Shown here: positions 1-64,000 of the stretch, one piece after another
Numbering within the stretch: the stretch's first letter is position 1
Layout of the letters: each line of letters opens with the position of its first letter
DNA from: DHVE2 group archaeon
GTDB lineage: Archaea; Thermoplasmatota; Thermoplasmata; Thermoplasmatales; Aciduliprofundaceae
Direction of reading: 5' to 3'
Assembly (NCBI GenBank): GCA_015523125.1
Contig: WAKX01000032.1
Span: forward strand, 1 to 64,000
DNA: 64,000 bases
Notes under the pieces: model-generated
The model's database searches: none
What the model saw: the letters and a program-made list of their open reading frames with translations, nothing else
What the model was told of the DNA's origin: nothing
Made by a program: the position numbers and the translations under genes

Positions 1-320
1 ATTTTTATTCTCTCCTTACCTATTTCCACTTCCAAATCGTTAAGCTCGGAGATTATCCTCTTCGCCTCGGCTATTCCCTTTGGTGTGAGAAGATAAACGG
101 TAATTCTCTTTTTCTTCCCAGCTACGTGTCCCTTCTTCGAATACACGAGCCCCTCTTCCACCAGCTTCTTTATATTCCTAGGAACGTGCGTCACGGAAAT
201 TCCAATCGTATCCGCGATACCCTGCTGCGTGATGTCCACTGGATACTCGTACCTGTCGCCGTATTTTCGATAATCATAGAGGTGCAGCAGAATCTTCTCC
301 TGAATCTTTAAACGCATCAT
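1..320 (-). CDS. Winged-helix transcriptional regulator (partial, C-terminus cut by window edge)
   Basis: The visible 106 residues form a winged helix: a helix-turn-helix with the recognition-helix region ISVTHVPRNIKKLVEEGLV, then a wing with basic residues (GKKKRITVYLLTPKG) and the start of a long helix. This resembles archaeal MarR/ArsR-like regulators that often carry a larger C-terminal sensor or TPR/ATPase part; that part would lie outside the window. Start: two ATGs in tandem at 318-320 and 315-317. A TATA-like AATTAAATAT about 25 nt upstream (around 341-350) fits a leaderless mRNA starting at 320. It is divergent from the Ldh2 gene, so it may control it; that is inference. Confidence 0.7.
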   Translation of the reverse strand, partial: MMRLKIQEKILLHLYDYRKYGDRYEYPVDITQQGIADTIGISVTHVPRNIKKLVEEGLVYSKKGHVAGKKKRITVYLLTPKGIAEAKRIISELNDLEVEIGKERIK

Positions 321-340
321 GAAGTAATTGTTTTTACACA

Positions 341-393
341 TATTTAATTATTTCTTTTGCCGAAAATTTACACACATGAAATTATTTTTATAC
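341..393. promoter_or_regulatory. Divergent TATA boxes between the regulator and the Ldh2 gene
   Basis: An AT-rich TATA-like element at 341-350 read on the minus strand serves the regulator, and TTTTTATAC at 385-393 on the plus strand lies about 25 nt before the ATG at 414. The two promoters are about 40 nt apart, so a regulator bound here could affect both. Confidence 0.5.
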
Positions 394-413
394 TGCACAC
401 CATGCATATCTTT

Positions 414-1511
414 ATGTTTGAGAAGGTGAAAGTTGATGAAAATGAGTGCGTGCGCGTTTCGAGGGACGAGCTTTTCCGCGTTGTAAAAGAAGTTTTTGTG
501 GCCCTCGGCGTGTCTGAGAGCGATGCTGAGATCGTGGCGGATAACCTTGTGATGGCAGACCTGCGGGGCGTGGAGAGCCACGGAGTGCAGAGATTGAAGA
601 GGTACGTGGATGGCATTAAAGCGGGAGGAGTGAAAATTAACCCAGACATCAAGGTAGTGAAAGAGTCCCCGGTGTTTGCAGTTCTGGACGGGGATGAGGC
701 CCTCGGGCAAGTTGTCGCTTACAAAGCCATACAGATGGCAATCGAAAAAGCGAAGAAGAACGGAGTGGGAATAGTCGGAGTGAGGAACAGCAACCATTAT
801 GGAATCGCCGGATACTACGCTTACAAAATTGCAAAAGAGGGATTGGTGGGGATAAGCATGACCACCTCGAGACCTTTGGTGGCTCACACTGGAGCAATGG
901 AGAAGTTTGTTGGTACGAACCCCATATCTTTAGGAGCACCCGTTGATGGCGAAGAGCCGTTCCTTTTGGACATGGCAACCAGCGTGGTGCCGAGTGGGAA
1001 AGTTGAAGTATACAGAAGGAAGAACAAGCCCGTACCGGGCGAGTGGGCAATAAGCACCGAAACAGGAGAAATTATAGATGATCCCAATACCATCCTTAGC
1101 CCCAAGGGCGCAATTCTTCCGCTGGGAGGACTGAAAGAGCTTTCAGGCGGGCATAAGGGATATGGCCTTGCAGTTCTCGTGGATATAATGAGCGGGGTTC
1201 TAATGGGCGCAACTTGGAGCAGGCATGTGGGCGGAACGAGTGATAGGAAGAGCGACGTGGGTCATTTCTTCATGGCAATCGACCCGGGAGCATTCGGAGA
1301 TGCGGAAGAGTTCAAGAAGAACATGAAAAAGATGATAGAAGAGCTGAAAAACGCGAAGAAGCACCCGAACTTCGAGAAGATATGGGTGCACGGAGAGAAG
1401 GGACATTTAACCATGGAAACTCGATTGAAGATAGGAATACCCATATACAAGAAAGTTTACAACGAAATTAATGAGATAGCAAAAGAAGTGGGGGTCAAGC
1501 CCCTTCAATAA
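414..1511 (+). CDS. Malate/L-lactate/ureidoglycolate dehydrogenase family protein (Ldh2-type)
   Basis: This 365-residue protein matches the NAD(P)-dependent Ldh2/MDH2 family (COG2055), which oxidises malate, L-lactate, ureidoglycolate or similar 2-hydroxy acids. It is structurally unrelated to classical LDH. The family signature is clear: LRGVESHGVQR near residue 45, the conserved NSNHYGIAGYYA stretch with the active-site histidine, FVGTNPI and LDMATS for cofactor binding, and the late GGHKGYGLA motif. The reading frame is open upstream to 357, but the TATA box at 385-393 lies inside that extension and predicts leaderless translation from 414. Substrate cannot be told from the sequence. The gene converges with aEF-1beta, 5 nt away. 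Confidence 0.87.
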   Translation: MFEKVKVDENECVRVSRDELFRVVKEVFVALGVSESDAEIVADNLVMADLRGVESHGVQRLKRYVDGIKAGGVKINPDIKVVKESPVFAVLDGDEALGQVVAYKAIQMAIEKAKKNGVGIVGVRNSNHYGIAGYYAYKIAKEGLVGISMTTSRPLVAHTGAMEKFVGTNPISLGAPVDGEEPFLLDMATSVVPSGKVEVYRRKNKPVPGEWAISTETGEIIDDPNTILSPKGAILPLGGLKELSGGHKGYGLAVLVDIMSGVLMGATWSRHVGGTSDRKSDVGHFFMAIDPGAFGDAEEFKKNMKKMIEELKNAKKHPNFEKIWVHGEKGHLTMETRLKIGIPIYKKVYNEINEIAKEVGVKPLQ

Positions 1512-1516
1512 TTTTT

Positions 1517-1783
1517 TTAAATTAGAGTTACCTCGCTGACCACTACGCCCTGAACGTTGTTAACCGTCTGCAAGATTTCTTCTATTTTGTCGGATATACC
1601 GCCTTCGTCTTTCACTATGACACGTACAATCAACGCCTTGAGACCGAAAGCAACAGGCTCCTCAGAAAAATCATTGATCTTTGCAATTCCGTTGAGCTTA
1701 TCTTCAATCTCTTTCTTCATGGAGTTGAGGTCAACATCCACGCCGGTGGGCATTATTTTGTACGTGATTAGAACGTCTCCCAT
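1517..1783 (-). CDS. ef1b: Translation elongation factor aEF-1beta (nucleotide exchange factor for EF-1alpha)
   Basis: An 88-residue protein of the archaeal EF-1beta family, which releases GDP from aEF-1alpha during elongation. Full family length, with the N-terminal pattern GDVLITYKIMPTGVDVD, the central EEPVAFGLKALIVRVIVKDEGG segment that contacts EF-1alpha, and the C-terminal VNNVQGVVVSEVTLI strand. A GAGGTGATC ribosome binding site sits 3 nt before the ATG and overlaps the end of the upstream zinc-ribbon gene, so the two are one operon. This small zinc protein-EF1beta pair is a common archaeal arrangement. Confidence 0.95.
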   Translation of the reverse strand: MGDVLITYKIMPTGVDVDLNSMKKEIEDKLNGIAKINDFSEEPVAFGLKALIVRVIVKDEGGISDKIEEILQTVNNVQGVVVSEVTLI

Positions 1784-1792
1784 ATGATCACC

Positions 1793-1963
1793 TCATGGAC
1801 CCTCGAACCCGCAATTGGGGCACTTATATGGGATGCTCTGCTCCCTGCATCTGTTGCATCTCGCTATCACCGTGCCACAATTTGGACATCTGAATACCAC
1901 GGATCCCTCGCCAAGCCCTCTTCCGCAAGAGGTGCAGAATTCTATTTCTTCCATTTCTTCCAT
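1793..1963 (-). CDS. Small zinc-ribbon protein (HVO_2753-like)
   Basis: A 56-60 residue protein with four CxxC motifs: CTSC, CPNC, CNRC and CPNC, enough for two zinc sites. It belongs to the small double zinc-ribbon proteins found next to EF-1beta in many euryarchaea; the haloarchaeal relative HVO_2753 has been studied as a micro-protein linked to motility and biofilm phenotypes. The exact molecular role is unknown; nucleic-acid or ribosome contact is plausible. Start: ATGs at 1975 and 1963. A TATA-like TTTTTTAAAC centred near 1991 favours 1963 for a leaderless start. Confidence 0.8.
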   Translation of the reverse strand: MEEMEEIEFCTSCGRGLGEGSVVFRCPNCGTVIARCNRCREQSIPYKCPNCGFEGP

Positions 1964-2066
1964 AGAGTGGGGCATGATGAGGTAGTTTAAAAAAATTGTG
2001 GAAGTGAATGCATTTAGTGGAAAGTTTTATCTATATCCACGTTTATTTATGTATCGGTGAAATTTA

Positions 2067-2585
2067 ATGACCATTTACAAGTTCAAGGTGTGCGTCGTGG
2101 GAGATCAGATGGTGGGCAAGACATCCCTAATAAAAAGGTTCGTTTACAACATGTTTTCTGACAAGTATATGATGACCATCGGTACGAACATCTACAAAAA
2201 AACCGTGGCAATGAGCGGGCACACCGTTCATCTCATGCTCTGGGACGTGATGGGAAACGCAGGATTTAGAAATATACTCAAGACTGCCTATTTCTACGGG
2301 GCCAACGGTTTGTTCGTCGTGGGTGATTTAACGAGGCCAGACACGTTTGAATCCCTGCCGGACTGGGTATCGGCGGCCATAGAAGGCGCAGAAAAAGAAT
2401 TACCTTTGGCACTTTTGGCCAACAAGAGCGATTTAGAGTGGAAAATAACGGAAGATGACGTGGCTGACTGGTCCGCCGAGCTGTTCGCGAGAAATTATTA
2501 CATAACAAGCGCTAAAACCGGCGATAATGTGGAAAGGGCGTTCAGGGACATGGTCAGGATTCTTCTCCGCGAGGCACGGGAATGA
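2067..2585 (+). CDS. Rab/Arf-like small GTPase (first copy)
   Basis: A 172-residue single-domain Ras-superfamily GTPase. Visible G motifs: G1 GDQMVGKTS (residues ~11-19), a threonine in switch I (MMTIGTN), G3 WDVMGN where Ras has DTAGQ, G4 NKSD and G5 TSAKTG. The glutamine that normally follows the G3 glycine is replaced by asparagine, so intrinsic hydrolysis may be slow. There is no C-terminal cysteine, so no prenylation as in eukaryotes. The start has GGTGA 7 nt upstream. It overlaps the 3' end of pyrC convergently by 32 nt. It is a paralogue of the GTPase at 31664-32458. Confidence 0.85.
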   Translation: MTIYKFKVCVVGDQMVGKTSLIKRFVYNMFSDKYMMTIGTNIYKKTVAMSGHTVHLMLWDVMGNAGFRNILKTAYFYGANGLFVVGDLTRPDTFESLPDWVSAAIEGAEKELPLALLANKSDLEWKITEDDVADWSAELFARNYYITSAKTGDNVERAFRDMVRILLREARE

Positions 2586-3753
2586 ATTTGCCCGTTCTCT
2601 CAGCTATTATCTCCCCTTTTTCAATTACCTTCTCCCCGCGAAGAATTACCGAATGGGGAAATATCCCGTAAAATTCTTCATAAGGGCTCCAGCCGCATTT
2701 ATAATGCAAATCCCTTGCCCTTATCCTCTTCACATCCGAGAATTTCAATGCGATTAAATCCGCATCGTAGCCCATTTCTATCTTTCCTTTTTTCACTCCA
2801 AGCAGTTGCGCGGGTTTTTCCATTAGAACCTCAACGGCCCTTCTCAATCCGATGCGGTTTTCCTTTACCAAGCGCATGAAAATTGGGAGATAGGTCTCCA
2901 CCTCCGGAATGCCTGGGGGTGCGCTCTCGAAATCCTGCTCTTTCTCCTCTATGGTGTGGGGAGCATGGTCGCTGGCTACGATGTCAATTCTTCCATTGAT
3001 AAGAGAATCCCATAATTTTTCCGCCTGCCACCTGGCCCTGAGGGGAGGATTCACTTTTCCGAAAGCCCCTAATTCCATATCCCTGTGCAAAAACAGATGG
3101 TGGGGGGTTACTTCGCATGTGAACCCAAAAATTTTACACAAATCCACAGAATCCACCGATGAAATATGCGCGATGTGGAATTTTCTTCCGTATTCACCCA
3201 ATTTTTTGATGGCTTTTCTCTCGCAGGCCTCCGGCCTCGCAAAATCGTAGCCTCGAAGATAAGAAGAGGAAGAGATGCAATCTTTCAGTTCCGCGTGAAC
3301 GGTTATAAATACTCCCTTTGGAACGTTTTTCTTCTCTATGTTTTCTTCATACATGTACCACTTGAACGGCGCATTCACCCTAACATCTCCATTATAGGAT
3401 TTGAGCATTAAAAACAGAGCAAAATCCACGTTCGCCTTTTTCCCAACTGTACTTTTTTTCTCTTCCCAAAGCTCTACCGAATCGATTGGCGGATTGTTGT
3501 TGGGCATATCGACGACGAAGGTTATCCCTCCGAAGGCTGCGCTCAATGTGCCCGTGTAAAAATCCTCCTTGTACTCGTATCCCGGCTCGCGAAAATGTAC
3601 ATGGATATCAATTCCTCCAGGGAGGAGCACTCCATCTATTTTTTCGCAGCCGTCCATGGATTTTTTTATTCTCTCTATTTTTCCATCCTCTCCAATTTCG
3701 ATGCACGCTTCCACTAATTCCCCGCGGTAATAAAATCGGCCTTCGTATCTCAA
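2554..3753 (-). CDS. pyrC: Dihydroorotase
   Basis: Catalyses the cyclisation of carbamoyl aspartate to dihydroorotate in de novo pyrimidine synthesis. The 399-residue protein has the amidohydrolase metal motif DIHVHFREPG (residues ~50-59), a later HAEL and HIAHISS with metal-binding histidines, and the catalytic ASDHAPHT loop. It is of the dihydroorotase type closest to allantoinase-like enzymes, as in other archaea. Its ATG overlaps the stop of the AMMECR1 gene by 4 nt, so translation is coupled. No other pyrimidine gene is nearby. Confidence 0.93.
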   Translation of the reverse strand: MRYEGRFYYRGELVEACIEIGEDGKIERIKKSMDGCEKIDGVLLPGGIDIHVHFREPGYEYKEDFYTGTLSAAFGGITFVVDMPNNNPPIDSVELWEEKKSTVGKKANVDFALFLMLKSYNGDVRVNAPFKWYMYEENIEKKNVPKGVFITVHAELKDCISSSSYLRGYDFARPEACERKAIKKLGEYGRKFHIAHISSVDSVDLCKIFGFTCEVTPHHLFLHRDMELGAFGKVNPPLRARWQAEKLWDSLINGRIDIVASDHAPHTIEEKEQDFESAPPGIPEVETYLPIFMRLVKENRIGLRRAVEVLMEKPAQLLGVKKGKIEMGYDADLIALKFSDVKRIRARDLHYKCGWSPYEEFYGIFPHSVILRGEKVIEKGEIIAERTGKFIPVPRGEES

Positions 3754-4352
3754 ATCTCCTTCCTCCTTACCTTTCCTCTGGGCTCTTCCTCTTCGAAGAT
3801 CTCAGCGGTGAATCTATAGAACTTCACGTTGGGATCCTTCCAGCAATCCTTCGGGAGGCCGGCTTTCCAGCATGTCTGCTCCATGAACTCTTTCACCTTC
3901 CAGCCCCACTCCACAGGAACTTGGGGGAGCAATAAACCGCGATACAATCCGCGCTCCGCTATGAGCCCGTGCTTTCCTATTACCACTTCTTTGAGAATTT
4001 CCTTTCTCTTGTTCACAACAATCTCCTCGGGAGGAGTTAAAAGCGAAACTTCGAAAACCACATGCTCTAGTTCCTCTTTTCTCAATCTCGGAAACCGGGG
4101 GTCGTCGAAGGCCGCCGCCAGTGCAGAGTTCACCAGCGCATCTTTTAGAGGAAACACAGGCTCGGGATAACCGATGCACCCCCGCAACTCACCCGAAGGA
4201 TAGATGTTGATTGTGGTAAATACCCCTGACTTCTCCTCGAACCTCTTTGGAAATTGGATTTGCGGAACTTTTCCGCTCTCTGAGAATTCCTCTACAACTT
4301 TTCTCGCAGTCCGAACCGCAAATTCTCCCTCTTCATCCGAGTACGAAGGCAT
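3750..4352 (-). CDS. AMMECR1 domain protein
   Basis: About 200 residues, the usual size for the archaeal AMMECR1 family (PH0010-like). The hallmark LRGCIGYP motif is present, followed by LVNSALAAAFDDPRFPRL and the VEWGWKVKEFMEQTCWKAGLP segment. Biochemical function is unknown; in many archaea the gene is fused to or near radical SAM and MEMO-like proteins. A GTG at 4358 would overlap the queE stop, but the AGAGGT ribosome binding site lies only 1-2 nt from it, whereas it is 8 nt from the ATG at 4352, which I prefer. The upstream queE gene encodes a radical SAM enzyme. Confidence 0.88.
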   Translation of the reverse strand: MPSYSDEEGEFAVRTARKVVEEFSESGKVPQIQFPKRFEEKSGVFTTINIYPSGELRGCIGYPEPVFPLKDALVNSALAAAFDDPRFPRLRKEELEHVVFEVSLLTPPEEIVVNKRKEILKEVVIGKHGLIAERGLYRGLLLPQVPVEWGWKVKEFMEQTCWKAGLPKDCWKDPNVKFYRFTAEIFEEEEPRGKVRRKEI

Positions 4353-4354
4353 TT

Positions 4355-4984
4355 TCACACACCTCTCTTTTCACCCCATATGATCTTGTGAAGTTGAGGC
4401 AGTACACGTACATTAAGTTTATCATTCATAACCTTCTCAACTAACCATTTAATGTCTTTGCCCCAAACCGGCTGAAATACTACATCCACGGGTATTTCAT
4501 TCTCTTCTAAAATTCTCTTGGCGTATTCGTAATCTTCGTCATCTGCAATTATGAATTTCACGAAATCCCCCTCTCCCAAATACTCTAAATTTTCGAATCT
4601 CATGGCCTTGTGCATCCCCGAGGAAGGGGTCTTGATATCCAAAGAGACATGAACGTTTTCCTCGGTGGGAACCTCATCTATCAATATGGAGCCGTTGGTT
4701 TCTATGAGAATTTCGTGGTCGCGCATCAACTCGTATATTAGCTTGTATACGTCCTTCTGAAGCAGAGGCTCACCGCCCGTGAGGCAGACCCATCGCAATC
4801 CCGATTTTTTCGCCTTCTTCACTATTTCTTCGATTTCCATATCCTCCCCTTCGTAGAACGCGTACTGTGTGTCGCACCACTTGCAGCGTAGATTGCAGCC
4901 GGTGAGGCGGATGAAGAACATAGGGATTCCGATGTATACACCCTCACCCTGAACCGACGAGAACATCTCGTTTACTTTGAGCAT
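4355..4984 (-). CDS. queE: 7-carboxy-7-deazaguanine synthase (radical SAM)
   Basis: Converts 6-carboxytetrahydropterin to 7-carboxy-7-deazaguanine, the ring-contraction step toward preQ0 for archaeosine or queuosine. The radical SAM cluster motif CNLRCKWCD (Cx3Cx2C) is at residues ~30-38, after the QueE signature MFSSVQGEGVYIG; the SAM-binding GGEPLLQ and ETNGS follow. The frame is open up to 5095, but a TATA box at 5007-5018 predicts a leaderless start at 4984. The promoter lies inside the 3' end of the MFS gene. It may supply the base used by the TGT at 15170-16249. Confidence 0.92.
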   Translation of the reverse strand: MLKVNEMFSSVQGEGVYIGIPMFFIRLTGCNLRCKWCDTQYAFYEGEDMEIEEIVKKAKKSGLRWVCLTGGEPLLQKDVYKLIYELMRDHEILIETNGSILIDEVPTEENVHVSLDIKTPSSGMHKAMRFENLEYLGEGDFVKFIIADDEDYEYAKRILEENEIPVDVVFQPVWGKDIKWLVEKVMNDKLNVRVLPQLHKIIWGEKRGV

Positions 4985-5030
4985 AAGGGCGCATATATCC
5001 ATGGAGTATATATTTTTCCCTGAAGAAAAG

Positions 5031-6221
5031 CTATGCCCAGTTCTTTGTAATGCGATAATACCCCAGCCCCGCCAAGAAATAGAGGAAAAACGCAACGGCG
5101 AAGGGCAGATAAACCCAAAGAGAAATCAGAAGTGCGCTTATGAAAGGAGCCAATGCGGAAGATATTCGGAACATCGTGGACATTGAGCCAAAAAATGCAC
5201 CTCTTTTCTCCTTTGGAACGGTTTTGAAAAGCATGCTTCTGTGAACGGGAAACCACAGGAGATTTCCGATTGTTTGCAGCAACACGGCTATCGTGAGAAA
5301 TGCGAGGGGGAATTTCCAAGTGGCAAGCATGTAAAAGATGTTTACGATGGAAAACAAGAAAACTCCACCAAGAAGGAGAGATCTTTTCCCTATTTCCCTA
5401 TCTTTCAGATAATTTCCTCCGATTATAGTAACCGCGGAGTTTATGGCCTCTAAAAACATCAGCACAAAGAAGCTCTGAGCGAGAACGAACATTACAAAGT
5501 AAGTGATCGCTATGACTGGAAGTAATGAACTCGCGATTATAAGCAAATCTTCAATTATAAACAATTTGAGAAAATTTTTAGGCACATGAAAATTGAATTT
5601 TTCCTTCTCCAGTTTTATTTTCGTCTCTCTGATGTCTTCTATGCCGTAAAATATGTACGGAATCATTAAGAATGAGCCCACGGATACAAAGAGCAAGAGA
5701 TAGCGATAATATTGAACCCCTACAAATAAGTAAGTGAGTAGAAAACCGAATATGGGAAAGGCTATGATCTGAACGTACTCGGGAATGATGAGGTGATAAA
5801 TCAGGGCTTTTTCCCTTATGTTTTCAGGATACACGTAATGCTCGTACGCGGGGAATATGGGGTAAAAAATAGTGGCAAATTTTATCACAAATACTCCCGC
5901 AGCCAAGATAATCCAGCTACCCGGGCCGTAAACGAGATAGAAAAGAAAATAGGCTAAACCTTCTAGGCCGTAAATGAACGACATTGCCGCTCTAGCACTA
6001 ATTTTCCTATCAAACAGCGAACCAAAAATTGCAGGAAAGAAAATTTCAATAATATTTACGATTGTGAAAAGCGCCCCAACGCTTATCAGCCCGTACCCGG
6101 TGAGAAGAAGGTAAATTACCACAACGTAATCTCCAACCATCAGGGGAGAGCCGATGGTATGGAGGAGAATATAACGCCTAGCGTTCAAAGGCAAATCCCG
6201 GAATTTGAGAGAAGTGTTCAT
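5031..6221 (-). CDS. Major facilitator superfamily transporter
   Basis: A 396-residue integral membrane protein with about 12 hydrophobic segments arranged as two halves separated by a charged loop near residue 200 (IRETKIKLEKEKFNF). The MFS loop motif between the second and third helices is visible as GSLFDRKISARA, and a second copy-like stretch PKEKRGAFFGSMSTMFR occurs in the C-terminal half. Substrate unknown; the drug/metabolite efflux type is as likely as any. It appears to have its own promoter (an AATTTTTAAAC-like box near 6255) giving an 8-nt leader or so. Its end contains the queE promoter. Confidence 0.8.
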   Translation of the reverse strand: MNTSLKFRDLPLNARRYILLHTIGSPLMVGDYVVVIYLLLTGYGLISVGALFTIVNIIEIFFPAIFGSLFDRKISARAAMSFIYGLEGLAYFLFYLVYGPGSWIILAAGVFVIKFATIFYPIFPAYEHYVYPENIREKALIYHLIIPEYVQIIAFPIFGFLLTYLFVGVQYYRYLLLFVSVGSFLMIPYIFYGIEDIRETKIKLEKEKFNFHVPKNFLKLFIIEDLLIIASSLLPVIAITYFVMFVLAQSFFVLMFLEAINSAVTIIGGNYLKDREIGKRSLLLGGVFLFSIVNIFYMLATWKFPLAFLTIAVLLQTIGNLLWFPVHRSMLFKTVPKEKRGAFFGSMSTMFRISSALAPFISALLISLWVYLPFAVAFFLYFLAGLGYYRITKNWA

Positions 6222-6276
6222 TTCCCTCTCCCTCTACCGCCTAAATCCCAACTTAGTTTAAAAATTTTCTTTACTA

Positions 6277-6370
6277 GGAACCACCAGCGGGTTCCCATAC
6301 TCTCCTGCAACCGTAGACACCCCTTCGGGGTTTCTACAACTTCCCCATTAAGAACCTCCAGCGAGTTCTT
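6277..6370. repeat. Tandem hairpin-forming repeats with a shared CCAGCG loop
   Basis: Three short hairpins lie between the MFS gene and the tRNA-Gly terminator. Two have matching design: 6277-6295 (stem GGAACC/GGTTCC) and 6350-6370 (stem AAGAAC/GTTCTT), both with CCAGCG in the loop. Between them is 6313-6337 with stem GTAGA/TCTAC and inner stem ACCCC/GGGGT closing a TTC loop. A third unpaired TTCCAGCGAC follows. Compensating changes in the two stems suggest structure rather than sequence is kept. Confidence 0.5.
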
Positions 6371-6386
6371 GTCATTTCCAGCGACT

Positions 6387-6427
6387 AAAAAAATTAATGG
6401 GGGTTTTGAAAGGGGGCGGAGCCCCCT
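6387..6427 (-). terminator. Hairpin plus U-tract behind tRNA-Gly
   Basis: On the minus strand, directly downstream of tRNA-Gly, a perfect 7-bp GC-rich hairpin (AGGGGGC with GCCCCCT, loop of 3, at 6411-6427) is followed after about 17 nt by a run of seven T residues (6387-6393). This is the likely termination site of the tRNA transcript. Confidence 0.6.
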
Positions 6428-6433
6428 TCACAG

Positions 6434-6506
6434 TGCGGGTGCCGGGATTCGAACCCGGGTCAAAGCCGTGGCAGGGCTTCGTGATACCAGGCTACACCAC
6501 ACCCGC
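6434..6506 (-). tRNA. tRNA-Gly (anticodon GCC)
   Basis: A 73-nt tRNA on the minus strand: acceptor stem GCGGGTG/CACCCGC, anticodon stem AAGCC/GGCTT with loop CTGCCAC giving anticodon GCC, T arm CCGGG-TTCGAAT-CCCGG, discriminator A. CCA is not encoded. A TATA-like CTTATATATC at about 6575-6590 on the same strand could be its promoter, leaving a 5' leader of some 45 nt that contains a partial copy of the tRNA 5' end. Confidence 0.95.
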
Positions 6507-6536
6507 ATTCGCAGGTGAGCTCGCATCAAAGATGCT

Positions 6537-6548
6537 CACCACACCCGC
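6537..6548 (-). repeat. Partial duplication of the tRNA-Gly 5' end
   Basis: The first 12 nt of tRNA-Gly (GCGGGTGTGGTG on the minus strand, 6495-6506) recur exactly 42 nt upstream at 6537-6548. The spacer contains an inverted repeat GGTGAGC/GCTCACC (6513-6540). Such a fragment may be the scar of recombination at the tRNA gene or a leader structure. Confidence 0.5.
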
Positions 6549-6655
6549 CCATACAGGCGAAGGGGTAATTATTGTTTAGATATATAAGTTTTAGCGACGT
6601 TAGAATGCAAGCATTTGAGGGAAAAACTAAAATAAAATAAAATTATGCGAGATGT

Positions 6656-7111
6656 ATGGGGTTGTATAAAAGCAAAGAGGATGGTGGAGTGGGGACAATA
6701 ATCCTATACATCGTAATCATATCTGTAGTTGCCATGATTTCTCTCATAGTAATATTGAATTTTTTCGTATCCATGCCACCGCCAGAGAGTGAAGTATCGG
6801 TGCATTACTTCATCGCTGGAAAAGAGATAAATGAAATAGTCTGCACGATAGAAGAGAATGGATACGCCTATTACGACACCTCCCAATCCGTGATTTTGGA
6901 AATATTAGTGGAAAAGCAGGGGAAACCCGCTACTAATGTGTGGGTGACTATTTCAGGATGTGGAATAACCAGTGAGAGTTCCGCCACTGATTCTCATGGC
7001 TATGCTCATCTGAACATAAGAGGTGTGTATCTCCCCCCGGGAATAAACGAAGATAAAATAGATGTATCCGTGATGGGTCATCACTTCGATTTAAAAGTGG
7101 TGAGAGGGTAA
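6656..7111 (+). CDS. Archaellin/pilin-like membrane-anchored protein
   Basis: A 151-residue protein with a short basic-acidic start, then GGVGTIILYIVIISVVAM, which resembles the N-terminal helix of archaellins and archaeal type IV pilins (G-x-G-T-hydrophobic after a prepilin peptidase site). The extracellular part, from about residue 45, looks like an Ig-like or carboxypeptidase-regulatory beta domain (KPATNVWVTISGCGITSESSATDSHGYAHL). It converges with the filament motor genes, 4 nt apart, which supports a role as a filament subunit or minor pilin. No peptidase cleavage site can be assigned with certainty; a simple anchored protein is the alternative. Confidence 0.55.
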   Translation: MGLYKSKEDGGVGTIILYIVIISVVAMISLIVILNFFVSMPPPESEVSVHYFIAGKEINEIVCTIEENGYAYYDTSQSVILEILVEKQGKPATNVWVTISGCGITSESSATDSHGYAHLNIRGVYLPPGINEDKIDVSVMGHHFDLKVVRG

Positions 7112-7115
7112 AAAA

Positions 7116-9098
7116 TTATAAGAATCCCGCAAAGAAGTTGTTCAAGAAGTACAGCGATACCGTGTACAATATGGGCGCAATGAGCAGCATCTTCGCAAGC
7201 TCGAATCTGTTCTGTATGGGGTCATCTCCGTACATAACGTTTGTGTAGAAGTATCCCGTGATTATGACTGTTAGGAACACGTAGATTATCATTATGATGG
7301 AGAAAGTGTACGCCGATATGTGCTCCATTTTCAGGAATCCTATGGAGAACATGGAATTGTCCGGCAGGAGATTCGCCACCTGTTCCAACTTACCCAGTAT
7401 GACCGCGTAGAGAACTAAAGTGACTGCAATGGTTATGGGTGCAAAGTAAAGGGCGGTGAGCTGCATCATGCTCGTGGCGCTTCCTAATTTGGTCTTCATG
7501 TCCTTCTCTATTCCCTTCATCTCCCTTAGATGCGAAGCTATATTGATAATCATTCCTCCAGCAGTTACGTTATCCTTTTTGAGTGCGTCTAGAGTTACTT
7601 TCATGGTTGTGTTGATGACCTTGGTGGATTTGTCCATGAGTATTCCGTCCTTGCCGAACAGAATCTCCTCCAAGCTGTCCCTAGTGGTTTTTAGGGAATA
7701 AAGAATCCTTCTGAAAAGTATTTCAATGGCACTCCCTCGCATCAAGTCCACAACTCTCCTGAGCGCCAGTTCGAATGGCTCGCCCTCGGCAACCCTGCTT
7801 CCAACATTGAAGAGTGCATCCGGGAAATCATCGTTCATCTCAACGAGCATATCGTGCTCCGTCTTCATGGGATATGAGGTTACGAATAGGTAAATGGCTA
7901 TGGGTATGGAAATGGCCCACAGTAAGAACGAAGATGTTACATAATCGAAGCTCCTCAATCCAAGGTATCCGAAGAACACTCCGATTGCTATCGCAACTAT
8001 TATAACTGTATTTTTCTCCGTCTTAGTAAGATGAACCTTTAAGTCGGGAGGGGTAGTTAAAACAGGCTTTTCCGTGATTATCTTTTTTGCGTAAACGTAG
8101 AACATCCCCGGAATGAGAATATCGAAAATCAGCACTATGAGCCATGTCATATCCTTTCCGATCGGAGTAATAGGAAGAAGCGACGCTAAAATAAGGGGGA
8201 GCATCACACCGATGGAGAAAAGAATCATGGTGGGCACGTAGAGAGATTCGGCGTATGCAATCAAATCCCTCTTAGAGCTTTCCATTATAATCTCCGATGC
8301 CTTTTCCAGAGTTTCCTTTCTTTCCCTCTCGGTTGATCTCATTGAAGAGACCCTCAAAGTATACAAAGATCTCTTAAATCCATCGTTCCACTGCCCCCAC
8401 TCGTACGCGAATTTCACAAACGCCTCTTCGATAGTGTCGTGCTCTCTGAGGTACACCCCCCAAAGAATCTTCTTTAGGTCTGTGGCCAGAGGCTCTTCGG
8501 TGTTTTCGCTTGCAAATGCCACCGCGTGCTCCAGAGAAGGATTGAGATACAGGGACATAACCATATAGCTAACGGCCTCAGGCATGAATCCCAGCATCTT
8601 AATTCTCAGGCTATTCGCCTTCATAAAAGGGTAATTTACGATGAACCCATATCCTATAAAAGGTATAATGAGGGAGCCAAGAACGGCCACCATGGTCATT
8701 ATCAGAGAGTGGCTCAGGAGAAATATTATCAAGTCAAGAACCATCAAAAACAGAATTGAGAATATGAGGAATATCTGACCGAAGAATACTATCTGATGTG
8801 GCTCCAGATTTATTCTGGCGAACTTTATGGTCTGGGCAAAGTCGTTTCTGTCGTATTCGGTCTGAGCTTTCACATATCTAGTAAATGCTTGAATGTATTT
8901 GCTATAGGCCTTCTTGTAATTGATGTCGTCTTTCTTGTAGACACTCATTATACTTTCGTACTCTTCCTCAGCTTTCAGGTACTTTTTTCGTGCCTCGTCT
9001 ACCTTTTTCTTTCTGTCTTCTTCCCACTTGGCTCTAAATGCCTCTGATTGCTCCCTAAAAAGAAGGTTCACCTTGAGGCACAACTTCTCATAAAGCAT
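7116..9098 (-). CDS. Type IV filament platform protein with two T2SSF domains (TadC/ArlJ-like)
   Basis: A 660-residue membrane protein. The N-terminal ~90 residues are a charged helical region. Two type II secretion F domains follow: the first around residues 175-330 (EAVSYMVMSLYLNPSLEHAV) with a pair of membrane helices, the second around 430-600 (PDALFNVGSRVAEGEPFELALRR, then LREMKGIEKDMKTKLGSATSMMQ and more membrane helices). Such proteins are the inner-membrane base on which the ATPase acts to assemble or retract filaments. GGTGAT lies 5 nt before the ATG, and the gene follows the ATPase gene by 6 nt, so they form one operon. Confidence 0.87.
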   Translation of the reverse strand: MLYEKLCLKVNLLFREQSEAFRAKWEEDRKKKVDEARKKYLKAEEEYESIMSVYKKDDINYKKAYSKYIQAFTRYVKAQTEYDRNDFAQTIKFARINLEPHQIVFFGQIFLIFSILFLMVLDLIIFLLSHSLIMTMVAVLGSLIIPFIGYGFIVNYPFMKANSLRIKMLGFMPEAVSYMVMSLYLNPSLEHAVAFASENTEEPLATDLKKILWGVYLREHDTIEEAFVKFAYEWGQWNDGFKRSLYTLRVSSMRSTERERKETLEKASEIIMESSKRDLIAYAESLYVPTMILFSIGVMLPLILASLLPITPIGKDMTWLIVLIFDILIPGMFYVYAKKIITEKPVLTTPPDLKVHLTKTEKNTVIIVAIAIGVFFGYLGLRSFDYVTSSFLLWAISIPIAIYLFVTSYPMKTEHDMLVEMNDDFPDALFNVGSRVAEGEPFELALRRVVDLMRGSAIEILFRRILYSLKTTRDSLEEILFGKDGILMDKSTKVINTTMKVTLDALKKDNVTAGGMIINIASHLREMKGIEKDMKTKLGSATSMMQLTALYFAPITIAVTLVLYAVILGKLEQVANLLPDNSMFSIGFLKMEHISAYTFSIIMIIYVFLTVIITGYFYTNVMYGDDPIQNRFELAKMLLIAPILYTVSLYFLNNFFAGFL

Positions 9099-9104
9099 CG
9101 TACA

Positions 9105-11522
9105 TCACCGACCCAGGAACCAGTCCTTCCATCTCTCATACACTTTCTCGTGGTCAACGACTCCCTCTTCTTCAACTTCTCTAGCTATTAGTTCCCACAT
9201 CTTGTTGTTTCCAGCATTAATCCAGTAGTGACTCAGGTAAGCATTATTGCCGGTCTCAATTGTTCTCTTTACCATGGCCGCCTTTATCTTCGCCCTTAAT
9301 CTTATGTTATCCACGGCGTCTTCGTAGTCCATACCCCATGCTTTCGCTATGCTTTCTATGAGCGTGCTTCCCTCGTAGAGAACATCGGTCTCTTTCAATA
9401 TCCCTTCACGCATGTCGAAGATCATAAGGTCCTGAAACTCTCCGTCGCTGCCCTTCAGGTACTCGGAAATCTGCACAACCTTTCTTATCTGCCTGTGCAA
9501 ACCGCTGGGTCTCGTGAATCCAGCCACAACCACCACATCCGTGGCGTTGAAGGACATTGAAGGAATGCCTATGTCGAACACAACCCTCTCGTACACCGCA
9601 CGCGGAGAGTTGGCATGAATTGTGCCAAGAACAGCGCTTCCCGCGGTACCTGCTCTCATAGCTTCGTAGAGTGTTCTCGCTTCTTTACCTCTCACTTCTC
9701 CTATAACTATCGCGCTTTCACCCAATCTCAAAGCCAATCTAAGAGTGTCGTCCATGGTCACCTCGCTGGTACCGCCGAATGTAGATCTAACTAACAGAGG
9801 AAGAACTTTGTATCCCAGGCTCTGAAGATAAACGGCTGGCAATTCGGGAGTATCTTCAATCACTATTATTCTTTGGCTCTGGGGGAACTCGAACAGGATT
9901 GAACTCATAAGAGATGTCTTACCCGCACTTCTGCTTCCGGTCACAAGCATGGTTGCATTTCCATCAACCAAGAACGAGAGAAGACCAGCACCCATGGGAG
10001 TTATACTCTCCAGATAAATATGCCTTAAGAGTGTCCACGGCACGCGGGAGTGCCGGCGGAACGCAAAGGATATACCCCTAGGGCTCAGCGGAGGTCCGAC
10101 GGCGGTAACTCTCGTCTTGAATTGCTTCAAATCGATTTCCAACAGAGGATGCGCTTCCGAGAACGGCCTTCCGCTTTCCATTCTGAATCTCGATATCATA
10201 CTCTTTGCATCTCTTTCACTGAGCACAATATTTGTCACAAACTTCTCAGGGATACCTTTTCCGAGACCGCCCTGAAGAATCACGTATATGTTGTTGTTGG
10301 AAACGGGAGCATCGAGATAGATATCCTGTATGTACGGGTCATCGAAGAGAATCTCCATTATACCAAAGCCGGAGGTATACTTCATAAGGTACTTTGCGAG
10401 CCTCTGCACGGTGGCCATCTCTCCCTCCCTGTCCTTTCCTAGCTTTATGCCGTAGAGCTTGGCCAACTTGAATATAAGCTTTCCTCCCTCTTCCTCTATG
10501 TACTTCGACGAAGCTCCCGGCTTCAAAACTTCCATGCCACGGGGATACTCCGCCAAGAGCTCCTTCCTGGCCATATCGATTAAGCGCATGTGCTCCTCTG
10601 GAATATGATACTCCGGTGGGTCGATGTAGTAGAGACCTTCGATTTCGGTGGGCAACCTGTAAAGCTTAACAGGAATATCGTGAACCACATATTCTTTTAC
10701 GAGCACGCTTCCCTTGGGCTTGTCAAAGCTCACCCATGAGGGCGAGAATCCGGGCCTTCTACGAGAGTTCTTGTTGAGAATCTCGTCTATTGTATCTTTG
10801 ATCCTCTTTCCGCTGACCTGCAAACCGACATTTCTCACTTTGGCCAAGAGGGTTAGAGGTGTGCGAACCTTTTCTTCCATCTGTATGTTCACGTTTATAC
10901 CTATCTCCCCGAGCCAATCGATGTACTTTTTGAACGCGTAATTTAAATCTTCTATGGACGAAGCTCTGCATTTCTTGCATCTTTCTGAGTAAACGGGCTC
11001 CCTACCAAATTGGTCAACAATATAGTAAAAATAAGTTGGAAATTCGGCGATATTGTTTAAAAATACGTTTCGCAATTTTATGAATATCTGTTGCGGATTG
11101 AGCGGGCACACGGGGCACCTCAGCTTCTTGCGGTCCTTCTCAGGAACATCTGAGAAATATTCGGTGAGAGGATCCCTCATGCTTAAGTTTTCCAAAGATC
11201 TTGCATATTCAAGCATGCTTTTTAGAAGGCGTATGCTCTCTCCGTAATACTCACGAACATTGTATTTTTCCAGGTCTATGAGATCCACATTTGCTGATTG
11301 AGATAAAGTCCGAAGCACCCTTCCAAAGCATATATTGTTTGTCAAATCACCCGATGATTTGCATCTCTTACACTCTTTTATAACAAGCTTTGTAACATCT
11401 CCCTCTGTAACTATAGTGTATTCGCAAGGTTTCAAAACTTTCTTCCCAATATCTTTAGGTTTTTTCTTTTTCTCTGTAACATCTCCACCATCTTTCTTTG
11501 CACCTTCCGCCGGAGTTGCCAT
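9105..11522 (-). CDS. Type II/IV secretion ATPase with cysteine-rich N-terminal region
   Basis: About 805 residues, VirB11/ArlI-like AAA motor for a type IV filament. The C-terminal half holds Walker A GSRSAGKTSL, the Asp box EDTPELPA, Walker B-like SAIVIGEVRGKEAR and the His box GTIHANSPRAVYERVV. The N-terminal 200 residues are unusual: CKRCKSSGDL, CPVCPLNP and CKKCRASS give three CxxC pairs, likely a zinc-stabilised domain. The frame is open to 11600, but a TATA box at 11544-11553 predicts leaderless translation from the ATG at 11522. It is co-transcribed with the T2SSF gene. Confidence 0.88.
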   Translation of the reverse strand: MATPAEGAKKDGGDVTEKKKKPKDIGKKVLKPCEYTIVTEGDVTKLVIKECKRCKSSGDLTNNICFGRVLRTLSQSANVDLIDLEKYNVREYYGESIRLLKSMLEYARSLENLSMRDPLTEYFSDVPEKDRKKLRCPVCPLNPQQIFIKLRNVFLNNIAEFPTYFYYIVDQFGREPVYSERCKKCRASSIEDLNYAFKKYIDWLGEIGINVNIQMEEKVRTPLTLLAKVRNVGLQVSGKRIKDTIDEILNKNSRRRPGFSPSWVSFDKPKGSVLVKEYVVHDIPVKLYRLPTEIEGLYYIDPPEYHIPEEHMRLIDMARKELLAEYPRGMEVLKPGASSKYIEEEGGKLIFKLAKLYGIKLGKDREGEMATVQRLAKYLMKYTSGFGIMEILFDDPYIQDIYLDAPVSNNNIYVILQGGLGKGIPEKFVTNIVLSERDAKSMISRFRMESGRPFSEAHPLLEIDLKQFKTRVTAVGPPLSPRGISFAFRRHSRVPWTLLRHIYLESITPMGAGLLSFLVDGNATMLVTGSRSAGKTSLMSSILFEFPQSQRIIVIEDTPELPAVYLQSLGYKVLPLLVRSTFGGTSEVTMDDTLRLALRLGESAIVIGEVRGKEARTLYEAMRAGTAGSAVLGTIHANSPRAVYERVVFDIGIPSMSFNATDVVVVAGFTRPSGLHRQIRKVVQISEYLKGSDGEFQDLMIFDMREGILKETDVLYEGSTLIESIAKAWGMDYEDAVDNIRLRAKIKAAMVKRTIETGNNAYLSHYWINAGNNKMWELIAREVEEEGVVDHEKVYERWKDWFLGR

Positions 11523-11608
11523 AAGGAATGTATGGGGCATGATGTATATAAACATAACGCCGCGGTAAATCAAAAAATATTTATCTCCGAAGCATATCAT
11601 CGCGTAAT

Positions 11609-11911
11609 ATGAAAAAAGACGAATACGGTATAAGGAGACTAGTGTTAGATGTTCTCAAGCCCCACAGGCCATCCATAGTTGACGTTGCTCTAAGATTAAG
11701 CAAAGTCGAAGGGGTAAGCGGAGTGAACTGCATACTCAGCGAAGTTGATCAGGAGACTGAAAACATAAAGGTTATCGTTGAGGGAATAAACATAAACTTC
11801 GAAGAGCTTTCGGATAGCTTAGAAGATCTGGGAGCGGTGATTCACTCCGTAGACGGTGTGGTGGCAGGTAAAAAACTTGTGGAAGATGTGGAAACTCCAC
11901 AGGACAAATAA
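11609..11911 (+). CDS. DUF211 family protein
   Basis: A 100-residue ferredoxin-fold-like protein of the archaeal DUF211 family (pattern IRRLVLDVLKPHRPSIVDVALRLSKVEGVSGVN and VEGININFEELSDSLEDLGAVIHSVDGVVAGKK). Solved family members are small homo-oligomers; function is not known, though metal binding has been suggested. A TATA-like AAATATTTATC about 28 nt upstream fits leaderless expression. Its stop codon abuts the stop of SRP19 with no nucleotide between them. Confidence 0.85.
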   Translation: MKKDEYGIRRLVLDVLKPHRPSIVDVALRLSKVEGVSGVNCILSEVDQETENIKVIVEGININFEELSDSLEDLGAVIHSVDGVVAGKKLVEDVETPQDK

Positions 11912-12175
11912 TCAGAGGTTTCTCACTTTTTTAGCGATCTTCCTCAGTACTTCATTTTTGCTCTCATCGGTGTAAATTATTATTCTTCCTTTCTCTTTCC
12001 ACCAAAACTTAGGGTATCTCTTTTCATCTTCCACGTCGAATTTATATCCTAACTCTCGGACAGCTTTGACAATGGTGTCCAGCTTCGCATCAAAAGCCAG
12101 TGATTTTGGCACCCTTCTCCCTTCTTTTCGGGAATAATTGACATTAAAGTAGATGGGGTAGATGATTACGCTCAT
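11912..12175 (-). CDS. srp19: Signal recognition particle 19 kDa protein
   Basis: An 87-residue protein that binds the tip helices of 7S RNA and allows SRP54 to join the particle. The signature [24 protein letters not shown] is at residues 4-27, and the rest ([25 protein letters not shown]) fits the family. Start overlaps the S8e stop by 4 nt (ATGA), so it is translated with the ribosomal protein gene. Confidence 0.95.
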
Positions 12176-12552
12176 TGCAGAAGCACTCCGTTCAGCACCC
12201 CATGCTGCCCGGGTCTGGATGTGATTTTAACCTTTCCAACGGAGGTTTCCACAATGGCCCCCTTTGTGATTATGTTTCTCTGGGCAAAGTGCGGGTTTGA
12301 CGGATTTTCCACGACGCTAACTATCTTCGCCTTTTCGGTTTTCTTAGTCTCGGGATTGTAAACGTTAACGTATATATCGCGAAGAATCTTTATTTTGTAA
12401 TTGCCCCCGCGCACCCTCACAATCTTCATTCTCCTATCTCCAATATGCGTGTACACCGGCTCACGTCCAAGCTCGTATTTTCTCTTTTTGCGAGCCATCC
12501 TTATTCTTCCGCCGGATATTTTTCTGAGTGCACGACCCTGCCATATTGCCAT
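12172..12552 (-). CDS. rps8e: Ribosomal protein S8e
   Basis: A 126-residue small-subunit protein of the archaeal/eukaryotic S8e family: [20 protein letters not shown] at the N-terminus, [16 protein letters not shown], and the conserved [31 protein letters not shown] end. The start at 12552 is set by AAGGTGAT 3 nt upstream, rather than by an upstream in-frame ATG at 12585. First gene of the S8e-SRP19 operon; a TTTAAATAT box around 12583-12592 is a suitable promoter. Confidence 0.96.
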
Positions 12553-12631
12553 ATTATCACCTTGTCCCGCATATATACGGCTCATATTTAAACATTCTCC
12601 TCAGAACCCAATCTTTAACCATATTCCCGTA

Positions 12632-13267
12632 TCATAGTAGGGATAAGAGATAGATGAAAAACGACATGGCGAGCTGGTTGGAGAAGTTATCGTTGGGGGG
12701 AACGTTGTAAAATTCAACAATTGTCCCCACAATCGCCCCTATGATAGAATATGATAAAGGAAGGAAAACAATGAATATCAAAAAAGCGGAGACGAAGAAC
12801 GCCAAGCTTCCCTCCAGGCTCTTTGAATTCTTGAAACGATGCCTTCCCAGACTCTTTCCCACCAAGGCGGCCATCGCATCGCTTACCGTGGCAACTGCAA
12901 TTGTGGCCATCGCAATCTCCATGGGAAAAAACAAAATGTTGATTAGCGCGGCTATGGCAAAATAAATGTGCGCTCCGATGCAAACCTCCTCCTCTGCCCT
13001 GGCTATTTCCCTGATTTTTTTATCCACAAGTTCGAATCCCTTGCTTATGACTTTAAATGTCTCTTCGTTGAATAATGGGCGAATTCCCCTTATTATCTTT
13101 GTGGTGGTATCCTTGGATATGCGGTAGGGCTCGATCATGAAGAATATAACGATGGAAATTGAGATAAACAAAGCTGTGAGCTCCTTCCCAAAATAGAAAT
13201 AAGAGACGGGAATCAGCATGCCGGCGAGATGCAGCGTTTTGCGGAGCGCTTCCGATTTCAGCGACAC
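12632..13267 (-). CDS. SEC59/VTE5/DGK1-like CTP-dependent lipid kinase
   Basis: A 211-residue membrane protein with about six hydrophobic helices from the dolichol kinase/phytol kinase family (COG0170). The conserved cytosolic motif SDAMAALVGKSLGRHRF followed by SKSLEGSLAFF is present at residues ~130-160. Family members phosphorylate polyprenols or diacylglycerol-like lipids with CTP; in archaea a role in isoprenoid alcohol salvage or dolichol phosphate supply is likely. The start is GTG, with a TATA-like CTTATCTAC about 25 nt upstream, so the mRNA is probably leaderless. Confidence 0.8.
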   Translation of the reverse strand: MSLKSEALRKTLHLAGMLIPVSYFYFGKELTALFISISIVIFFMIEPYRISKDTTTKIIRGIRPLFNEETFKVISKGFELVDKKIREIARAEEEVCIGAHIYFAIAALINILFFPMEIAMATIAVATVSDAMAALVGKSLGRHRFKNSKSLEGSLAFFVSAFLIFIVFLPLSYSIIGAIVGTIVEFYNVPPNDNFSNQLAMSFFIYLLSLL

Positions 13268-13366
13268 GATGGATTAAAGTTCTGAAAGTAGATAAGGGTT
13301 TCCCCATCATTTAGGAAGAGGCTATTGTGTCTGAGATTGGAATTTAAACTTACAACCCCCAAATCT

Positions 13367-14380
13367 TTATCTCCAAAAGTATAACCACATCCTATCTCCT
13401 ACAAAAATTCTAGTGCTCTTTAGAGCTGCAATAAATGTGGAACATTTCATTTTCTTCTGTAAGTTAATAGCTGGAAACAAAATATGCGTATCTATTCCTC
13501 TTTTTTTCAGCATTCTTATGAAATTTAATTCATCTTTTATTCTGGTTTGAAAGCATGAACAAACATATTCCATTCCATCTTTCTCAAAAAATATGTGTGC
13601 CCATAAGCTTGTGTTGGACCAATCATTTAACACAACTAAAGTTATCCATTCATATTTTATAATCGGTTCACTTAAATCACCTAAAATTTTAAGGGTATAC
13701 GGAATTTTAATACCGCCCTCCAAGGCAACTACCTTTTTTATTGGAAAAAGCTCACTTAACACACGGATCACACCAAGGGGTTGGAATATAAAAAACATGA
13801 TAAATGCTATTGATGATAACGCCAGTCCTATATCGTTATATGGAGGTAATACACCTAAGAGAAGCAGGATAACGAAAAATAGATATGTTACTAGAGCTAT
13901 AAAATACAAAATAAAATGCTCTTGTTGGGCAATTTCAACTCTTTGGAGATTTTGCTGCATAGTAAAATTAGAAAGGTTGTCCTCAAACACATTACATTCT
14001 AGTTTCTCTCTGTTTTCTTTACGGTATATATTCCCGGGATAATCGGGCAGCATTTCCCTTTTTACTTCTATCACATATTCCGTTCCCACTATGATTGGGA
14101 AGAGCATGAAAATAAAAATCGAAACTCCAAGGAAAATCCTAAGGAAACTCCCCGTTGGCCCCTCGGGGACATCGTAGTATAACTCATTGAGGTTATGAAC
14201 ATTTAGTTTATAGATAAAAATCCATCCTACAAACATATCCATTCCAATCGCTAATATCAAACTATTTGTTGAACGGCGTATTTTTCCTTTGAAATAAAGG
14301 TGGTTTGAAATCATCATAAATATCAACAGAGCTAAAAGGGTAAGATTATACGCTATTTCCAATACCCGATATGGAGACAT
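13367..14380 (-). CDS. Unknown membrane protein
   Basis: About 337 residues and AT-rich. Two N-terminal helices (residues ~8-25 and ~40-58), a third near 85-105, a soluble stretch with KREMLPDYPGNIYRKENRE, two more helices around 160-215, then a C-terminal cytoplasmic or extracytoplasmic domain of ~120 residues with beta-rich content (YEWITLVVLNDWSNTSLWAHIFFEKDG). I do not recognise the family. A TTG at 14386 is in frame but the ATG at 14380 fits a TATA box near 14400-14413. Confidence 0.6.
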   Translation of the reverse strand: MSPYRVLEIAYNLTLLALLIFMMISNHLYFKGKIRRSTNSLILAIGMDMFVGWIFIYKLNVHNLNELYYDVPEGPTGSFLRIFLGVSIFIFMLFPIIVGTEYVIEVKREMLPDYPGNIYRKENREKLECNVFEDNLSNFTMQQNLQRVEIAQQEHFILYFIALVTYLFFVILLLLGVLPPYNDIGLALSSIAFIMFFIFQPLGVIRVLSELFPIKKVVALEGGIKIPYTLKILGDLSEPIIKYEWITLVVLNDWSNTSLWAHIFFEKDGMEYVCSCFQTRIKDELNFIRMLKKRGIDTHILFPAINLQKKMKCSTFIAALKSTRIFVGDRMWLYFWR

Positions 14381-14469
14381 TTTCAATTACTATATGAGGC
14401 AATATGTATTTTTATTTTTGCATTTTTAAGGTTTCTCAAAATCACTGGCCTTTCAAAATTAATTCCTTA

Positions 14470-14760
14470 TCACTTTATGTTTTCTTCATATTTGCAAGCT
14501 GCGACCTTGATGAAGGTCGTGAGGAGAAGTACATAGGTTATGGCTTCCATCAAAATGGTCTTCAAAAACGCATCCTTGCGATTTTTAGGCCATACGGAGA
14601 TCACAACTTTTCTCCAGAGAATATACTTCACGAGCAAATCCACGAGAAACACGATGGTTAGAACAGATGGGTCTGGGTGAACAATAGTAAAGAAAAGGGC
14701 CAAGATGAGGTATGAAATTGTGGATACGATAGCCAGAATTATTCCATCTTTGTTGTTCAA
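14470..14760 (-). CDS. Small three-helix membrane protein with TTG start
   Basis: A 96-residue hydrophobic protein with three predicted helices separated by a basic loop (ILWRKVVISVWPKNRKDAFLK). Not recognised. The start codon is TTG, overlapping the upstream stop (TTGA), and is set by a strong GGAGGTGA 7 nt before it. That coupling suggests it works with the preceding membrane protein, perhaps as a complex. Confidence 0.6.
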   Translation of the reverse strand: MNNKDGIILAIVSTISYLILALFFTIVHPDPSVLTIVFLVDLLVKYILWRKVVISVWPKNRKDAFLKTILMEAITYVLLLTTFIKVAACKYEENIK

Positions 14761-15059
14761 GGCGCACTCACCTCCGCTATTTCCACCATAGCGGCAAAAT
14801 AGAACACTATGCAGAGGAAAAGATACAGAAACAAAATCAATGCGAGCTCAGACAACTTGACTTTCTTTATTTTGTTGGTGGGTAGGAAATGTATGGTAAG
14901 CACCACTCCTATGACAAGCGGGGGAATCATCAATATAAGATAACTTTGTGTTCCCAACGCTTCTGAGAAATATAAATAGAAAACCGCAAAAAAGGAGATT
15001 ACAAGTAATGGCACACTGATATACAGCTCGCTTACCGATGAATCTATATCCATATTCAT
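14757..15059 (-). CDS. Small membrane protein, partner of the downstream three-helix protein
   Basis: About 100 residues with four hydrophobic segments (LYISVPLLVISFFAVFYLYF, YLILMIPPLVIGVVLTI, LALILFLYLFLCIVFYFA). No family recognised. The frame is open to 15134, but that region overlaps the tgt promoter, and a GGAGGTGA lies at about 15076-15083. The ATG at 15059 is some 16 nt beyond it, an unusually long spacing, so a CTG start nearer the binding site cannot be excluded. Divergent from tgt. Confidence 0.5.
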   Translation of the reverse strand: MNMDIDSSVSELYISVPLLVISFFAVFYLYFSEALGTQSYLILMIPPLVIGVVLTIHFLPTNKIKKVKLSELALILFLYLFLCIVFYFAAMVEIAEVSAP

Positions 15060-15145
15060 CTGATTAGTCAGATGCTCACCTCCATTTTTACTCAACCCAT
15101 TACTCCATATATCTTTTTCGCAAACTCCAACCACAAAACATTTAA

Positions 15146-18213
<3,068 letters not shown>

Positions 18214-18296
18214 CGCATAGGCATATCACTTTTGATATAAAAAAATTGTGAATTCTAACGAGAAAACTATTAATAGAGAAAACTAAATAATCACCC

Positions 18297-19301
18297 ATGG
18301 TCCGTACAGAGAGTATGATCGCCGTGGTAATCATCATTTTTCTATTCGCTGGAATGGGAATAATGGCGGCCATTACTCCTCATCATTCTGATTCGAGAGA
18401 CTACAGCTCGAGAATTATTTATCAGCAGGAGAGTGTGGATTCAATAGAGAGCCGAGCTTACTCTGATCTGGGTTCAATTCCATATCATAAGACTGTGATG
18501 GTGACTTTCGGATTAGGAGATGCTACCTCTCAAGAGATCACATGGGATGTTGGGGATTTCTCAGGTCTTCACGTTTCAGATCCTAAACAAAACTATCAAC
18601 GGGGAATTAACAACTCTTGGTACGGTTCAACGGCGGTTCAGATGTACCAGAATTACGCAGGGGTGCAGGTGCATACTTACTCCGCAGAATCTCATCCGTC
18701 CAGCAATCTCGCGAATGCGCAACTCGCCTACTGGTGGTATGACTCCGACGACGTGAGAGTTTGGACATCCTCCGAATCGATTATGAAGATGAGCGCATAT
18801 TTGCAGGTGCCGAGAGTTTGGGTTGAGGGTGGAGCAGTTGCATATTCCAACATAATTCTCCTTTTCAAAGACACCACCACGGGAAAGAGCGTATGGTACA
18901 TCGTTAATTACTTTGATACGAGAGAAGAAAGCATATTCAAAGAGTGGATTGGATTTGACTCGGGAACCAACATACCAATGATTGTTACATATTTTGGTCA
19001 CAACACAAAATACGCGTACCTCGGACCAAATTCATACACCGCAATAAATCAAACATGGAGTGGCTGGCATTATTACGAATTCAGGGTAAACAGATTCAAT
19101 TTCACCACAGCAATTAACTACGTGAACAGCCAGTACTCCTTAGGAATGTCAACAAACCCCGATGATTACATCATTTCGGAGGTGACTGTGCAGGCAGAGA
19201 TATACTGGCCAGAGGGAAGCAACGGCCATCTGGGGGTATCCATGCACGATGTCCAGTTGGAGGAGCTCAATTCAGCAATACCGGAATTTCCCTGGATGTG
19301 A
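18297..19301 (+). CDS. Secreted beta-rich protein ending in a truncated PEF motif
   Basis: A 334-residue protein with one N-terminal membrane helix (IAVVIIIFLFAGMGIMAAI) and a long extracytoplasmic domain rich in W, Y, S and N, consistent with a jelly-roll lectin or glycan-binding fold (HTYSAESHPSSNLANAQLAYWW; WSGWHYYEFRVNRF). It ends in AIPEFPWM and stop. PEFPW normally opens an archaeal C-terminal sorting helix, which is absent here. Leaderless ATG, 26 nt after a TATA-like ATTAATAG. Divergent from the other secreted protein. Confidence 0.6.
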   Translation: MVRTESMIAVVIIIFLFAGMGIMAAITPHHSDSRDYSSRIIYQQESVDSIESRAYSDLGSIPYHKTVMVTFGLGDATSQEITWDVGDFSGLHVSDPKQNYQRGINNSWYGSTAVQMYQNYAGVQVHTYSAESHPSSNLANAQLAYWWYDSDDVRVWTSSESIMKMSAYLQVPRVWVEGGAVAYSNIILLFKDTTTGKSVWYIVNYFDTREESIFKEWIGFDSGTNIPMIVTYFGHNTKYAYLGPNSYTAINQTWSGWHYYEFRVNRFNFTTAINYVNSQYSLGMSTNPDDYIISEVTVQAEIYWPEGSNGHLGVSMHDVQLEELNSAIPEFPWM

Positions 19302-19724
19302 TTATCTCTCGAGTTCCAATAATGAGGAATTCTCAAAAAACAACTCGCATTTTTTTCCTTTCACCGGATAAATTCCAAGGTGCCTCAATTTCTCCTCGGA
19401 GAATTCCAAAACCTTGTCATCTCTCTGTAGTGGCAGTTCGAAATCTTTCTCGCTTATGGCTACGACGCTTTTAATACCTATGGAACCGCAAAGTTTCAGA
19501 GCTTCGCTAATCTGTCTATTTCCCGAGAGTATCAGCATTAACTCCAGATGCTTTTTTTTCGCTATATTCTTTTTATTTTCGAAGCTTTTCATCGCTTTTT
19601 CATATGCCCATTCAACGTGCTCCCTGCACCCAACGCAAAGAGAATTGAAAACGTAAATTCCCTTGGAAGCGAGAGCTTTAGATTCCTCGGCGCTTATGCT
19701 CCCTCGATATCCTTTAACAATCAT
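19302..19724 (-). CDS. cgi121: KEOPS complex subunit Cgi121
   Basis: A 140-residue protein of the Cgi121/TPRKB family, which binds the Bud32 kinase and recruits tRNA to the KEOPS complex for N6-threonylcarbamoylation of A37. The signature LELMLILSGNRQISEALKLCGSIG is at residues ~62-86, preceded by CREHVEWAYEKAMKSFENKKNIAKKK. Its ATG overlaps the lonB stop by 4 nt. The t6A pathway is also represented here by Sua5 at 52125-52694; the other KEOPS genes are outside the window. Confidence 0.88.
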   Translation of the reverse strand: MIVKGYRGSISAEESKALASKGIYVFNSLCVGCREHVEWAYEKAMKSFENKKNIAKKKHLELMLILSGNRQISEALKLCGSIGIKSVVAISEKDFELPLQRDDKVLEFSEEKLRHLGIYPVKGKKCELFFENSSLLELER

Positions 19725-21616
19725 TCGTATCCCTGTATATCCTCAAATTTTTTCAGGAGTTCTTCTTTCTTGGGGCACTCAACCAGCGCGTGGGCCATGA
19801 CCTCTTCCACTGTGCTAACAGGTATGATTTCTATCTTTCCCTCGTGCTCCTCGTCTAGAATCACATCCAGAAGATTTGATTTTGGAATTATTACCTTTTT
19901 CAATCCTGCTTCTATGGCCGCTTCAACCTTGGCGGTTATTCCTCCAACCGGTAGAACATGTCCCCTGATGCTCAGCGAACCAGTCATTGCTATACTCTGA
20001 TCCACAGGTATGCCCTCCAACGCAGATACCACCGCTGTAGCAACGCTTATGCTGGCGCTATCCCCTTCCACACCTTCGTAAGTGCCTATGAATTGAATGT
20101 GCACATCATAGTTAGTTATGTGCTTCCCAAAATATTTCTTAATTATCGCAGATACATTCTCCACCGCTTCCTTTGCTATATCCCCTAATTTACCGGTGGC
20201 AATCATCCTTCCCTGATCCTTGGATTGCGCGGGGGTCACCTCGGCCACTATGGGCAACACTATACCCGAGTATTCTGCCATCCCACTTCCCGCAGAGTAA
20301 ACCGCGAGGCCGTTCACCATGCCTATTGCCTCGCCCCTGTCCAAGAAGGTCTTATACTCTTTCTTCATCTCTATCCATCTATCTGCCACCTGCTGTTCCA
20401 ATGGCCTCGATAGCTTTTTTGCCATGAGCACGTGCTTTGCTTCCACAAACTCCGCTCCATCTTCCTTCGCTATGTCCCCTGCGACCCTTACCAATCCTCC
20501 CAACTCCCTCAATCTCAAAGTTAATTTTCCCTTTCTCCCCGCTCTCTTTTGAGCTTCCTTTATAACTTCCACCACCGCTTCCTTCGTGAAATGTGGGATT
20601 TTTCCGTCTTTCTTAACTTCCTGAGCGATAAACCTAACCAAATTCCTGCGGTTCTCGTCGTTGTCCTCCATGGTGGATTTCATGTACACCTCGTAACCGT
20701 AGCCGCGAATTCTCGAGCGCAGCGCGGGGTGCATTCCCTGAAGCGCGTCCAAGTTTCCGGCAGCAACTAAAATGAAATCGCATGGCACGGGCTCTGTGTG
20801 AACCATCGCCCCTGCGGAATGCTCGCTTTGCCCAGAGATTGCGAATTTCTTCTCCTGCATGGCAGTTAGCAAAGATTGCTGGGATTCTATGCGAAGCATG
20901 TTTATCTCGTCTATGAAGAGCACACCCTTGTGCGCTTTGTGAATCGCACCCGCTTCCACCCTTGTATGCGGTGGAGTCTCCAGACCTCCGCTCTGGAACG
21001 GGTCATGGCGCACATCTCCTAAAAGGGCTCCAGCATGCGCGCCGGTGGCATCCACGAACGGGGGTTTGGAATTTCTATCGTGAGAAACTAAAAGCTTCGG
21101 AACCAATGCCTTCTCTTCGCGCTGAATGGAAGGCCCGGTGAAAGCGTAAAGGAATATAGCTATGAATATGGACCAAAAGAGGAAAGAGTAATCGCCAGTA
21201 ACCCATGCCCCAACCACGCCTATGAACACGAGCAGAAAGAGAACAAGTTGCATACCCATTCTCTTCTCCGCCTTCCTCTTATTTGCCTCCTCCTGATACT
21301 GCTTCACAATAAGCTTCCCCTGCCCCGCGGGAACGGTCTTTATCTTGGGAGAATTGGGATCCTCTTCGTTGGGAAAAACGAGTATGTCCTCCAATTCTTC
21401 TCGAGGGAGAAAATCTACCATACTTTGGGCAAGCATGCTCTTTCCAGTTCCAGGATCTCCAATTAAAATCACGTGCCTCTTCTGCCTTGCAGCTTTTTTG
21501 ATGACTTCCACAGCCTCGTCCTGTCCGATTACCTGATCAACAAGTTTCGGAGGCACCTTTATTTCTTTAGTCGTTTTGATATTCAGCTTTTCTATCCACT
21601 CTTCTACGCTTTCCAC
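19721..21616 (-). CDS. lonB: Archaeal membrane-bound Lon protease
   Basis: A 631-residue ATP-dependent protease of the LonB type. Walker A GDPGTGKSMLAQSM is at ~56-69, two membrane helices interrupt the AAA domain at ~125-165 (LVLFLLVFIGVVGAWV, SFLFWSIFIAIFLYAF), Walker B is GVLFIDEINML, and the S16 peptidase domain has catalytic Ser in EGDSASISVA and Lys in GGITAKVEAAIEAG. It degrades membrane and misfolded soluble proteins. GTG start with GTTTTATCTA 29 nt upstream, so leaderless. Followed by cgi121. Confidence 0.95.
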   Translation of the reverse strand: MESVEEWIEKLNIKTTKEIKVPPKLVDQVIGQDEAVEVIKKAARQKRHVILIGDPGTGKSMLAQSMVDFLPREELEDILVFPNEEDPNSPKIKTVPAGQGKLIVKQYQEEANKRKAEKRMGMQLVLFLLVFIGVVGAWVTGDYSFLFWSIFIAIFLYAFTGPSIQREEKALVPKLLVSHDRNSKPPFVDATGAHAGALLGDVRHDPFQSGGLETPPHTRVEAGAIHKAHKGVLFIDEINMLRIESQQSLLTAMQEKKFAISGQSEHSAGAMVHTEPVPCDFILVAAGNLDALQGMHPALRSRIRGYGYEVYMKSTMEDNDENRRNLVRFIAQEVKKDGKIPHFTKEAVVEVIKEAQKRAGRKGKLTLRLRELGGLVRVAGDIAKEDGAEFVEAKHVLMAKKLSRPLEQQVADRWIEMKKEYKTFLDRGEAIGMVNGLAVYSAGSGMAEYSGIVLPIVAEVTPAQSKDQGRMIATGKLGDIAKEAVENVSAIIKKYFGKHITNYDVHIQFIGTYEGVEGDSASISVATAVVSALEGIPVDQSIAMTGSLSIRGHVLPVGGITAKVEAAIEAGLKKVIIPKSNLLDVILDEEHEGKIEIIPVSTVEEVMAHALVECPKKEELLKKFEDIQGYE

Positions 21617-21719
21617 GCATCGCTATATGGGATTAAGTAGATAAAACTTACCTCTCACTCATGTGTAATCCGCGGGTTCCAGAAAAATCTAAATAAATGT
21701 GAACCATTAAGCCCATCGG

Positions 21720-21803
21720 GCCGGGGTAGCCTAGCCCGGCAAGGCGGTGGATTCGAGATCCACTGTCCGCAAGGACTCGGGAGTTCGAATCTCCCCCCCG
21801 GCG
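21720..21803 (+). tRNA. tRNA-Ser (anticodon CGA)
   Basis: An 84-nt class II tRNA: acceptor GCCGGGG/CCCCGGC, D arm, anticodon stem GTGGA/TCCAC with loop TTCGAGA giving anticodon CGA, a variable arm TGTCCGCAAGGACT that forms a stem, T arm GGGAG-TTCGAAT-CTCCC and discriminator G. CCA is not encoded. Only 2 nt separate it from the dcd start codon. Confidence 0.96.
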
Positions 21804-21805
21804 CT

Positions 21806-22267
21806 ATGCTCTCTGACCGCGATATTCTACTCGCGATGAAAAATGGCGAAATTTCTATATCTCCCTTCTCGGAAGACTCGCTAACACCCAACGGCTATGA
21901 CCTAAAAGTGGGGGAGCTCATGATTCCCGATAAGAAAATACACATCAAAGATGGAAAAATTAAAATTGACAAAGGCACGCATTTTTTAGTTGGCACTTTG
22001 GAAGAAGTGAGTGTGGGAAATAGGCATGTGGCTCAACTTTGGCTCAAAAGCAGATGGGCCCGGCGCGGGGTACTTGCCTCTTTTGGTCTCGTGGATGCTG
22101 GATTCAGGGGGATTTTGACTCTGGGCGCGTATGCAACAAGAGAGATTGAAATATCCATTGGGGATAAATTCGTACAAATATGCTTCTTTGAATTGAAGAG
22201 CGAAGTGGAAAAACCATACGAAAAGAGATCCGGGAATTATCAAAATCAAAAAAGTATAAAGATATGA
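21806..22267 (+). CDS. dcd: dCTP deaminase
   Basis: Deaminates dCTP to dUTP for thymidylate synthesis; some archaeal forms also remove pyrophosphate. The 153-residue protein has the family core WLKSRWARRGVLASFGLVDAGF followed by RGILTLGAYATREIEI, with the catalytic Glu in the last part, and an N-terminal LSDRDILLAMKNGEI. Slightly short for the family but complete in the core. It has no promoter or leader of its own: the ATG is 2 nt behind tRNA-Ser, so the mRNA probably arises by 3' processing of the tRNA transcript. Confidence 0.9.
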   Translation: MLSDRDILLAMKNGEISISPFSEDSLTPNGYDLKVGELMIPDKKIHIKDGKIKIDKGTHFLVGTLEEVSVGNRHVAQLWLKSRWARRGVLASFGLVDAGFRGILTLGAYATREIEISIGDKFVQICFFELKSEVEKPYEKRSGNYQNQKSIKI

Positions 22268-22269
22268 AA

Positions 22270-23007
22270 TTATGCGGATATTTCTTCATTCAGCAGTTCC
22301 GCGTATTTTTCTTCCACTATCACATCAAGTTTGTCGAGATACATCTCTTCGAATTTCCTTTCTATTGTCACTCTGGTGAAGTTTGCTACTCGTGCCACCA
22401 TGTCAAAAATCTCCTTGTACATGGTATCATACGCTCTTTTCAATGTAACTCCAGGAGAGTTTAACATTTTGTCGCTATCAACTGTTACGTATGTGCCGAG
22501 GTCGTTCTCCTTTACTTCTCTCAAAGCTTCCATGGCCTTCTCTCTCCTGCTCGCCTCCAGAGAGAACGGCAGGACGAATATGGCCATCATTGGCTTTTCT
22601 CCCCTTTCTTTCAGTATTTTCATTGCTTCCAGCGCACCACCGGTTCCCATGCCGCCGCCCAAGGCCGCGATGATGATAACCGCGTCCGCGTCGTTTGTCT
22701 CTTCTAAAATCCAGGCTTTGGATCTATCTACGACATACCTTGCAACATTTACATAACCAGCTGTGTCCTTGTGGGTTCCCAAAACCTCCTTGCCGAGCCA
22801 CATCTTTTTGTCTACGGCAAGGCCCATCACGCGCTCGTCCACATTCACGGCTATGGTCTTCACCCCGGGAATCTTCCTTGCTGAGATGTACTCCGCGATT
22901 TTGCCCGCAGCTCCACCAAAGGCCAGCACCTTCACCTTCGGTGAGATTCCGAACTCTTCCTTCACCATTGCCCGTATTCTTTCCTTTATTTCATTCATAT
23001 TTTCCAT
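22270..23007 (-). CDS. FtsZ/tubulin-like GTPase-domain protein (short)
   Basis: About 245 residues that align with the GTPase half of FtsZ. The phosphate loop AALGGGMGTGGALEAM (tubulin signature with M for T) is at ~110-125; KVKVLAFGGAAGKIAEYI forms the first strand and loop, KTIAVNVDERVM the second, and FVLPFSLEASRREKAMEALREV the T5-T6 region. The usual C-terminal domain of ~100 residues is missing; only a charged helix remains. The ATG at 23007 is set by AAGGAGA 8 nt upstream. It follows the RHH regulator by 30 nt. It may be a division, shape or regulatory FtsZ relative; polymerisation is doubtful without the second domain. Confidence 0.82.
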   Translation of the reverse strand: MENMNEIKERIRAMVKEEFGISPKVKVLAFGGAAGKIAEYISARKIPGVKTIAVNVDERVMGLAVDKKMWLGKEVLGTHKDTAGYVNVARYVVDRSKAWILEETNDADAVIIIAALGGGMGTGGALEAMKILKERGEKPMMAIFVLPFSLEASRREKAMEALREVKENDLGTYVTVDSDKMLNSPGVTLKRAYDTMYKEIFDMVARVANFTRVTIERKFEEMYLDKLDVIVEEKYAELLNEEISA

Positions 23008-23037
23008 GGCTCCCATCTCCTTCTGGCATATTTATCA

Positions 23038-23418
23038 TTAACGCCTGAACCTCTCCTCCCTCACACGTTCCTCCTCACTCAGTCGGAGGCCATTCAAAGA
23101 GGATACATAACCCTTCAAGATATTCTCGAGGATTCCCTCTCTAACTATGGTTTTCATCACATAGTTGATTATTTCCTCAACGCTACTGAAATATCGGTAT
23201 TCAACGTAATCTTCCAGCACCATCAGCAGGCGGTCCCTGATGTCCACGCGCACCCCCTGGTTCTTGAGTACGCCTCTGTCAACCATCTTCATGTATTCCA
23301 TCACTGCAGTTCTTATCAATTGTGAGCGGTTCTGATACTCTGGGTGCCTCGCTAGAAAATCATCCATTTCGTCCAGCTCCACGTCGGTTATCCTCAGTGA
23401 TATCCTTGTATCATCCAT
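23038..23418 (-). CDS. Ribbon-helix-helix transcription regulator upstream of FtsZ-like gene
   Basis: A 126-residue protein with an N-terminal RHH domain (TRISLRITDVELDEMDDFLARHPEYQNRSQLIRTAVMEYM) and a C-terminal helical domain of ~75 residues, perhaps for oligomerisation or ligand sensing. RHH proteins bind DNA as dimers with a beta-ribbon. AGGTG lies 6 nt before the ATG at 23418, chosen over a GTG at 23427. The promoter TATA (GTTATATATAC, 23457-23467) is followed upstream by several TGAC half-sites, which suggests autoregulation of this RHH-FtsZ operon. Confidence 0.82.
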   Translation of the reverse strand: MDDTRISLRITDVELDEMDDFLARHPEYQNRSQLIRTAVMEYMKMVDRGVLKNQGVRVDIRDRLLMVLEDYVEYRYFSSVEEIINYVMKTIVREGILENILKGYVSSLNGLRLSEEERVREERFRR

Positions 23419-23436
23419 GACCCACACCTGTTTGCA

Positions 23437-23569
23437 TGACAGATATAGTCAAAGAAGTATATATAACTTTCGTTGAGTGACAAAAATCGTCATAAAAAGT
23501 CATACAGATGGTAGCACGGAAATGACGTTGTATTGCCGTTGTGCATGCAACATGTTTCCGTTGTATGAC
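23437..23569. promoter_or_regulatory. Promoter region with repeated TGAC/GTCA half-sites
   Basis: Upstream of the RHH gene, TGAC or GTCA occurs at 23437, 23478, 23489, 23499, 23523 and 23566. The pair at 23478-23492 is an exact inverted repeat with a 7-nt spacer, placed just upstream of the minus-strand TATA at 23457-23467. Two longer inverted pairs are GTCATAC (23499-23505) with GTATGAC (23563-23569), and CGGAAA (23517-23522) with TTTCCG (23555-23560). Likely operator array for the RHH protein; this is inference. Confidence 0.45.
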
Positions 23570-23609
23570 ACTCGGCGACGGAATTTTGTACCACTGTAAA
23601 GTTACAAAC

Positions 23610-23930
23610 TTAACTGAGTATATCGTTGAGCAAAAGTTTGTCCATAAGTTTCGCTTTTATCTTTATTTTCTTAGTGATGTACGCCGTGAAAGCGTCCTCT
23701 TCCTTGTTCAGAATCTTCTTGAAAGTGTCAGTGGTGGTTGTTATTACTATCTCTCCTTGGACCTCGCCTTCCTCTATATTACTTAATTTCCCATCTTTAA
23801 GATGCGTGTAATACTTACCATCATCTTCGAAAACTATCACTATTGTACGCTCTAAATCCTTTATTTTCTCCTTCCTTTTGTCATCGCTTTTGTTGAATTT
23901 ATCCACCAATTCCTGCAATATTTCTTTCAT
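23610..23930 (-). CDS. SCP2 sterol-carrier-like domain protein
   Basis: A 106-residue protein resembling the SCP2 lipid-binding fold: IVIVFEDDGKYYTHLKDGKLSNIEEG, EIVITTTTDTFKKILNKEEDAFTAYITKKIKIKAKLMDKLLLNDIL. Archaeal versions are small and soluble; the ligand is unknown but the fold holds a hydrophobic molecule. The ATG at 23930 has GAGGTGAT upstream and is preferred to the GTG at 23939. It follows the cobalamin adenosyltransferase by 10 nt in one operon. Confidence 0.72.
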   Translation of the reverse strand: MKEILQELVDKFNKSDDKRKEKIKDLERTIVIVFEDDGKYYTHLKDGKLSNIEEGEVQGEIVITTTTDTFKKILNKEEDAFTAYITKKIKIKAKLMDKLLLNDILS

Positions 23931-23940
23931 GCGTATCACC

Positions 23941-24453
23941 TCAGTACTCTATACCTTCCCTCGCAATTACCCCTTCTTGAAAATAATGCTTCACTTCCCT
24001 CATCTCAGTTACGAGATTAGCCTTTTCGATAACCTCCTCCCTTGCGTATCTTCCCGTCATCACCAACTCCGTTCTCTCGGGTACATTGTCCATCAGGGAA
24101 AGCACATCGCTGAGAGATATAAGATTGAAATCCAAAGCCACATTGATTTCGTCCAGTATTACCACGTCATACTCCCCGCTTTCCACCTTCTCTTTTCCCA
24201 TGCGCAGTGCGTTTTTAGCCCTTTCAATATCCTCCTTTTTGGGATTTCTCTTGTTGACGAATTGATTGGTTCCAAACGCATGAAGTTCGATACCCAATTT
24301 TCTCGCAGAGACCTGCTCCCCATATCCCTCGTCCGGTTTCATGAACTGGATTATGCAAACCCTCTTACCCCTTCCAGCTGCACGCATGGCGAGGCCGAAG
24401 GCAGCCGTAGTTTTGCCCTTTCCGTTGCCCGTGTACACGTGAATGTAACCCAT
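23941..24453 (-). CDS. cobA: Cob(I)alamin adenosyltransferase, CobA/BtuR type
   Basis: Transfers the adenosyl group of ATP to cob(I)alamin to form coenzyme B12. A 170-residue P-loop protein: GNGKGKTTAAFGLAMRAAGRG at the N-terminus, then IIQFMKPDEGYGEQ, the Walker B-like YDVVILDEINVALDF, and LVMTGRYAREEVIEKANLVTEM, which contacts the corrin in known structures. The frame is open to 24486; the ATG at 24453 matches the family start YIHVYTGNGKGKT and lies about 27 nt after a GTTTTTATC box. Confidence 0.92.
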   Translation of the reverse strand: MGYIHVYTGNGKGKTTAAFGLAMRAAGRGKRVCIIQFMKPDEGYGEQVSARKLGIELHAFGTNQFVNKRNPKKEDIERAKNALRMGKEKVESGEYDVVILDEINVALDFNLISLSDVLSLMDNVPERTELVMTGRYAREEVIEKANLVTEMREVKHYFQEGVIAREGIEY

Positions 24454-24539
24454 GGAAAGCACTAATGCAACCACCGATAAAAACATTCACTTCGTGAAGT
24501 CTCTTTAAGTTTTTATACTATTTCTTATTACAGGTTCTT

Positions 24540-25358
24540 ATGAGGGAGAGGGCGCTTTTGCTCATCAACGCTCTAATTGCAATTTCCCTTGTTATACTGT
24601 ATCTCTACACCACGCAGACGCTACCTGTCAAAATACACATAAACGATTCGAAGAAATACATTGGAGATTACGTTCAAGTTACTGGAATAGTGTGGAAAGC
24701 GAATATCGGAGAGGATTACACTTTCATAAAGATAACAGAGGATTTCAAAAATTATCTGAATATTTTAGCGAGTGTGAAAATCCATGTGGAACCGGGAATG
24801 AGAATATCCGCAACAGGATTGATAGAGAAAGGAGAATCGGGCATAGTTCTCGACGTGGAAAAGAGGGAAGAAATAAAAGTTTTGTCGAGGGATTTCTCCA
24901 CGAGCATTCCAGTTTTGCTAGAAAACCCTTCTAATTTTTCTGGATTCTTGGTTAGTTTTGGAGGGAAAATAAAATACGAGAAAATAACCTACTTGAATCT
25001 CAGCGATTCCACTTCGCATATGCTCGCCTTCGTTCCGGATGGTTATGATGGTGAGAGAGAAGCGTATTTTTGCGGTAGCGTTAAGGATGGAAAATTCTAC
25101 GTGGATTCCGCATACAGCAACGCAACGGGAGATGTGAAAAACATATCAGAAATAAAAGAAATGAAGAGAGGAAAGGCATGCGTGCACGCGAGAATCCTCT
25201 CGTACGGATTATATTTGATCGTGGAAGACGGAAATTATTCCCTCCGAGTTTATGGTGAATCCTCTCGTATTCCAAAGGGGTACGTGAATATTCGGGGGAT
25301 ATTCTATTACGATTCCCATATGGGTGAATACGTGGTCTATGCGAGAAATATTAAATAA
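24540..25358 (+). CDS. Membrane-anchored protein with tandem OB-fold-like domains
   Basis: A 272-residue protein with an N-terminal membrane helix (LLLINALIAISLVILYLY), so the body faces outside. It appears to hold three OB-like beta-barrel units of ~75 residues, each with the pattern G-x-x-V-x-V-x-G near its start (KKYIGDYVQVTGIVWKA; NFSGFLVSFGGKIKYEK; KRGKACVHARILSY). The tRNA_anti-like OB type often binds nucleic acids. It precedes a phospholipase D-like nuclease gene by 20 nt, so an extracellular DNA-processing pair is possible. Leaderless start. Confidence 0.6.
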   Translation: MRERALLLINALIAISLVILYLYTTQTLPVKIHINDSKKYIGDYVQVTGIVWKANIGEDYTFIKITEDFKNYLNILASVKIHVEPGMRISATGLIEKGESGIVLDVEKREEIKVLSRDFSTSIPVLLENPSNFSGFLVSFGGKIKYEKITYLNLSDSTSHMLAFVPDGYDGEREAYFCGSVKDGKFYVDSAYSNATGDVKNISEIKEMKRGKACVHARILSYGLYLIVEDGNYSLRVYGESSRIPKGYVNIRGIFYYDSHMGEYVVYARNIK

Positions 25359-25378
25359 AACTGAAACTTTACCGACTT

Positions 25379-25991
25379 ATGAACAACCGAGCTATATTCA
25401 CCCTGGCCATACTGCTCTCCTTTGCAGCCGGCTTCATGTCCGCGGAGATGCTCATATCACCCACCGCGAGCCACGGGGGAAATATAATCGTTTCGAACAA
25501 TACAAAAATAATGGCTCTAAACGACAGGGATTATTATCCGGTCGCAATCGAAAAAATCAACGGCGCCAAGAAGAGCATACACATGGTGATGTACGAGATA
25601 AGGTGGTACGGAAATCCGGATAGCGATACGCACGATGTATCCAAGTTAGGAAAGGCTTTGGTGAATGCACACAAAAGAGGTGTGGACGTGAAGGTGATAA
25701 TGGACGACGGCAGAGGCTACGGATTCATAAATCCAGACTTAGTGAATGCGGCTAAAAATTGGTCCTCTTATTTCAAATCGAAAGGAGTGCAGGTGAAATT
25801 TGACTGGAGCAATCAGACGACGCATGACAAGCTTATAATTCATCGACGACGAGATAGTCATCGTAGGATCTACGAACTGGAGCCAGAGCGCCCTCAATTA
25901 CAATCACGAGGCAAATGCGCTGATAGAGAGTAAGGAAGTGGCCAAAGAGTACGAAGATTATTTTTCGTCTCTCTGGAACACTTATTCCTGA
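25379..25991 (+). pseudogene. Phospholipase D-like nuclease, frameshifted inside the HKD motif
   Basis: A secreted single-HKD nuclease of about 203 residues if restored. Signal helix NRAIFTLAILLSFAAGFMSA, then KIMALNDRDYYPVAIEKINGAKKSIHMVMYEIRWYG. The catalytic motif begins HDKLI, then one extra C near 25841 throws the frame and the ORF ends early at 25933. Removing that base gives HDKLIIIDDEIVIVGSTNWS followed by QSALNYNHEANAL and a natural stop at 25991, a perfect HxKx4D family motif. Either a young mutation or a sequencing error. The restored end overlaps the next gene by 10 nt. Confidence 0.8.
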
Positions 25992-26938
25992 GATTTCATC
26001 ACATTTTCAAGCTTTTCTCCCCTTGCAAATCTCATTATGTTTTTCCTCGCATGGAGTAGAGAATCCATAAACCAATTTTCGTATACGCCCCCGCAGTGGG
26101 GAGTCATTATCACATTCTCCAACTTTTCGAATGGGTAATCCTGTGAAAATTCCTTTCCGTATTTCCACCAGACATCCAGCGCAGCGGTGAATCGTGGGTT
26201 GCTCTTTAAAAATTCATAAAGCTCTCGTTCATCTATTATCTTCCCGCGGGAAACGTTCACCAAAATTGCATCTTTCTTCATTTTTTCCAACTTATCCCAG
26301 TTTATTAATCCCTCAGTTTGAGGAGTTAGCGGAAGAGTGAGAACCATGATGTCAATGGTGGGCAAAATAGAATCAAGGTCGGAAATTTTCAGTACCTTTT
26401 CTACATTTATATCCCCGTTGTATTTCCCGCTTCTATTCACCGCGTATATCCTCGTGTTGAACGGCGAGAGCATTCTGGCTAAGTCCTGCCCGATGTGCCC
26501 GAACCCAATTATTGCGACGTTTTTTCCCCTTAGCAATTTGCTTTCCATAAGTTGCGGAAATTCTCCATTTCGCATCATTCTATCCCGTATCACAATTCTT
26601 TTCATGGCGGAAAAAATGAGAGCGAGAGCATGCTCGGCCACCGCCCACGAGTTCGCACCGGAATTGGAGCAAAGATACGCGTATTTTGGGATTTCCTCGA
26701 GAGGAATGTGGTCGACCCCCGCAGTGAGCGCCTGCAGAAGCTTGAAATTTTTCATGTGTTTTAAATACTCTCTGACCTTTTTCCAGTGTAGAAAAAGAAG
26801 AATCTCCGCATCACTCGAAGATTCTTTTTCTATGCAATCAACCTCGAACTCGGGCATAATCTCCCTTATTAGTTCTATTTGCTCTTCTTCACATAGCTCG
26901 GTGGCGATTTTCATAGAAAGGCATGCTTTTTTGAGCAT
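25982..26938 (-). CDS. D-2-hydroxyacid dehydrogenase (NAD-dependent)
   Basis: About 318 residues, formate/glycerate dehydrogenase-like. NAD-binding loop KNVAIIGFGHIGQDLARML (GxGxxG), the catalytic arginine in VNVSRGKIIDERELYEFL, glutamate in the ALDVWW region, and the C-terminal catalytic histidine TPHCGGVYENW. The substrate (glycerate, lactate or similar) cannot be assigned. Starts at 26938 or 26914 are possible. The TATA box shared with the divergent giant surface gene (26967-26976) would start transcription near 26946, giving 26938 a leader of a few bases. Confidence 0.85.
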   Translation of the reverse strand: MLKKACLSMKIATELCEEEQIELIREIMPEFEVDCIEKESSSDAEILLFLHWKKVREYLKHMKNFKLLQALTAGVDHIPLEEIPKYAYLCSNSGANSWAVAEHALALIFSAMKRIVIRDRMMRNGEFPQLMESKLLRGKNVAIIGFGHIGQDLARMLSPFNTRIYAVNRSGKYNGDINVEKVLKISDLDSILPTIDIMVLTLPLTPQTEGLINWDKLEKMKKDAILVNVSRGKIIDERELYEFLKSNPRFTAALDVWWKYGKEFSQDYPFEKLENVIMTPHCGGVYENWFMDSLLHARKNIMRFARGEKLENVMKSQE

Positions 26939-26966
26939 ATTTATTTTGGCATGATTTTCCCTAAAT

Positions 26967-26976
26967 GTATATATAC
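26967..26976. promoter_or_regulatory. Palindromic TATA box between divergent genes
   Basis: GTATATATAC is self-complementary and is the only good TATA element in the 59-nt gap. Its centre is 26 nt from the ATG of the surface protein (26998) and 33 nt from the ATG of the dehydrogenase (26938), so one element may serve both directions. Confidence 0.5.
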
Positions 26977-26997
26977 GAGAACGCACATCTTTCCCTC

Positions 26998-29900
26998 ATG
27001 AAAAAGTGGGCAGCACTTATCATAACCTTGCTTGTTCTGTCCTCCGCGGGATTTGCCATGTTCTCGCACCAGCAGAATATCGTAAAGAGAAATGTAACGC
27101 AAAAAGTATTCAAGCTAAACCTAAACGATTCTGAACTCGAAGTGAGAGCAAACGGATTGGACCCAAACGGTAGCTTTCCTTACAATCTGCAGGCTCTTCC
27201 GCTCTACGAAAACATGAAAATAAGTTCTGCATACGCAGGAGATGTTAATCATGATGGACGCCCCGATGTTGTAACTGTATCTTACAGACAGGAGAATATG
27301 AGCATCTACCTAAATCACGGAGGATTTGTAAATGTAACGCCGGATCTGATTCTTAACTCCTCAACAGGGCTTTATCATCCAACGGACGTGGTAATTGTGG
27401 ATGAGCAAATAGCGGTATCATGCCACAATGACAGCAGCACAACCCTGTCTGACTACGATAAAGTCCTGGTTTACAATCTAACTGATCCAACAAATCCCAT
27501 TGCCCTGAGTCCACCCGTCATATCGGGGGGAAATAACGTGCCCGTGATAATAAAATCGCTGGTAGTGGGTGATTTCGACGATGATTCTCAAAAAGATATT
27601 GCGGCTGCGTACAGCACAAATTCTTCATCCTTCGGACAGAATAGCAGAATTGCCATATACTCCTCTCCATTTACTAATGGAGAATCTCCGAAAACGATTT
27701 CGTTGGGCGCAAATATCACTCGTATGGCTGCGGGAGATTTCAACGGAGACGGCAAAGACGACTTGGCGGTTATACTTGACGGGGGAAAGAAGATAAATGT
27801 GTACTATCAGGGAACCAATGGATTACCCACACAACCCTCCATTGTATTAAACACGAATTCCTCCACAGATATTTTGGCGGCGCGCATAAATGCAGATAAT
27901 ATAAAGGATTTGGTTGTGTCAAATTTTGTCTCTGGAAACATATCTATATACTTCGGCAGTTCTTCAGGATTGGAAGCGAATCCTTCGCTGAATCTAAGTG
28001 CGGGGCCCGGGGTCATAGCAATTGGGGTGGGCAGATTCAATAAAGACCATGTTCCTGATATAATCGCATCTTACATAAACAAAGAGATCTACGGATATGT
28101 GGAATATCCTCGACCCATGGCCATATTCAACGGACCGCTCCATGATGGGCAAGAACCAAATAGAATGATATACGCGGGTTCCAATGTGATCAGATTGCAG
28201 GTGGCGGATTTCGATGCAAACGGAATGGACGATTTATTGGTGGGTGCCACAGGGGGCAAAGGAGATAGCCCGTCTCTTCCGTACATTCTGTATCAAAGGG
28301 ACAATTCGCTCAAAGGAATCGCGGATCAGGCGCTACACGGAGGGATATATCCCACAGGAATCACTTTGGGGGACGTAAACGGTGATAAAATCAAAGACCT
28401 AATCGTTGCGGAAACCGGTTCCAATTCTACCGCTGTGTTTCTAAACGATGGCCACGGGTTCCCGGTCACACCGAGCACAACCGTGCCCGTATATGGATAC
28501 CCGTATTACGTGGCCGCGGGACATTTAGATTCGGATAATAAAGAGGACTTTGCGGTGAGCCACATTTTGGACAACAATGTAACCCTCTACCTGAGCTCAG
28601 CCGGAGAATTATTGAATTTAACATCTTCCCTGAACAACACCGCCAGAATTTGGATAGGAGATATCAACGGCGACGGGAAGAACGACGTGGTTGTGAACTC
28701 TTATAAATCCTCTGGAATCGACATATTCTACGGAGACCACTTCACTGATGGAGAAGCGCCGAACTTAACTATTCCCCTAAGTTCGCCTGCTCAGGATTTC
28801 GCTGTGATTAATCTTTCATCTTCCAACTATCCCGGGATAGCTGTTGTTTTACCTGGAAAATTAGTGATATTCAACCAAACTTCGCCTGGAAACTTCCAGG
28901 TACAAAACACCATAAACGCCGATTCGGGAGTTTATCTTGTGTCATGCGCAGCGGGCGATTTTAACCATGATGGAGAGATGGATTTGGTGGTTACAGGGTT
29001 GGTAACAAACTACATTTCTTCCTACGCGGTTCTTTTACAAAATAATGGGAATTTTAATACTGCCCAGTATTCAGGCTACTTACCAGGAAAAGTTTTAGAT
29101 GTGAAAACTGGCGATTTCAACGACGACGGCATCACCGATTTTGCGGTTCCAAGTTCGCTGGGAATGACTCTCATCGGCTATTTCAATGGCACGGGGTTCA
29201 ATTTCGATTACCTTGCTTCTGATCAGAATCCAGTATCTCTAGCGGTAGGAGACATCAACGGCGATGGAAAAGACGATATTGCCACGAGTACCGATGGCCC
29301 CGATGTGGACAATTTCCCGATAGAGATGGGAATGATCGATGTGTATTTCCAAAAGGATACACCGCCCATAGCAAACATAACAGTACTCAATTATTCTTAT
29401 GAGGGATCACCCATAAAGCTCTCCGGTGAGAACTCTACTGACACCATATCCGACGCGGATTCTCTAAACTACACGTGGTACCTCTGGAACGAGTCCAGCG
29501 CAAGCTGGGATATAATCGGGTACGGGGTCAATATAACATACATACCCCCACAGCAGGGTACTTATAATTTCACCCTAAAGGTGACGGACAAAGAAGGCCT
29601 GTACGATTATGCAACCACCAACGTTACGGTTTTAGATACGAAGCCGCGGGTTAATTTCTCCTATTACAACGCTATCGAGGGGCAAAAAACGGAGTTCGTA
29701 GCGGATATTTACGCGTACGATGGAATTTACGCAATTTACTGGGACATGAACGGCGATGGGATATGGGACTTCACAAATGAATCGGAGGTGAATTACACCT
29801 ACGCCGAGAACGGCACATATTACGTGAATCTCACAGTTGTAGATGGAGATGGGAGCGTGGGCTATGTAAATAAAAGCGTGGTGATTAACGATACTTCCCC

Positions 29901-31662
29901 AACGTGCTCCTTCTCATATTACCCCACAACTATCTACGAGGGGCAAAACGTTACTTTCGTGAGCAACACCAACTCATATGATGAGGTAGTCAACTGGACA
30001 TGGAGATTTGGAAACAATTTGAGATACGGTAAAGATGTGAATTACACTTTTCCATCGCAGGGAAACTACATAGTTAATTTGACCGTGCGGGACTCGGACG
30101 GCTCATTGGGGTGGAGCGAGCAAACGGTAATCGTTCTGGATACTATGCCCGTAATCAATTTCACATACAACGGAACTTACGAGGGAACGCAGTTCCATTT
30201 TTATTCCCACGTGGATTCTTACGATAGCATATCGAGTTATTATTGGGATTTCGGCGATGGGCAAAGCTCAAAGGAAGAGAATCCCACCCATGTTTTCGCC
30301 CAACAGGGCTCTTATTTAGTCACACTATTCGTGAACGATTCCGACGGTTCCAACGTTAGCTATTCTCAACTCGTGGAGGTGGAAGACCAGAATCCATCCG
30401 TGTGCTTTAACTATTCAAACGCCGTGGAAGGAGAGCCCGTACAATTCACAGCGGATATCCATTCTTACGATGGCATTGTCTCGATTCTCTGGACCTTCGG
30501 AGACGGTGGCACATCCAATGAGACCAATCCAACGCACATATACGAGCAAAACGGGGCTTACAACGTTACAGTAGTAGTGAAAGAAGCGGATGGAGATTCG
30601 GCGGAATGCAGCAAGGATGTTTTTGTTGAAGATACCTCTCCGGTTATCTCTTTGAAGGTGGATGGATCTTCCAGCGTTATTGAAGATTCGATAATTCATC
30701 TAAACGCTACTGGCACGACAGCATACGATGGAATAAAAGAATACCTGTGGGACTTCAACTACTCCGGAAAATTCGCCTCTGACTTGGAGACAAAAACACC
30801 TCTGGCCACAACCAGTTACCCGGAGATGGGTCATTACGTCATTGCCCTCATGGTTATTGACGGAGATGGAAGTGCATCCATCGCGACAGTGAGTGTTATT
30901 GTGAATAATGTAAAACCGGTTGCAAATTTCACTTATGTGGTAAATCAGAACGAAGTGAGATTTGACGCTTCATCCACGTACGACACCCCCTCGGATAAAA
31001 ACATACTGAACTATACGTGGGACTTCGGAGATGGAACAACTGGATACGGAGAAATTGTAACTCACACATACTCAAAACCCGGAAATTACACAATAACATT
31101 AACTGTGGTGGATAACGATGGAGCTACGAGCCAAAAGACGATACATGTGAGAATAAGTTCAATTCCTTCTTCGCTTCCCTCATCCCGCGGAGGATTTTCG
31201 TGGCTTTTGTTGATCATAATACTCGCACTTATTGGAGCTCTCATAGGGTTATTGCTCGTTATGAACAAGAAGAAGTACACGGTGGACGATGTATACCTAA
31301 TAGCAGATTCGGGAGTTCTCATCCACCATGCAACCCGCAGATTGAAACCGGATATGGACGAGGATATACTATCAAGTATGCTGGTGGCAGTTCAGGAATT
31401 CATAAAAGATGCCTTTAAAGGTGAGGATAATGTGACCCTGAAGAGCATGGACTTCGGTGACAAGAAGATTCAGATTCACAAAGGTAAAAAGCTGTTTCTG
31501 GCAATGGTGAGCAGCAGTAATATCCCGAAGAAGCTGGAGAACAAAGCTCAGGAAATACTAGAAGAAATAGAGGAGAAGTACAAGGATATTCTAGACACAT
31601 GGGACGGCGATGTGTCGGCATTCAGAGGCGTCGGAGATATACTGAAGAAAATATGGGAGTGA
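26998..31662 (+). CDS. Giant surface protein: FG-GAP/VCBS repeats, seven PKD domains, membrane helix, longin-like cytoplasmic domain
   Basis: A 1554-residue protein. A signal peptide (MKKWAALIITLLVLSSAGFA) leads into about 13 FG-GAP/VCBS repeats (residues ~65-780) with calcium-type loops such as GDVNHDGRPDVV and GDFNGDGKDDLA, enough for two seven-bladed propellers. About seven PKD domains follow (~788-1390; WDFGDGQSS, WTFGDGGTS), then a membrane helix (~1400-1421), KKK, and a 125-residue cytoplasmic domain that recurs in the protein at 44489-45865. The domain order suggests an adhesin or receptor that signals inward. The start is 26998: the in-frame ATG at 26965 overlaps the TATA box. It ends 1 nt from the convergent GTPase gene. 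Confidence 0.85.
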   Translation: MKKWAALIITLLVLSSAGFAMFSHQQNIVKRNVTQKVFKLNLNDSELEVRANGLDPNGSFPYNLQALPLYENMKISSAYAGDVNHDGRPDVVTVSYRQENMSIYLNHGGFVNVTPDLILNSSTGLYHPTDVVIVDEQIAVSCHNDSSTTLSDYDKVLVYNLTDPTNPIALSPPVISGGNNVPVIIKSLVVGDFDDDSQKDIAAAYSTNSSSFGQNSRIAIYSSPFTNGESPKTISLGANITRMAAGDFNGDGKDDLAVILDGGKKINVYYQGTNGLPTQPSIVLNTNSSTDILAARINADNIKDLVVSNFVSGNISIYFGSSSGLEANPSLNLSAGPGVIAIGVGRFNKDHVPDIIASYINKEIYGYVEYPRPMAIFNGPLHDGQEPNRMIYAGSNVIRLQVADFDANGMDDLLVGATGGKGDSPSLPYILYQRDNSLKGIADQALHGGIYPTGITLGDVNGDKIKDLIVAETGSNSTAVFLNDGHGFPVTPSTTVPVYGYPYYVAAGHLDSDNKEDFAVSHILDNNVTLYLSSAGELLNLTSSLNNTARIWIGDINGDGKNDVVVNSYKSSGIDIFYGDHFTDGEAPNLTIPLSSPAQDFAVINLSSSNYPGIAVVLPGKLVIFNQTSPGNFQVQNTINADSGVYLVSCAAGDFNHDGEMDLVVTGLVTNYISSYAVLLQNNGNFNTAQYSGYLPGKVLDVKTGDFNDDGITDFAVPSSLGMTLIGYFNGTGFNFDYLASDQNPVSLAVGDINGDGKDDIATSTDGPDVDNFPIEMGMIDVYFQKDTPPIANITVLNYSYEGSPIKLSGENSTDTISDADSLNYTWYLWNESSASWDIIGYGVNITYIPPQQGTYNFTLKVTDKEGLYDYATTNVTVLDTKPRVNFSYYNAIEGQKTEFVADIYAYDGIYAIYWDMNGDGIWDFTNESEVNYTYAENGTYYVNLTVVDGDGSVGYVNKSVVINDTSPTCSFSYYPTTIYEGQNVTFVSNTNSYDEVVNWTWRFGNNLRYGKDVNYTFPSQGNYIVNLTVRDSDGSLGWSEQTVIVLDTMPVINFTYNGTYEGTQFHFYSHVDSYDSISSYYWDFGDGQSSKEENPTHVFAQQGSYLVTLFVNDSDGSNVSYSQLVEVEDQNPSVCFNYSNAVEGEPVQFTADIHSYDGIVSILWTFGDGGTSNETNPTHIYEQNGAYNVTVVVKEADGDSAECSKDVFVEDTSPVISLKVDGSSSVIEDSIIHLNATGTTAYDGIKEYLWDFNYSGKFASDLETKTPLATTSYPEMGHYVIALMVIDGDGSASIATVSVIVNNVKPVANFTYVVNQNEVRFDASSTYDTPSDKNILNYTWDFGDGTTGYGEIVTHTYSKPGNYTITLTVVDNDGATSQKTIHVRISSIPSSLPSSRGGFSWLLLIIILALIGALIGLLLVMNKKKYTVDDVYLIADSGVLIHHATRRLKPDMDEDILSSMLVAVQEFIKDAFKGEDNVTLKSMDFGDKKIQIHKGKKLFLAMVSSSNIPKKLENKAQEILEEIEEKYKDILDTWDGDVSAFRGVGDILKKIWE

Positions 31663-31663
31663 A

Positions 31664-32458
31664 TCATCTAACTTTTCTCAAAATTTCCAATCTCTTCATT
31701 TTTAGCTTTCTAGCTTCGTCTTCCCCTTTGAAGCTCTTCTCGACGCTCTCCAGAAGATCCACGAATTTTCTAACTTCTTCGTAATTTGGATTCTTGATAT
31801 CTAAATTAGCTTCCTCCGCCTGTCGCCGCACGATGGGCATTGCATCGTTCATATCTCCGTAATTCTTGGAGAAATCGTAGATTATGGAATCGAGGGCATC
31901 TTTAATGGTCTTTATTTCTTTCTCTAACCCTACATTTTCATTCTTATCCACCTTTTTTCTCAACACGTATCTCGCTATTTCAGTGAATGCTTGCTCCACA
32001 TTTTCCCCTGTTTTTGCACTGGTTAGATGATAAACTGTGTGATATTTCTCAGAAATAGTCCCAAGGTCATCCTCTGTAATTTCCCAATTGGGCAGGTCCC
32101 TCTTATTACCGAGGAAAACAATGGGTATACCGGGGGAAATTTTGTAAAGCTGAGGAATCCAGTAAGACTCTAAAGATTCTAATGTGCTTCTCCTAGTTAA
32201 ATCAGCAACCATGAGCGCACCATCGGTACCCTTGTACGACGCCCACTGCACCCTTTCGTACCCCTTTTGACCTAATATATCCCAAATCAAAAGCGTAATT
32301 TCGTAGTTTTCCAAAGTTATAGTTTTCTTCGAAACTCGCGTTCCTATGGTCGTGATATACTTTTCATCGAATTTGTTCATCACAAATCTTCTTATCAACG
32401 ATGTTTTACCAACGGCTCCATCTCCCAAAAGTACCACTTTTTTCTTCACAACGTGCAT
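31664..32458 (-). CDS. Rab/Arf-like small GTPase with C-terminal helical extension (second copy)
   Basis: 264 residues. The G domain (1-~170) is complete: GDGAVGKTS (G1), TTIGTR in switch I, WDILGQKGYE (G3 with the catalytic-type Gln), NKRD (G4), TSAKTG (G5). A ~90-residue extension, mostly alpha-helical and charged (NVGLEKEIKTIKDALDSI; VRKFVDLLESVEKSFKGEDE), is absent from the paralogue at 2067-2585. No lipidation cysteine. The stop lies next to the stop of the giant surface gene, whose cytoplasmic domain resembles longin-type GTPase partners; a functional link is inference. Confidence 0.87.
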   Translation of the reverse strand: MHVVKKKVVLLGDGAVGKTSLIRRFVMNKFDEKYITTIGTRVSKKTITLENYEITLLIWDILGQKGYERVQWASYKGTDGALMVADLTRRSTLESLESYWIPQLYKISPGIPIVFLGNKRDLPNWEITEDDLGTISEKYHTVYHLTSAKTGENVEQAFTEIARYVLRKKVDKNENVGLEKEIKTIKDALDSIIYDFSKNYGDMNDAMPIVRRQAEEANLDIKNPNYEEVRKFVDLLESVEKSFKGEDEARKLKMKRLEILRKVR

Positions 32459-32496
32459 GATTAGTCAATGAACTCGCAATATTTAAAAATTTACGA

Positions 32497-32877
32497 TTAT
32501 TTCACAAGTATACTCTGAAAGCACCCGGGATGGTCAATCTCAAGTTTTCTAATTATGTATTTCTTCACCCAGTACTTGCCTTTTCTGTACACGGGAATTA
32601 CGTGAAAAACTTCTAAAACTCGCGCGTCCCGCTCATCTTCCACATATCCCTCATCCAAACCGGCGGGCACGAAGAAAGAAACAGGAAGGAGCAAAGAATC
32701 GAGGGGAAGAGTTACATTTTCCGCAATTATGTTTATGCACCCTTCGTCAATTTTTATTTTCTCTTTTCCAACCTCAATCCACGGCTCTTTTAGAAGCTTG
32801 CGGATGCTCTTCCTCTTTTTTATTATTCCCCTGTTAACATTGAGCATCTCCGCCTTTATGATATTCTCTATGCCCAT
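32497..32877 (-). CDS. UPF0216/DUF61 family protein
   Basis: A 126-residue archaeal protein with the UPF0216 pattern: a start helix, LNVNRGIIKKRKSIRKLLKEPWIEV, then IDEGCINIIAENV and LLLPVSFFVPAGLDEGY. Function unknown. An AAAAATAAATT box 27 nt upstream of the ATG fits leaderless expression. Divergent from the PP-loop gene. Confidence 0.72.
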   Translation of the reverse strand: MGIENIIKAEMLNVNRGIIKKRKSIRKLLKEPWIEVGKEKIKIDEGCINIIAENVTLPLDSLLLPVSFFVPAGLDEGYVEDERDARVLEVFHVIPVYRKGKYWVKKYIIRKLEIDHPGCFQSILVK

Positions 32878-32954
32878 GAGGGAACATGCGCATTTGCTAA
32901 TTTATTTTTGCGAGTAAGAGGATAAATTATAAATCAAACCCGCCATGCACTCCC

Positions 32955-34220
32955 GTGCAAATCGGTTACTGTCCAAAATGCAACGTTCCCGTGCTTGGCA
33001 AAAGATGCGAGCTCTGCGGCAGAGAGCCAATACCTTTGAGATTTCACGACTTAGGGGATATCAGGCCCATATCCAGAAAGGAGAGAAATATTCTCCTCGC
33101 TCAAATCTCTCTGAAAGAAGCGAGAAACTACCTCAAAAATCGCCTGATTTTATTATCAAAGCAGCCCGGATTAGATTATCGGAGGGACATTTTCGTGGAC
33201 GGGTACAAAATAGGAACCTTAGAATACGTGAAGGATGAAAGTTGGAGGTACCGCTTCGTCCCAACTGGCAAGGGTGCGGCCCTGATTCACGCCCTAACCT
33301 CGCACATAGATTTCGAAATTCGAGAGAAGGGGCATTTGAAGGGGAAAAAAATACGGAAAAAAATAGAGGGGGATTGGAATATCGTGCGCGCGGGAAACTG
33401 CATAGGAGTCGCAATCCCCACAGAAACTGGAGCAAAGATAAAGGACATATACTGCCGGAAGGTGAATACGAAGAGAAAAACGGGAATAAAAGACGCGATA
33501 AAGGCGAATCTGGGGCACATGGCGTACATTGAGAAAAAGAGCATAGAGATAATAAAGAGAGAAAAACCAGAGTACGTGGCATTCTCCGGAGGCAAGGATA
33601 GCGAAGTGACGCTTTACCTTGCGCACAAAGCAGGGGTGAAGAAGGCAATATTCGCCAACACCGGCCTAGAATTCCCGGAGACCGAGAGGTTCGTGTACAA
33701 CTTCGCCGATTATTTGGGGATTGAATTGATTGAATTGCAACCGAAGAAAGATTTCTGGAGCGTTGTTGATTCTTTCGGAATTCCGACGAAGGATCATCGG
33801 TGGTGCACAAAGTATCTGAAATTAGAAAATTTGAAAAAGTTTAAAGGAACAATCGCCGACGGCACGAGGAAGTACGAGTCCGTGGCCAGAATGGGAAGGG
33901 GGAGGAGCAGTACCCTGGGGAATTTGCGAGTCGTATATCCCATTTTCAACTGGCTCTCATTGGAAGTGTGGCTCTACATTCACATGAAAGGTCTGCCATA
34001 CAATCCCCTTTACGACATGGGCTACGAGCGAATAGGCTGCTACATGTGTCCCGCAATGCTAAATGCGGAGTTCCACAACGTGAAGAGAACGCATCCTTCT
34101 CTCTATAAGAAGTGGAAGAATTACCTCCTGAAAAAAGGGTTCAGTGAAGAGGAGATAGAAGACGGGCTGTGGAGATGGAAGGAGCTGCCGGCGAAGATGA
34201 AGGAATTGGGGAAATCTTAA
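32955..34220 (+). CDS. PP-loop ATPase of the PAPS reductase family with N-terminal zinc ribbon
   Basis: A 421-residue protein. An N-terminal zinc ribbon (YCPKCNVPVLGKRCELCGRE) is followed by an RNA-binding-like region up to ~200 that may include a PUA-like fold (GDWNIVRAGNCIGVAI). The PP-loop domain has FSGGKDSEVTLYLAH, then ANTGLEFPETERFV and the cysteine cluster RWCTKYLKLENL ... GCYMCPAM. Archaeal members of this class are annotated as PAPS reductases but may be RNA-modifying or sulfur-transfer enzymes; the N-terminal part favours RNA. GTG start 25 nt behind TTATAAAT, so leaderless. Confidence 0.78.
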   Translation: MQIGYCPKCNVPVLGKRCELCGREPIPLRFHDLGDIRPISRKERNILLAQISLKEARNYLKNRLILLSKQPGLDYRRDIFVDGYKIGTLEYVKDESWRYRFVPTGKGAALIHALTSHIDFEIREKGHLKGKKIRKKIEGDWNIVRAGNCIGVAIPTETGAKIKDIYCRKVNTKRKTGIKDAIKANLGHMAYIEKKSIEIIKREKPEYVAFSGGKDSEVTLYLAHKAGVKKAIFANTGLEFPETERFVYNFADYLGIELIELQPKKDFWSVVDSFGIPTKDHRWCTKYLKLENLKKFKGTIADGTRKYESVARMGRGRSSTLGNLRVVYPIFNWLSLEVWLYIHMKGLPYNPLYDMGYERIGCYMCPAMLNAEFHNVKRTHPSLYKKWKNYLLKKGFSEEEIEDGLWRWKELPAKMKELGKS

Positions 34221-34245
34221 TTACTCGCTCATTATTTCGGGATGT

Positions 34246-35988
34246 ATGAATATTCGTCAGCCTATCGTAAGCGTTTTAGGTCACGTGGATCACGGTAAAA
34301 CTACAGTCTTAGATAAAATTAGAGGATCCGCAGTGGTGCAGAGAGAAGCGGGAAAAATCACCCAGCATATTGGTGCAACTGAGGTGCCAATCGATGCCAT
34401 CTACCGCATCTGCGGACCTTTGATGAAGGGGAAGAGCTTCAAGGTTCCCGGACTTCTCTTCATAGACACTCCCGGTCACGAAGCTTTCACCACGCTCCGC
34501 GCGAGAGGTGGAGCTTTGGCTGATATTGCAGTTCTCGTAATCGACATCAACGAGGGCATAATGCCCCAAACGGTCGAATCGATAAACATTCTCAGGAGAT
34601 ACAAAACTCCATTCGTGATAGCTGCGAACAAAATCGACAGAATTACAGGATGGAAAGATTGTGAGAACGAGCCGTTCATAATGGCCATACAGAAGCAGAA
34701 AGACCGTGTTCAGGAGATGCTGGACGAGAAAATTTATCAGATCGTGGAAAAGCTCTACGAGTTCGGCTTTTCATCGGAGAGATACGATAGAATATCCGAT
34801 TTCACACAGAACATTGCAATCGTGCCAATGAGTGCAAAGATGGGCATAGGAATCTCGGACCTTCTTCTCATCTTAGTGGGCTTGGCGCAGAGATTCTTGG
34901 AGAGAAACCTCAAAACGGAGGAAGGTCCAGGCGAAGGTACGGTTTTAGAAGTGAAGGAAGAGCGAGGTTTGGGAAAGACCATAGACGTCATCGTGTATTC
35001 TGGAACTTTCAAAAAGGGAGATACAATCGTAGTAGGAAGCCATTGCGAGCCCATAGTAACCAAGATAAAGGCAATATTGAAACCCAAACCTCTGGATGAG
35101 ATGAGGGACCCGAGAGATAGATTTATGAATGTAAACGAGGTCCACGCAGCCGCAGGAATAAAAATCGCCGCTCCAAACTTAGAAAACGCCCTCGCCGGCT
35201 CGCCGGTTATAGTGGCCAACGAGAACACCGAGGAAATAGTGGAGAGGGTGCGAAAAGAAACTCACATCAATATAAAAACAAGCGAGGAGGGAGTTATAAT
35301 AAAAGCGGACGCCCTGGGCTCTCTGGAAGCTTTAGCCTATGAATTGGAGCAAGAAGGAATTCCCATAAAGAAAGCAGACATAGGGGACATATCGAAAAGG
35401 GATATCGTGGATGCAGCCACAATCAATAACCCATTCTACAAGGTGATTCTTGGGTTCAACGTTCGCGTTCTTCCGGATGCGCAGCAGGAAGCGTCGAAGG
35501 TTGCTCTGTTCGTGGACAAAGTGATTTATCAGATTGTGGAAGACTACAAAAAATGGCTGGAAGAGAAGAAAAGGGAGATGGACAAGGAGAAGAGAATGGA
35601 AATCACCTTCCCTGGTAAGTTCAAGATTCTCCCAGAGTACATATTCCGCCTCAGCAAACCGGCGATAGTGGGAGTCCGTGTTCTCGGGGGAAGAATCAGG
35701 GTTGGGCAGAGAATTCTAAGGGAAGATGGAAAAGTGGTGGGAAAGATAAAGAGCATAAGGAAGGACGAGGTGAATGTCACTGAGGCCATAATGGGCGATG
35801 AGGTTGCGGTGGCAATAGATGGAGTTACAATTGGAAGGCAAATGAAACCCGATGAGATATACTACATAGACATCCCCGAGGAAGACGCGAGAAAGTTGTT
35901 CAAGATGAACCTGAGCTATGAGGACAAGGAAGTTCTCGACGAGATAGCGAGGATAAAGAGAAAAGAAAGAAACTTCTGGGGTCTGTGA
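34246..35988 (+). CDS. infB: Translation initiation factor aIF5B (archaeal IF-2)
   Basis: A 580-residue GTPase that promotes subunit joining. G domain: [34 protein letters not shown], then MSAKMGIGISDLL. Domains II and III follow, and the C-terminal long helix and beta barrel (FRLSKPAIVGVRVLGGRIRVGQR) bind initiator tRNA. Full length for the archaeal form, with no intein and no N-terminal extension. Promoter box about 27 nt before the ATG. Confidence 0.96.
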   Translation: MNIRQPIVSVLGHVDHGKTTVLDKIRGSAVVQREAGKITQHIGATEVPIDAIYRICGPLMKGKSFKVPGLLFIDTPGHEAFTTLRARGGALADIAVLVIDINEGIMPQTVESINILRRYKTPFVIAANKIDRITGWKDCENEPFIMAIQKQKDRVQEMLDEKIYQIVEKLYEFGFSSERYDRISDFTQNIAIVPMSAKMGIGISDLLLILVGLAQRFLERNLKTEEGPGEGTVLEVKEERGLGKTIDVIVYSGTFKKGDTIVVGSHCEPIVTKIKAILKPKPLDEMRDPRDRFMNVNEVHAAAGIKIAAPNLENALAGSPVIVANENTEEIVERVRKETHINIKTSEEGVIIKADALGSLEALAYELEQEGIPIKKADIGDISKRDIVDAATINNPFYKVILGFNVRVLPDAQQEASKVALFVDKVIYQIVEDYKKWLEEKKREMDKEKRMEITFPGKFKILPEYIFRLSKPAIVGVRVLGGRIRVGQRILREDGKVVGKIKSIRKDEVNVTEAIMGDEVAVAIDGVTIGRQMKPDEIYYIDIPEEDARKLFKMNLSYEDKEVLDEIARIKRKERNFWGL

Positions 35989-36019
35989 AAATTATTAATA
36001 CCCCCTTCAATTTCACCCT

Positions 36020-37381
36020 ATGTCCGATTTCGTTTCAAAACTGGACTCGTTTTTTGGCATAACCGCCAAGGGAAGTTCCTTTAGAACTGAAATTATGGCG
36101 GGATTTACCACATTTATGACAATGGCCTACATAATATTCGTAAACCCTGCAATATTGAGTCAGACAGGAATGCCCTTCGCTCCCCTCGTTACCACTACGG
36201 TTATAGCAACAGCATTCGCCACCATAATAATGGGTATTTACGCAAATAAGCCCTACGCTCTGGCGCCGGGAATGGGGTTGAACGCATACTTCACGTACAG
36301 TGTGGTTCTCACCATGGGATACTCGTGGCAGATAGCCCTTGCCGCGGTGTTCATCGAGGGCCTGATTTTCATAGGGTTATCGGTGACAAATGTGAGAACT
36401 TTAGTGGCCAACGCATTCCCAAAAAATTTGAAGTACTCCATAGGCGCGGGAATAGGTTTGTTTTTGGCAATCATCGGTCTCGAAAACGCGCATATTGTAG
36501 TTGGAAACCCTGCCACACTGATATCCATGGGCAATATTTTAGCTCCGGACGCGCTTTTGGCAATAATAGGAATAATCATAACAATTACCCTCTTCGTGAA
36601 TCGAATAAAGGGCTCACTGCTCTGGGGTATCTTATCGACTACAGCCATAGCAGTTGTTTGGAGCTCACTGGATCCTAATGCGGCTTCGGTCATCTATCCT
36701 TCCGGGTTCTCATTGCCCTCCTCTCCTTTGTCCCTTCCAGCTTCGCCGGCACCCATCGCGATGAAGATGGACTTCTCGGGATTGCTCAATGCAGGGGTTG
36801 TAGGAGTGATATTCGCGTTTTTCATGGTGGATTTCTTCGATACATTGGGCACGGTTACCGGCTTATCCGCGAAAGTGGGTGACTTGGATGAGAATGGAAA
36901 TATACCGAAAAAACCGCTAACCAGAATGCTCCTAACCGACGCTCTCGGCACAACATTCGGCGCCATGATGGGAACTTCCACGGTGACCACTTACATTGAA
37001 AGCGCCGCCGGTGTGGAAGAAGGAGGAAGAACGGGGTTAACGAGCGTTGTAGTGGCCCTTCTATTCACAATCGGATTGTTTATCACACCCATCATCGCTC
37101 TCGTTCCAGCAGCGGCAACAGCCCCGGTTCTTGTCATCGTTGGCCTGTTCATGCTCTCCAACATGGCCCATATCGATTTCAAAGATTATACCGAGTTCAT
37201 TCCTGCATTTTTCACTATGATCATAATGCCCTTCACCTACAGCATCTCCAACGGAATAGGCGCCGGGATCATAACTTACGTAATCGTGAAACTTGCAAAG
37301 AAAAAATACAGGGAAATAAGCTGGATAATGTACCTCTTGGCTATAATCTTCGCCGCCTACTTCATCTGGCTCAGCCTCTAA
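36020..37381 (+). CDS. Adenine/guanine/hypoxanthine permease, AzgA family
   Basis: A 453-residue NCS2-type transporter with about 12-14 membrane helices. Diagnostic stretches: FRTEIMAGFTTFMTMAYIIFVNPAIL, ALAPGMGLNAYFTYSVV, the re-entrant region FFDTLGTVTGLSAKVGD, and TSTVTTYIESAAGVEEGGRTGLTS. The AzgA branch carries purines rather than uracil/xanthine. A TATTAATAC box about 22 nt upstream suggests a leaderless transcript. It converges with the RNase P RNA gene. Confidence 0.9.
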   Translation: MSDFVSKLDSFFGITAKGSSFRTEIMAGFTTFMTMAYIIFVNPAILSQTGMPFAPLVTTTVIATAFATIIMGIYANKPYALAPGMGLNAYFTYSVVLTMGYSWQIALAAVFIEGLIFIGLSVTNVRTLVANAFPKNLKYSIGAGIGLFLAIIGLENAHIVVGNPATLISMGNILAPDALLAIIGIIITITLFVNRIKGSLLWGILSTTAIAVVWSSLDPNAASVIYPSGFSLPSSPLSLPASPAPIAMKMDFSGLLNAGVVGVIFAFFMVDFFDTLGTVTGLSAKVGDLDENGNIPKKPLTRMLLTDALGTTFGAMMGTSTVTTYIESAAGVEEGGRTGLTSVVVALLFTIGLFITPIIALVPAAATAPVLVIVGLFMLSNMAHIDFKDYTEFIPAFFTMIIMPFTYSISNGIGAGIITYVIVKLAKKKYREISWIMYLLAIIFAAYFIWLSL

Positions 37382-37396
37382 TTTTTTTATTTTTGT

Positions 37397-37822
37397 GGGC
37401 CAAGTGCCAGGAGTAAGCCCCCTTCTGTTGGGAAGGGGGCACCTACGGTTCCCCCTTCCAACCCCCTCCCTTTAAAGGGAAGAGGGTAGAGGGAGAAACC
37501 GTAGGTGTCTCCCCTGCGGCATTTGACTATGCACCCTACCTGCGCCTCGTCGGGCAACTCACTGGCGCCATTTGGGCTTGCTCCGCCGGGGTCGGCCGTT
37601 TCATCAGCTCCCGCGGGAACGTCATCCGCAGGGAATCATCCTGCCCCGCGGACTGTGTCGTTTCTGCTCCGTTGCCGTCCCTCTCGGGACCCCCGCTTGC
37701 GCGGGGCCGGCTGCCCGAAGGAGGGGGGACTTTCCTCAGGAAGGGGGCAAGCCCCCTTTCCAAACCCCCAAAGGGGCAGGGGGCACCCACACATCCCGTG
37801 GCCGCTCTCTGGCTCTTGGCCC
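37397..37822 (-). ncRNA. rnpB: RNase P RNA
   Basis: A GC-rich stretch of 426 nt with no real protein frame. On the minus strand it has the conserved elements of archaeal RNase P RNA: GAGGAAAGTCCCCCC (CR-I, near 37724-37738), AGCAGAAACGACAC (near 37654-37668), GATGAAACGGCC with GGAGCAAGCCCAAATGG further on, and the late ACAGAAGGGGGCTTA. The two ends pair as GGCCAAG with CTTGGCC (helix P1). A 10-bp arm pairs 37441-37450 with 37497-37506. A TTAAATACC box about 25 nt upstream (37844-37855) is the likely promoter. It processes tRNA 5' ends with its protein partners. Confidence 0.92.
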
Positions 37823-37905
37823 AAGGAAAAAAGAGGGGTGCGGTATTTAATAATTTCGAAATACAGGGTAAGGTTTATATCTTCGTTGAAAATACCCGTA
37901 TTCAA

Positions 37906-38042
37906 GGGGGCATGGGGTAACCAGGCATCCTAGCGGGCTCCAGTTACGTGATGACAAGAGGGTCAGCTGAAAGATGATGACTAACTGGAGCGCTGACCGC
38001 AGGAGTGACCCGCGGATCTGGGTTCGAATCCCAGTGCCCCCA
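37906..38042 (+). tRNA. tRNA-Trp (anticodon CCA) with a 64-nt intron
   Basis: Acceptor GGGGGCA/TGCCCCC, anticodon stem GCGGG/CCCGC, loop CT-CCA-G|A with the intron between positions 37 and 38 (intron 37944-38007), T arm CTGGG-TTCGAAT-CCCAG and discriminator A. The cleavage sites lie in 3-nt bulges (AGT and TGA) flanking the CTCC/GGAG helix, the bulge-helix-bulge cut by the archaeal splicing endonuclease. A GTTTATATC box at about 37873-37881 is the promoter, divergent from rnpB. Confidence 0.95.
37944..38007 (+). ncRNA. Intronic box C/D guide RNA for tRNA-Trp
   Basis: The intron carries box C GTGATGA (37948-37954), box D' CTGA (37967-37970), box C' GATGATGA (37973-37980) and box D CTGA (37993-37996). 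The guide before box D (ACTGGAGC) pairs with the anticodon loop and places C34 opposite the fifth base upstream of the box. The guide before box D' pairs with TGACCC (38006-38011), placing C39 at the fifth base. This matches the known haloarchaeal tRNA-Trp intron that directs 2'-O-methylation at 34 and 39. The D' duplex spans the 3' splice site, so that modification needs unspliced precursor. Confidence 0.85.
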
Positions 38043-38388
38043 CTTTTTGGCAAACATTATTTCAGAGATATAAAATTTAGAAACACCGTTTTATACAGCA
38101 CCAGTTACGAATTTTGGGGGCAACTGCCCCATATAAAGTTTTCGGTCAATTGGCCAGAAAATGTATCTTTCTTTGGCCATGAAGTAAAAGGGGCAATTCC
38201 CCCCACATACACTAGCTTGTCATTTCCAAAGGGATGTAAGCCTTCAAGATGTGTGATTTATAGACATGGTCGTTTTGCCACTTTTCGTGTCTTCGAAAAC
38301 AATGTATTTTCCAGGGTTTCCGTAAAACTACTACAACATTTTGCCATTTTGAATGCCACTTTTACCATGTCAGAAAGAGGTGATATCT
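38043..38388. other. AT-rich intergenic region with short inverted repeats
   Basis: No gene is visible between tRNA-Trp and the HTH protein. The stretch has small inverted repeats: GGGGCA/TGCCCC around 38117-38130, GGCCA/TGGCC around 38150-38177, and GGGGCAATTCCCC around 38190-38203. I see no second copy of the tRNA-Trp 3' end here. The last bases hold the GAGGTGAT ribosome binding site of the next gene. Confidence 0.5.
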
Positions 38389-39362
38389 ATGACTAGAACT
38401 AAGATTACCGTTGGTGAGAAAATAAAGAGACATTTGGATAAGATAGCACCCTATCCAGATAGTGTGAAGGGGCTAGCAATACACATTCATGAAAAAGTCT
38501 CCACGGTTAGAAAAGAAGTTCGGAGGCTTTATCGGAAAGGAGAAATTGATAGGCCATTTTGGGGCTTTTATTGTAGTAAAAAAACAATCGTCACCAAATA
38601 CGGGCTTGCTAAACCAGAGTTAAAACTTCATGGAATAAAACTGGAATACAGAGGTACCAAATGCCACGAATTTTACACAGAGTCTTACCTAAGAAATAAG
38701 TTTCCTAGGTCACCAATAAAACAGCACCCCAAAAACCATTCATTAATTGTTTTTTATACATTATGGATAAATAATATATTAATACCATTGACAATCACTG
38801 TGCAACCGAAGCTTCTTGAAATATGGGTGAAAGAGACGACAGAAAAGCCACTTTCCATATATGAATTCCTCTTTCTTGCTGGTTGGATTATAGGTACTTT
38901 TGGAATCCCCCCAATGAATTTATGGTTATTCAAACAGGTATTAGTAGAGATATAGAGGAATTATATATAAGTGGACACACAAGCATTACATTGGCTACAT
39001 ACATAAATGCCCTCATAAGAATTTACCAGCATGGCAAATTCACACGATTCGAAGTACACATGAGTAACAAACATGACGACCCAAAAATTGCAACACTTGA
39101 GGATGTGATAGGTATTCTATATTTTGGTATCGAAGGAAGATACGAATTCACTACTTTTCTAAACAAACTAGAAAACATAGAATCAAAGATATCAGAAATG
39201 AACATCCAAATCTCATCTTTATCCAAGAGTATCCCCATGGATACAGTCAAAAGTATAATGGAAACAATTGCAGAAATTTCAAAGGAATTAGGTGATATAA
39301 AATCAGCAGAGTATGATGTAATTTCCTTTGATTATCAGCCGATAAGGGGTGAGATTGAATGA
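38389..39362 (+). pseudogene. HTH-domain protein of an accessory element, split by a frameshift in a C-run
   Basis: The first frame starts at 38389, with GAGGTGAT 6 nt before the ATG. It encodes an N-terminal winged-helix-like region (KIKRHLDKIAPYPDSVKGLAIHIHEKVSTVRKEVRRLYRKGEI) and stops at 38955. A second frame continues from about 38900 to 39362 with a helical C-terminal part (FLNKLENIESKISEMNIQISSLSK). Adding one C to the run of six at 38907-38912 joins them as GIPPNEFMVIQTGISRD, giving ~325 residues. Family not recognised; the DNA-binding start and AT-rich setting suggest a plasmid- or virus-derived gene. Confidence 0.65.
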
Positions 39363-39589
39363 GAAAGATATCAAAGAGATTAATTATAAGAATCGCTGAC
39401 AAAGTACTCCTAAAAGAAAAAATTGCAACGCAAATGAGAATACACGATGAAATTGAGAGATACTTAGGATTGTCACTTAGCAGATATGAAAAGACACGAA
39501 TAACACTGATTTTAGAGAAGCATTACAGAGTAAAAAGAAGAAAAATAGACCTCAAAACAAAGAGAAAAGTGATTTACTTTACCTTCTGA
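39359..39589 (+). CDS. Small basic protein coupled to the HTH gene
   Basis: A 76-residue, strongly basic protein (RKISKRLIIRIADKVLLKEK; KHYRVKRRKIDLKTKRK). Its ATG overlaps the stop of the upstream frame (ATGA), so the pair is translationally coupled. A nucleic-acid-binding role is plausible from charge alone; no family is recognised. It overlaps the 3' end of the convergent ATPase gene by 16 nt. Confidence 0.5.
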   Translation: MRKISKRLIIRIADKVLLKEKIATQMRIHDEIERYLGLSLSRYEKTRITLILEKHYRVKRRKIDLKTKRKVIYFTF

Positions 39590-40896
39590 GCCATGTTCCG
39601 TATATCTTCTAAATCATACACATTCTTCCTCTTCTTTTTCACCTTCCTGGCCACAACTATCAGCTCCTTCTCCCTGCTATCCTTGATGGCCTCTGCTTTC
39701 TCCTTCAGCTTTTCAAATTCTCTCTCCACTTCTTTCTCATCCAGCTCCGACCATTTAACCTCAAAGAGAGCAATTTTCTCATCTCCAACTGCAACAACAT
39801 CAATCTCAAAGCTCTCCCTACCCTTCTCTTTTCCATGATACTTCCCCCAGTGCTTACCTATGTTCTTAATCTTGAAATCCACAAAATTCTGAGCGAATTG
39901 CTCTACCAACTGCTCATATTTTCTGCCCACATGCCTCTTTATCTCCTCTTCACTGAACTCCACCTGCCCGAGCTCGTATTTAGGATAATTCTTCCATACT
40001 GTTCTGAACCAGAAATCAATGAGGTTCTGGGAGATGTAGTACCTGTACTTGCCTTTCCCGAAGGCATCTTTCCTTCGTGATATTAACTCGTAATCGTTGT
40101 AGAGTGCGTGTATGTACTTGCTGATATCCGTGCTCTTCAATCCCATATACGATGCAATCTCACCCATTCGTGAATTTCCTTCGGCAATGGCCTGCAGGAT
40201 GCTAAAATACACTTTGTACTCCCTGCCAACCTCCTCTTTAAGCATCATCATTACCTCGCTAAGCATGGGATAGGGCTCTTCGTAAAACATCATTCTTATG
40301 AAGTCCATCACGGGCACTTTGAACTTCTCCAGCGTTTCGTAGTACTTTGGCAGACCACCAAATACAGACCACATCACAACGGCATCTTCTATGCTGTAGC
40401 CCAAATCCCGCATAATCTCGTACACCGTGGATAATGAGAGCTCTCTTAGCTTTATGATGTAATCAAACCTGCCGTACAGAGGGCTGCGGTAATCCTCAAC
40501 CATCTTCTTTGACATGCTTATGAGCGAGCCAGTGACCACTAGTTTGGCATCCCTGTGTGAATCAATTAACCTCTGCAAATCTGACAGAAAGGAAGGATTG
40601 ATTTTCATAGCATTCTGGAGCTCATCTATGAATATTGTCTCATTTTCCTCCATCAGGAACTCCACGATGTCCCTCATTGTGCTCAAACTCTCTGGGATGT
40701 ATCTCCTCTTCTTTATTTCATTTATCCAGTCCCTACAAATCAGAGCCTCATTTTTCTCAGAGGGAATAAATAAGGTGATTGGCTTTAGTGTCTCCTCTAC
40801 CAGCCTTGTCTTCCCAACTCTCCTGCGCCCTATAATCGCCACTCTTGTAGCTTTTCTGAGTATTTCCATCTCCTTCTCCCTGTCGTAGAACTTCAT
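39574..40896 (-). CDS. Archaeal AAA ATPase with C-terminal DUF234 nuclease-like domain
   Basis: 440 residues. Walker A IIGRRRVGKTRLVEE near residue 20, Walker B TIFIDELQNA, sensor VVTGSLISM. A winged-helix part follows (IAEGNSRMGEIASYMGLKSTDISKYIHAL), then a C-terminal domain of the DUF234 type with FEIDVVAVGDEKIALFEVKWSE, a pattern like the PD-(D/E)xK nuclease core. Members of this COG1672 family are numerous, strain-variable and often mobile in archaea; the role is unclear, possibly toxin-like or in DNA processing. The promoter has inverted repeats that suggest self-control. Confidence 0.85.
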   Translation of the reverse strand: MKFYDREKEMEILRKATRVAIIGRRRVGKTRLVEETLKPITLFIPSEKNEALICRDWINEIKKRRYIPESLSTMRDIVEFLMEENETIFIDELQNAMKINPSFLSDLQRLIDSHRDAKLVVTGSLISMSKKMVEDYRSPLYGRFDYIIKLRELSLSTVYEIMRDLGYSIEDAVVMWSVFGGLPKYYETLEKFKVPVMDFIRMMFYEEPYPMLSEVMMMLKEEVGREYKVYFSILQAIAEGNSRMGEIASYMGLKSTDISKYIHALYNDYELISRRKDAFGKGKYRYYISQNLIDFWFRTVWKNYPKYELGQVEFSEEEIKRHVGRKYEQLVEQFAQNFVDFKIKNIGKHWGKYHGKEKGRESFEIDVVAVGDEKIALFEVKWSELDEKEVEREFEKLKEKAEAIKDSREKELIVVARKVKKKRKNVYDLEDIRNMAQKVK

Positions 40897-40897
40897 T

Positions 40898-40930
40898 TAT
40901 ACCACAGAGGTATAATACCGTGGTGGTATA
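40898..40930. promoter_or_regulatory. Inverted-repeat operator over the ATPase promoter
   Basis: TATACCAC (40898-40905) and GTGGTATA (40923-40930) form an exact 8-bp inverted repeat, and between them GGTATAATACC (40909-40919) is a second palindrome of the same GGTATA core. The minus-strand TATA box (TTTTATACC) lies within the outer arm, so a bound protein would block transcription of the DUF234 ATPase gene. Confidence 0.55.
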
Positions 40931-40976
40931 AAAATTTTGAGTTGCAGTACTGAGAGACACTAAATCCTCCCCTTCA

Positions 40977-41534
40977 TCACACTCCTTTGTATATCACATC
41001 CGCCCTTGTGATTATTCCCAGAATCTCATTGTTCTCAATCACCAACAAAGCTTGTTCCTGCTTCAAAAGCTCAATGACGGCGCTTATATGCGTACCCTTT
41101 CTCACTGCAAGGGGCGGAGGGTCCATCACATCCTCGATTAAAAAATCACTTATTGCGGCACCGTGTTTTTCGTTTCCTTCCAGAATGCTTGTTTCAGTAA
41201 TCATCCCAACGATATTATTTCCATCCACAACGGGTATCTGGCTTATACCATATTCCTTCATTAATTCCCGCGCCCTTTTGACTCTGTCCTTCGGAGCGAG
41301 GGTTATCACATTGGGGTTCATCAAATCTCGCGCCTTTTTTCCTTTGTGTTTTTCTCGCTCTCCCTCATCCAGGGCATTGAAAATTTTCACCGCTATGCTA
41401 TACGAGGGTTCCATTTCACTCCTCTCAATCTTCGTTATGGTAGATTGAGATACACCGCTTCTCTCTGCAAGCTCTTTTTGGGTCCAGCCCAGCTTTTTTC
41501 GCCTCTCCTTTATGGAGCTCAATGGTTGCATCAT
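40977..41534 (-). CDS. HTH-CBS transcriptional regulator
   Basis: About 185 residues: an XRE-type helix-turn-helix at the N-terminus (RRKKLGWTQKELAERSGVSQSTITKIER) followed by two CBS domains (DLMNPNVITLAPKDRVKRARELMKEYGISQIPVVDGNNIVGMITE and VMDPPPLAVRKGTHISAVIELL). CBS pairs bind adenosine nucleotides, so this is a ligand-controlled DNA-binding protein; the archaeal family is COG3620. The frame is open to 41888, but the HTH begins just behind ATGs at 41534/41531, and a GAATAAATAC box about 26 nt upstream supports them. Confidence 0.85.
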   Translation of the reverse strand: MMQPLSSIKERRKKLGWTQKELAERSGVSQSTITKIERSEMEPSYSIAVKIFNALDEGEREKHKGKKARDLMNPNVITLAPKDRVKRARELMKEYGISQIPVVDGNNIVGMITETSILEGNEKHGAAISDFLIEDVMDPPPLAVRKGTHISAVIELLKQEQALLVIENNEILGIITRADVIYKGV

Positions 41535-41630
41535 AGAAAAGCTAAATGAATGAAAGTATTTATTCTTATCGGAATAATTTTCACAATAAATTTGATAAAG
41601 TAAGAAATAATTGCTCACATGGTGATGCAA

Positions 41631-42182
41631 ATGAACGAGGAAAAGAAATTTTGGGAATACGTGAGAAAGATGGGCTATCCCACCAGCCCCAAGGGGCTCA
41701 AATACGGATCTAAAGAGAAAAAGGAGCTGGATGAACTGAGATGGTTTTTCTACATGAAAAAAATAAACCACACTGGAGCGCGCATCGGCTGGGCCGCCGG
41801 TTCGAGCTTGTCTCGTCTCGCGAGAGAGTATTGGGATGTGAATCTCGCATTTATACGCGTAATGGAAGGTGAAGAGGCAGTGATTCAAAAATTATCGGAG
41901 ATTATAAAGAAAAATGTCGATGCGGTGAAAATCTACGCAAAGGACATAACAGAGAACGATATCTTTGAGTGGATAGAAGAAGGAGGATATGTGGACATTG
42001 ATGACATAGTAAAGTCCCTGAAATGCATTTACGACGAGAATAACGTATTTAAGTGTATGTATGAAAATTACGAGGATTTCTTTGGGGACGAAATGAAAAT
42101 GAGAATTACAGATCTTCTCGAAATTTTAGAAATTTCAGAAGGGGGAAAGAGTATTGTGAAAAAGAACTTCCAACAGGGGTAA
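41631..42182 (+). CDS. Unknown acidic-helical protein
   Basis: A 183-residue soluble protein not recognised as any family. It has a conserved-looking N-terminal block (FWEYVRKMGYPTSPKGLKYGSKEKKELDELRWFFY) and IGWAAGSSLSRLAREYWD in the middle; the rest is helical and rich in E, D and K. ATGs at 41619 and 41631; GGTGAT lies 4 nt before the second. Divergent from the HTH-CBS regulator. A further short reading frame follows its stop (next entry). Confidence 0.55.
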   Translation: MNEEKKFWEYVRKMGYPTSPKGLKYGSKEKKELDELRWFFYMKKINHTGARIGWAAGSSLSRLAREYWDVNLAFIRVMEGEEAVIQKLSEIIKKNVDAVKIYAKDITENDIFEWIEEGGYVDIDDIVKSLKCIYDENNVFKCMYENYEDFFGDEMKMRITDLLEILEISEGGKSIVKKNFQQG

Positions 42183-42285
42183 GAAGAGGGCAAAGAGGCT
42201 AATAAATAAAGCCGAGAGAGAGTTAAAGAAACTTGCGGAGAGAACGAGAATTGACTACGATCAAATTCGCCAAGAGCTTCTTTGA
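42160..42285 (+). other. Short open frame without start codon after the unknown protein
   Basis: In the +1 frame from 42181 a protein-like basic sequence runs KKRAKRLINKAERELKKLA and ends EL L at a stop at 42283-42285. It has no ATG or GTG of its own. Dropping one T at 42180 would fuse it to the 41631-42182 protein as a C-terminal tail. It may be a remnant or a frameshift product; weak evidence. Confidence 0.3.
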
Positions 42286-42371
42286 TTATTTTTGATAAAC
42301 TGTAGATATAAGCCAACTGACAGAATATGCTTCCGTAAAATAATTATATCCTGGGACTCATACAGAGTGCG

Positions 42372-44258
42372 ATGGATGGTGGTAGTGGACATATGCATGA
42401 AACAAATTATTCAGAATGGACCAAAGATGAATTAATAAAAGAGATAAAAAAACTGAAAAAAATGAAGAGGTATGGTATAGTATGGGAAAACAAACCTGAA
42501 AAGGCGGTGGAGTTGTGTAAAGGAAAGTTCCCAATTTTTTTAGAAGAGAAAGATAAAGAGATTATAACGGACGAAAAGGCCCCGATGAATATTTTAATTG
42601 AAGGAGATAATTATCATGCACTCTCCGCTTTGAATTTCACGCACAATAAAAAAATCGATATAATTTACATAGACCCACCATACAACACCGGAAAAAAAGA
42701 TTTCAAATATGACGATAACTATGTGGATTCAGAAGATGCATATAGACATAGCAAATGGCTTTCTTTTATGAACAGAAGGCTAAGATTGGCCAAAAATCTA
42801 ATGAAAGATACGGGAGTTATTTTTGTGTCCATCGATGACAACGAAGTGTACCAATTAAAGCTATTGATGGATGAAATCTTCGATGAAAGAAATTTCATCG
42901 CAAACATAATATGGAAAAGCAAAAGTGGAGGGGCGGGAGATTCCGATTATTTAGCTGTTGACACAGAATACATACTTTTGTACGCTAAAAACAAAGAAAA
43001 ATTGAAAGGGTTTAACAAAATGCCCAAAGTGGATGATAATTTCAAATACGAAGATGAAAAAGTGCATGAATATGGAAGATACAAAGTCCGTAATCTGGAT
43101 GAATCAGGGATACGGTACACAGAATCACTTTATTACCCTGTTATAATTCACAGAAATAAAGCAATTGTGGATGGCGCCGAGGTGCCTTTATCCGAAGGTG
43201 CTTACAGCGGCCATTTTCTAAATTGCGATCCTCCAAACGAGCCAATTACCCTGCTCCCCGGGGGCAAAAAAAATAATACAAAGAAATATACCTGGAGATG
43301 GAAAAAAGAGAAGGTCGTTGAAGGACTGCGTAAAAAGTATTTGATTTTCGGAATTAAAAGTGGCCGTTATGTGTTGTTACAGAAGCAGTACGAATTTTTT
43401 GACACCACCGAAGAAAAGAAAATTGACATGAGAACCACCCCCTACAGAAATTGGATCGATTTTACAAATACATCTAAAGGAACAAAGGTTCTCAACGAAA
43501 TTTTCCAAAAAAAAGTTTTTGAGCATCCAAAACCCGTTGATTTGGTGGAGTTCTTGATAAAATTATATCCCAACAGGAATGCGGTGGTGTTGGATTTCTT
43601 TGCGGGCACCGGAACAACGGGCCATGCCGTGCTATCCCTAAATAAAAAAGATAATGGCAAACGTAGATTCATATTAATAACGAATAACGAAGGAAACATA
43701 GCCACAGACATATGTTACCCGAGATTGAAAAAAGTTATCGAAGGCTACCAATTCCATGGAAAGGAGGAGCAAATACTATTCGAGAAAAAATTGACCCCTT
43801 CGATACTCTTAGGAAGCATAAAAAAGAAAGAAAATGAATCCGAAGAAGAATACCGAAGGAGAAAATACGAAAATGTATGTAAAAAAATTTCAAAAATCCA
43901 TGAAGAATTGGAGGAAACAATAAAAACCAAACGGGATGAGTTTGATAAAATAGAGAAAAAATTAGAAGAAAACGTTTTGAAAGTAATAGGTGTTAAGGAA
44001 TTCGATGGCTTCCGCGAAGGTTTGGGAGGGAACCTGAAATATTTTAAAATTGATTTTGTAAATGCACGCCCCACAAATGAAAACAGAAAGGAATTAGTGG
44101 ATAAATCGACGGACATGCTTCGTTTAAAAGAGGATTGCTTCGAAACTGTCAAAGAGGGAAATTATTTTAGAATTTTTAAAAACCAACAAGGGAATTATCT
44201 GGGGATAGTGTACGACGATGAGGGAATCGAGCCGATAAAAGAAGAAATAAAAAAATAG
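42372..44258 (+). CDS. mod: Type III restriction-modification DNA methyltransferase (Mod), frameshifted near its end
   Basis: A beta-class adenine-N6 methyltransferase of 628 residues as read. The catalytic motif DPPYNTG (~residue 101) precedes the SAM motif DFFAGTGTTGHAV (~residue 406), the order of type III Mod enzymes. The N-terminal NILIEGDNYHALSALN and target-recognition region in between fit. The frame ends after an A7 run (44249-44255); adding one A restores a 45-residue tail to 44395. ATG at 42372 lies 26 nt after AATTATATCC. No Res (helicase-nuclease) gene is present downstream, so this is an orphan or decayed system. Confidence 0.88.
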   Translation: MDGGSGHMHETNYSEWTKDELIKEIKKLKKMKRYGIVWENKPEKAVELCKGKFPIFLEEKDKEIITDEKAPMNILIEGDNYHALSALNFTHNKKIDIIYIDPPYNTGKKDFKYDDNYVDSEDAYRHSKWLSFMNRRLRLAKNLMKDTGVIFVSIDDNEVYQLKLLMDEIFDERNFIANIIWKSKSGGAGDSDYLAVDTEYILLYAKNKEKLKGFNKMPKVDDNFKYEDEKVHEYGRYKVRNLDESGIRYTESLYYPVIIHRNKAIVDGAEVPLSEGAYSGHFLNCDPPNEPITLLPGGKKNNTKKYTWRWKKEKVVEGLRKKYLIFGIKSGRYVLLQKQYEFFDTTEEKKIDMRTTPYRNWIDFTNTSKGTKVLNEIFQKKVFEHPKPVDLVEFLIKLYPNRNAVVLDFFAGTGTTGHAVLSLNKKDNGKRRFILITNNEGNIATDICYPRLKKVIEGYQFHGKEEQILFEKKLTPSILLGSIKKKENESEEEYRRRKYENVCKKISKIHEELEETIKTKRDEFDKIEKKLEENVLKVIGVKEFDGFREGLGGNLKYFKIDFVNARPTNENRKELVDKSTDMLRLKEDCFETVKEGNYFRIFKNQQGNYLGIVYDDEGIEPIKEEIKK

Positions 44259-44395
44259 GGAAAAATTTTGTGATTTATGTGTTCTCCTTGGACAATAGTG
44301 CATGGGTGGAGGAGTTTGAGGATATAATTGAAATGGTTGAATTAAAGCCCATTCCAGCATCCATTTTAAATGTCCACAGGAGGTTGTTTAAATGA
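44259..44395 (+). pseudogene. Displaced C-terminal tail of Mod and a fragment after it
   Basis: Read one base out of frame, this stretch encodes GKNFVIYVFSLDNSAWVEEF and then ELKPIPASILNVHRRLFK before a stop at 44393-44395. That is the typical C-terminus of type III Mod proteins (VYVFS ... VEL.P.P..IL...RR.F). A tiny frame opens at 44392 overlapping that stop (MITLKNYLNIRYKLVDKK) and ends at once, at the place where a res gene would begin. Confidence 0.65.
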
Positions 44396-44488
44396 TAACA
44401 CTAAAGAATTATCTTAACATCCGCTACAAATTGGTCGATAAAAAATGCTTCAAATAGAATCTTAGTTGATCACTCAGAATTCCCCTGC

Positions 44489-45865
44489 TTACTCCCATAT
44501 CTTCCTCAACATATCGCGCACGCCGCGGAACTTCTCCACGTCGCCCTTCCAATTGGGGAGGATATCGGCGTATTTCTTTTCTATCTCCTCAAGCGTGGTT
44601 TTTAATCTATGCTCCACGAAGCTATCTAACTCTCCGCGCATCACCGCCGCGAGGATTAAGTATTTACCGCGATGCAGAAATATTTTCTTGTCTCCGAACT
44701 CTATTTTTTTCAATTCTATTTCCCCTTCATCCTTGAAAGATTCCCTCACGAATTCCTGAATTGCCACAAGCATCCCAGAGAGAACGTCCTCATCCACCTC
44801 CGGCTTTAATCTACGAGTTTCATGGCTTATCATTATGCCCGATTTTGAGAGGAGAAAAACGTCTTCCACCATGACAATTCCCTTCTTAACAGTGGGAATC
44901 TTGGAAGAATAGAGTTTGTGCGAAACCACGGCTATGGTGGCCACGTAAGCAACGCAAATTATCAAAAACATAAGTCCGGAGAGGTAAAATACGAAAAACG
45001 CCGCAAAGAGATACAGGATTACGAGCAGAATTTTTAGCACGAGATTCAGAGTTCCCACCTTCTTTCTCCGGCTAAATGTGGAGCCCTTATCCACATTCCT
45101 GTCGTAATTTCTTCTCTCCATGACATTGGCAACCCTCGCGGACACAAGAAGGATAATGAATAGAATAAGAGGACTATCCCAGAAAGAGAAGTCTACGGTC
45201 TTTATATTTTCATCATTTGGCACGGATCCTGAGTAATAATAAAAAGAGCCAAATACTAGGCGAAGAACCAGCGCGCCCTCCGTTTTCTCGTAGGAGGAAA
45301 ATGTTAAACCAATCTCGGTGTGCTCCCTCTGAACGAACTCCTTTGGAATGGTGTAATTCTCCAAAGTGGTGTTCAAGGCCGCTACGATAGGCACCTTCGA
45401 GAGATTCAAACTGTTAAGATTTCCATCGCTCACGGGATTTGCGGAAAATCTTAACTTTATAACGAAAGAAGAGGAGGAATTAAGCGAGCCTAGAAGCCCT
45501 TTTATGTCCCCTTCGTCCATGCTTTCCCCGCCGGAGTACCAGTCGTGCAATGGCTTCACGTCCCCTGCATTTTTCACCATAACCGTTCCTATTTTCTGAC
45601 CCACGAGCAATTTTGCGATATTTTTCACGTAATCAACGGCTTCGTTCATCTCCAAGTTTCCATCATGATTGAAATCGTAGTGAGATTTTAAGGCATCTCG
45701 AACGCTCTTCGCCTGCTCTCCGGAGAAATTCCAGTAAATTCTACCCCCATAGTAATTTTCCCAAATTTCCACATATTCAACGTAAGTTGTGGTTTTAACG
45801 CTCCCAAAAGCGCTCCCGGCGAGTAGAAGAAACACCAGCAGGGGAATTAAGAAGCGCATGTGCAT
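44489..45865 (-). CDS. Membrane protein with EF-hand-like ectodomain and longin-like cytoplasmic domain
   Basis: 458 residues. A signal peptide (FLIPLLVFLLLAGSAFG) is followed by an ectodomain of ~200 residues containing an EF-hand loop DFNHDGNLEMNE. Three or so membrane helices lie at ~230-320 (PLILFIILLVSARV; LVLKILLVILYLFAAFFVFYL; MFLIICVAYVATIAV). The C-terminal ~125 residues (EDVFLLSKSGIMISHETRRLKP ... GDVEKFRGVRDMLRKIWE) are about half identical to the end of the giant surface protein. An ATTATAAATA box 26 nt upstream of the ATG predicts leaderless expression. Function unknown; likely signalling. Confidence 0.72.
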   Translation of the reverse strand: MHMRFLIPLLVFLLLAGSAFGSVKTTTYVEYVEIWENYYGGRIYWNFSGEQAKSVRDALKSHYDFNHDGNLEMNEAVDYVKNIAKLLVGQKIGTVMVKNAGDVKPLHDWYSGGESMDEGDIKGLLGSLNSSSSFVIKLRFSANPVSDGNLNSLNLSKVPIVAALNTTLENYTIPKEFVQREHTEIGLTFSSYEKTEGALVLRLVFGSFYYYSGSVPNDENIKTVDFSFWDSPLILFIILLVSARVANVMERRNYDRNVDKGSTFSRRKKVGTLNLVLKILLVILYLFAAFFVFYLSGLMFLIICVAYVATIAVVSHKLYSSKIPTVKKGIVMVEDVFLLSKSGIMISHETRRLKPEVDEDVLSGMLVAIQEFVRESFKDEGEIELKKIEFGDKKIFLHRGKYLILAAVMRGELDSFVEHRLKTTLEEIEKKYADILPNWKGDVEKFRGVRDMLRKIWE

Positions 45866-45961
45866 GGTGAAACAATGTTTTCCTTCTATTTATAATTAAC
45901 TCGCACATGTTCAAAAACTTTAAAATAAGAGTTGGTATTATGCACGAGAAGGTGATGCCAA

Positions 45962-46351
45962 ATGGCAGAATTCAAGGTAGTGGTTAATGATCCAAAGACG
46001 GGAAAATCGTATCAGAAGGGGATTTCCGGCACAAAGGCAAATTCCCTAATCGGAAAGAAGATTGGTCAGGAGATAGATGGAGTGTTCGTGGACCTTCCGG
46101 GTTACAAGCTTACAATCACGGGAGGAACAGACAAAGACGGATTTCCCATGAGGCCTAATCTGCAGGGTCCCGGGAGAAAGAAGCTCCTGCTCAAAGGTGG
46201 CATAGGATTCCACCCCAAGAGAGGGGGGATGAGGAAGAGAAAGATGATTCGTGGAAACACCATTTCCGCGGATATCGTTCAAATCAACATGAAGATAACT
46301 CAATATGGACCGAAGCCCATAGAAGAGGCAATAAAGGAAGGTGAAGCATGA
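45962..46351 (+). CDS. rps6e: Ribosomal protein S6e
   Basis: A 129-residue small-subunit protein: [20 protein letters not shown] at the N-terminus, [36 protein letters not shown] and [24 protein letters not shown]. Normal archaeal length, lacking the phosphorylated eukaryotic tail. AAGGTGATG precedes the ATG. Its stop overlaps the aIF2-gamma start (ATGA), a widespread archaeal pairing. Confidence 0.96.
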
Positions 46352-47577
46352 GCGCTATGCCGAAGCAACCTGAGGTTAACATCGGCATGGTGGGACATGT
46401 TGATCATGGAAAAACCACATTAACCAAGGCCATCACAGGAAAGTGGACAGATACGCACAGCGAGGAGATGCGCAGGGGCATTACGATAAAATTGGGATAC
46501 GCAGATGCCGCATTCTACCGATGTAAAGACATGGAAGAGCCAGACTGCTATGTGTCAAACAAGAAAAAATGCCCTGACGGAAGCGAACTTCTTCGAGTTG
46601 TTTCCTTCGTGGATGCTCCCGGGCACGAGGCTCTGATGGCCACCATGCTCAGCGGCGCGGCCATAATGAACGGAGCTCTTTTAGTTATCGCGGCAAATCA
46701 AAAATGCCCGCAACCGCAGACGGTGGAGCATCTGATGGCTTTGGATATAATAGGTGTGAAAAATATCGTTATAGTGCAGAATAAAGTGGATATAGTGAGC
46801 GATGAAAGGGCGAAAGAGAATTATAGAGAAATAAAAGAATTCGTGAAGGGCACGTGTGCCGAAGACGCGCCTATAATCCCGGTGAGCGCTCATCACGACG
46901 CGAATATCGATGTTCTAATAGAGGCAATAGAGAAAATCATACCTACCCCAAAAGCGGATATTTCTAAACCCCCGAGGATGTATATCGCAAGGAGCTTCGA
47001 CGTGAACAAGCCCGGAACGAAGCCTGAAGACCTCGTGGGTGGGGTAATCGGTGGCTCCTTAATTCAGGGAGAGATAAAAATAGGGGACGAAATCGAAATA
47101 CTTCCCGGATTCTACATACCTGAAGGAAATAAGGTAAATTACGAGCCCATATACACCGAAGTCGTATCACTAGTTGCAGGGGGCCGGCAGTGGAAGAAAA
47201 TAAAGCCCGGCGGCCTCGTGGGAATAGGCACAAAATTGGATCCCGCGATCACAAAAAACGATGGTCTCTTAGGAAGAATGGCCGGCAAGCCGGGAACTCT
47301 ACCGGATGTTGTTTACGATTTAACCTTAGACGTTCATCTTCTTGAGAGAGTAATAGGCTCCAGAGAAGAGAGGAAAGTGGAAAAAATAAAGACGAAAGAG
47401 GTGCTTATGCTCAATATAGGAACTCAAGCCACTGTGGGCATAGTGAAAAGCGCAAGGGGAGACATAGCGGATGTGTTTTTGAAATATCCGGCGGTTGTGG
47501 AGAAGGGACAGAGGGTGGCCATAAACAGAAGAATAATGAACAAATGGCGCCTGATAGGGTATGGAATAATTCAGTGA
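46348..47577 (+). CDS. eif2g: Translation initiation factor aIF2 subunit gamma
   Basis: A 409-residue GTPase that delivers Met-tRNAi to the small subunit. [16 protein letters not shown] (P-loop), the switch [34 protein letters not shown] and the zinc-knuckle-like insert [11 protein letters not shown] ... KKKCPDGS. Domains II and III follow ([22 protein letters not shown]). Full length, translationally coupled to S6e. Confidence 0.97.
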
Positions 47578-47578
47578 T

Positions 47579-48166
47579 TCATTCCTCGTCAATTCTTTTT
47601 TGCTGCACGCTTTTGCTCACAAGGTTCTTTATGCTGTAGTCCTCTATTAAAAGCTCGATTATGATTTGATTAAACGCCTCCTCATAATCCTTGGACGGGA
47701 TATAAGCGGAGTTGTTCCTTGGCACCGTTATACCTGCATTAGCTAAAAGTTCGAGAGCTTTCTTCCTCTCTTCGCCCACGATTTTCTTCCCGTAGCGGGG
47801 CGAGCCCACGCCAGCGCGGTTCAATTCCCGCAAAAATATTGGTCGATTGAACATTCTATAGAGAGAATAGAGACAGATATCCGAGGCCTCATCTTCGTCT
47901 ATTCTCCTCGATTTTTCCCCAATTATCTGATATATATCTTTCTTGGTGACCGGCTGAACGCTGAACACCTTTGCTGGCTTTATTTCCCTCTCCTTCAATA
48001 TTCCAAAATCCTTCATTGCTACGAGATAGCCCGTGAGGAATAACCTGTGAACCTTAATTCCTTTCCCCTCTAAAACTTTGGAAAGCCCGTTTATGGACAT
48101 TCCCTCCTTACCCAGCAGTTCGATTATTACATCTTTTAGAGGCACATCAACAATACTCTTCTTCAT
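47579..48166 (-). CDS. Winged-helix-like protein of unknown function
   Basis: About 195 residues. The N-terminal ~90 look like a winged helix (DVIIELLGKEGMSINGLSKVLEGKGIKVHRLFLTGYLVAMKDFGILKER), with a second possible HTH around 95-160 (FLRELNRAGVGSPRYGKKIVG). I do not know the family. The frame is open to 48244; the ATG at 48166 is about 32 nt after an ATATTTATACC box. It converges with aIF2-gamma and is divergent from the FHA operon, so it could regulate that operon. Confidence 0.6.
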   Translation of the reverse strand: MKKSIVDVPLKDVIIELLGKEGMSINGLSKVLEGKGIKVHRLFLTGYLVAMKDFGILKEREIKPAKVFSVQPVTKKDIYQIIGEKSRRIDEDEASDICLYSLYRMFNRPIFLRELNRAGVGSPRYGKKIVGEERKKALELLANAGITVPRNNSAYIPSKDYEEAFNQIIIELLIEDYSIKNLVSKSVQQKRIDEE

Positions 48167-48301
48167 AACTCCCAAAGTGTAATCGCTATAACGGTATAAA
48201 TATGTTTTTGTTATGCCTAAAATCCTTATTTTCCGCATATCCAATGAAACGCAATTTTTTTATAGATTTTTCTCAATCCCCCTCACCAAGAGGTGTATCA
48301 C

Positions 48302-49951
48302 ATGGGGGATATCGAAACTGTGGTAAAAAAATATCTTGGCGACGAAGAGATAATTTTCGATGGCAATGTGGATGTTAGCGGCATAAAGGTTGCAAAGGGA
48401 AAGGCCAATGCGGCTCTTTTCGTTAACGAATTCGACGAGATGAAGTTAGGGCTACTGGATGAAGGTGGGAAGGTCATAATAGTGGTGCCAAACCGAGACT
48501 GGTATATCATGCATCCATCCGGCAAGGACTGGGAGCAAAAGGATAAGAAGTACGTGCTCAAAGAATGGCATTTCGATGCAGAAAATGGGAAGGTTATCGA
48601 AAAAATAATAATCCCAGGAATATCGGAGAAGGAAGAGACCCTCAAGGCTTATTCTCCGGAGGAGATAAAAACAAAGCTTCAAAAGCTAAATTTCAATGTT
48701 CTCGCACTCTTCTCAGATGTTAAATCTGAAAAATACACTCCCGATTTCCCTGTAATATACGTTTACGCTCAGAAACTCGCCGAGGAAGTTGAGGAGATAC
48801 CTCAGGAGGAAGTGGTTCTCGAAGACATAACCCCCGAGGGAATCTCAGAGGAGGAGATTGAAGAAGAACCAGAACCGGTAAAAGAGAGAGAAATTCCCAA
48901 AAAAGCAGCAATAGCCACCGGAGCCGCGGCAGCGGTGGGTGCAAGCGAGGCGGTAAGCAAATCCACGAAGAAGAAAAGGATGAGGGAGGAAGACGAAGAG
49001 ATTATGATTCCTAAGGGAAGGGCAAGGATATCAGCCCGCGGCGAAGTGCCTGGAATATATGGACTTCGATTGAGGTGGATTGATAGCAACAAGAAGGAGC
49101 ACGAAATAGAGGTGGATAAGGATATCATAATCGGAAGGGGGCGCGGTGATGTAATCACCATGTTCAACAAGATGGGAAAGAAAAAGTACAATCCCATGAT
49201 GGTTTTCGACTACGACAAAAAGATATCAAGAAAGCATATTTCCATATACACCAAGGACGGAAAATGGTACATAATGGACCTGGGAAGCACAAATGGCACT
49301 GCTCTGAACGGCAACATGCTCCCAGGCTGGAAGAAGCCTTCAGGAGGGAATAGGTATCCGAGCGAGGAAGTTCAGTTGAGGGACGGAGATATAATCACCC
49401 TCGCGAATACGATAACCATCACGGCAAACGTTTACCTCAAGCAGAAGTTTGAAACTGCCGAAACCGAAGAAGTGTTTGGCGAGATGGGAGAAGATGAATA
49501 TCAACCAGAGGTTGAAGAAGAGGAGTACGAGGAAGAAGAGCCAAAGGAAGAGGTGGTGGAAGAGCCTCCCGCACCGGAAATACCTGCGAAAACCTGCATG
49601 CTGAAGTGGGTAGACGGAAATCTCAGACCTCATGAAGTGGAAATCAGCGACGATGTGTACATAGGAAAGAGAAAGGACAACAACGTGGTGTTCCTGAAGA
49701 CCTTGGACGGAAAGGTAACAATACCTCTGGGAATAATCGACTTAGAAGATGAGATCTCGGAGAAGCATGTGGAGATTCACCGCGAAGGAGATAGATGGTT
49801 CATAAAAGATTTGGGGAGCGAGAAAGGCACAATTGTGCGCGGCGATTACCTGCCTGGGTGGAAGAGAGGAAAAGAGAGCGAATATATGGAACTCCATGAC
49901 GATGATGAGATATTAATTGGGAAATATTTGATCACCGTCAGAATTCAGTGA
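48302..49951 (+). CDS. Protein with two FHA domains
   Basis: 549 residues. An N-terminal domain of ~160 residues (MGDIETVVKKYLGDEEIIFDGN) is of unknown type. An acidic linker and an Ala-rich patch follow, then FHA domain 1 (~255-370: IIIGRGRG, ISRKHISIYTK, IMDLGSTNGTALNG) and, after another very acidic linker, FHA domain 2 (~450-545: VYIGKRKDNN, ISEKHVEIHRE, IKDLGSEKGTIVRG). FHA domains bind phosphothreonine peptides. First gene of the FHA-kinase-phosphatase operon. GAGGTG is 6 nt before the ATG at 48302, so that start is used rather than 48293. Confidence 0.9.
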   Translation: MGDIETVVKKYLGDEEIIFDGNVDVSGIKVAKGKANAALFVNEFDEMKLGLLDEGGKVIIVVPNRDWYIMHPSGKDWEQKDKKYVLKEWHFDAENGKVIEKIIIPGISEKEETLKAYSPEEIKTKLQKLNFNVLALFSDVKSEKYTPDFPVIYVYAQKLAEEVEEIPQEEVVLEDITPEGISEEEIEEEPEPVKEREIPKKAAIATGAAAAVGASEAVSKSTKKKRMREEDEEIMIPKGRARISARGEVPGIYGLRLRWIDSNKKEHEIEVDKDIIIGRGRGDVITMFNKMGKKKYNPMMVFDYDKKISRKHISIYTKDGKWYIMDLGSTNGTALNGNMLPGWKKPSGGNRYPSEEVQLRDGDIITLANTITITANVYLKQKFETAETEEVFGEMGEDEYQPEVEEEEYEEEEPKEEVVEEPPAPEIPAKTCMLKWVDGNLRPHEVEISDDVYIGKRKDNNVVFLKTLDGKVTIPLGIIDLEDEISEKHVEIHREGDRWFIKDLGSEKGTIVRGDYLPGWKRGKESEYMELHDDDEILIGKYLITVRIQ

Positions 49952-49956
49952 TCTGC

Positions 49957-51360
49957 ATGTTGGAACTGAGAAGGAAGATAGCCACAACCAAGATGAGTGA
50001 GGTTTGGGAAGGATACTACAGAGGGAAGAGAGTAGCGGTGAAAAAACCAGTTACCGAGGAGATGCTCAAGCTCATCCGTTTTGTAAAGGAGGCAAAGTAC
50101 TGGAAGGAGATAAGCGATCTGAACATCGACGGAGTACCGGAAGTTGTGGCAATCGACGAAAACGAGCCATGGTTCGCAGTGGAATACATAGAGGGGGAAA
50201 CACTGGACAAAAACCTCAAAAACGCGGACATACGGGAGATCATGCACAGAATGCTGGAAGTGCTCAGAATACTGGGAATTGTGCATCAGAAAGGCTATCT
50301 CCATCTTGATCTTAAGCCAAGCAATATTTTAGTTGATAAATACGGAGACATCGCATTTTTGGACTGGGGTCTGCCTGTGAGAATATTCAGAAAATTAAAG
50401 GATGAAAAATACACGTTCATTGGTACTCCTTCATACGCACCCCCTGAATTATGGGATCCGGACAAATATGGAATACCAGATGAGAGAAGTGATGTTTACG
50501 AAGTGGGTACAACTTTTTACAGGGTAATAGCAAAGCAGGTACCATTCCACAGGAAAAGCGAGGTGCTGAATGGAGACATAAATCCATTTCCAAAAAACGT
50601 GCCGGAATATGTCAGAAAAATAATATTGAAGGCAATCAATCCCAAAAAGGAGCTGAGATACCAGAGCACCGAGGAGATGTACAAAGATGTGCAGTACTGG
50701 CTCCAGAGGAATAACGTGCTATGGAGGGGAATGTACAAGATAAAATTCAAGAAGGTTCTCCAAGTAAATTCATCTCATGGCATAAATTTTATAGCTGACC
50801 CACCCGATATGAGAAAAAGCAAGATAAACCGCGTTCCATTTGGATTTATAACGGAGGCCGGGAAGGAGAAGAACATGGTCCTAAGAATCGAGGGGAAAAA
50901 AATAAAGGCGTACAAGGATGGTGTTTTTATAAAACACGGGATAAAGAAGAAAGTGCACATAAACACCACGGCCACCGTTTATCAGGGAACTACCATCTTC
51001 TACAAGAAGGAAGAAATTGGGAGGCTGGATTTTGGATACAGAAACGTTGTGTATATTGATTTCATATCGCTGAGCGAGGAGGTCGGCAGAAAATACTTCG
51101 AGTTCCTTAACTTTTTAAAAGAGAAAAACATAAAATTCAAAATGAAGAGAGGAAAGGATAAGTTGAATCTCATAGCCCATAAAGTGCTGATAAAGGGGGA
51201 AGTGCCGGATGACATGCTGGACGCCGTGGTGAAAATAGACAGCAGAAGGCTCCATTTCCGGCTCGTGAAGGAAGCTCCCTTGGATTCGGATATTCAAATT
51301 TACGATGCGTCCGGAACTAGTATGAGTATATTAAAAGACGCTTTGAGGTGTGAAATATGA
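49957..51360 (+). CDS. Eukaryotic-like Ser/Thr protein kinase
   Basis: 467 residues. The kinase domain (1-~255) has VAVKK with the ATP-binding lysine, FAVEYIEGETL at the hinge, the catalytic loop HLDLKPSNIL, FLDWG for DFG, and the activation segment GTPSYAPPELWDP. The glycine-rich loop is degenerate (KIATTKMSEVWEG). A ~210-residue C-terminal region of beta-rich character is not recognised. The ATG at 49957 has GTGATC 4 nt upstream; a GTG at 49948 overlapping the FHA stop is the alternative. Expected to phosphorylate partners that the FHA protein reads and the PP2C reverses. Confidence 0.88.
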   Translation: MLELRRKIATTKMSEVWEGYYRGKRVAVKKPVTEEMLKLIRFVKEAKYWKEISDLNIDGVPEVVAIDENEPWFAVEYIEGETLDKNLKNADIREIMHRMLEVLRILGIVHQKGYLHLDLKPSNILVDKYGDIAFLDWGLPVRIFRKLKDEKYTFIGTPSYAPPELWDPDKYGIPDERSDVYEVGTTFYRVIAKQVPFHRKSEVLNGDINPFPKNVPEYVRKIILKAINPKKELRYQSTEEMYKDVQYWLQRNNVLWRGMYKIKFKKVLQVNSSHGINFIADPPDMRKSKINRVPFGFITEAGKEKNMVLRIEGKKIKAYKDGVFIKHGIKKKVHINTTATVYQGTTIFYKKEEIGRLDFGYRNVVYIDFISLSEEVGRKYFEFLNFLKEKNIKFKMKRGKDKLNLIAHKVLIKGEVPDDMLDAVVKIDSRRLHFRLVKEAPLDSDIQIYDASGTSMSILKDALRCEI

Positions 51361-52091
51361 GAATAAGAACGTACGGCATTAGTGATGTTGGCCAGAGAAG
51401 GAGAAACAACGAAGACGCCTACCTCATAAACCGCATAGAAGTATTCAAAGACGGAGAAAAGAGGGTATTTTACGTTTTAGCCGTGGCCGACGGCATGGGT
51501 GGGCATGAGGCAGGGGAGGTCGCAAGCGGCATGGCGGTTGATAGATTGACAGCAGCCCCGCTTACCTATTTGGCGGGGGACGTGGAAGGAATAAGAAAAA
51601 TAATCGAGTTCGTGAACAAGAAAGTACACGAGAGGTCTCAAAAGATGGGTAAAAAGATGGGAACCACTCTGGTGGCAGCTCTGATAGAGGATAACAAAGG
51701 CTACATATTCAATGTTGGAGATAGCCGCGCTTATCTGTTTCGCAATGGGAAATTGAGGCAACTCACAAAGGACCATTCCGTTGTTCAAGAACTTTTAGAT
51801 AAGGGACTCATAACCAAGGAAGAGGCTAAAACCCATCCAGATAGGCACGTGATAACCATGGCAATCGGTACCAAAGATCAGGTTCACCCCGATACTTACT
51901 CCATTTACTTTGACAAGGGCGACATTCTTTTGCTTTGTTCCGACGGTGTCACGGACATGGTGAGCGACGAAGAGTTAGAAGAGATACTGACAAATAACAC
52001 TAGGCTGAGTACAATAGGTGGGGAAATAGTAAAAAGAGCAAATGCCAACGGAGGAAAGGATAACATAACCGTAGTGCTAGCAGCATTCTAA
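51357..52091 (+). CDS. PP2C-family Ser/Thr protein phosphatase
   Basis: A 244-residue metal-dependent phosphatase: QRRRNNEDAYL at the N-terminus, metal-binding VADGMGGHEAGEVASG, MGTTLVAALIED, FNVGDSRAYLFRNGKLRQLTKDHS, LLLCSDGVTDMVSDEEL and the final GGKDNITVVLAA with the second metal aspartate. All acidic metal ligands are present. The ATG overlaps the kinase stop (ATGA). Soluble, single domain; the third gene of the operon. Confidence 0.95.
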   Translation: MRIRTYGISDVGQRRRNNEDAYLINRIEVFKDGEKRVFYVLAVADGMGGHEAGEVASGMAVDRLTAAPLTYLAGDVEGIRKIIEFVNKKVHERSQKMGKKMGTTLVAALIEDNKGYIFNVGDSRAYLFRNGKLRQLTKDHSVVQELLDKGLITKEEAKTHPDRHVITMAIGTKDQVHPDTYSIYFDKGDILLLCSDGVTDMVSDEELEEILTNNTRLSTIGGEIVKRANANGGKDNITVVLAAF

Positions 52092-52124
52092 AAAAATTTT
52101 TATCCCTGTTTTCATTGTATAGGT

Positions 52125-52694
52125 GTGATACTCCCCTGCAATAAAAGCTCGGTGGAAATAGTGGAAGAATACGCAAAAGAGGAGCCTGTGGTTATCCCCA
52201 CGGACACGCTTTACGGATTGGCAATGAGCCTATACGGAAACATCGAAAAAATTTACACCCTGAAAAAAAGAAATCTGGAAAAAAAGATCCCCATCGGAGT
52301 GCATGATGGGGATATGATTGAAAAAATCGCCGTGGTGGATGATATTGCCCGGAACCTGATTGAAGAGTTCATGCCCGGGGCATTGACCATAATTCTCAAA
52401 AGCAAGATTCCGGAAATAACAGGGCCAACGGTGGGCGTTAGAATTCCCAATCATGAAATCCCAAGGGAACTCGCGAGGAGGATTGGCCCAATCACCCTAA
52501 CCAGCGCCAACATATCGGGGGAAAAAAATCCGCGAAGAATAGAGGACACAATGAAATTGGACGTGAAATACAGAATCGATTGCGACGAGCTCTCCGGGGG
52601 GCCGTCCACGGTAATAAGCTTGGTAGGGAGAATTAAGTTAATAAGAGAGGGTGCCATACCCTTTTCGGCAATCCTAAAAATTGCGAGGCGATGA
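52125..52694 (+). CDS. sua5: Threonylcarbamoyl-AMP synthase (Sua5/YrdC)
   Basis: Makes threonylcarbamoyl-AMP, the donor used by KEOPS for t6A37 in tRNAs. A 189-residue YrdC domain: VVIPTDTLYGLAMSLYGN, the KKRNLEKKIPIGVHDG ATP/Thr region, FMPGALTIIL, VGVRIPNHEIPREL and LTSANISG with GGPSTVISL. The Sua5 C-terminal domain is missing, as in YrdC. GTG start about 24 nt after a TTTTTATCC box, so probably leaderless. Overlaps map by 4 nt. Confidence 0.93.
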   Translation: MILPCNKSSVEIVEEYAKEEPVVIPTDTLYGLAMSLYGNIEKIYTLKKRNLEKKIPIGVHDGDMIEKIAVVDDIARNLIEEFMPGALTIILKSKIPEITGPTVGVRIPNHEIPRELARRIGPITLTSANISGEKNPRRIEDTMKLDVKYRIDCDELSGGPSTVISLVGRIKLIREGAIPFSAILKIARR

Positions 52695-53560
52695 TGATGG
52701 ATCTTAAAAAGTATATTGAAGCTGGAAAAATAGGCAAAGAAGCGCGGGAGCTGGGCGCGGAGCTCATAAAAGAGGGTGTCAGTTATTACGAAGTTGCACA
52801 AAAAATCGAGAAATACATAATGGACTCGGGAGCTTTTCCAGCATTTCCCGTTAATCTCTCGCCGAATCACATAGCGGCACATTACTCCCCCATTAAAAAC
52901 GACGGGATGGTTTTCAAAAGGGGAGACCTGATTAAATTGGATTTGGGCGCTCATATTGATGGCTACATATCTGACACCGCGGTTACAGTTGAGGTGGGCA
53001 CTAATAAGTGGGAAGAGCTGATAGAAGCTTCGAGGATGGCTTTGAAAAGAGCAATAAAGACCCTCCGTCCGGGCATAGAAGTGTGGGAAATAGGAATGGC
53101 CATCGAGGAAGAAATAAAGATGCGTGGATTCACTCCCATTTACAACCTCACGGGCCATGGATTGGCAAGGTACGATTTGCACCATGCCATAAGTATTCCC
53201 AACTACAACGATGGTTCTAAAATCGTTCTCAAGCCGGATATGGCCTTCGCAATAGAGCCCTTCGCCACCAACGGAAGGGGATATGTGAAGAACGGAAAGG
53301 GGGGCAATATTTACATGTTCATTGACACGAGAAAAATTGATGGTATTTACAAAGATATGTTCAATGAATTCAAAACTCTACCATTTGCGGCCAGATGGTG
53401 CGAAAAGTATCCAGATTACGAGGAAACCCTGAGAATTGGCGTGAAAAAAGGCATACTGCATCACTTCGCCGTGCTGCACGAGAAGAAAAAGTACATGGTG
53501 GCACAGACCGAGCACACGATAGTTATGGCAGGTGACGATATAATTGTGACCACAGAATAG
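52691..53560 (+). CDS. map: Methionine aminopeptidase, type II
   Basis: Removes the initiator methionine from nascent proteins. 289 residues with the type II insertion between ligands. Metal ligands are visible: Asp in LDLGAHIDGYISDTA, His in NLTGHGLARYDLHH, Glu in FAIEPFATNG and the final Glu in AQTEHTIVM; the substrate histidine is in NLSPNHIAAH. Translation is coupled to sua5 by an overlap. Confidence 0.95.
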   Translation: MMMDLKKYIEAGKIGKEARELGAELIKEGVSYYEVAQKIEKYIMDSGAFPAFPVNLSPNHIAAHYSPIKNDGMVFKRGDLIKLDLGAHIDGYISDTAVTVEVGTNKWEELIEASRMALKRAIKTLRPGIEVWEIGMAIEEEIKMRGFTPIYNLTGHGLARYDLHHAISIPNYNDGSKIVLKPDMAFAIEPFATNGRGYVKNGKGGNIYMFIDTRKIDGIYKDMFNEFKTLPFAARWCEKYPDYEETLRIGVKKGILHHFAVLHEKKKYMVAQTEHTIVMAGDDIIVTTE

Positions 53561-53605
53561 GCATTTTTGCGATATGGTTAAATAGTGCCTCGCTGATTCA
53601 TTTCT

Positions 53606-54037
53606 ATGAACAAAATCATTGTGATAGTTGGCATAGTTGTTATTGTTATCGGCGTAATTTTGTTGGGAACCTTTCCAGCTGCATTTTACAAATCTGCAAG
53701 GAACCTGAACAGCGATGATTACCAAGACGGAGAGAAGGTAACGGTTTACGGGACAATAACGAAGATAGAGTACAGCAGCCTGATAAACAAAACCGCCGTT
53801 GAATTGGATGGAAATTTAACCGTGTTCTTCGACGGGCATCTCACTGGATACCATGAGGGTGATTACGTATTCGTAACCATTGAGAAGACGAACATAATCC
53901 AATTCGGAAACTGGAAAGTGAGTGCGTGGCAGAGCACCGCGAAGGATATTCACTACGTGAGCAGCATGCAGCTTTACTTTTACATCCTGATACTGATTGG
54001 CATCGTCCTAGCGGTTATAGGTGTGCTGCTCCGATAA
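53606..54037 (+). CDS. Two-helix membrane protein with small extracytoplasmic beta domain
   Basis: A 143-residue protein. An N-terminal helix (IIVIVGIVVIVIGVILLGTF) and a C-terminal helix (FYILILIGIVLAVIGVLL) flank a ~75-residue domain with an OB-like pattern (GEKVTVYGTITKIEYSSLINKTAVEL ... EGDYVFVTIEK). Similar in plan to the OB-fold membrane protein at 24540. No family recognised; its 3' end overlaps the region upstream of tiaS. Confidence 0.6.
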   Translation: MNKIIVIVGIVVIVIGVILLGTFPAAFYKSARNLNSDDYQDGEKVTVYGTITKIEYSSLINKTAVELDGNLTVFFDGHLTGYHEGDYVFVTIEKTNIIQFGNWKVSAWQSTAKDIHYVSSMQLYFYILILIGIVLAVIGVLLR

Positions 54038-54068
54038 CTCAATATACCTCCATTATTTTCTTTGCGTC

Positions 54069-55382
54069 GTGTATTTAGGAATCGACGACACGGATTCCCG
54101 TGAGGGAATGTGCACAACCTTCGTAGGTTTAAAGGCGATTATGAGGATAATTGAGCTGGGATACGACATAATCGGTTATCCTCGGTTAGTGCGCCTAAAT
54201 CCCAACATCCCGTGGAAAACTCGTGGAAACGGGAGCGTGGTAATTCGATTCGGATACGGTTCTGGAGAGAGAATAAAAATCGGAGAAATGGAAGGAGAGG
54301 AGATATACGGGTACGCAAGAGAAAAAAAGGGAAAAATTCATCTGAGCCTCGATGCTCTCATCGATATTTTGGAAAAATACTTCGTCATCGCAGATGAGAA
54401 CACGAACCCCGGAATAGTGCTCACCGAGCGAAAATTTCCAGAGAGTTTGTACTGGCGAGCGGTCAGAGGACTAATTGAAATCGAGGAAATTGAGGAATTA
54501 TTAAGAAATGAAGGGGCGGAGTATAGAAAATACAAGCTGGGGCGAGGTATAATCGGAGCAACGGCGGGAATCGCATGGCGCGCGAAAAAGAAAACTTATG
54601 AACTCCTAACCTATGTCCCCGAGGAAAAATTCAACTCGGAGAGATTTGTGGATGAGAGAAGCGTCATTGAAATGGACAGGGCGATTAAGAGCACATTCGA
54701 CAACTACGACTACGAAAACAGGTATATAGCGATAATGCCCAACTCCAAAACTCCAGTCCTTTACGGAATCCGAGGCTCAGATCCAAGGGATTTGATTAAG
54801 GCCAAGAGCATGGTGAAAGGCTCAGAGTTCAACGCTTTTTTGATTTACGAGACGAATCAGGGAACGGACGATCATCTGCAGAGGAAGAAAATAAAGGATA
54901 TCCATTCGTATGAAAGCGTTATTCTCAGGGGAAAAGTTATAGAAAGGCCAATAAGAATCGAAGGGGGCCACGTGATATTTAAGATATCGGATGGCACAGG
55001 GAGCGTGGAGTGTGCGGCCTACGAGCCCACCAAGGGATTTCGAGATGTGGTAATGGCTCTGTACCCGGGAGACGAGATAGAAGTTTACGGAGGGATAAGG
55101 AAAGACAGGTTCACCGTGAACATAGAGAAAATAAGAGTAATTAAGACGGAGGAGATAATGGTGAAGGTTGAAAACCCCACATGCCCGAAATGCGGCAGAA
55201 AGATGGAGAGCATCGGAAAGGGAAAAGGGTATAGATGTAGAAAATGCGGGATTAAGGTGGGGGAAGAGGCAGCCAAGTACGAGGAACTGAAAAGAATAAA
55301 ACCGGGGTATTACGAGGTGCCTGTTATTGCAAGGCGCCATCTGGCAAAGCCCGTGAAGTTAATTATGGAAAATGTTTTTTAG
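54069..55382 (+). CDS. tiaS: tRNA(Ile2) 2-agmatinylcytidine synthetase
   Basis: Attaches agmatine to C34 of tRNA-Ile2 (CAU) so that it reads AUA. About 437 residues: YLGIDDTDSREGMCTTFVG and RLVRLNPNIPWKTRGNG at the start, the KYKLGRGIIGATAGIAWRA core, an OB domain (ESVILRGKVIERPIRIEGGHVIF) and a C-terminal zinc ribbon CPKCGRK ... CRKCGIK. The GTG at 54069 begins right at the family start and lies behind a TATA-like AATATACC box; a longer frame to 54021 is less likely. Confidence 0.93.
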   Translation: MYLGIDDTDSREGMCTTFVGLKAIMRIIELGYDIIGYPRLVRLNPNIPWKTRGNGSVVIRFGYGSGERIKIGEMEGEEIYGYAREKKGKIHLSLDALIDILEKYFVIADENTNPGIVLTERKFPESLYWRAVRGLIEIEEIEELLRNEGAEYRKYKLGRGIIGATAGIAWRAKKKTYELLTYVPEEKFNSERFVDERSVIEMDRAIKSTFDNYDYENRYIAIMPNSKTPVLYGIRGSDPRDLIKAKSMVKGSEFNAFLIYETNQGTDDHLQRKKIKDIHSYESVILRGKVIERPIRIEGGHVIFKISDGTGSVECAAYEPTKGFRDVVMALYPGDEIEVYGGIRKDRFTVNIEKIRVIKTEEIMVKVENPTCPKCGRKMESIGKGKGYRCRKCGIKVGEEAAKYEELKRIKPGYYEVPVIARRHLAKPVKLIMENVF

Positions 55383-55402
55383 TGGAAAAACTATGATGTT
55401 GT

Positions 55403-57052
55403 ATGAAACTTCCCAGCGGAAAATTGGAAAAAACCGTTTTTGGCGGCTCAATGTTTGAAGAGATAATTAAGGATGTGGAAAGCAGAAAATTCACTGGATA
55501 TCTGAAGATTATCAGGTACGGAAAAAATTACGCTTTAGCTCATATTGTTTACGAAAACGGAATTCCCGTTTTAGCTGATTACGAAAACGAGGAGAATGAG
55601 AAGGGTGACGATGCCCTGCGCTTTGCCGTGACGCTGGGAAAGGATGAGAATTCAGTAATTGAGATTCATTCCTTCGCGTACAAATCCTCCACCATCGACA
55701 TGGGATTCATAATAGGCAATCATCAGAGTTGCAGAACAACCGTTGAAAGCGTGCGCGTATTTTTCCAAGAGCCAGAGCTTGCAGATATGAGTTTATCCCT
55801 TGGAGATTTTGAAATTCCAAGTTTCGAAGAGAATGAACCACGAGACACCAAGGAAGAATACGGTAAGAAGGTAAATTACGAGATTTTGCAGAAGATGGCT
55901 GAGATACGGGAAAGGGAGAGAATATTAAAAGAGCGGGAAAACTCAGTAATTGAGAGAGAAAGAGATATTGCGGAGATGAAGGTCAAGCTCAGCAAAGAGA
56001 GAGAAAAGTTAGAGACGCTCCGGGCCCAAGTTCTGTCCAAGGCTGAGGAGCTAAAAAGAATGAAAAACGAATTAGAGGAGAGATACAAAAAGGTGGAAGA
56101 GAGCATAAGAAGGGTGAAGATGAAGGAGGAGGAAATAGCCGCGAAGGTCCTTGAGTTGAAAGAGAGAGAGATGCGACTCAATGACCGGGAAAGAGAGCTG
56201 GCGGAAAAAGAGGAGAAGATAAAAGAGAGAGAGGGAGAAATTGAGAAAGAGATGGAAAGAATAGAAGAGCAGAAAAAGTGGATAAGCTCGCAAGTGAGGG
56301 AGCTGAAAAGCAAAGAAGAGTCTCTCGACAGGAGGAGTGAAGAGCTGAGGAGGAAATTCGAGGAAGTGAAAGAGAAAGAGGCTGAGCTGGAAAGAAGGGA
56401 GCGCGCGGTGGAATCTCAAAAGAAGGAAATGGAAGATCTCCAGAAAGCTTTGGATACGGACAGGAAAAAGATAGAAAAGATGAAAAAAGAACTGGAAAAG
56501 AGAGTTAAAGATGTGGAATCTCGCGAAAGGAAAGCGGAGGAAGGCCTCGAGTCTCTGAAGAACATGAAAAATGAGTTGGAGAAGGAGAGGAAAGAGCTGG
56601 ACGCTTTGAAAGAGAGTCTGGACGCGAGGGAGAAAGAACTCGCTGAGAAAGAAGAGAAAATCAAAGAAAAAGAGAAAAAAATCAAATCGGAAGAAAACAA
56701 AATAAAGGAGCAGGAGAAAAAAATAAAAGAGAGGGAAGAGGAAATCGAAAAGAGATCAATGGCCCTGAAGAAGAAGGAGATAGAGGTGGAGACGAAAATC
56801 TATGATTTGAAAACGAAAGAGGGGGAAATCGAAGATAGGGAAAAAGAATTGGCAAATAGAGAAAAAGAAGTGGAGAAAAGAGAGAAAGATTTAGAGAGCA
56901 GGGAGAAAAAAATAAAAGAAAAAGAAGAGGAAATAAACAAAAAACTAAAAGAAATAGAGTCCAAGGAGAAGGAATTAGAAGAGAAGAAGAAAGAAGCGGA
57001 AGAGAAAATCAAAAAGCTTCAGGAAATCAAAGAGAGTCTGAAAGTCATTTAA
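55403..57052 (+). CDS. Long coiled-coil protein with globular N-terminal domain
   Basis: 549 residues. The first ~120 form a globular domain (VFGGSMFEEIIKDVESRKFTGYLKI; AHIVYENGIPVLADYENEEN; GDDALRFAVTLG) that resembles archaeal DUF2226/PATAN-like domains. From ~150 to the end is an almost unbroken heptad coiled coil rich in E, K and R (EKEEKIKEREGEIEKEMERI type), long enough for a rod of some 50 nm. No membrane helix. Could be a cytoskeletal, SMC-like or spacer protein. Its end is 2 nt from the convergent pus10. Confidence 0.75.
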   Translation: MKLPSGKLEKTVFGGSMFEEIIKDVESRKFTGYLKIIRYGKNYALAHIVYENGIPVLADYENEENEKGDDALRFAVTLGKDENSVIEIHSFAYKSSTIDMGFIIGNHQSCRTTVESVRVFFQEPELADMSLSLGDFEIPSFEENEPRDTKEEYGKKVNYEILQKMAEIRERERILKERENSVIERERDIAEMKVKLSKEREKLETLRAQVLSKAEELKRMKNELEERYKKVEESIRRVKMKEEEIAAKVLELKEREMRLNDRERELAEKEEKIKEREGEIEKEMERIEEQKKWISSQVRELKSKEESLDRRSEELRRKFEEVKEKEAELERRERAVESQKKEMEDLQKALDTDRKKIEKMKKELEKRVKDVESRERKAEEGLESLKNMKNELEKERKELDALKESLDAREKELAEKEEKIKEKEKKIKSEENKIKEQEKKIKEREEEIEKRSMALKKKEIEVETKIYDLKTKEGEIEDREKELANREKEVEKREKDLESREKKIKEKEEEINKKLKEIESKEKELEEKKKEAEEKIKKLQEIKESLKVI

Positions 57053-57054
57053 AG

Positions 57055-58221
57055 TTAGTCTAAAATTTCAATCACATCTAAAAACTCCACCTCTACCTCT
57101 TTATTTAAAATACCGGCAAGTGAGGGCTTGGTTCTTCCGTCATCCCCGTGCATCAGCTCTTTTATGTACGTGCCGCTCTCCGCAAGCACTTCTATTATCC
57201 AAACTCCGTCTTTATTCTCAAGTAATTTTATCTCGTAAACCTCGCGGACACGCACTTTGTCAGCTCGCCTGTGAGCCACGCGCTTGGGGGTGCGCTGCCT
57301 TATCTTTCCTATCAACGAGTGAAGTGCCTCCTCTACCTCTTCTCGAGAAGCAGAAACTCTGACACCAATCCTATACCTCTTCTTTATCTTAGCGCCTTTG
57401 ATTTTCCTGATTTCATCCCTGTCTGAGAATCTGAGCTCAGAGACTTCCACCTTACCCCTAGCGTACTCATTGATCCTCTTCTCCATTTCCTCCAGATTTA
57501 TTTTTCTCTTTTTCGGTCTTTTAATCTCGAGCACGAATGGCCGGCCGTTGCCCAGCATGCGCACATCAATATCCTCCCTTCCCAATCCATGCAGTGCATG
57601 CCCTTCTCCCCCCGTGACCTCCATCACCGGCCTTGCTATGAGCTCTTCCACGCTCTCCTTGTACTTTCCAGAGGGCCACTTAGTTTGGGGGATTCCACGG
57701 ATAAGCTTCCGATAGCGGCCATATATGAACAGTGGCTTTATTTCGAGGCGAACATCGTCGTACTCTGTGTCCACGATTATGGTAATGTCCGGCTTTGCCA
57801 GATCCGCCTCTTTGCCGCTCAGCTCCGCTATTTTTTTCCCCAATTCTCTGTTGAATTCTCTTCCTATGCTCTCCCCGAATTCCTCCGAAGAGTATTTCTC
57901 CCGAAGTTCCTTTTCTTTTTCCAGCACCTCTTCGGGAAATTTGCTACCAACCGAAAACGTGGAAAATTCATAATCTTTGAGGAGAGAGAGGATATGCTCC
58001 GCATACATGTCAATCTGCTCAAATAGACCCCCGCAGAGCTCACATTCCTCGGGATAGAGCGAATTTAAATCCACATTATTCTCCATGGCGTAAATAACCC
58101 GAATCGCTCTCCCTCTCTCATCGTTGGTTAGTGAATGCCCCAGCATGCCGTACAATCTCCCCAAACAATGATCGCACAGATTTAGCTTTGCAACCTCCGC
58201 ATTTATCTTTTTATCGGGCAT
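57055..58221 (-). CDS. pus10: tRNA pseudouridine synthase Pus10 (archaeal)
   Basis: Forms pseudouridine 54 and 55 in archaeal tRNAs. 388 residues: N-terminal zinc motif LCDHCLGRLYG ... CELCGG, a THUMP-like central part, the catalytic region HALHGLGREDIDVRMLGNGRPFVLEIKRPKKR with the conserved Asp, and the C-terminal ESGTYIKELMHGDDGRTKPSL. The ATG at 58221 is about 24 nt from a TATA element shared with the divergent membrane protein. Confidence 0.93.
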   Translation of the reverse strand: MPDKKINAEVAKLNLCDHCLGRLYGMLGHSLTNDERGRAIRVIYAMENNVDLNSLYPEECELCGGLFEQIDMYAEHILSLLKDYEFSTFSVGSKFPEEVLEKEKELREKYSSEEFGESIGREFNRELGKKIAELSGKEADLAKPDITIIVDTEYDDVRLEIKPLFIYGRYRKLIRGIPQTKWPSGKYKESVEELIARPVMEVTGGEGHALHGLGREDIDVRMLGNGRPFVLEIKRPKKRKINLEEMEKRINEYARGKVEVSELRFSDRDEIRKIKGAKIKKRYRIGVRVSASREEVEEALHSLIGKIRQRTPKRVAHRRADKVRVREVYEIKLLENKDGVWIIEVLAESGTYIKELMHGDDGRTKPSLAGILNKEVEVEFLDVIEILD

Positions 58222-58240
58222 AGTACGAGTATGAGCAATG

Positions 58241-58250
58241 ATTATATACT
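58241..58250. promoter_or_regulatory. Shared bidirectional TATA box between pus10 and a membrane protein
   Basis: ATTATATACT reads as a TATA box on both strands. It is centred ~24 nt from the pus10 ATG (58221) and ~23 nt from the ATG at 58268 on the other strand, in a gap with no other AT-rich element, so both leaderless transcripts appear to start from one element. Confidence 0.55.
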
Positions 58251-58267
58251 TTTTCCGCCATCTGCAA

Positions 58268-58633
58268 ATGGATATGGATTCAAGTATAGATTATGAGGAG
58301 TTCTACGAAGGAGAGAGAAATGGAAGGGAAATCGCAATACTTTCGATTTCATCTGCGGTTTTGCTCTGGGTCGGTTTCTTTTTGTATTATTTCTCCTTCA
58401 TCTCCGGGCCTTCAATAATTTACCCCATTCTCTCGCTGCTCATCTACTTTTTTGCAATAGTCCTGATAATTATTGCCACGGCAATGGCTCTGAAAAGGGA
58501 GAACTATCCCACATGGGTGAAATCTTCCCTGCTGCTAAGCGCTGTTATAATCGCCATCTGGGGAATTTTGATCAATATTCCCCTAATTTCCCATTTCTTC
58601 CCCGCGTTTAACTTTTTGCGATTATCTTTATAA
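58268..58633 (+). CDS. Small four-helix membrane protein
   Basis: About 121 residues: a short acidic N-terminus (MDMDSSIDYEEFYEGERNGRE) and four hydrophobic helices (IAILSISSAVLLWVGFFLYY, YPILSLLIYFFAIVLIIIA, SLLLSAVIIAIWGILI and the rest). No family recognised. A frame from 58238 exists but it overlaps the TATA box. The 3' end overlaps the GTPase gene by 26 nt convergently. Confidence 0.6.
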   Translation: MDMDSSIDYEEFYEGERNGREIAILSISSAVLLWVGFFLYYFSFISGPSIIYPILSLLIYFFAIVLIIIATAMALKRENYPTWVKSSLLLSAVIIAIWGILINIPLISHFFPAFNFLRLSL

Positions 58634-59810
58634 CGTCCCCATCCTGAAGCTCGTAATCATGACCTAAAATCCTCTTGGTTCTACCATTTATGGCACGAAT
58701 GAAATTCTCACCCAAATCGGTATGAACTTTATACGCCAAGTCAATCGCTGTGGAACCACGGGGCATTAAGAACACATCGGGAAGCACATTGCCATCCTTG
58801 TCTGTCCACTTGTTCTCGTCTTCCACGGGATAAACTGCAATCATGTTAAGGAGGGAAAACACAGCTCTTTCAATAACTTCTTGCACTCCCGTAGAGCCGT
58901 ATACTTTCATGAATTCCCTTATCTTCTCCAAAGCTGCTATCTGGGCAGAATTCAATTTATTCTTGGCAGGTATATCGAAATCCGATGCTCCAGGAATATA
59001 ATTAACGAGCCCCGCCTTTGCCGCTCTCTTCAACGCCAGTTCATAATCTGCGCTCATGGGAATGGCGATGTATCCCATCTCGCGCACTCTTTCAACAAAA
59101 TCCCTCACCTTTTTCTCTTCGATTTTGTCCGCTTTATTTGCACCTATGATCATGGGCTTTGCCCTCTTTCTTATTTCGAATGAGAGCGCAATTATATCTT
59201 CGCTGCTCCACTTCGTAGGCTTATCCTCCAATCCCAGAGAGTGAATGGATTCTTTTATTTCCTTTTCCCGTATATTCAATCCAGATAGGCGTTCGGCGAG
59301 AACCTCTGAGACCTTCTTCTTCTCGCCCTCGATTTTCCGGGCGAGTCGAATCCAGCCTTTCTCGATTATGTTGGCTATCCAGTAGGCTATTTCTTCATCC
59401 AAGAATTTCACATCTTCCACCGGGTCGTATTCCCCTATTCCCACGGGATTGCCCTCCGCGTCGGTGGATCCTGAGACATCGATTATATGCACCAGCGCGT
59501 CCGCATGGCGCAAATCATCCAAGAATTTATTTCCGAGTCCGCGACCCTCGTGGGCCCCTGGCACCAGGCCGGCTACGTCTATCATCTCCACCGCGATGAA
59601 TCTCGTTCCTTCGATGCAAATGGACTTTTTAGGGTTGCAAGGTTTACCAATTTCAACGTGAGGACAAGGTTTGCGCACGTAGCCAACCGCTTTGTTCGCA
59701 TCTATTGTAGTAAAAGGATAGTTCGCAATTTCAGCCGCCTGCATGGTAGCAGCGGAAAAAAATGTAGATTTGCCCACGTTGGGCTTTCCCACAATTCCTA
59801 ACTCTACCAT
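58608..59810 (-). CDS. OBG-family GTPase (YchF-like, with TGS domain)
   Basis: A 400-residue translation-associated GTPase. G1 GIVGKPNVGKSTFFSA, switch I NYPFTTIDANKAVG, G3 DVAGLVPGAHEGRGLGNKFLDDLRHAD, G4 appearing as NKADK, and a C-terminal TGS domain (DVFLMPRGSTAIDLAYKVHTDLGENF ... LQDGDVIKI). The archaeal form of this family binds ribosomes. The ATG overlaps the UPF0179 stop by 7 nt. Confidence 0.92.
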   Translation of the reverse strand: MVELGIVGKPNVGKSTFFSAATMQAAEIANYPFTTIDANKAVGYVRKPCPHVEIGKPCNPKKSICIEGTRFIAVEMIDVAGLVPGAHEGRGLGNKFLDDLRHADALVHIIDVSGSTDAEGNPVGIGEYDPVEDVKFLDEEIAYWIANIIEKGWIRLARKIEGEKKKVSEVLAERLSGLNIREKEIKESIHSLGLEDKPTKWSSEDIIALSFEIRKRAKPMIIGANKADKIEEKKVRDFVERVREMGYIAIPMSADYELALKRAAKAGLVNYIPGASDFDIPAKNKLNSAQIAALEKIREFMKVYGSTGVQEVIERAVFSLLNMIAVYPVEDENKWTDKDGNVLPDVFLMPRGSTAIDLAYKVHTDLGENFIRAINGRTKRILGHDYELQDGDVIKIIAKS

Positions 59811-60232
59811 GTGACAAGCACTTTCTTGAACTCCTTATCTCCGCATTTCATGGTGCCTTCGATTTTTACTATTTTTATCTTCGTACCATCCCTTAACCCA
59901 ATAGGGTTGCAGAGCTCCTTTTCCTCGCAGTCCAAGTTGTGGCAATTTATCCTCTTGAACTCCATTACCTCTCCCTCTACAACGGTCTTTGCAGGAATTG
60001 CGATTAGCACGGGAATCTCTTCCACTTCCACGGTAACCACTTTTCCCCCTTCGTGTACTTTGCAATCGTGCTCCTTATCCCGAACTTTGACCACACGGTA
60101 CCATTTCCCCTCATCCAAGTTAAAGCACACGTTTTTAAGCTTGCAGCCCCTGCACTCCAGCAAAGGCCCAAGGTACTGAAACTCCAAACCTTCCTTCGCA
60201 AGCTCTTTTCCCACCAGTGTTATTATTGCCAT
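59804..60232 (-). CDS. UPF0179 family protein
   Basis: A 142-residue archaeal protein with conserved cysteines (LECRGCKLKNVCFNLDEG and CHNLDCEEKELCNPIGL), likely a metal-binding fold; function unknown. The ATG at 60232 is preferred to a TTG at 60238 because GGGAGGTGAT has normal spacing to it. Lies between egsA and the YchF-like gene in one operon. Confidence 0.87.
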   Translation of the reverse strand: MAIITLVGKELAKEGLEFQYLGPLLECRGCKLKNVCFNLDEGKWYRVVKVRDKEHDCKVHEGGKVVTVEVEEIPVLIAIPAKTVVEGEVMEFKRINCHNLDCEEKELCNPIGLRDGTKIKIVKIEGTMKCGDKEFKKVLVTW

Positions 60233-60238
60233 TTTCAA

Positions 60239-61294
60239 TCACCTCCCTATTACTCCTGTTATTTTTGCCAGATTTTCTGCCGCTTCTTCGCTCAGGCCCC
60301 TGTCCCCCAATATTGTGTATCTCTTCCTCATCTTGTGCGCATGGGTCAGCGCCCATATTATGTCCTCAGGTTCCACACCCAGCTCCTTGGCCGTAGTGGG
60401 TGCACCTATCATCCTCAATATATCTCTTATCTCCTTCCACTCCCCTCCGTGAAGATAGAGCATCATAATTGTACCAACGCCCACCATCTCTCCGTGAAGC
60501 GCTTTGCCCGGTGCCCTCTTTTCCAGAGCATGCGCGAATAAATGTTCCGAGCCGCTCGCCGGTCGCGAGGAATTGGCTATGCTCATGGCCATTCCAGACA
60601 CAATTACCGATTTAACTATAATCCAAGCGCTGTCTTCCAGATTGGGCTTGATTGAATCCGCATTGTCTATAATTGATTCCGCTGCATACTTTGCAAGTCC
60701 GTAGGCAGTGGAGCTGAAATCCTCGTTCTTCAATTTATGTGCTAATTCCCAATCCCTTATGGCTGTGATATTCCCTATCACATCGGCCGCTCCAGCCGCG
60801 AGGTAACGATAGGGTGATTGAATTAATATTCCCGTGTCCGCCACAATCCCCAATGGTTCCTGCGCGTCCATGGACATGGATGTTCCGTTGTTCTTTATGG
60901 ATGCTCTCGGGCTCGCTATGCCGTCATGGCTCGCGGTGGTTGGCACGCTTATGAAAGGTACTCCGAGATCATAAGATGCTTTCTTAGCTAAGTCTATCTT
61001 GCTCCCTCCGCCCACACCCACCATGAAATTGAATTTCTTCCCGATTTTCTTGATTTCGCTGAGATTTTTCTTATCCGCAATCCCAGTCTTCACCACCGAC
61101 ACTTCGTATTTTTTCCTCCTCAAAATTTTTACAACCTGCTCTCCAGCGATTTTGTAAGTGGTGTTTCCAGTGACCACTAACGCCTTTCCCTTCAACCCGA
61201 ATCTCAAACACATCTCGCCTAGATTATCAAGAACATCGTGCCCGGCATATATTTCGCGGGGCATCTGCATCCATTTCGCTTTATCAAACTCCAT
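60239..61294 (-). CDS. egsA: sn-Glycerol-1-phosphate dehydrogenase
   Basis: Reduces dihydroxyacetone phosphate to sn-glycerol-1-phosphate, the backbone of archaeal ether lipids. 351 residues of the iron/zinc alcohol dehydrogenase fold: NAD(P) loop GVGGGSKIDLAKKASYDLG, VPTTASHDGIASPRAS, and the zinc ligands Asp in AAGAADVIGN, His in GSEHLFAHAL and His in ALHGEMVGVG. All three ligands are present. First gene of a three-gene operon. Confidence 0.95.
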   Translation of the reverse strand: MEFDKAKWMQMPREIYAGHDVLDNLGEMCLRFGLKGKALVVTGNTTYKIAGEQVVKILRRKKYEVSVVKTGIADKKNLSEIKKIGKKFNFMVGVGGGSKIDLAKKASYDLGVPFISVPTTASHDGIASPRASIKNNGTSMSMDAQEPLGIVADTGILIQSPYRYLAAGAADVIGNITAIRDWELAHKLKNEDFSSTAYGLAKYAAESIIDNADSIKPNLEDSAWIIVKSVIVSGMAMSIANSSRPASGSEHLFAHALEKRAPGKALHGEMVGVGTIMMLYLHGGEWKEIRDILRMIGAPTTAKELGVEPEDIIWALTHAHKMRKRYTILGDRGLSEEAAENLAKITGVIGR

Positions 61295-61403
61295 TTGCTC
61301 AACCTAAACAAAAACTCCATATTAAAATTTCTCATATTTCCTCTTTTAAAGTTTTCCATCGCGAATTGAAAAGTATTATCTATCGCCACACATTCCGAAA
61401 TCA

Positions 61404-62501
61404 ATGAGTAAAATAGAGAGAATTGCGGAGAGAATAATCGCAAAATGGCTGAAAAAGGGAAACATGGCCCGCGCCATGCGGGATATCATGCCAAATTCCA
61501 ATTTGAGCGATGAGGACCGAGAAAAAGTTGTGGAGATAGTGCATCACGTGGTGAGATTCAAAAACCTCTACGATTTCGCCATGGACTCGGAAAAAATGGA
61601 GAAAAATCCGAGGAACTACGTTCGTGTGTTCTTCCGCAAAAAAACACTCGAAAGATACAGGAAAATTGCGCTCGAGAAAAACATGGCCCACATTTATCTT
61701 TCCGCCTCGGCTGAGGTGGCCAAAATACTGCAACTCTATCCTCATTTTGCCGAGGAGATAAACAAAGAGAAGAGGACGCACATAGCTGTGAACATACAGA
61801 AAATTGAAAGGGGAGAGGCTATGGGAATTCTTCAAAAGGAAGGATACGTGGTGAAGCTTTGCAATCCTGAAACATGCATCGGGGCAAATTCTTCCGCAAA
61901 ATATTCATCACTCATTAAAAATGGCCTCGGTATAGTGCAGGACGCCTCCAGCCAGCATTTGTCAAAGTTAGTCGCATCTTTAGGTTCCGATATCTTAGAT
62001 TTCTGCGCCGGCAGTGGAGGAAAAAGTTTCACAATTAAATTCTTCAACCCCACGGCGAAGGTGAAAGTGCACGACGCGAACGAAAATAAATTGCAATCTC
62101 TGTTCAAACGAGCGGAAAAATTAGGGCTTGAGATGGAAAAATTCGATTTCACGGGAGAATTCGATGTGGTTCTTGTGGACGCCCCTTGCAGCGGACTCGG
62201 ATCCGCAGGAAGAAATCCAGAGGCAAAATACCAAGAGAATTTGGAAAAATACCCGAAGATACAGATGGAAATTCTAAATGAAGCGAAAAAATATGTGAAG
62301 CCCTCTGGGTTCTTGGTGTACTCTGTATGCACCTTCAACCCCGATGAAACTTATTTGCTGGTGGAAAAATTTCTCGCGGAGAATCCAGAGTTAGAGGAGA
62401 TGGAGCTCGCAGATGGGAATTTCATTACGAAGGAGAAGCGCGGATTTTTCATCACCTCCGGCGATATAATTTACGCGGCGATGATGAGGAGAAAGGGATA
62501 A
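61404..62501 (+). CDS. RsmB/NOP2/NSUN-family RNA cytosine-C5 methyltransferase
   Basis: 365 residues. An N-terminal helical domain of ~140 residues (RIAERIIAKWLKKGNMARAMRDI), a PUA-less linker, then the Rossmann MTase: SAM motif DFCAGSGGKSF, motif IV DAPCSGLGSAGR and motif VI YSVCTFNPDET. Both catalytic cysteines are present (PCS and VCT). Targets m5C in rRNA or tRNA; which one cannot be told. TATA-like AGTATTATC 26 nt upstream. Confidence 0.9.
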   Translation: MSKIERIAERIIAKWLKKGNMARAMRDIMPNSNLSDEDREKVVEIVHHVVRFKNLYDFAMDSEKMEKNPRNYVRVFFRKKTLERYRKIALEKNMAHIYLSASAEVAKILQLYPHFAEEINKEKRTHIAVNIQKIERGEAMGILQKEGYVVKLCNPETCIGANSSAKYSSLIKNGLGIVQDASSQHLSKLVASLGSDILDFCAGSGGKSFTIKFFNPTAKVKVHDANENKLQSLFKRAEKLGLEMEKFDFTGEFDVVLVDAPCSGLGSAGRNPEAKYQENLEKYPKIQMEILNEAKKYVKPSGFLVYSVCTFNPDETYLLVEKFLAENPELEEMELADGNFITKEKRGFFITSGDIIYAAMMRRKG

Positions 62502-62531
62502 ACCCTTAAATTCTCCCGCGCATAACCCTCT

Positions 62532-63443
62532 GTGAATCTCTACGATTATTTCTACAATCTTGTGATGCAGATTCCCCCAGGCCGGGTGAGCACCTACGGC
62601 GCATTGGCTAAAGCGCTGGGGGATATAAGAGCGTCTAGGGCGTGCGGCGTCATGTTATCTCAAAATCCTGATCCTCCGCGCATCCCGTGCCACCGCGTGG
62701 TGATGAGCGACGGTTCTCTCGGAGGATTCACTCATCCGGAAGGGGTGAAGAGGAAAATAGAGCTCCTCAAAAAAGAAGGAGTAGAGGTGAAAAACGGGAA
62801 AATCGTAAATTTTACCCATGTTTTCTTCGACGATTTTAAAACCGAATATCCTCTCAAAGCCCTGAGAGAAGAGCAGGAAAAAATGAGAGAAAGAGTACTC
62901 TTAGATGATGACTTCTCCACCGAGATAGTGGGCGGAGTGGACATCTCGTACGAGGGGCGAAATGCTTACGGCGCGCTCGTCGTGATGAAAGAGGAGCAAA
63001 AAGAAATAATAACGAAAAAAATGCGCATGGATTTTCCTTATATCCCGACATATTTAGCGTTCAGGGAAGCGCCGCTTATCGGGAAATTGATAAAAGAATT
63101 GAGCGAGGAAATAATTCTATTGATAGATGGCAACGGAATTATTCATCCCAAATTTTTCGGGCTCGCAAGCCATGTTGGTGTAGAATACAATTTACCAACG
63201 GTGGGCGTAGCTAAGAGCAAACTTTTGGGCGAAGTGAAGGGCGAAAAATTAATGATTAAAGGAAAACAGGTGGGCTGGTTCGTCAAGAGTGGGAGAAGCA
63301 GAGGCATTTACATCTCGCCGGGGCATAAAGTTTCAATGGGGAGCTCGTTGAAAATAGTGAAAAAATACCTGAAATACAAAAACCCAGAGCCTCTGAGGCT
63401 CGCGCACATATACGCGAACAAGCTCAGGAGAGGAGAATTATGA
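62532..63443 (+). CDS. O6-alkylguanine alkyltransferase-endonuclease V fusion
   Basis: A 303-residue two-domain repair protein. Residues 1-~90 are the alkyltransferase DNA-binding and active-site domain: PPGRVSTYGALAKALGD and the acceptor IPCHRVV. Residues ~105-303 are endonuclease V, which nicks 3' of deoxyinosine: GGVDISYEG, LAFREAPLI, LLIDGNGIIHP, ASHVGVEYNLPTVGVAK. Acidic residues of EndoV are intact. The N-terminal alkyltransferase subdomain is missing. The same fusion is known in Ferroplasma. GTG start 24 nt after CTTAAATT, so leaderless. Confidence 0.92.
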   Translation: MNLYDYFYNLVMQIPPGRVSTYGALAKALGDIRASRACGVMLSQNPDPPRIPCHRVVMSDGSLGGFTHPEGVKRKIELLKKEGVEVKNGKIVNFTHVFFDDFKTEYPLKALREEQEKMRERVLLDDDFSTEIVGGVDISYEGRNAYGALVVMKEEQKEIITKKMRMDFPYIPTYLAFREAPLIGKLIKELSEEIILLIDGNGIIHPKFFGLASHVGVEYNLPTVGVAKSKLLGEVKGEKLMIKGKQVGWFVKSGRSRGIYISPGHKVSMGSSLKIVKKYLKYKNPEPLRLAHIYANKLRRGEL

Positions 63444-63793
63444 GAGAGCTCTCTGCGGGAATGCTCAAGGTTAAAAACTCAAAGTTCTACGCGCATCTCT
63501 ATGAAATTAACTCCATTGATGAGATGAGCGAAATCATTAAAGAACACCGCCGAAAATACAAAAAAGCGGTGCACCACTGCTGGGCCGCAATCTCTGATGG
63601 TGAGAAATTCCATGATGATGGCGAAGTGGGGCATCCCGGACGCGTTATTCTGGAGGTATTGAAAAAATACAACATGAGGAATAGGGCAATTGTAGTTTCA
63701 AGAATATTTGGCGGGGTAAAATTGGGAGTGGGTGGAGTTTCACGAGCGTTCAGGGAAGCGGCGGAAGAAGTGGCGAAGCAGCATAAAAACTGA
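63440..63793 (+). CDS. IMPACT/UPF0029 family protein
   Basis: A 117-residue protein of the YigZ/IMPACT N-terminal family: KVKNSKFYAHLYEINSIDE, HHCWAAISDGEKFHDDGEVGHPGRVILEVL and VVSRIFGGVKLGVGGVSRAF. In eukaryotes IMPACT inhibits Gcn2; the archaeal role is not known. ATG overlaps the stop of the fusion gene, giving an operon. Confidence 0.88.
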   Translation: MRELSAGMLKVKNSKFYAHLYEINSIDEMSEIIKEHRRKYKKAVHHCWAAISDGEKFHDDGEVGHPGRVILEVLKKYNMRNRAIVVSRIFGGVKLGVGGVSRAFREAAEEVAKQHKN

Positions 63794-63815
63794 GATGTAT
63801 GTTCATTTTATGTTT

Positions 63816-64000
63816 CTATGGAACAAGTACAGCAGCAGCCACTACGGTAGTCCACTCACCTGCTTTTTCCACCACAGCCGTTGAAGTTATGTTGGAAGTT
63901 TTGAGAATCTTATCGTTGAGCTTCCAAACCTCATGCTCCTCGTCCCATTCCAAATGGCTCTGCAAACCCAAAGTGGATGCGAGCATCTCCGCCGCAAGAT
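63816..64000 (-). CDS. C-terminal end of an unidentified protein (partial)
   Basis: The last 61 residues of a minus-strand gene that starts beyond the window. Visible sequence includes [20 protein letters not shown] and [19 protein letters not shown] before a TAG at 63816-63818. The C-terminus is Ala/Val rich but too short to assign. Convergent with the IMPACT gene. Confidence 0.55.

Follow-up and report, generated by a model that had tools for sequence, protein, structure and literature searches.

The window, by which we mean the whole 64,000-nucleotide stretch of archaeal DNA analysed here, carries on its minus strand a gene for a tandem ribbon-helix-helix (RHH) protein followed, after a gap of 21 nt, by a gene for a short relative of FtsZ (Table 1). 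A preliminary description of this DNA had placed the two in one operon, in the order known from haloarchaeal cdrS-ftsZ2; both reading frames and their order stand as described, and as far as sequence can tell they do form an operon. An SCP2-like gene and a cobO-type adenosyltransferase gene are the same-strand upstream neighbours of the pair, and a dCTP deaminase gene converges on the stop codon of the FtsZ-like gene at a distance of 2 nt.

Table 1. Features of the RHH/FtsZ locus and its upstream region (positions in the window)
Feature	Position	Strand	Remarks
Tandem ribbon-helix-helix regulator gene	23038..23418	-	126 aa; alternative GTG start at 23427 gives 129 aa
RHH repeat 1, residues 5-44	23287..23406	-	CdrS model match, E 4e-4
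RHH repeat 2, residues 55-93	23140..23256	-	Divergent here, clear in relatives; hhalign against repeat 1
Short FtsZ-like gene, 248 aa	22270..23016	-	GTPase domain, then an H7-type C-terminal helix; lacks T7 loop and C-terminal domain
T4 phosphate-binding loop GGGMGTGG, residues 120-127	22636..22659	-	Sequence, alignment
C-terminal helix, residues 192-247	22276..22443	-	AF2 model and alignment; stands where T7 and the C-terminal domain would follow
Candidate operator, direct repeat GTCATA-N4-GTCATAC, 10-bp period	23489..23505	+	Lies upstream of the RHH promoter's TATA box
Further candidate half-site TTGTATGACA	23561..23570	+	Repeat analysis, enrichment
Variant half-site TTGCATGACA	23432..23441	+	Repeat D1; near expected transcription start
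TATA box TTATATATA	23458..23466	-	TATA columns conserved in 13 upstream regions
BRE-like CGAAAG	23467-23472	-	Beside TATA box

The haloarchaeal CdrS model NF058555, which has 61 positions and a cut-off of 100 bits, matches the RHH protein at residues 5-44 only; at 20.3 bits (E 4e-4) the protein falls outside CdrS as that model defines it. It also falls outside a definition by operon with a full-length ftsZ2, its partner being the short FtsZ. The preliminary description had seen an extra C-terminal domain on the regulator. The extra stretch is present, but is a divergent second RHH repeat to judge from two lines of comparison. With profiles taken from an alignment over 31 relatives, hhalign matches the second half to the first with a probability of 91.8 (P 7e-7), colinear over 39 columns, and Pfam RHH models detect the second repeat in relatives (residues 53-94 of L083, 58-99 of L082 and 59-97 of L225), with two Pfam RHH stretches in each of L082, L225 and L236. 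The window protein itself scores below the Pfam RHH cut-off, whereas its relatives score above it; their matches, together with the repeat-to-repeat comparison, would place it in the RHH superfamily, and we regard it as a tandem RHH protein whose second half is no unrelated domain. Comparison of the RHH profile with PDB sequences gave nothing significant.

The partner matches the Pfam tubulin model PF00091 at 1.9e-14, above the curated cut-off. It also matches the first half of the FtsZ model TIGR00065 (profile positions 17-203 of 353) at 9.5e-19, far under the equivalog cut-off. Its T4 loop, the signature singled out in the preliminary description, is one residue off the superfamily signature GGGTG(S/T)G. 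A single-sequence AF2 model (pLDDT 72.8, pTM 0.68; residues 60-97 below 50) has a GTPase fold and then one helix, and the leading PDB fold matches to it in Foldseek are FtsZ structures (E 1.7e-9). By its PF00091 match, its T4 loop and these fold matches, the protein belongs to the FtsZ/tubulin superfamily, placement outside which would have refuted the preliminary description.

We aligned five full-length FtsZs with 21 short proteins and two further short ones from f15. The short rows keep T1, most of them T4 and all of them an H7-like helix; beyond this they have one more helix or a low-complexity tail before they end. No short row has the C-terminal domain or the NxDxxD T7 loop that the full-length rows show, and the window protein ends ∼30 residues after H7. 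The preliminary description had taken it for a GTPase domain alone, of ∼245 residues, and had proposed structure prediction for the missing domain; the length of 248 residues and the model just described bear this out. The sequences thus show a loss of T7 and of the C-terminal domain, and without them the protein does not qualify as a division FtsZ (FtsZ1 or FtsZ2); nor does it qualify as an FtsZl1, with coiled coil and large C-terminal domain, ending as it does after one helix. In FtsZ filaments the T7 loop completes the GTPase site of the neighbouring subunit, so that normal filament turnover is not expected of the short FtsZ. The short FtsZs of f27 and f28 (L083, L086, L087) carry, after a linker, a conserved GFIGLR/GFIGYR tail that is reminiscent of FtsZ C-terminal adaptor peptides.

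Spread and ancestry of the pair

Within the window's own family, a search of 61 relatives found the FtsZ-like gene, at an identity of at least 48%, in 13 of 18 genomes; it was undetected in the other five, one of which is 99% complete. A 97%-identical copy lies at locus L037 of a DHVE2 relative; compared with the 97%-identical relative, the FtsZ-like gene has a dN/dS of 0.045 and the RHH gene one of 0.010. Across the Thermoplasmata class, RHH profile A1 matches 275 of 300 genomes. Other families and deeper relatives supplied 32 RHH loci, of which four are repeat fetches of a place already counted; in 27 of the 32 the RHH gene is followed by an FtsZ-like frame without C-terminal domain, of 248-295 aa and in one case 226 aa.

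Counts made from the FtsZ side, unbiased by RHH, agree with the preliminary description, which had made its reading depend on conservation of the pairing in relatives. An RHH gene lies immediately upstream at all 20 short-FtsZ loci fetched with an FtsZ query (13/13 in the family and 7/7 further afield) and at 16 of 17 loci fetched with PF00091 from f11, a family of 42 Methanomassiliicoccales-like genomes; at the seventeenth, L192, an RHH match lies 117 nt upstream of the ORF. Under the same procedure, full-length FtsZ loci have an upstream RHH at L005 and L030 only. Since dN/dS is low and the pairing is kept at every one of the family and further loci, the pair is more than a chance neighbourhood. 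It is also carried by f15, with partners of 294-351 aa, and four-base stop/start overlaps between the two genes in several lineages suggest coupled translation. One FtsZ without C-terminal domain, L254, has no RHH neighbour. Outside the class, FtsZ-adjacent RHH matches are single-RHH proteins of 79-91 aa followed by an FtsZ2 with T7 (L214-L216), one further RHH/FtsZ locus (L219) being cut by the contig end; some tandem RHH proteins there (L209-L212, L217 and L218) stand, within the stretch fetched, without an FtsZ beside them. Another divergent FtsZ-like family recurs class-wide (L247-L253, L256, L257); its members, of ∼260-370 aa, have a C-terminal domain, lack an RHH neighbour and often carry GLGGETG as T4 loop.

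Is the pair an ancestral version of CdrS-FtsZ2 or a divergent one? The preliminary description allowed both, and asked whether a full-length FtsZ is encoded elsewhere. PF00091 has six matches in the window's genome, the short FtsZ and five open frames of 349-404 aa, one of the five having its own RHH gene directly upstream. At this locus, L005, the gene for a 118-aa tandem RHH protein runs four bases into that for a 343-aa FtsZ, whose T7 is NIDISD. L005 looks like the equivalent of cdrS-ftsZ2, and the window pair is a second, divergent operon beside it. Six FtsZ-family proteins (L001-L006), three of them FtsZ1-like, are a large set.

In a 62-row tree with several long branches, the 24 short FtsZs lie on one side of a branch (100/97). 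A 46-row tree of GTPase-core columns only, with the longest rows dropped, again has its 17 short FtsZs on one side of a branch (98/98); in this unrooted tree FtsZ1 rows hold together (100/99), FtsZ2 rows lie between FtsZ1 and the short clade, and a union of short FtsZ with FtsZ2 is not rejected (p-AU 0.556, no outgroup). Both trees were built without CetZ rows and without outgroup, and within the short clade two long branches (f15, f1) meet and were flagged by the tree program. In this comparison with FtsZ1 and FtsZ2, one that the preliminary description had proposed, the short FtsZs form one clade inside the FtsZ superfamily, separate from every full-length FtsZ; they probably arose from the FtsZ2 side, as far as unrooted trees can tell. 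We reject an ancestral form of CdrS-FtsZ2, given the separate RHH and full-length FtsZ operon in the genome, the clade that the short FtsZs form, and the single-RHH proteins with full-length FtsZ2 outside the class. Because the CdrS-FtsZ2-like operon sits elsewhere in the same genome, the pair is best seen as a derived paralogue, and of the two earlier options only divergence survives.

The best PF00091 match in f11 (E 7.8e-38) is weaker than that of canonical FtsZ. In many f11 genomes another RHH operon encodes a divergent FtsZ2 of ∼280 aa with its C-terminal domain retained (L226-L239, from f11 and Aciduliprofundum-like genomes), and the idea that the short FtsZ is their only FtsZ was dropped. 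In f11 genomes with a single hit a second FtsZ may simply sit below threshold, so that no such claim is made for these either.

Promoter and candidate operator

The intergenic region before the RHH gene measures 188-230 nt in the window's family. Its TATA and BRE-like elements probably mark the promoter, which evidently carries a TGTCATAC-type candidate operator that was recovered independently in other families. GTATGAC/GTCATAC is present in all 11 family upstream regions (13 minus two near-duplicates); these hold 29 copies of GTCATA, compared with 2.07 in shuffles (maximum 8; 200 dinucleotide-shuffled sets), and five direct GTCAT-N5-GTCAT repeats, compared with none in 200 shuffles. In an independent set of 11 regions from other families GTATGAC is again the commonest 7-mer (9/11; maximum 5 in mononucleotide shuffles). 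The site is not evident in the upstream regions of f3, most f6 and f15, and f11 has related TGTC-type sites, found by eye. The aCcr1 box of Sulfolobales resembles TGTCNTAC.

In the window's genome GTCATRNNNNGTCATR matches once, at 23489..23505. The exact dyad occurs once per genome in this genome (G000), G011 and G013, always at the RHH promoter; in G007 it lies elsewhere, and in G009 solely at another gene. A dyad site common to G009 and G012 is found upstream of a phosphate permease-like gene. Neither this site nor that of G007 is conserved in the window's genome, and both were set aside as second genomic targets.

Among 77 upstream regions of full-length ftsZ genes, GTCATAC is found in 9, compared with 1.2 in shuffles (maximum 4). 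The site occurs in this way, as GTATGAC, upstream of ftsZ1 in f15, f27 and f28. We take this as no more than a lead, since in f15 the RHH promoters are without it. A palindrome, TGTCNGACA, is present at 7 of 13 CdrS-type RHH promoters and, across the phylum, at 11 of 77 full-length ftsZ promoters, compared with 0.195 in shuffles (maximum 2), and is a candidate CdrS operator. It often reads TTTGTCAGACAAA and is seen at L004 (upstream of 1435), L005, L030, L214, L215, L225, L031, L033, L109 and L156. At L004, the RHH-less ftsZ of the window's genome, the promoter has both site types, whereas its relatives L028, L031 and L033 show the palindrome only. Because the TGTCATAC type marks window-type promoters and the palindrome CdrS-type promoters, the two operons apparently rely on distinct sites that share a TGTC core.

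Possible roles of the short FtsZ

Why is an RHH regulator encoded together with an FtsZ that has neither T7 nor C-terminal domain? Our tentative preference, to which we give slightly less than an even chance, is an autoregulating tandem-RHH factor with an FtsZ-derived protein-binding subunit, a sensor or co-regulator that forms no polymer. The operon would be a paralogue of archaeal cdrS-ftsZ2 that dates back to, or nearly to, the ancestor of the Thermoplasmata class, and its RHH factor would control it by binding TGTCATAC-type sites in the operon's promoter. The short FtsZ would build no normal protofilament, the shared GTPase site not being completed; as a protein-binding subunit it would originally have sensed GTP or the state of FtsZ, passing this to the co-produced RHH factor and adjusting its hold on the operator. 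We infer the DNA binding by RHH, its contact with the short FtsZ, the thing sensed and the direction of control; the AF2 model of the RHH protein is poor (pLDDT 52). A regulatory rather than polymer role, as the preliminary description proposed, is what fits best.

In the Thermoplasmataceae (f6), hhalign identifies the partner ORF as a homologue of the GTP-type short FtsZ (probability 98.4, E 6e-15), but its T4 loop is gone (for example GFGGNFSQ). Of ten g13 pairs eight were saturated; the other two, with usable dS, give a dN/dS of 0.053 and 0.090. The GTP loop has thus decayed in a protein under purifying selection, although such selection does not tell what a protein binds. Because the loop decayed while selection held, nucleotide use may have become dispensable, with partner binding kept.

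All 44 f6 genomes keep the RHH gene, the copy in G220 having stops. PF00091 has no match in 11 of the 44, in agreement with the absence of FtsZ from Picrophilus, Acidiplasma and Ferroplasma given in the available text of PMC10936438. SepF is absent from the five of these 11 genomes tested, and no recognisable short FtsZ was found in the nine examined (G216 and G220 standing outside). In seven of the nine an ORF of 157-171 aa follows the RHH gene, with a short overlap (L064, L118, L120, L126, L133, L134, L197), and in the other two there is none. This ORF is under purifying selection (0.11-0.20); its match to the f6 partner profile (probability 0.8, E 0.065) is too weak for a claim that a shrunken short-FtsZ remnant persists in FtsZ-less genomes, and it was counted for neither side. 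Since the Ferroplasma-like G025 and G031 keep RHH without any partner ORF, RHH can work alone. Two readings fit the f6 pattern: the partner was lost together with FtsZ, or it decayed until it could no longer be recognised. Against a partnership we count these two genomes, the lone L254 protein, the five family genomes without detectable short FtsZ, the families in which TGTCATAC is not evident, and G007 and G009, where the exact dyad lies away from the RHH promoter.

The strongest rival, serious though rather unlikely, is a filament cap: with its top, nucleotide face retained, the short FtsZ would cap or poison filaments of full-length FtsZ and thereby tune division, and RHH would be an autoregulator only, like CdrS. 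A GTPase face kept in most families, with T7 and C-terminal domain missing, has the geometry of a one-sided cap, and full-length FtsZ is also present in most genomes with a short one. The FtsZ-less f6 genomes, where the short FtsZ is unrecognisable and RHH persists, fit as well, although this loss may be a single event. However, Thermoplasmataceae that still have FtsZ have lost the T4 loop, which belongs to the capping face, and yet conserve the protein, and f11 is without canonical FtsZ (it is divergent where found), yet keeps the short-FtsZ motifs. The same loss of the nucleotide loop under purifying selection argues against assembly through another surface, such as the long C-terminal helix, in division or membrane remodelling, and the loci read have no constant membrane or motor gene beside the pair. 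Such a new polymer, which we think quite improbable, would fit the intact T4 loop of most families, and for FtsZl1, which has no recognisable T6-T7 or C-terminal domain, a novel mode of polymerisation has been proposed, with no polymerisation as the less likely alternative (PMC2875224, in the text available).

Two further arrangements would make the pair a module of a familiar kind. Gene order, overlap and operator repeats resemble those of RHH toxin-antitoxin modules, with RHH as antitoxin and autorepressor and the short FtsZ poisoning FtsZ; the pair is class-wide, however, largely follows families and is under strong purifying selection, and it is the supposed toxin that decays while the supposed antitoxin stays alone, so that we hold this very improbable. 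Least probable of all is a DNA-partition module like ParMRC or TubZRC, in which RHH would bind a centromere and the FtsZ relative would be the motor. An RHH adaptor, a cytomotive NTPase and nearby repeats do make a partition layout, but this motor would be without T7 and C-terminal domain, its GTP site is lost in Thermoplasmataceae, and the sites lie at the operon's promoter, the exact dyad being confined to it in the three genomes named above.

A bolder form of the sensor or co-regulator reading is doubtful as a whole. A tubulin-superfamily GTPase domain stripped of its polymer half would have become the sensor subunit of a transcription factor, reading FtsZ or GTP state and feeding back to division-gene promoters; one family would then have lost GTP binding, so that the class as a whole would span a gradation between a GTPase and a pseudo-GTPase co-regulator.

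Known systems and significance

The pairing of RHH with ftsZ2 is itself already known. In haloarchaea an RHH gene lies directly upstream of ftsZ2, and CdrS acts as a transcription factor that binds 18 chromosomal sites (PMC7439475, PMC8406309); ftsZ2 is paired with a parD-like gene across archaea (PMC8178401), in each case as given in the portions of these papers available. The window pair likewise has its RHH gene directly upstream of an ftsZ-family gene. It differs in that the CdrS model has 61 positions and FtsZ2 is full length, whereas here RHH is tandem and FtsZ is without T7 and C-terminal domain, and in that a separate CdrS-FtsZ2-like operon is present in the same genome. In TubZRC and ParMRC, too, a DNA-binding protein is paired with an NTPase. 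SegAB is a two-gene system of DNA-binding protein and NTPase with RHH in SegB, according to the accessible part of PMC12284271. All three differ from the window pair in NTPase family; here, moreover, the polymerisation parts are missing and the sites lie at the operon's own promoter. FtsZl1 and FtsZl2 are non-canonical FtsZ relatives, FtsZl1 being without a recognisable FtsZ C-terminal domain; as described in the available text of PMC2875224, however, FtsZl1 has a long coiled coil and a further C-terminal domain, whereas the window protein stops shortly after H7 and pairs with RHH, and FtsZl2 has a ∼300-aa alpha/beta region that the window protein lacks. In the literature, which we covered incompletely, we found no description of a pair of RHH and FtsZ without C-terminal domain in Thermoplasmata, and no report of its class-wide spread, tandem RHH or operator.

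'FtsZ present' calls in Thermoplasmata or Methanomassiliicoccales-like genomes may rest on a protein unable to be the ordinary division FtsZ. The class-wide pairing of RHH with half an FtsZ suggests a cytoskeletal protein turned into the partner of a gene switch. RHH factors beside ftsZ genes are the best-known division regulators in FtsZ-using archaea, and we know of no signal that they read. A class-wide second operon with a likely non-polymerising FtsZ domain is a candidate for that signal input, one that can be tested, and its hosts include Thermoplasma and Aciduliprofundum, which we take to be cultivable.

Follow-up and report, generated by a model that had tools for sequence, protein, structure and literature searches.

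Does a giant envelope protein, whose gene ends against that of a small GTPase, carry on its cytoplasmic side a platform for this GTPase, and does their neighborhood mean anything? The question is raised by a locus in the window (the whole stretch of 64,000 nucleotides analyzed), on contig C32 of a 1.54-Mb genome, where the original prediction had placed a PKD/FG-GAP surface protein and a GTPase gene end to end. The open reading frames and Pfam bear this arrangement out, including stop codons separated by 1 nt (TGA of the receptor at 31660-31662; TCA, the reverse TGA of the GTPase, at 31664-31666). The features of the pair are the following (TM, transmembrane; AF2, AlphaFold2).

26998..31662, plus strand: giant surface protein with signal peptide, FG-GAP region, PKD repeats, one TM helix and predicted cytoplasmic longin (ORF, Pfam, TM scan)
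27220..29367, plus strand: FG-GAP repeat region of beta-propeller type, limits approximate (Pfam FG-GAP_3, 11 stretches; FG-GAP, 8 stretches)
29407..31152, plus strand: PKD (Ig-like) repeats, aa ~804-1385 (Pfam PKD_4 and PKD, 7 stretches each)
31204..31260, plus strand: predicted TM helix, followed by KKK on the cytoplasmic side (hydropathy scan, translation)
31282..31659, plus strand: predicted cytoplasmic longin, beta-beta-alpha-beta-beta-beta-alpha-alpha (AF2, Foldseek, family alignments A2 and A4)
31664..32458, minus strand: Rab-like GTPase, 264 aa, convergent with the receptor (Pfam, AF2 pLDDT 88.6, Foldseek, nearest solved sequence)
31676..31906, minus strand: four-helix C-terminal tail of the GTPase, aa 185-261 (AF2 helices 185-200, 203-216, 226-244 and 246-261; conserved motif)

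The receptor ORF encodes 1,554 aa, or 1,565 aa when read from an upstream in-frame ATG at 26965, and its Pfam matches include PKD_4 (E=7e-77) and FG-GAP_3 (E=1e-37). Hydropathy reveals an N-terminal hydrophobic signal and a single hydrophobic segment (aa ~1403-1421) abutting a C-terminal domain of ~125 aa, and since this segment is followed by KKK, the domain is predicted to be cytoplasmic, as had been claimed. Read from its translation, the protein thus shows an FG-GAP/PKD ectodomain, predicted to be secreted, that is joined via one TM helix to a cytoplasmic domain.

Pfam, NCBIfam or PDB sequence searches alone did not identify this C-terminal domain. An AF2 model built on 18 homologues (pLDDT 82.5, pTM 0.77) places strands at 8-15 and 20-25, a helix at 34-52, strands at 62-65, 68-74 and 78-84, and helices at 90-106, 108-113 and 124-132, that is, a five-stranded sheet in the order beta-beta-alpha-beta-beta-beta-alpha-alpha with an extra C-terminal helix and no N-terminal one. 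It is by precisely this order, lacking the N-terminal helix and having an added C-terminal helix, that longins are told from roadblock domains (PMC10933270), and the longin-type succession of elements that had been proposed from the letters alone is thereby reproduced in the model. The Foldseek comparison, fixed beforehand as the check for a longin or roadblock fold, returned 28 PDB matches at E<=1e-3, of which the named ones are of longin/roadblock fold (AP-1/AP-2 mu and sigma, TRAPP, Mon1-Ccz1, Ragulator); the highest TM-score among the matches listed belongs to the Sec22b longin (0.73/0.76, rmsd 2.6 A), and AP2 sigma follows with 0.66/0.62. A roadblock/LC7 fold was rejected, given the missing N-terminal helix and a TM-score of only ~0.44 for MglB (~0.41-0.47) versus 0.73 for Sec22b. 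When 75 diverse family members were compared with Pfam, 12 families were matched, but only Robl_LC7 (6 of the 75, best 4.5e-5) and Fuz_longin_1 (5 of the 75, best 0.0012) by more than one member, and one member of the family, G011:C108, passed the Robl_LC7 cut-off in the same segment (24.1 bits); these matches lend the longin fold weak but selective sequence support, independent of AF2. Longin membership rests on the predicted fold because no curated longin model was passed, the best, Fuz_longin_1 at E 0.0012, staying below its cut-off. In a fold as strongly divergent as this one, sequence matches are customary but do not define membership, and we conclude that, by prediction, the receptor ends in a longin.

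The neighboring gene had been announced as a complete Rab/Arf-like GTPase with a helical tail, and of this description all stands except the Arf likeness. Ras is its best Pfam family (E=1.4e-38; 132 bits for Ras versus 40 for Arf), the translation displays the G1-G5 motifs along with the catalytic Gln (GDGAVGKTS, WDILGQ, NKRD, TSAK), and AF2 (pLDDT 88.6) gives a Ras fold at residues 2-167 followed by the four-helix tail. The Foldseek top matches are mostly Rabs, and the solved protein closest in sequence is a Thorarchaeota Rab (E 3e-44), whose alignment leaves the tail outside; with a Ras fold, all five motifs and closest kinship to Rabs the protein is Rab-like, and an Arf-like assignment was rejected on the same figures. 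We write Rab-like rather than Rab because the C-terminus (...MKRLEILRKVR) has no prenylation cysteine motif and forms a helical tail instead. The tail motif DxIIxDFC...GD..AMPI.R.Q...AGVDI..P is a conserved feature of the family (37 homologues), kept in those of 39-71% identity and weaker in one at 30%. A further Rab-like GTPase of 172 aa, without a helical tail, is encoded elsewhere in the window (2067-2585, plus strand).

Whether the two genes belong together was asked of their relatives, and a conserved GTPase neighborhood did emerge. Neither of the outcomes named in advance as refuting the proposal, an unrelated fold or the lack of such a neighborhood, was thus observed. Within the receptor clade, seven of the eight sequenced receptor orthologues (the window included) adjoin a convergent GTPase gene; the pair occurs in six DHVE2 contigs, in two of which (L015, L016) the gene beyond the GTPase differs. 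The linkage is not universal, since the receptors of L013, a clade member, and of the outlying L018 are followed by other genes and have no GTPase neighbor. A close orthologue of the window GTPase is absent from both genomes, the best matches reaching 49% and 46% (L013 being a partial MAG) versus 63-71%, and L013 has lost its GTPase neighbor.

At a wider scale, in a sample of 21 genomes (one per family), a tailed GTPase is found no more than 1.5 kb from at least 12 longin loci versus 0.66 expected (P 8e-12, at least 9 genomes), and untailed GTPases lie near at least 6 versus 1.07 expected. A Ras-like GTPase gene is found within 500 nt (gene ends) of 21 of the 59 longins preceded by a TM segment (TM-longins) versus 5 of the 68 other longins, a neighbor that by our hand estimate (188 GTPases in ~41.5 Mb) would arise by chance for ~1% of genes; the remaining 38 TM-longins have no adjacent GTPase. 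Linked TM-longin and GTPase genes are codirectional or convergent, never divergent. The smallest complete systems are operon pairs whose receptors have ~200 aa (L165, L169). Mapped on a 135-longin tree, the linked members are scattered, requiring 16 changes of which at least 9 are forced by well-supported branches; therefore, the link has been gained or kept in many lineages. The presence of the two families agrees in 146 of 150 genomes (94 with both, 52 with neither), as raw counts uncorrected for shared ancestry. Taken as statistics, these figures tie the longin family, and its TM-anchored members most of all, to Ras-like GTPase genes in the genomes of many families of Thermoplasmatota, the genes standing in operons or tail-to-tail.

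The window receptor is one member of a large Thermoplasmatota longin family linked to Rab-like GTPases and V4R proteins. Of the 150 genomes sampled from the class, 95 carry the domain, with up to 26 copies each; it also occurs in further classes of the phylum, and a search through 84,980 bacterial and archaeal genomes with exact peptide seeds, which distant kin would escape, found it only in Thermoplasmatota and 'Euryarchaeota' MAGs. Its architectures are diverse: in the 21 genomes, 59 proteins carry a TM segment directly before a C-terminal longin, the ectodomains examined, and again those of the GTPase-linked receptors, being built of PKD, Ig, DUF11 and FG-GAP repeats; in 33 large proteins the longin stands near the N-terminus and, in the case examined, lies within the AAA_16 ATPase of a TPR-STAND protein; others are soluble proteins with two copies. 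Soil Euryarchaeota MAGs (L030-L036) encode Roadblock/LC7-longin fusions of ~280 aa (Pfam-tested in L031). No natural longin-GTPase fusion, sought as a stand-in for co-folding, occurs among 157 longin frames. This family of TM receptors, STAND-TPR inserts and roadblock fusions has apparently gone unnamed so far. Two close relatives in the same taxonomic family, with single-contig, near-complete genomes (G013, G059), do not have the longin family, through either lineage-specific loss or absence, and one of them also has no strong GTPase match.

The genome itself holds three copies of the domain, in the receptor, in a second protein of the window and in a third protein elsewhere. The second is the following.

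44489..45865, minus strand: second longin membrane protein, 458 aa, several TM segments (C-terminal longin at 44492-44878, or 44492-44902 as the domain copy; 51% identical)

Its longin is the sister clade of the receptor longins, and no GTPase gene lies beside it. Two of the three longin proteins are nevertheless tail-to-tail with two of the three tailed GTPases, the other case being a 1,011-aa STAND-type AAA_16/TPR protein on contig C17 (L067:9542-12577, minus strand), in which the longin sits between Walker A and Walker B and which overlaps by 18 nt a second tailed Rab-like GTPase (L067:8735-9559). Many related genomes encode similar proteins of ~1,000 aa. On contig C29 (L068:6970-8339, minus strand), the third tailed GTPase overlaps a gene for V4R (PF02830, E 1.5e-14), a TRAPPC3-related domain (PMC10933270); an untailed GTPase-like gene of 157 aa stands divergent beside it.

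Because the longin/Rab-like gene pairing recurs across so many related archaea, it probably represents a cell-surface-to-GTPase signaling system outside the Asgard archaea. As for the window receptor, we consider it rather likely to be a transmembrane receptor-regulator for a dedicated Rab-like GTPase, and we infer binding, GEF/GAP sense and ligand. The longin would serve as a membrane-anchored platform that loads or recruits the GTPase depending on the state of the ectodomain: as a homodimer, or with another longin or roadblock subunit, it would bind the switch face of the GTPase on the inner side of the membrane, by analogy with TRAPP, Mon1-Ccz1 and MglB; receptor clustering, or binding of ligand or matrix outside, would alter the platform and so load, discharge or recruit the GTPase at the membrane; and the helical tail of the GTPase, which has no prenyl-type C-terminal Cys, or the receptor itself, might provide localization or effector contact. 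A GEF or platform role is tentatively preferred to that of a GAP: among the closest Foldseek matches known to act with GTPases, several (TRAPP, Mon1-Ccz1, Ragulator) serve as exchange factors or platforms. Against the receptor-regulator reading count the missing longin-GTPase fusions, the 38 TM-longins with no adjacent GTPase, the lost neighbor in L013 and the fact that some longins (SNAREs, adaptor coats) act without GTPases.

The main rival reverses the direction of control, the longin being an effector or anchor which the GTP-loaded GTPase binds in order to cluster, sort or tether the surface protein from the inside, while the GTPase is switched by other regulators, e.g., V4R or roadblock proteins. 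Such regulators are indeed at hand: in the 21 genomes, V4R genes lie near untailed GTPases at least 11 times versus 0.43 expected and near tailed ones at least 4 times versus 0.31, the overlap with the third tailed GTPase being an example from the genome itself, and 17 of 58 V4R loci, in 16 genomes, have a roadblock neighbor versus 0.33 expected. V4R-roadblock pairs, of which this genome has one (C5:23630-24014), perhaps form a separate regulator module. With regard to a TRAPP-type complex of longin and Bet3/TRAPPC3-type subunits, genes for longins, V4R and Rab-like GTPases are found together and each two of these kinds are linked, although longin and V4R are neighbors in only 3 cases. That many surface proteins of one genome share the longin would also suit an anchor. 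Nevertheless, where the nearest structural relatives have a role with GTPases (TRAPP, Mon1-Ccz1, MglB, Ragulator), it is that of a regulator or platform, and simple two-gene units of longin and GTPase are frequent, so that we regard this rival as unlikely, though worth keeping in view.

Less probable still is a longin that only dimerizes the receptor or binds other longin, roadblock or V4R proteins, its GTPase link being an indirect one within the same pathway. Longins without GTPase roles are known among SNAREs and adaptor subunits (PMC10933270), most longin loci have no adjacent GTPase, and the soil homologues carry a roadblock fused to the longin; against this stand the repeated two-gene linkage in at least 9-14 of the 21 family-level genomes and the near-identical phyletic patterns of longin and GTPase. 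Finally, mere chance, for which it may be said that compact archaeal genomes commonly have convergent genes separated by 1 nt, is scarcely credible and was rejected, the pair being kept in 7 of 8 orthologues despite changed flanks, with at least 12 loci linked versus 0.66 expected and 21 of 59 TM-longins versus ~1%.

We tentatively envisage in Thermoplasmatota, outside Asgards, a large receptor-coupled Rab-type signaling network. In it, a single longin family would give surface proteins and STAND ATPases, up to dozens per genome, a platform that can be switched and that serves their cognate Rab-like GTPases; V4R (TRAPPC3-like) and roadblock proteins would add further regulation. If true, this would amount to transmembrane-receptor control of Ras-superfamily switches in an archaeon, made of the building blocks also found in eukaryotic TRAPP and Ragulator.

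In eukaryotes, membrane identity depends at its core on longin/roadblock platforms for Ras-like GTPases, whose origins among archaea have been looked for chiefly in Asgards. The eukaryotic longin Rab-GEF platforms Mon1-Ccz1 and TRAPP (Bet5/Trs23) share with the receptor the longin fold and the link to a Rab-like GTPase, and TRAPP also the GTPase-linked V4R proteins of Thermoplasmatota genomes; however, they are subunits of soluble cytosolic complexes, whereas the longin described here forms the cytoplasmic end of a surface protein, and no direct sequence orthology between them is detectable. Bacterial MglA-MglB, a Ras-like GTPase with its roadblock GAP/GEF, is likewise a prokaryotic two-gene unit of a GTPase and a longin/roadblock-fold regulator, but the pair described here differs by its longin topology (MglB TM ~0.44), its TM receptor plan and its tailed Rab-like GTPase. 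Archaeal PKD/FG-GAP surface proteins have the same ectodomain plan, here continued by a longin after the TM helix; in them a cytoplasmic signaling domain is usually not recognized. The Streptomyces conservons (Cvn: membrane kinase, roadblock, Ras-like GTPase) also couple a membrane sensor genetically to a roadblock-fold protein and a Ras-like GTPase, yet there a histidine kinase does the sensing and the roadblock is a subunit of its own (PMC4316618), whereas here the longin lies within the receptor.

In Asgard archaea, longins, some of them fused to GTPases (PMC4917890, PMC10933270), occur together with V4R proteins, roadblocks and Rab-like GTPases (PMC10933270), and the Thorarchaeota Rab nearest to our GTPase comes from this group; unlike that set, proteins of the window type are TM receptors and lie outside Asgards. 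The Asgard (MK-D1) GTPases reportedly do not, as a rule, stand in operons with such regulators, and gene order is said to help little in pairing them (PMC10933270), whereas the Thermoplasmatota ones do, and their gene order yields cognate pairs directly, of small proteins suited to biochemistry, with the longin tied to a surface receptor. The role of longins before vesicle traffic thus becomes testable, the answer suggested being that the state of the envelope is relayed to GTPase switches. Single Rab-like GTPases have been noted in a Thermoplasmatales archaeon and in Aciduliprofundum sp. (PMC4915359), and in the open-access full texts searched, no report of Thermoplasmatota longins or of TM receptors ending in a longin was found. 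The original prediction that a receptor of this plan would be new for Thermoplasmatota holds in the sense that no description was found there, but not as to rarity, the domain being widespread (95 of 150 genomes of the class). Platforms of longin and GTPase as such were known before, and the receptor architecture with its linkage adds an apparently new variant of them.

Other genes of the window merit brief mention. A Phospholipase-D-like gene (25379-25985, plus strand) has an apparent frameshift near 25836, its second half lying in another frame, which is either real decay or an assembly error. A protein of 248 aa (22270-23016, minus strand; E 1.9e-14) belongs to the FtsZ/tubulin family, the FtsZ-like protein on contig C17 being longer (374 aa). 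Furthermore, three overlapping genes at 48293-52091 (plus strand) encode an FHA-domain protein, a Ser/Thr kinase and a PP2C phosphatase, which together make up a compact, eukaryote-like phosphorylation cassette.
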